A stretch of DNA of 11,134 bases from Nautiliaceae bacterium (GTDB taxonomy: Bacteria; Campylobacterota; Campylobacteria; Campylobacterales; Nautiliaceae). Shown in pieces: positions 1 through 11,134 of the stretch (positions within the stretch are counted from its first letter, which is position 1; each line of letters opens with the position of its first letter). The stretch lies in NCBI GenBank assembly GCA_027063075.1, contig JAMOSM010000092.1:1-11134 (forward strand), read 5' to 3'. Both the position numbers and the translations under genes were made by a program. The notes under the pieces were generated by a model. It was not told where the DNA came from and did no database searches. It saw only the letters and a list, made by a program, of their open reading frames with translations.

Positions 1-1085
1 CTTATCATAGTATTTTCCTGAGTATCAGGCGGCATATCTCTGTCTGAGTTTAACTGAGTTAAATCTTTAAAGGCACTGATACGCGGATTAATATTTAAAA
101 TAATCTCTCCACTGTCACTTATCTGAGGGGTAATATCTAAAAGAACCCCTACAAATTTATTACCAATTGTATAAGATGTAGTGGGATTTCCGTTGTTGTC
201 GGTAGTTACAGAAGACGCATATTTGTAATAAATAGTATTTCCTACTTTAATCAGTGCTTTTTGATTGTTTAAAGTTACAATTTTAGGATTAGAAACTGAA
301 TTTACATTTCCAAACTGTGCTAAAAAATTTACAAAAGCCCCGATATTAAACGTAGTAGAATTAAAAACAGAATTTGAGCCTAAAATATTGCTTGCTCTTA
401 AAGGTACATCGGTATTAGGCAAAGATAAAGAAAGAGAACTCCAGTCAATCCCTGTTTTATGAGATTTCGAAAGGGTCACACTGTAAATTTTAACATCTAT
501 TAAAACTTCTTTGTGAAGTCTGTTGTTTAAATCGTTTATATATTTTCTCACTTCTTCTATCTGATTTACATTTCCTGTAACTGTTACTAAACCTGAATTT
601 TTGTCTATTATAGGGTCTTTGTAATCTCGGCTTACATTTTTTAAAATCTGTATAATATTGTTTTTCAAATTATCCCAGAAATTAAACTTGTAATCCGTTT
701 TTACAGTATTATCATTAGAATCTATATTAGTAACCCCCTGTATTGAATTTGGAATAAAGTCTATTTTAAAAATTTCTGTTTTATAATAAGAGACTATAAG
801 TCTATTAGCTTTTAACGTATAAAAAAGATGAGCGCTTTGAAAGACTGTATCTAAAAGCTCTTTTAAAGGCACATTATTTAAATTTATAAAAGAAACAGTC
901 TCATTCAAAAGCTTTTTTGCTTTATTATCCTTAACTACAATATTTAATCCGCATCTATGAACTAAATCGCTTAAAATAGTGCTTAAAGGCGTAGGATTAA
1001 CAATAAAAAGGTTAAACAGCTGCTTTTCACATTTTGTGGCAAAAACAATTGACGTTATAAAAAAAAGTATGACAATCTTCTTCAT
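1..1085 (-). CDS. mshL: MshL-like outer-membrane secretin, 3' end cut by window edge
   Basis: N-terminal 361 codons of a secretin, the outer-membrane channel through which a type IV (MSHA-type) pilus passes. A signal peptide covers about residues 1-16 (MKK, hydrophobic core, then FATK). An STN-like small domain follows at about 22-100, with Cys19 and Cys45 as a possible disulfide. An N-domain at about 140-185 includes SGLVTVTGNVNQIEEVRKYI. The secretin core begins near 192 (HKEVLIDVKIYSVTLS). The family-typical SNPKIVTLNNQKALIKVG lies at 265-282 and GVLLDITPQIS at 313-323. The ATG overlaps the mshK stop (ATGA), with AAGG 7 nt upstream, so translation is probably coupled. The missing part should hold the rest of the beta-barrel. 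It has three N-X-S/T sites and none with an acidic -2 residue. The MshL label rests on the neighbouring MshI/J/K-like genes; PilQ is the close alternative. Confidence 0.88.
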   Translation of the reverse strand, partial: MKKIVILFFITSIVFATKCEKQLFNLFIVNPTPLSTILSDLVHRCGLNIVVKDNKAKKLLNETVSFINLNNVPLKELLDTVFQSAHLFYTLKANRLIVSYYKTEIFKIDFIPNSIQGVTNIDSNDNTVKTDYKFNFWDNLKNNIIQILKNVSRDYKDPIIDKNSGLVTVTGNVNQIEEVRKYINDLNNRLHKEVLIDVKIYSVTLSKSHKTGIDWSSLSLSLPNTDVPLRASNILGSNSVFNSTTFNIGAFVNFLAQFGNVNSVSNPKIVTLNNQKALIKVGNTIYYKYASSVTTDNNGNPTTSYTIGNKFVGVLLDITPQISDSGEIILNINPRISAFKDLTQLNSDRDMPPDTQENTMI

Positions 1086-1450
1086 TTCCCTACCTTCAAA
1101 ACTTTATAATTAAATGTTAAAATCTTTTTTTTGCCGTTTTTTTTCAAAATAACTCTATTGTTAGTAATTTTTACTATTTTATATCCTTCTATTTCATCAT
1201 CCTCTTTTAACCAAATTCCATTTATATTAACCTTGTCTAAAAAAATAGCATAAACAGTAAGTTTTTTGTCAAACACAACCCTTTTTTTTTGTTTTTTTTC
1301 AATATTATTAAATTTTGAAACAAAAATATTATAATCTATAAAAGGTTTGAATTTAGGCTTATACTCTTCTATCTGTTTAATTACACTAATAACATATGAA
1401 ATATCGGCATATAAAAAAACGGCAAAAACAAAAATTAATAAAACTCTCAT
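1082..1450 (-). CDS. mshK: MshK/PilP-like periplasmic pilus assembly protein
   Basis: A 122-residue exported protein, probably the periplasmic link between the inner-membrane platform and the MshL secretin. The N-terminus is a short signal sequence (MRVLLIFVFAVFLYA, with likely cleavage before Asp16). The C-terminal half (about 64-115) has the PilP/GspC homology-region pattern: V-N-I-N-G-I-W-L-K-E-D-D-E-I followed by V-K-I-T-N-N-R-V-I-L-K. I chose the ATG at 1450 rather than one four codons upstream because GGAG lies 6 nt before it and the signal sequence begins at once. This ATG overlaps the mshJ stop as ATGA, and the gene's own stop overlaps the mshL start in the same way. The coding strand has four A8-A9 runs, possible slippage sites. 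MshK families diverge strongly, so the name rests on the domain plus position between mshJ and mshL. Confidence 0.75.
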   Translation of the reverse strand: MRVLLIFVFAVFLYADISYVISVIKQIEEYKPKFKPFIDYNIFVSKFNNIEKKQKKRVVFDKKLTVYAIFLDKVNINGIWLKEDDEIEGYKIVKITNNRVILKKNGKKKILTFNYKVLKVGK

Positions 1451-2037
1451 ATTAAACTCCAAAAAGAGAGTATTATTTTAAATAAAACTTTATCCTCTTT
1501 TACTTCTAAAGTAACAAAACTTACAGATTTAATTTTTTTAATCTTATCTAAACTTCTCAAAAAGGAATAAAAATTCTTATACTCATTTACATTAAATTCC
1601 CCGTTTATTTCAATATTATATGATAACAAATCATTTGAAGACATTGTTATTTTATAAGAAGCTTTCATATTGTAATCTATTGCATTAGAAAGAATTTCTT
1701 CTAAAATATTTAAAAACTGCTTCTGGCTTAAATGCAGTATAGAAGAGGTTGAAATCAGTAAATTCAGATACTTTAAATCTTCCTGAAGGGCAAAATTTTC
1801 TTTTTGAAGAGTTTTTAACATTTTCTTATATATTTCAATTTTTGAGGCATAAGAGCTTAACTCTTTTAATTTGCTGTGCATTTTAGAGATTTTTATTTCA
1901 TTCTCTTCAATCTGTTCTTTTAAAGAGATATTTATATTATAATACAAAATAAAAGCACCTATAAATAATGAAAAATATAAAAGAAAAAGATTTTTTTTAT
2001 CTAATTTATCAAAAAAAGAATCTATTTTATTCATCAT
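1447..2037 (-). CDS. mshJ: MshJ/PilO-like inner-membrane pilus assembly protein
   Basis: A 196-residue bitopic protein. A short cytoplasmic N-terminus is followed by a transmembrane helix (about 17-33, NLFLLYFSLFIGAFILYY). Next come a long charged coiled coil (about 38-90, rich in E, K, I and L) and a small C-terminal alpha/beta domain (about 110-196). This is the layout of PilO, GspM and MshJ, which partner PilN/MshI in the inner-membrane alignment complex. The gene starts inside the end of mshI (11-nt overlap). Two consecutive ATG codons (2037 and 2034) are possible, with AAGG 6 or 9 nt upstream. Its TGA stop overlaps the mshK ATG. The sequence is too divergent to identify alone; the assignment rests on topology and on the I-J-K-L order. 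Confidence 0.72.
   Translation of the reverse strand: MMNKIDSFFDKLDKKNLFLLYFSLFIGAFILYYNINISLKEQIEENEIKISKMHSKLKELSSYASKIEIYKKMLKTLQKENFALQEDLKYLNLLISTSSILHLSQKQFLNILEEILSNAIDYNMKASYKITMSSNDLLSYNIEINGEFNVNEYKNFYSFLRSLDKIKKIKSVSFVTLEVKEDKVLFKIILSFWSLI
1457..1460 (-). promoter_or_regulatory. Shine-Dalgarno site of mshK
   Basis: GGAG, 6 nt before the ATG at 1450. It decides between this start and the in-frame ATG at 1462, which would precede the ribosome site and add MEFN before the signal peptide. Confidence 0.65.
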
Positions 2038-3457
2038 AGCTTACCTTAGAGAGATAAACTTCTTTATCGTTTAAAATTTCAGAAGAATCAATATTTTTAT
2101 ATCCTAACTTACTTAAAGCCTTTAAAAATCTTGCTATCTGATATGAATTATCAAACGTAGTTGCCACAATTATTTCAACATGCCTGTCTTTCTTGTAAAA
2201 AGAAGAAATTTTTAAATGATACTTGTTTAATAAAAATACCAAATCAGCCATAATATTAGAAAAAGGAGATTGTTGTTGAATATTTTTTAGCAGTAACACC
2301 TTTTGATAAACATCATCAATCTGACCTTGAATATTGCTGTTTATCTCTTTTAACTTCGCTATTCTTTCTTTATACTTTTTTACTTTAATACGTATTAATT
2401 TAATTTCTTTTTGTTTAAGTTTTAACTTTTTTTCAAGAAAAGCTATTTTTTTTTCTTGATTCAGCAGCATTTGATATTTTATAAAAGCATCTGCAAGAAT
2501 AATTAAACTCACTACTCCTAAAGTAATAAAAAACACTCCGCTTTTTCTTCGGTAAAAAGGAAGAGGTCTTATAAAAATAGAAAAGTTCTCTTTTTCATTT
2601 TTGTAATGTTTTGAATTATAAATTAAAGCCGTATAATCAAAATAGTCATAATCCGTAGCAATTTCATATCTGTTAAACTCTATACCGCTAAATTCCCAAA
2701 AACCTTTATAATTTTCTATTAAATAAGGAATCTTAAAAGAAGAGTAAAAATAAATTCTCTCTATTTTAGAAAAAGAGTAATAGTTTATAGAATAATTAAT
2801 TAAATTATTAACTTTCATAAAAAACTGAGAGAAAAAGTTTTCTATTTTAAAATAAGTATTTTCATCTTCATATTTCTCTTTATTAAGTCCTTTTTCGCTT
2901 AAAATATTGATTAGCTCATCAATATCAACTCCTATTTCTTTTGCTAAAACAGAAAGTTTATTTAAACTCTTAACAAAAACAAACTTCCCTTCCCTAAAAC
3001 AGCTCATAAAAGATTCTTCTTTATCTAAATATATAAACACATCATTTTTAGGAGTAATGTTTTTTATCTCATAAAAAGCTTCAAAAGCAAAAGGTTTAAA
3101 ACTTATAAAATCTATATATTTGAATATTTTTATATATTTATCAAACTCTTTTTTTAAGACATTAACCTCAACAACAAAAGCATCTATATGATAAAACTCA
3201 CCTAAATCCTGATAAACATATATAATTTTATACTCTTTTGTATAATCTAAAGAGGCTTCATTAAAAAGATATCTCTCAACTTCTATATCAAGCATTTCTT
3301 CTTCTATATCTTTAGCAAGTTTAAAAGATATGCTTAATACATTTTTATATCCTAAAGAAGCGGTAACAATTCCTTTTTTATAAGAAAGTTCTTTTCTAAC
3401 AACCCTTCCGTTTTCATAAATATACAAATAATCATCGGTTACATAAAGTATTCTCAC
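2027..3457 (-). CDS. mshI: MshI-like pilus assembly protein (PilM/PilN-type)
   Basis: A 476-residue protein with a cytoplasmic N-terminal region (1-300). It fits the degenerate actin-like PilM/GspL fold, starting RILYVTDDYLYIYENGRVV and containing alternating hydrophobic strands. One transmembrane helix follows (about 307-326, SGVFFITLGVVSLIILADAF), then a long Lys/Glu coiled coil (about 331-392) and a small periplasmic ferredoxin-like PilN domain (about 395-470). This PilM-plus-PilN arrangement is what MshI carries in MSHA systems. It should sit in the inner membrane with MshJ. Translation starts at GTG, 4 nt after a strong AAGGAG that overlaps the stop of the preceding pseudopilin gene, leaving a 9-nt gap. 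Asn-Ile-Thr and similar sites occur, but none has an acidic residue at -2. I cannot tell by eye whether nucleotide binding is retained. Confidence 0.75.
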   Translation of the reverse strand: MRILYVTDDYLYIYENGRVVRKELSYKKGIVTASLGYKNVLSISFKLAKDIEEEMLDIEVERYLFNEASLDYTKEYKIIYVYQDLGEFYHIDAFVVEVNVLKKEFDKYIKIFKYIDFISFKPFAFEAFYEIKNITPKNDVFIYLDKEESFMSCFREGKFVFVKSLNKLSVLAKEIGVDIDELINILSEKGLNKEKYEDENTYFKIENFFSQFFMKVNNLINYSINYYSFSKIERIYFYSSFKIPYLIENYKGFWEFSGIEFNRYEIATDYDYFDYTALIYNSKHYKNEKENFSIFIRPLPFYRRKSGVFFITLGVVSLIILADAFIKYQMLLNQEKKIAFLEKKLKLKQKEIKLIRIKVKKYKERIAKLKEINSNIQGQIDDVYQKVLLLKNIQQQSPFSNIMADLVFLLNKYHLKISSFYKKDRHVEIIVATTFDNSYQIARFLKALSKLGYKNIDSSEILNDKEVYLSKVSYDE

Positions 3458-3461
3458 TAAG

Positions 3462-3467
3462 CTCCTT
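3462..3467 (-). promoter_or_regulatory. Shine-Dalgarno site setting the GTG start of mshI
   Basis: AAGGAG, 4 nt upstream of GTG at 3457 and overlapping by one base the TAA of the preceding pseudopilin gene. It is one of the strongest ribosome sites in the run, and it may let mshI-L be translated at a rate partly independent of the pilin genes. Confidence 0.75.
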
Positions 3468-3922
3468 TACTTTATAGCGCCTGTTAAAGGATAAAGAGTA
3501 ATATTTCTCTCTTCGTTTCTAAAATTTAATTTAATTATAATATAATTATGTAGTAAATTTGTCAAATTATCATCAACTTCTCCATCAAAAACCCTGCCAA
3601 TTTCATCAAAACAGACAGTATTTCCATTTTTAAGCCCATATACACTTATATCAGACTTAAACTTATATTTTTCAACATTAGTTTTTGAGGTAATATTTTC
3701 ATCTTTATTCAATTCATCTTTAGAAAAAGTTATACAGGTTAAATTATTTTTTCCTGTATAATAATACCCTAAAGCATTTGACTTTTTATTTAAGATTTTT
3801 TGAGCCAAAACCTTTGTATCCATATCTAATGTGTTATTAGGAATATACTCAAACCCTACAAAAGTTAAAACTCCCATAATGACTATTACAAAAATAAGCT
3901 CTAAAAGAGTAAAAGCCTTCAT
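3467..3922 (-). CDS. Type IV prepilin-like protein (pseudopilin), 151 aa
   Basis: A class III signal is clear: a three-residue leader MKA, then FTLLELIFVIVIMGVL, with Glu at mature position 5 and about 20 hydrophobic residues forming the pilin helix. Ala rather than the classical Gly sits at -1 of the predicted prepilin peptidase site. The remainder (about 30-151) is a small globular domain with two cysteines (Cys63, Cys104) that could pair. The length suits a minor pilin of MshC/MshD or GspH type, and a major-pilin role cannot be excluded. It has five N-X-S/T sites, three with D or E at -2 (Asn76, Asn119, Asn140). The ATG directly abuts the stop of the 146-aa gene with no clear Shine-Dalgarno, which suggests coupled translation. 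MshI starts 9 nt downstream. Confidence 0.85.
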   Translation of the reverse strand: MKAFTLLELIFVIVIMGVLTFVGFEYIPNNTLDMDTKVLAQKILNKKSNALGYYYTGKNNLTCITFSKDELNKDENITSKTNVEKYKFKSDISVYGLKNGNTVCFDEIGRVFDGEVDDNLTNLLHNYIIIKLNFRNEERNITLYPLTGAIK

Positions 3923-4363
3923 TTACGGTCTTTGAAGAGTAATTTTTTCAAGTCTTATCCTTTTTTTAAAAATACTTAAATTATTTTCCACAACAATCTT
4001 TAAAACAACATATCCGTCAGAAAAAGGAGTTTCAATGCTCTTAACCAAAGAAGCATCGCTACAACCGCAGTCTCCGTTGTAACAATAATACCTGAGCACA
4101 GTTACATTTGCTTCAAATTTTTTATCGCTGTCTGTAAAATGAATATATTTTAAACAGTTTCCATTTTTTTTTCTGTCATATCCTTCAATAGCCAAAAGGG
4201 CGTTTTCAATTGCACTTTGCATAAAAAGCTCGCCTCTTTCAATTAAATAAGTATCACTTGTATGTTTAGCACTCACAAACGCAAATTTTGCAACAACAAC
4301 TAAAAGAGTAGAAACCAAAAGCATAACAATCAAAGCGGAAATAAGCCCAAACGCCTTTTTCAA
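3923..4363 (-). CDS. PilX/GspK-like minor pilin lacking Glu5, 146 aa
   Basis: The N-terminus MKKA then FGLISALIVMLLVSTLLVVVA is a type III signal and pilin helix. Mature position 5 is Ser instead of the near-universal Glu. Loss of Glu5 is a known trait of PilX_N and GspK-type minor pilins, which sit at the pilus tip, so I infer a tip-initiating role. The globular part has four cysteines (70, 94, 99, 101), three of them in a tight Y-C-Y-N-G-D-C-G-C cluster, suggesting disulfides or metal binding. Both N-X-S/T sites (Asn86, Asn128) have acidic -2 residues. Translation starts at TTG (4363), whose TTGA overlaps the stop of the 317-aa gene. AAAAGG lies 7 nt upstream. The next gene's ATG immediately follows the TAA stop. 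Confidence 0.8.
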   Translation of the reverse strand: MKKAFGLISALIVMLLVSTLLVVVAKFAFVSAKHTSDTYLIERGELFMQSAIENALLAIEGYDRKKNGNCLKYIHFTDSDKKFEANVTVLRYYCYNGDCGCSDASLVKSIETPFSDGYVVLKIVVENNLSIFKKRIRLEKITLQRP

Positions 4364-5313
4364 AATGCAACCTTTTGTTTTGATACGGTAATATTTATAT
4401 CACCTCTTTTTTTATTTAGCGTTATTTTAATTTCAAGATGGGAATTCACTTTTTTTACCCTAAAAGCCTTTATATTAAACCCTAAAACACTTACATTACC
4501 TTCAGGCTCCCCATAACTGTCTGCGCAAAAAGTCTCTTTAAGCCAAGGTCTATAATTATAAAATAAAAAAAGAGTATCATTAATTTCATTTAAAGGTATA
4601 TTTAAATTTTTTATACAATCAGCAGATGTGTTAATATCCTCCCCTCTTGCAACAGCGTAAGCGCTATCTACTAAATAAAATTTCTCATAAATATCCCCGC
4701 TGTCAATATGAAGCTTTAAAAATGTATCATTATTTAAAGTGCTGTTTTTTTCAAAAGTATATACAAGTTTGTGTTCGTTGTTGTGCCATCCAAAAGAGTT
4801 ATTATAATCTGTTAAAGCACCCTCTTCTCCCCTGTCAAAACTTCCGGCAAAAACAATAGCACTGCTTTGATTTAAATCTTTATTAAAATTAAATTTATTA
4901 TTAACAATCACTTCTATAAAAGAATAATTAAAATCAAGACATTTAATAAGTTTATTTTTTTTATTACTTGCGTATAAATCTATAAATCCGCTTAAATTAA
5001 GTTCTTTCATAGCATCGTTTTCGTATCCAATCCATTCAAGAATTTTATATTTATCCGGGTCGTCAATATCACCTATATATTTAAAATCCCCTTTACCGTC
5101 GTAACCTATAGTGCTTAAAGGAACTCTGTAATAAAGCCTTCTTGATAATTCATCCAAAATCTGCTGAGAAGTAAATTCAAATTCGGCTGTTTTTTGTGCA
5201 ATAAAATTTCTGACATATAATTTACTTATAATCTGAAATCCGCCTATTAACAAAAAACTAAGAATTACTATTACAAAAATAGCTTCAATTAAAGTAAAAC
5301 TTCTTTTCACCAT
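4360..5313 (-). CDS. PilW/GspJ-like large minor pilin, 317 aa
   Basis: The prepilin signal is MVKRS then FTLIEAIFVIVILSFLLIGG, with Glu5 present and Ser at the -1 site. The length, about twice that of the other pilins here, matches the PilW, GspJ and MshO group of large minor pilins. The ectodomain (about 35-317) has three cysteines (125, 233, 263). Nine of its ten N-X-S/T sites carry D or E at -2 (Asn106, 129, 148, 171, 190, 228, 245, 273, 308), the densest set among the pilins here. The ATG lies inside the end of the 205-aa gene (7-nt overlap), so translation is probably coupled. A GTG one codon later would also give a valid leader. No strong Shine-Dalgarno is visible. A minor-pilin role is well supported; the exact orthologue is not. 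Confidence 0.82.
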   Translation of the reverse strand: MVKRSFTLIEAIFVIVILSFLLIGGFQIISKLYVRNFIAQKTAEFEFTSQQILDELSRRLYYRVPLSTIGYDGKGDFKYIGDIDDPDKYKILEWIGYENDAMKELNLSGFIDLYASNKKNKLIKCLDFNYSFIEVIVNNKFNFNKDLNQSSAIVFAGSFDRGEEGALTDYNNSFGWHNNEHKLVYTFEKNSTLNNDTFLKLHIDSGDIYEKFYLVDSAYAVARGEDINTSADCIKNLNIPLNEINDTLFLFYNYRPWLKETFCADSYGEPEGNVSVLGFNIKAFRVKKVNSHLEIKITLNKKRGDINITVSKQKVAF

Positions 5314-5924
5314 CTTACTTTATTTATTTTTATATGTCCAATGTTTGCACTGTAATAAGAAACACTTGATATATTCTTATCTTTAGTGGAAATTGTAATA
5401 TAAATTCTTTTTATGTTTGTTTTGTTATTATCCATTTTAGATGTAAAATTAAAACTCAAATTTCTATTATGATACGCATTCCACTCATCTGTATAACCAA
5501 CCCTTATTTTTAAAACATAAAGAGTATGACCAAAAGAGAGATTTTCCTCAACTCCGTTATAACCCTCAATATAGTCATACTCTCCACTCTCATTTAAAGG
5601 AATATCGCTTTCTATTATTTTATTTTTACAGTTCCTGCTTCCTATAAATCCACCCATCCGATATCCCGTAGAATCGTTACAGTCAAGAATATTTTCAGCA
5701 GGATTGTGTGCTAATAAAATATCGTCATACAAAGTATTGTTATAATCATATTCCTTAAGGGAAATATCCATCATTTTTGCCATCATATTAAAAACCGCAT
5801 CCTCTTTTTTTGAAAATTTAAGAGATTCGTTGCTTACATAAATAATTCTTGGAATAACGCTAAAAACAACTGCAATAATAACTATTGTAAAAATCAGTTC
5901 AATCAGTGTTAAAGCGTTTTTCAC
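5307..5924 (-). CDS. Type IV prepilin-like protein (minor pilin), 205 aa
   Basis: The leader MKNA precedes LTLIELIFTIVIIAVVFSVIP, a pilin helix with Glu5. The mature first residue would be Leu instead of Phe, and Ala is at -1. The globular domain (about 35-205) has Cys82 and Cys99. It has nine N-X-S/T sites, five with acidic -2 residues (Asn62, 83, 128, 167, 184). Its size and position at the head of the pilin cluster fit MshD, PilV or GspI-like minor pilins; I do not recognise the exact orthologue. Translation starts at GTG, one base after the prfB TGA. An overlapping ATG at 5926 is ruled out because its next codon is a stop. Only a weak AAAGAG-like ribosome site is present, so it probably depends on ribosomes finishing prfB. 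Confidence 0.83.
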   Translation of the reverse strand: MKNALTLIELIFTIVIIAVVFSVIPRIIYVSNESLKFSKKEDAVFNMMAKMMDISLKEYDYNNTLYDDILLAHNPAENILDCNDSTGYRMGGFIGSRNCKNKIIESDIPLNESGEYDYIEGYNGVEENLSFGHTLYVLKIRVGYTDEWNAYHNRNLSFNFTSKMDNNKTNIKRIYITISTKDKNISSVSYYSANIGHIKINKVRW

Positions 5925-5925
5925 A

Positions 5926-7020
5926 TCAGCTCTTTTGCGAAATTAACACATCTTCAATCACCTCATCTAAATCACCATCAAGTATATCATCCACCCTTGA
6001 ATATGCTTTATTGCTTCTGTTGTCTTTTACCTGCTGATAAGGAAACAACACATAACTTCTTATCTGATGTCCCCATCCCATTTCATCTTTTGGTTTTCCT
6101 TCCTCTTCGGCCCTTCTTTTTTCAAGTTCAAGCTCGTAAAGTTTTGATTTTAGCATTTTAAACGCCATTTCTTTGTTTTTATGCTGAGACCTGTCCTGCT
6201 GACAAGATACAACAATACCTGTTGGAATATGCGTAATTCTAACGGCACTTTCAGTTTTATTTACATGCTGCCCTCCAGCACCGCTTGCACGGAAAACATC
6301 AATTCTGATATCTTTTGGGTCTATCTCTATTTCAATATCATCATCAATCTCTGGAGATACCTGAACAGAAGCAAAAGATGTATGACGTCTTCCGGCACTA
6401 TCAAAAGGGGAAACCCTTACAAGTCTGTGAATTCCGTTTTCTGCTTTTAAATACCCATAAGCGTTCTCACCTTTAATAAGTAACGTTGCATCTTTAATTC
6501 CGGCTTCATCCCCTGCCTGATAATCAAGTACTTCAACTTTCCACCCTTTTCTTTCCGCAAACCTTAAATACATTCTATAAAGCATACTAGCCCAGTCGTG
6601 AGATTCGGTTCCCCCGGCTCCTGGATGAATGGTAATAATGGCATTTTTTTCATCATTCTCACCGCTTAACATTACTTCAATCTCAAGGTCTCTTATCGCC
6701 TTTTCAAGCCCTTTTACATCATTAAACACTTCATTTAAAGTCTCTTCATCCTCTTCTAAATTTGCAAGTTCATACATATCTTTATTATCCATTAAAGCGG
6801 TTTTTGCTTTTTTATACTTTTCAAGTTTTCTTAAAATTGACTGTTTCTCTTTTTGAACTTTTGCCGAAGTTTTAGGGTCATTCCAAAATGAAGGGTCATT
6901 TTCCATTGTCTCAATCTCTTTAAGCCTTTTTTCAAGCTCGTCCGGTTTTAGAATAGATTCAATATTACTTAATTTATTTTCAAGCTCTTTTATCAACTCC
7001 GAGTATTCAAAAGCGTCCAT
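5926..7020 (-). CDS. prfB: Peptide chain release factor 2 (RF2)
   Basis: A 364-residue class I release factor that reads UGA and UAA and triggers hydrolysis of peptidyl-tRNA in the ribosomal A site. The N-terminal coiled-coil domain (about 1-110) contains the family-typical NDPSFWNDP (41-49). The codon-recognition domain has the RF2 signature Ser-Pro-Phe at 204-206. The catalytic Gly-Gly-Gln is at 249-251 within [15 protein letters not shown]. The length and both motif positions match E. coli RF2 within one residue. I start it at the ATG at 7020, 4 nt after AAGGAG; a longer TTG start at 7065 would run through the promoter. The reading frame is uninterrupted, so the programmed +1 frameshift used by many bacteria to autoregulate prfB is absent. 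It is the first gene of the pilus run, with the next start one base after its TGA. Confidence 0.98.
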
Positions 7021-7024
7021 TTTG

Positions 7025-7030
7025 CTCCTT
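7025..7030 (-). promoter_or_regulatory. Shine-Dalgarno site of prfB
   Basis: AAGGAG on the minus strand, 4 nt before the ATG at 7020. It fixes the prfB start and argues against the upstream in-frame TTG at 7065. Confidence 0.8.
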
Positions 7031-7035
7031 TTATA

Positions 7036-7065
7036 TTTATCAATACTTTTATATAATTCTATCAA
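7036..7065 (-). promoter_or_regulatory. Possible prfB/pilus operon promoter
   Basis: On the minus strand TTGATA (7065-7060) resembles a -35 element. GATAAA (7041-7036) could serve as -10 with an 18-bp spacer; TATAAA at 7055-7050 is an alternative -10. This is the only non-coding stretch upstream of the nine-gene run, so a promoter should lie here or inside panC. The whole gap is AT-rich and such matches occur by chance, so the exact boxes are uncertain. Confidence 0.35.
7052..7057 (+). promoter_or_regulatory. Likely panC promoter -10 box
   Basis: A perfect TATAAT lies 21 nt before the panC ATG. No good -35 hexamer is visible at the expected distance, which is common for sigma-70 promoters in Campylobacterota, where periodic AT-rich tracts stand in. 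The resulting 5' leader would be only about 15 nt long. The box overlaps the divergent prfB promoter zone. Confidence 0.5.
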
Positions 7066-7078
7066 AAAAGGCCATCTT

Positions 7079-7897
7079 ATGAAAATTTTAACTTCGCCAA
7101 CAGACGCGGTTAAGTTTAGAAAATCGATAAAAGGTTCAGTAGGTTTTGTACCTACAATGGGGGCATTGCACGAAGGTCATTTATCATTAATCAAAAAAGC
7201 AAGAGAAGAAAATGATTTTGTAATAGTTTCTATTTTTGTAAATCCGACCCAATTCCTGCCCGGAGAAGATTTTGAAAAATATCCAAGAAGACTTGAAGCA
7301 GATTTTGAAATATGCCGCCGTGCAGGAGTAGATGCAGTCTTTACCCCTACTCCTGAAAATATGTACAGTGAAGACGAAATTTTAATAAAAGCTCCAAAAG
7401 TAAAAGGATATATTTTAGAAGGATTTTTTAGACCCGGACATTTTGACGGGGTTTTGCAGGTTGTAAATAAACTTTTTAATATCATACGACCAACAAAAGC
7501 ATACTTTGGAAAAAAAGATGCACAACAGCTATATCTTATAAAACAGATGGTAAAAAACTTCTTTTTTGACATTGAAATAATTGAAGGGGAAACAGTAAGG
7601 GAAAAAGACGGCTTAGCTCTTTCAAGCAGAAATATTTATCTCTCAGAGGAAGAGAGAAAAAGGGCACTGAGTATTTCAAAAGCATTAAAAAGAGCGGCAA
7701 AACTTTCATCTTCAGTAAAAGAAACAAAACAGATAAAAGAAGAGATGTTAAAAATTCTTGATGTCGATAAACTTGAATACATCGCTTTTGTAGATAGAGA
7801 TTTCAATTACATAGAAAAAATAGAACCAAATAACACAATTATATTAATAGCCGCATATGTAGGCACAACAAGACTTATAGACAACATCTGGATATAA
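7079..7897 (+). CDS. panC: Pantothenate synthetase
   Basis: A 272-residue cytoplasmic enzyme that joins pantoate and beta-alanine with ATP to make pantothenate, the coenzyme A precursor. The family motifs are in order. [10 protein letters not shown] (25-34) holds the two HIGH-type nucleotide-binding histidines. NPTQF is at 55-59 and RPGHFDGV at 118-125. FGKKDAQQ (143-150) holds substrate- and ATP-binding residues, and LSSRN (181-185) is the KMSKS-like loop. It ends with the conserved RLIDN. The length is normal. The ATG at 7079 is preferred over an upstream TTG at 7022 because AAGG lies 7 nt before it and the product begins MKIL as expected. The csd6-like gene follows 9 nt after its stop, so the two are probably cotranscribed. 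No panB or panD is in view. Confidence 0.98.
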
Positions 7898-7901
7898 GGA
7901 G
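7896..7901 (+). promoter_or_regulatory. Shine-Dalgarno site setting the TTG start at 7907
   Basis: AAGGAG, sharing two bases with the panC stop codon and 5 nt before TTG. It supports the TTG at 7907 as the real start of the L,D-peptidase gene, whose first codons encode a signal peptide. Confidence 0.8.
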
Positions 7902-7906
7902 AATAA

Positions 7907-8866
7907 TTGAAAAAGGCACTTATCTTTATTTTGGCTATAAGTTTCACATATGCGGATATTTTTGATACTTACCGGTATGAAGGAATAAAACCTGCAATAG
8001 AATTGATTGAAAAGCAGCTTCAGTCAAAAGAATTCTGGCTTAAAAAATTACAAAACAAAAATGTAAAACTCGGGTATTTCGAAAATAAAAGCTTTATTCT
8101 TTTTTGTAATAAACTAAGCAAAAATTTAGATGTTTATTCTTATAATAATGGAAAACTTGCAAAAATAAAAACCTTTACAAACCTGATTGTAGGAAAACTT
8201 GGAGACAAACAAAAAGAAGGGGATTTAAAAACCCCTATAGGAAATTATACCTTAATAAATAAAATTATTCCCTCAAACACCTTTTACGGACCCCTGGCAT
8301 TTGTAACATCATACCCTAACCTTTTTGACAAACTTCATAAAAAAAACGGATATGGAATCTGGATACACGGAAAACCGCTTGATGGAGAGAGGGGGGATTT
8401 AAGCAAAGGCTGCATCGTATTAGAAAACAGCGATATTTTATATCTAAATAAAATCATTAATTATAAAAACACAATTTTAGAAATAACCCAAACACCTCTA
8501 TATGCAAAAAAAGAGGACATAGCCTCAATCTTAGCAACCCTTTACAAATGGAGATGGGCTTGGCAAAACAGCGATTTTGACAAATACATATCATTTTATG
8601 CAAAAGATTTTCATCGCTCAGACGGAAGCGATTTAGAGAGCTTTAAAGAATATAAAAAAAGAGTGTTTAAAAAAAGGAAAAATCAAAATATAAAGATATT
8701 TTTTAAAGATATTCAAATTACCCCTTATCAAAACCTCAAAAACCTACCCATTTATAAAATTAATTTTTATGAAGAATATTACGCACCAGATTATACGTTT
8801 AAAGGAAAAAAAGAGATATATATGACAAAAAAAGGGGATAAATTTAAAATTATTATAGAAAAATAA
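7907..8866 (+). CDS. csd6: Csd6/Pgp2-like L,D-carboxypeptidase (YkuD fold)
   Basis: A 319-residue exported protein. A signal peptide (MKKALIFILAISFTYA, about 1-16) precedes an N-terminal helical region. A YkuD L,D-transpeptidase domain (about 52-195) has GDLKTPIGNY (105-114), a YGPLAFVTSYPNLFDKL segment and the catalytic motif WIHG to SKGCIVLEN, with His154 and Cys169. A C-terminal NTF2-like domain (about 203-319) follows. This three-part layout is that of Helicobacter Csd6 and Campylobacter Pgp2 (an alternative symbol). These trim peptidoglycan tetrapeptides to tripeptides and are needed for helical cell shape; Csd6 has also been linked to flagellin deglycosylation. The cell may therefore be curved, which is an inference. 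It starts with TTG after AAGGAG. Its TAA stop abuts the stop of the convergent gene with no spacer. It has one N-X-S site, with no acidic -2 residue. Confidence 0.88.
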   Translation: MKKALIFILAISFTYADIFDTYRYEGIKPAIELIEKQLQSKEFWLKKLQNKNVKLGYFENKSFILFCNKLSKNLDVYSYNNGKLAKIKTFTNLIVGKLGDKQKEGDLKTPIGNYTLINKIIPSNTFYGPLAFVTSYPNLFDKLHKKNGYGIWIHGKPLDGERGDLSKGCIVLENSDILYLNKIINYKNTILEITQTPLYAKKEDIASILATLYKWRWAWQNSDFDKYISFYAKDFHRSDGSDLESFKEYKKRVFKKRKNQNIKIFFKDIQITPYQNLKNLPIYKINFYEEYYAPDYTFKGKKEIYMTKKGDKFKIIIEK

Positions 8867-11134
8867 CTATCTGAATATTTTTACTCCTTTTTTTGTAGAA
8901 TTTTCTTCAGTAATATTACTCTCTGTTCCTAAGAATTGTCCGCTTCCAACCTCTAAACCGGAAGAAGATGTATTTTCATATGTAATACTAAAACAAAAAT
9001 GGTTCAAACAGCTTGAACCTTCTGAATAGTTGTATTCATTATGAAACTTAGAATACCAAAGCCATTTTAAATTAGGACTCAGAATATGAACCACAGCAAA
9101 ATTTACACCGGAATTTCTTTTTATAGAAATGTTAATCTCTCCGTTTTCAACATCACTGAGATTAATATCAAAATCAGATGTAATATTATTATCAGAAGAA
9201 GCTATATAATCTTTACTTATTAAAATCTCTTTTAAGCTAAAGTTTCCGTCTTTTGCTGAATGTAAAGTGTTTTTGTATAAATTAAATGCAATTTCATCAC
9301 TACTTATTAATAAAGAATCACTTGAGTTTTCATCATAAAATACTAATTTAAAAGAATTGTTTATTTCGTCCCTTTTAGTAATGATATCATCAACCAGCAT
9401 ATATCCGTAATAAAAAATGGCATTTCCATTTTTATCTGCCAAGGTTCTTCCAACACCGTTAGACGAAACATTCACATCCTTTATTGAAATTCTAAAAGGA
9501 TTAGAAAAGAATGATAAATTTCTATCAAAATTTAAAAACACTTTTGCAAAGGTAGAACCGTTATTGTCTGTATTAAATTCACTTAAATTATATTCAAAAC
9601 TTACAAACCCTTTATTATTTAAAAGATTTCTTTCAAAGACAGCTGTTTTGCTATTGTAAATATCTTTTATATAAAAAACAGTTTTATTTACCTCAATAGA
9701 CGGATTGTAAAAATTAATATCAAAAGTTATATTAATATCAATATCTTCAGCATAACACTCTTTATTAAAATTTCTAACTGTTTCATTATCTTCATTTTCA
9801 GCCGTAATGTTAATATCAAGAAGAGCATAGATATTTAAATTTTCATCTAAATAAGTAAAATTATCATAATTTTTTAAATTAGCATTTACTTTAAAGTGAT
9901 TAACACTAAACTTAACACCTTCTGCCATAGCTTTTGAAATAAACCTATTATCTAAACTTACATTGTCTTTTGAATCAGTAATAGCAAATTCACTTCCATT
10001 CACCTCTAAAACAGTTATATTAACATCCCCTATCTCCGAATATTTTAAAGTTACATTTGCTTCTCCATCTTTAAACTCTCCGCCTTTTACAATACTCAAA
10101 ACCCCTTTTAAACATCCACTTTTTGTTTCATTAAACTCTATTTTAGGAGAAACACTAAGGGATAAAGTTTCATTATAATCCTTTGCAGGATTAGACTCAG
10201 CATCTAAAGCCTTAACAGTTATATTAAATTCACTGCCTGCACTAATAGCAGAAGGAATGTTAGTAATTAAAAACTTATCAGGCCTTATGGCAAATGTATC
10301 ACTTGAATTTGTTTCATTTATATCTTCGCTAACAGGACAGCTTTCATTTACATCCTTTTTCCAAAGAATTTTTACTTTTGCAATTTTTACAGCCCTATCT
10401 ATTTTTATGTTAGTCCAGTTGCTCTCTTCTACATTTTCTAAAAACTCATCCATTTTTTTCCAAGGAGTTAAATTATTGTCATCATTATCAATAATTTCAA
10501 CACAAACAGTCCCGTTAAACTCTTTAAGAGCGCTTTTATTTTCATCATAACTTGCAATAGTCAGATTAAATTCCTCATTTACAATTTTAGTTGAAATATT
10601 TGTTTCATTATAATCGCTGCCTACTTCTCTTGCATCAAACAAAAAGTTAAATTCACAATTAGGACAATTTCTGTTAGTACCGTCTGCATTTTTGCCTTGA
10701 TTTTCATTATTAAAAATATCATATACATCACCGCCGCTTAAAATTCCGTCATATAATTTAACCTCATCCATTATACTTCCAATTGTTTTTTCATCCGAAT
10801 AGTCAGTAGAAGTTCCTATATATTTCACTTTTCCTTTTGTATGAATTCCGATTCTTGTTATTTCTTCAGCATCAATATACAAAATAGTTTCGCTTCCGGT
10901 TGAAACAACCCCTATATGATGCCATCCACTATCTACATTATCTATCTCTTTTTCTTCGGTGTTTCCATTATTATCATAAACTCCAAAATAAAAATTACCG
11001 TTACTTGTATCTTTTGCAAAATAAGCTAAATCCCCATCCCCATCAACACTTCCAAGCACAAAATAGTATTTTCCGCTTATATCTTTGTGATTATCGTCAT
11101 TCAAAGGAAAATTAACCCAACCCACAAAACTCCA
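8867..11134 (-). CDS. MshQ-like LamG/DUF6701 surface protein, N-terminus cut by window edge
   Basis: The C-terminal 755 residues are visible; the frame stays open to the edge, so a GTG at 11125 is not the real start. Residues 1-148 are a LamG/concanavalin-like sandwich (WVNFP, then SGWHHIGVV, YIDAEE, IGSIMDEVKLYDG). A CPNC motif at 157-160 leads into a DUF6701-like region: FLFDAREVG at 164-172, FNGTVCVEIID near 206-216, then IRPDKF at 283-288 and an Ig-like AGSEFNITVKALDA segment. LamG plus DUF6701 is the layout of MshQ, the large last protein of MSHA loci, thought to act at the pilus tip. By hand count 33 of 36 N-X-S/T sites have D or E at -2. It has eight visible cysteines. The signal peptide and promoter lie beyond the right edge. 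No membrane anchor is seen in the visible part. Confidence 0.72.
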   Translation of the reverse strand, partial: WSFVGWVNFPLNDDNHKDISGKYYFVLGSVDGDGDLAYFAKDTSNGNFYFGVYDNNGNTEEKEIDNVDSGWHHIGVVSTGSETILYIDAEEITRIGIHTKGKVKYIGTSTDYSDEKTIGSIMDEVKLYDGILSGGDVYDIFNNENQGKNADGTNRNCPNCEFNFLFDAREVGSDYNETNISTKIVNEEFNLTIASYDENKSALKEFNGTVCVEIIDNDDNNLTPWKKMDEFLENVEESNWTNIKIDRAVKIAKVKILWKKDVNESCPVSEDINETNSSDTFAIRPDKFLITNIPSAISAGSEFNITVKALDAESNPAKDYNETLSLSVSPKIEFNETKSGCLKGVLSIVKGGEFKDGEANVTLKYSEIGDVNITVLEVNGSEFAITDSKDNVSLDNRFISKAMAEGVKFSVNHFKVNANLKNYDNFTYLDENLNIYALLDINITAENEDNETVRNFNKECYAEDIDINITFDINFYNPSIEVNKTVFYIKDIYNSKTAVFERNLLNNKGFVSFEYNLSEFNTDNNGSTFAKVFLNFDRNLSFFSNPFRISIKDVNVSSNGVGRTLADKNGNAIFYYGYMLVDDIITKRDEINNSFKLVFYDENSSDSLLISSDEIAFNLYKNTLHSAKDGNFSLKEILISKDYIASSDNNITSDFDINLSDVENGEINISIKRNSGVNFAVVHILSPNLKWLWYSKFHNEYNYSEGSSCLNHFCFSITYENTSSSGLEVGSGQFLGTESNITEENSTKKGVKIFR
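8894..10615 (-). other. Cluster of 33 bacterial N-glycosylation sequons
   Basis: Numbered from the first visible codon (11134), D/E-X-N-X-S/T sites are at Asn 176, 179, 190, 199, 207, 221, 239, 263, 273, 276, 304, 321, 335, 360, 372, 379, 442, 450, 468, 483, 516, 525, 539, 555, 592, 603, 631, 650, 658, 668, 702, 740 and 745. Only Asn 391, 425 and 721 are N-X-S/T without the acidic -2 residue. The LamG portion (1-148) has no sequon at all. The motif is that of the Campylobacter PglB oligosaccharyltransferase. Glycosylation itself is an inference. Confidence 0.75.

Follow-up and report, generated by a model that had tools for sequence, protein, structure and literature searches.

Dense PglB-type sequons in the stalk of an MshQ-like protein suggest an N-glycosylated MSHA-type pilus in a Nautiliaceae bacterium

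The current analysis describes an MshQ-like protein of a Nautiliaceae bacterium whose stalk is filled with the extended acceptor motif of bacterial N-glycosylation. By far the best reading of the sequences, and one that we hold with considerable confidence, is that PglB would N-glycosylate an MSHA-type pilus in this organism and hyper-glycosylate the stalk of its MshQ protein. The window, i.e. the whole stretch of DNA that was analysed (11,134 nucleotides), is contig C92 of the organism's own draft genome (G000; 1.23 Mb, 70% complete) from base 1 to the last, and the MshQ-like frame at 8867-11134 runs off its end and lacks its 5' end due to the contig edge. The protein and its parts are as follows.

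8867..11134, minus strand: MshQ-like (DUF6701) protein, 755 aa visible, with 36 sequons, 33 of them extended (D/E-X-N-X-S/T)
10724..11077, minus strand: LamG / concanavalin-A-like domain, residues 20-137 (Pfam PF13385, E 6.6e-7), with no sequon
8870..10648, minus strand: stalk, residues 163-755, predicted Ig-like beta-sandwich domains as far as about residue 720, followed by a low-confidence tail
9716..10330, minus strand: PF20419 (DUF6701) stretch, 43.4 bits, profile positions 132-345

The initial annotation had counted by hand 36 N-X-S/T sites (X not Pro) in the 755 residues, 33 of them with Asp or Glu at position -2, and a recount returned exactly these numbers in a protein that is 15.8% Asp plus Glu and 12.3% Asn. 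It had also anticipated an excess over shuffled copies, and this excess is very large: 20,000 residue shuffles of the 755-aa protein, which keep its composition, held 13.8 +/- 3.2 plain sequons (maximum 26) and 2.1 +/- 1.4 extended motifs, never more than 10. As a statistical observation, the excess of the extended motif is certain. The acidic preference is specific to a single position, as each of the other offsets from -8 to +8 of the sequon Asn is acidic in 3-8 of the 36 sites (offset +2, which is Ser/Thr by definition, was left out of the comparison), and among the 57 non-sequon Asn, 10 have an acidic residue at -2. The control motifs [ST]xNx[DE], [DE]xDx[ST], [DE]xKx[ST] and [DE]xSx[ST] each occur 0 times in the window protein (1.3-2.1 expected), and three motifs of shifted spacing are mildly up (5, 7 and 6 versus 2.2 expected each). 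When an acid, Asn and Ser/Thr are set on alternate positions, the order acid-N-S/T accounts for 33 occurrences, versus 0, 2, 5, 6 and 0 for the remaining five; among the 120 matches listed of 173 homologues, the corresponding counts are 3274 versus 284, 271, 488, 707 and 180. Were amphipathic strands the cause, all orders of acid, Asn and Ser/Thr should be similarly frequent, but only acid-N-S/T is strongly enriched. Extended motifs with Pro at +1 are likewise scarce among those 120 matches (8 versus 78 expected). An oligosaccharyltransferase that has the -2 requirement of bacteria follows just these rules of order and Pro avoidance (PMC6025236, PMC4894442).

The same excess, which the initial annotation had looked for in orthologues, recurs in relatives. 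Every one of the 120 matches listed of 173 homologues is enriched at least 3.9-fold, for a total of 3274 extended motifs versus 274 expected. Since the protein search behind these matches favours proteins that share exact words with the query, a set of DUF6701 matches found by HMM was added, and its 23 members, from 18 of 298 genomes, exceed expectation 2.2- to 17-fold, the weakest being those of G287 (5 versus 2.2 expected) and G190 (4 versus 1.3). In a survey of 41 genomes (the organism's own and 40 relatives), a homologue is present at E 1e-3 in 25 and an STT3 match in 33; 29 frames at 29 of the 30 loci of this survey all exceed their expected extended count, in a set preselected for at least eight extended sites, where a frame without excess could not appear (L026, a 153-aa frame, dropped out of the 30 loci). 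A relative whose locus is 61% GC and whose frame is 6.0% Asn still has 14 extended sites versus 0.9 expected. Named homologues among the matches listed belong to Lebetimonas, Nautilia, Caminibacter, Hydrogenimonas, Sulfurospirillum and Sulfuricurvum. A genome-contig scan with the window protein gave no relative, and one with a seven-row alignment gave three loci. Plasmids searched by tblastn with a Lebetimonas homologue gave no match, and a protein search from a GC-rich member, aimed at other phyla, returned 18 proteins, the names shown being only Sulfuricurvum and Campylobacterales. All 18 DUF6701-positive genomes are also STT3-positive, as are 211 of the 298 overall, but this co-occurrence is not independent evidence, since 18 of the 20 STT3-negative genomes listed share one family and the model misses homologues (e.g. 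that of G013). Genome, plasmid and protein searches for an MshQ from a PglB-lacking organism, as a control, found none beyond five draft genomes.

The organism's own genome has a second MshQ-like paralogue (L066 310-4512, G000:C28) of 1401 aa, whose head shows weak similarity to NosD and which carries 41 sequons, 20 of them extended (3.5 expected), and several relatives also have more than one MshQ-like match. Among the homologues, P0038, P0083 and P0093 show a low share of sequons with an acid at -2 (0.28-0.30), which may reflect a PglB of relaxed specificity.

Within the window protein, all 36 sequons lie within residues 163-755, and two of the extended ones fall in the low-confidence tail. 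The initial description needs correcting on this point: the stalk has about one extended site per 18 residues, and residues 1-165 carry none; taken alone, this bareness is weak evidence, because only 2.1 plain and 0.36 extended sequons would be expected there. In a whole-genome profile search, the PF20419 match exceeds its gathering score (43.4 versus 27 bits); hmmscan of the single window frame at E 0.01 reported LamG alone and no DUF6701. Residues 1-146 of the predicted model have jelly-roll fold matches, and those to clostridial neurotoxin binding domains were set aside as a common fold only, with no bearing on toxicity. Compared with the Ig-stalk adhesins invasin, InvD and FdeC, the predicted stalk shows 10-12% identity and an rmsd of 8-11 over multi-domain spans, in a comparison that covered residues 575-723 thinly; this likeness of the model would reflect a common fold, and homology is not claimed. 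Sixteen of the 33 extended sites fall in predicted strands, mostly with hydrophobic residues at -1 and +1 and with the three motif side chains facing one side of the predicted model, and the other 17 lie outside strands.

A comparable partition is evident in the family. Nine of 12 aligned family proteins have a head of more than 60 residues (76-1096 residues). Their stalks carry 22-36 extended sites where 1.1-2.0 would be expected, and their heads 0-10 where 0-2.3 would be; heads with sites include those of G007 (10 versus 1.7 expected), G013 (7 versus 2.3), G015 (5 versus 1.4) and G008 (4 versus 0.9). The Pfam domains beside the stalk vary among the homologues listed and include LamG, pentaxin, beta-helix and PF07691, which we take to be PA14; this variability suggests that heads may be swapped on a conserved, putatively glycosylated stalk. 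The extreme C-terminus (window 8870-8896) reads ...GVKIFR in one group of homologues, whereas the paralogues end in ...KKLNW or a similar string, and this conserved MshQ-like C-terminus might serve to dock a minor pilin.

The window also encodes pilins and pilus machinery, listed here with their extended sequons.

5307..5924, minus strand: pilin-like protein, 205 aa, 9 sequons, 5 extended (0.34 expected)
4360..5313, minus strand: pilin-like protein, 317 aa, 10 sequons, 9 extended (0.39 expected)
3923..4363, minus strand: probable pilin-operon protein, 146 aa, presumably MshP-like, by position only; 2 extended sequons (0.09 expected)
3467..3922, minus strand: pilin-like protein, 151 aa, 5 sequons, 3 extended (0.23 expected)
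1082..3457, minus strand: three pilus machinery genes, the first T2SSB/GspC-like and the other two, by position, presumably MshJ- and MshI-like; 0 extended sequons (0.66 expected together)
3..1085, minus strand: secretin, truncated at the contig end, with MshL as its top NCBIfam match (E 1.7e-45) and no extended sequon (0.57 expected)

The MshL match of the truncated secretin scores 155 bits, below the 250-bit cut-off. The prepilin motif is present in two genes above the TIGR02532 cut-off, is below the cut-off in Pfam, and is called in three genes by rule, where gene calls, export classes and pilin calls all follow simple custom rules. An MSHA operon was recognized by an MshL-like secretin and prepilin genes near an MshQ-like gene, which is what the window holds, and with DUF6701 above its cut-off, the initial assignment of the protein as MshQ-like is upheld. 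The secretin, the three machinery genes, prfB, panC and a csd6-like gene together have no extended sequon (1.9 expected). This csd6-like L,D-transpeptidase gene (YkuD plus Cds6_C) lies at 7907-8866, between mshQ and panC; the same arrangement is found in L214 and L215, and no gene was called between mshQ and panC at the mshQ loci of G007, G010, G011 and G013.

Enriched pilins are also found beyond the window. Sixteen pilin-like frames at six mshQ loci have 53 extended sequons versus 5.85 expected, and the pilin count at PglB-positive loci comes from these six, since eight PglB-positive loci around the best MshL match held no pilins by the same rule. Among pilin-like frames found by homology, 43 from the window's family have 135 versus 10.2 expected and 22 from other families have 42 versus 4.3; the ten pilin frames of G008, G016, G017 and G019, which have no PglB match, have 37 versus 2.6. 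In the control family f9, 27 pilin frames of PglB-lacking genomes have 6 versus 5.96 expected and nine frames of three PglB-positive genomes have 0 versus 1.23, and two pilins of the PglB-positive G033 show no enrichment; PglB alone, then, does not predict glycosylated pilins. The MshL-adjacent loci of 12 PglB-lacking genomes were rejected as a further pilin control, having yielded four false-looking matches (1 versus 0.35 expected). In unselected stretches of the organism's own genome, exported proteins have 13 extended sequons versus 4.3 expected and cytosolic proteins 23 versus 18.6; in those of G007 and G013, exported proteins have 13 versus 9.7 (not significant, and 6 of the 13 in two pilins) and cytosolic proteins 38 versus 53.7, and the exported proteins of G028, which lacks PglB, have 16 versus 14.4. 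The excess in exported proteins is thus modest in general, and the pilus proteins stand out. One further frame of the organism, of 766 aa and running off a contig end (L088 11025-13322, G000:C63), has 15 sequons, 7 of them extended (1.3 expected).

The organism's own genome encodes a PglB homologue, an open frame of 707 aa on contig C142 (G000:C142; STT3, E 1.2e-27) that aligns with C. lari PglB over nearly the whole length (E about 1e-97) and scores 382.7 bits against NCBIfam ProtGlycPglB, below the 1300-bit equivalog cut-off. It keeps all motifs checked (the D, E319, R331, WWDYG and MxxI equivalents), and downstream of it lie a sugar-phosphate transferase, a LegC/PseC-type aminotransferase and a UDP-GlcNAc 4,6-dehydratase-like protein, which we take to resemble pglC, pglE and pglF. 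In C. lari PglB, Arg R331 contacts the acid at -2. Its equivalent is Arg, as in the organism's own enzyme, in all 29 covering sequences of an alignment of 30 (one per genome from the 33 STT3-positive genomes, excluding second copies and G005, G011 and G033, which have no locus); E319 and WWDYG are kept in those 29, the first-motif Asp pair in all 30 and MxxI in 28, the fragments of G018 and G020 stopping short. Such an Arg neither proves nor enforces the minus-two rule, since some relaxed oligosaccharyltransferases retain it, according to the accessible part of one report (PMC4894442). With PglB present in the genome and an excess over shuffles that recurs in relatives, the proposal of selection for dense N-glycosylation gains support. 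Family and protein searches gave no PglB match in G008, G015, G016, G017 and G019, though their MshQ-like proteins are dense; G008 is 96% complete and the other four 57-89%, and we propose that the missing enzymes are gaps of draft genomes. The STT3 match of G011 (G011:C1:803260-804321) contains one stop (TAA), and the MshQ of G011 still has 24 extended sites. On the same contig (G011:C1 1236529-1237153), pilin-like matches lie in frames with TGA or TAA.

The sites themselves appear to be both conserved and renewed. In an alignment of 12 family proteins, of which the G019 row shares the ending of the paralogue group and could itself be a paralogue, some columns carry a site in 9-11 of the 12, and 52 columns have a site in one protein only, a count that misalignment inflates. 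An acid occupies -2 in 285 of 303 sequons in columns shared by at least four proteins, in 33 of 51 in columns shared by two or three, and in 23 of 41 unique ones, where acidic residues make up 14% overall. These shares indicate that descent preserves sites and that new ones tend, if less strongly, to arise with the correct motif. Conservation is higher inside than outside sequons for each of the three motif residues (one-sided P 0.024 for N, 0.00085 for D/E and 0.001 for S/T).

Several other explanations of the motif deserve consideration. An AT-rich protein that is rich in Asn, Asp and Ser could, through beta-strand alternation, yield D-x-N-x-T by chance, and the high Asn content as well as the strand location and hydrophobic flanks of 16 of the 33 sites would be in keeping with such a by-product. 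Shuffles that keep the composition nevertheless never exceeded 10 extended motifs, the excess holds at 61% GC and 6% Asn, and with only hydrophobic residues at -1 and +1 considered, acid-N-S/T is found 11 times versus 0-3 for the other five orders (1101 versus 28-138 among the 120 matches listed of 173). The order controls refute this explanation, to which we assign virtually no weight. It is also conceivable that DUF6701 beta-sandwiches conserve the motif as an element for structure or metal binding that is unrelated to glycans, as might be surmised from the set of sites common to nearly all aligned relatives and from the shared face of the side chains at strand sites. Such an element is very improbable, however, given that regions outside strands, the low-confidence tail and even unrelated pilins have the motif as well, that sites turn over (even if misalignment inflates the 52 one-protein columns) with the acid over-represented at unique sequons, and that Pro is avoided at +1, as an oligosaccharyltransferase requires.

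The remaining alternatives accept glycosylation and differ in its timing or purpose. Sites may have been selected in an ancestor, with glycosylation now partial or lost in some lineages, which would agree with the five same-family relatives that gave no PglB match and with the stop in the match of G011. We regard this as improbable, if a shade less so than a structural element, as the organism's own genome retains an open PglB frame in which every motif checked is present, and the motif residues are better conserved within sequons than elsewhere. A coat that serves recognition (cell-cell or surface binding, phage evasion) or the control of folding and export, rather than shielding, is a possibility to be taken seriously, though we rate it at somewhat less than even. 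In the available part of one source (PMC7064770), the glycosylation patterns of Sulfolobales pili and S-layers are tied to species-specific recognition. The sites of the window protein, by contrast, avoid the putative head and fill the stalk, which fits shielding or stiffening better without being decisive, and the argument is limited by the heads of some relatives, which do carry sites.

Our preferred reading, glycosylation of the pilus by PglB, would operate as follows. In it, the window protein serves an MSHA-type IV pilus as a stalked partner of the MshQ/DUF6701 type that is not itself a pilin. Its relative in G010, the 5' end of which is complete, starts with a hydrophobic segment resembling a signal and is classed as exported by a crude rule, so the MshQ-like protein would probably enter the periplasm, where PglB would transfer a lipid-linked glycan to the Asn of D/E-X-N-X-S/T. 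Selection would have filled the stalk of about 590 residues at the density noted above, and the head of the window copy would have stayed free of sites. Given that the nearby pilins are enriched, with fewer sites, the whole exported filament looks N-glycosylated with MshQ as its densest part, and given that the pattern recurs in relatives, the MshQ-like protein looks like a pilus adhesin whose dense sugar coat has been selected. The sequences themselves show the motif and its direction specificity, its retention through turnover, the PglB of the genome and the head/stalk contrast; from these we infer that the Asn sites would be occupied by glycan, and MshQ presumably sits at the pilus tip. Our leading guess is that the glycan coat shields or stiffens an extracellular stalk and leaves a putative binding head bare; it may also help against heat or proteases, as the initial annotation suggested. 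More broadly, we lean towards the view that the type IV pili of many free-living Campylobacterota are N-glycoprotein filaments made by PglB and led by an MshQ adhesin, that the stalk of this adhesin may be among the most densely N-glycosylated bacterial proteins, and that pilus assembly, not a few scattered periplasmic proteins, would be the main client of PglB there.

If so, MshQ-type proteins and type IV pilins can be named as concrete PglB clients of free-living vent bacteria, hyper-glycosylated pili are predicted and MshQ is given a context, and natural multi-site acceptors become available for work on the glycosylation of a crowded substrate by a single enzyme. Within the literature searched (titles and the beginnings of abstracts, with subscription papers mostly outside it), no PglB glycosylation of MSHA pili or MshQ was found, nor any use of the PglB system in free-living vent bacteria, nor DUF6701. 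Mills et al., cited in PMC6025236, reportedly treated the oligosaccharyltransferases of deep-sea vent organisms in 2016. Campylobacter-type PglB (C. jejuni, C. lari, H. pullorum) shares with the system described here the acceptor motif, given as D/E-X-N-X-S/T in the accessible portion of the H. pullorum study (PMC6025236), as well as the catalytic and -2-contact motifs. The same portion describes six sites over five proteins in H. pullorum, whereas the window protein has 33 in one stalk. The DUF6701 match, the MshL-like secretin and the pilin genes are held in common with MSHA-type systems, and V. cholerae MshQ was listed in 2022 as a pilus component of unknown function in the part of that source available (PMC9815625). 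Dense sequons in MshQ are documented here only in Campylobacterota and in unnamed database relatives. Unlike the bacterial enzyme, the archaeal AglB system is not known to follow an acid rule at -2. The SlaA/SlaB S-layers of Sulfolobus are heavily glycosylated, with O-glycans too, according to the available part of a further source (PMC6911244), and they represent an extracellular structure that is likewise densely coated with glycan, although built of proteins unrelated to the MshQ of the window.
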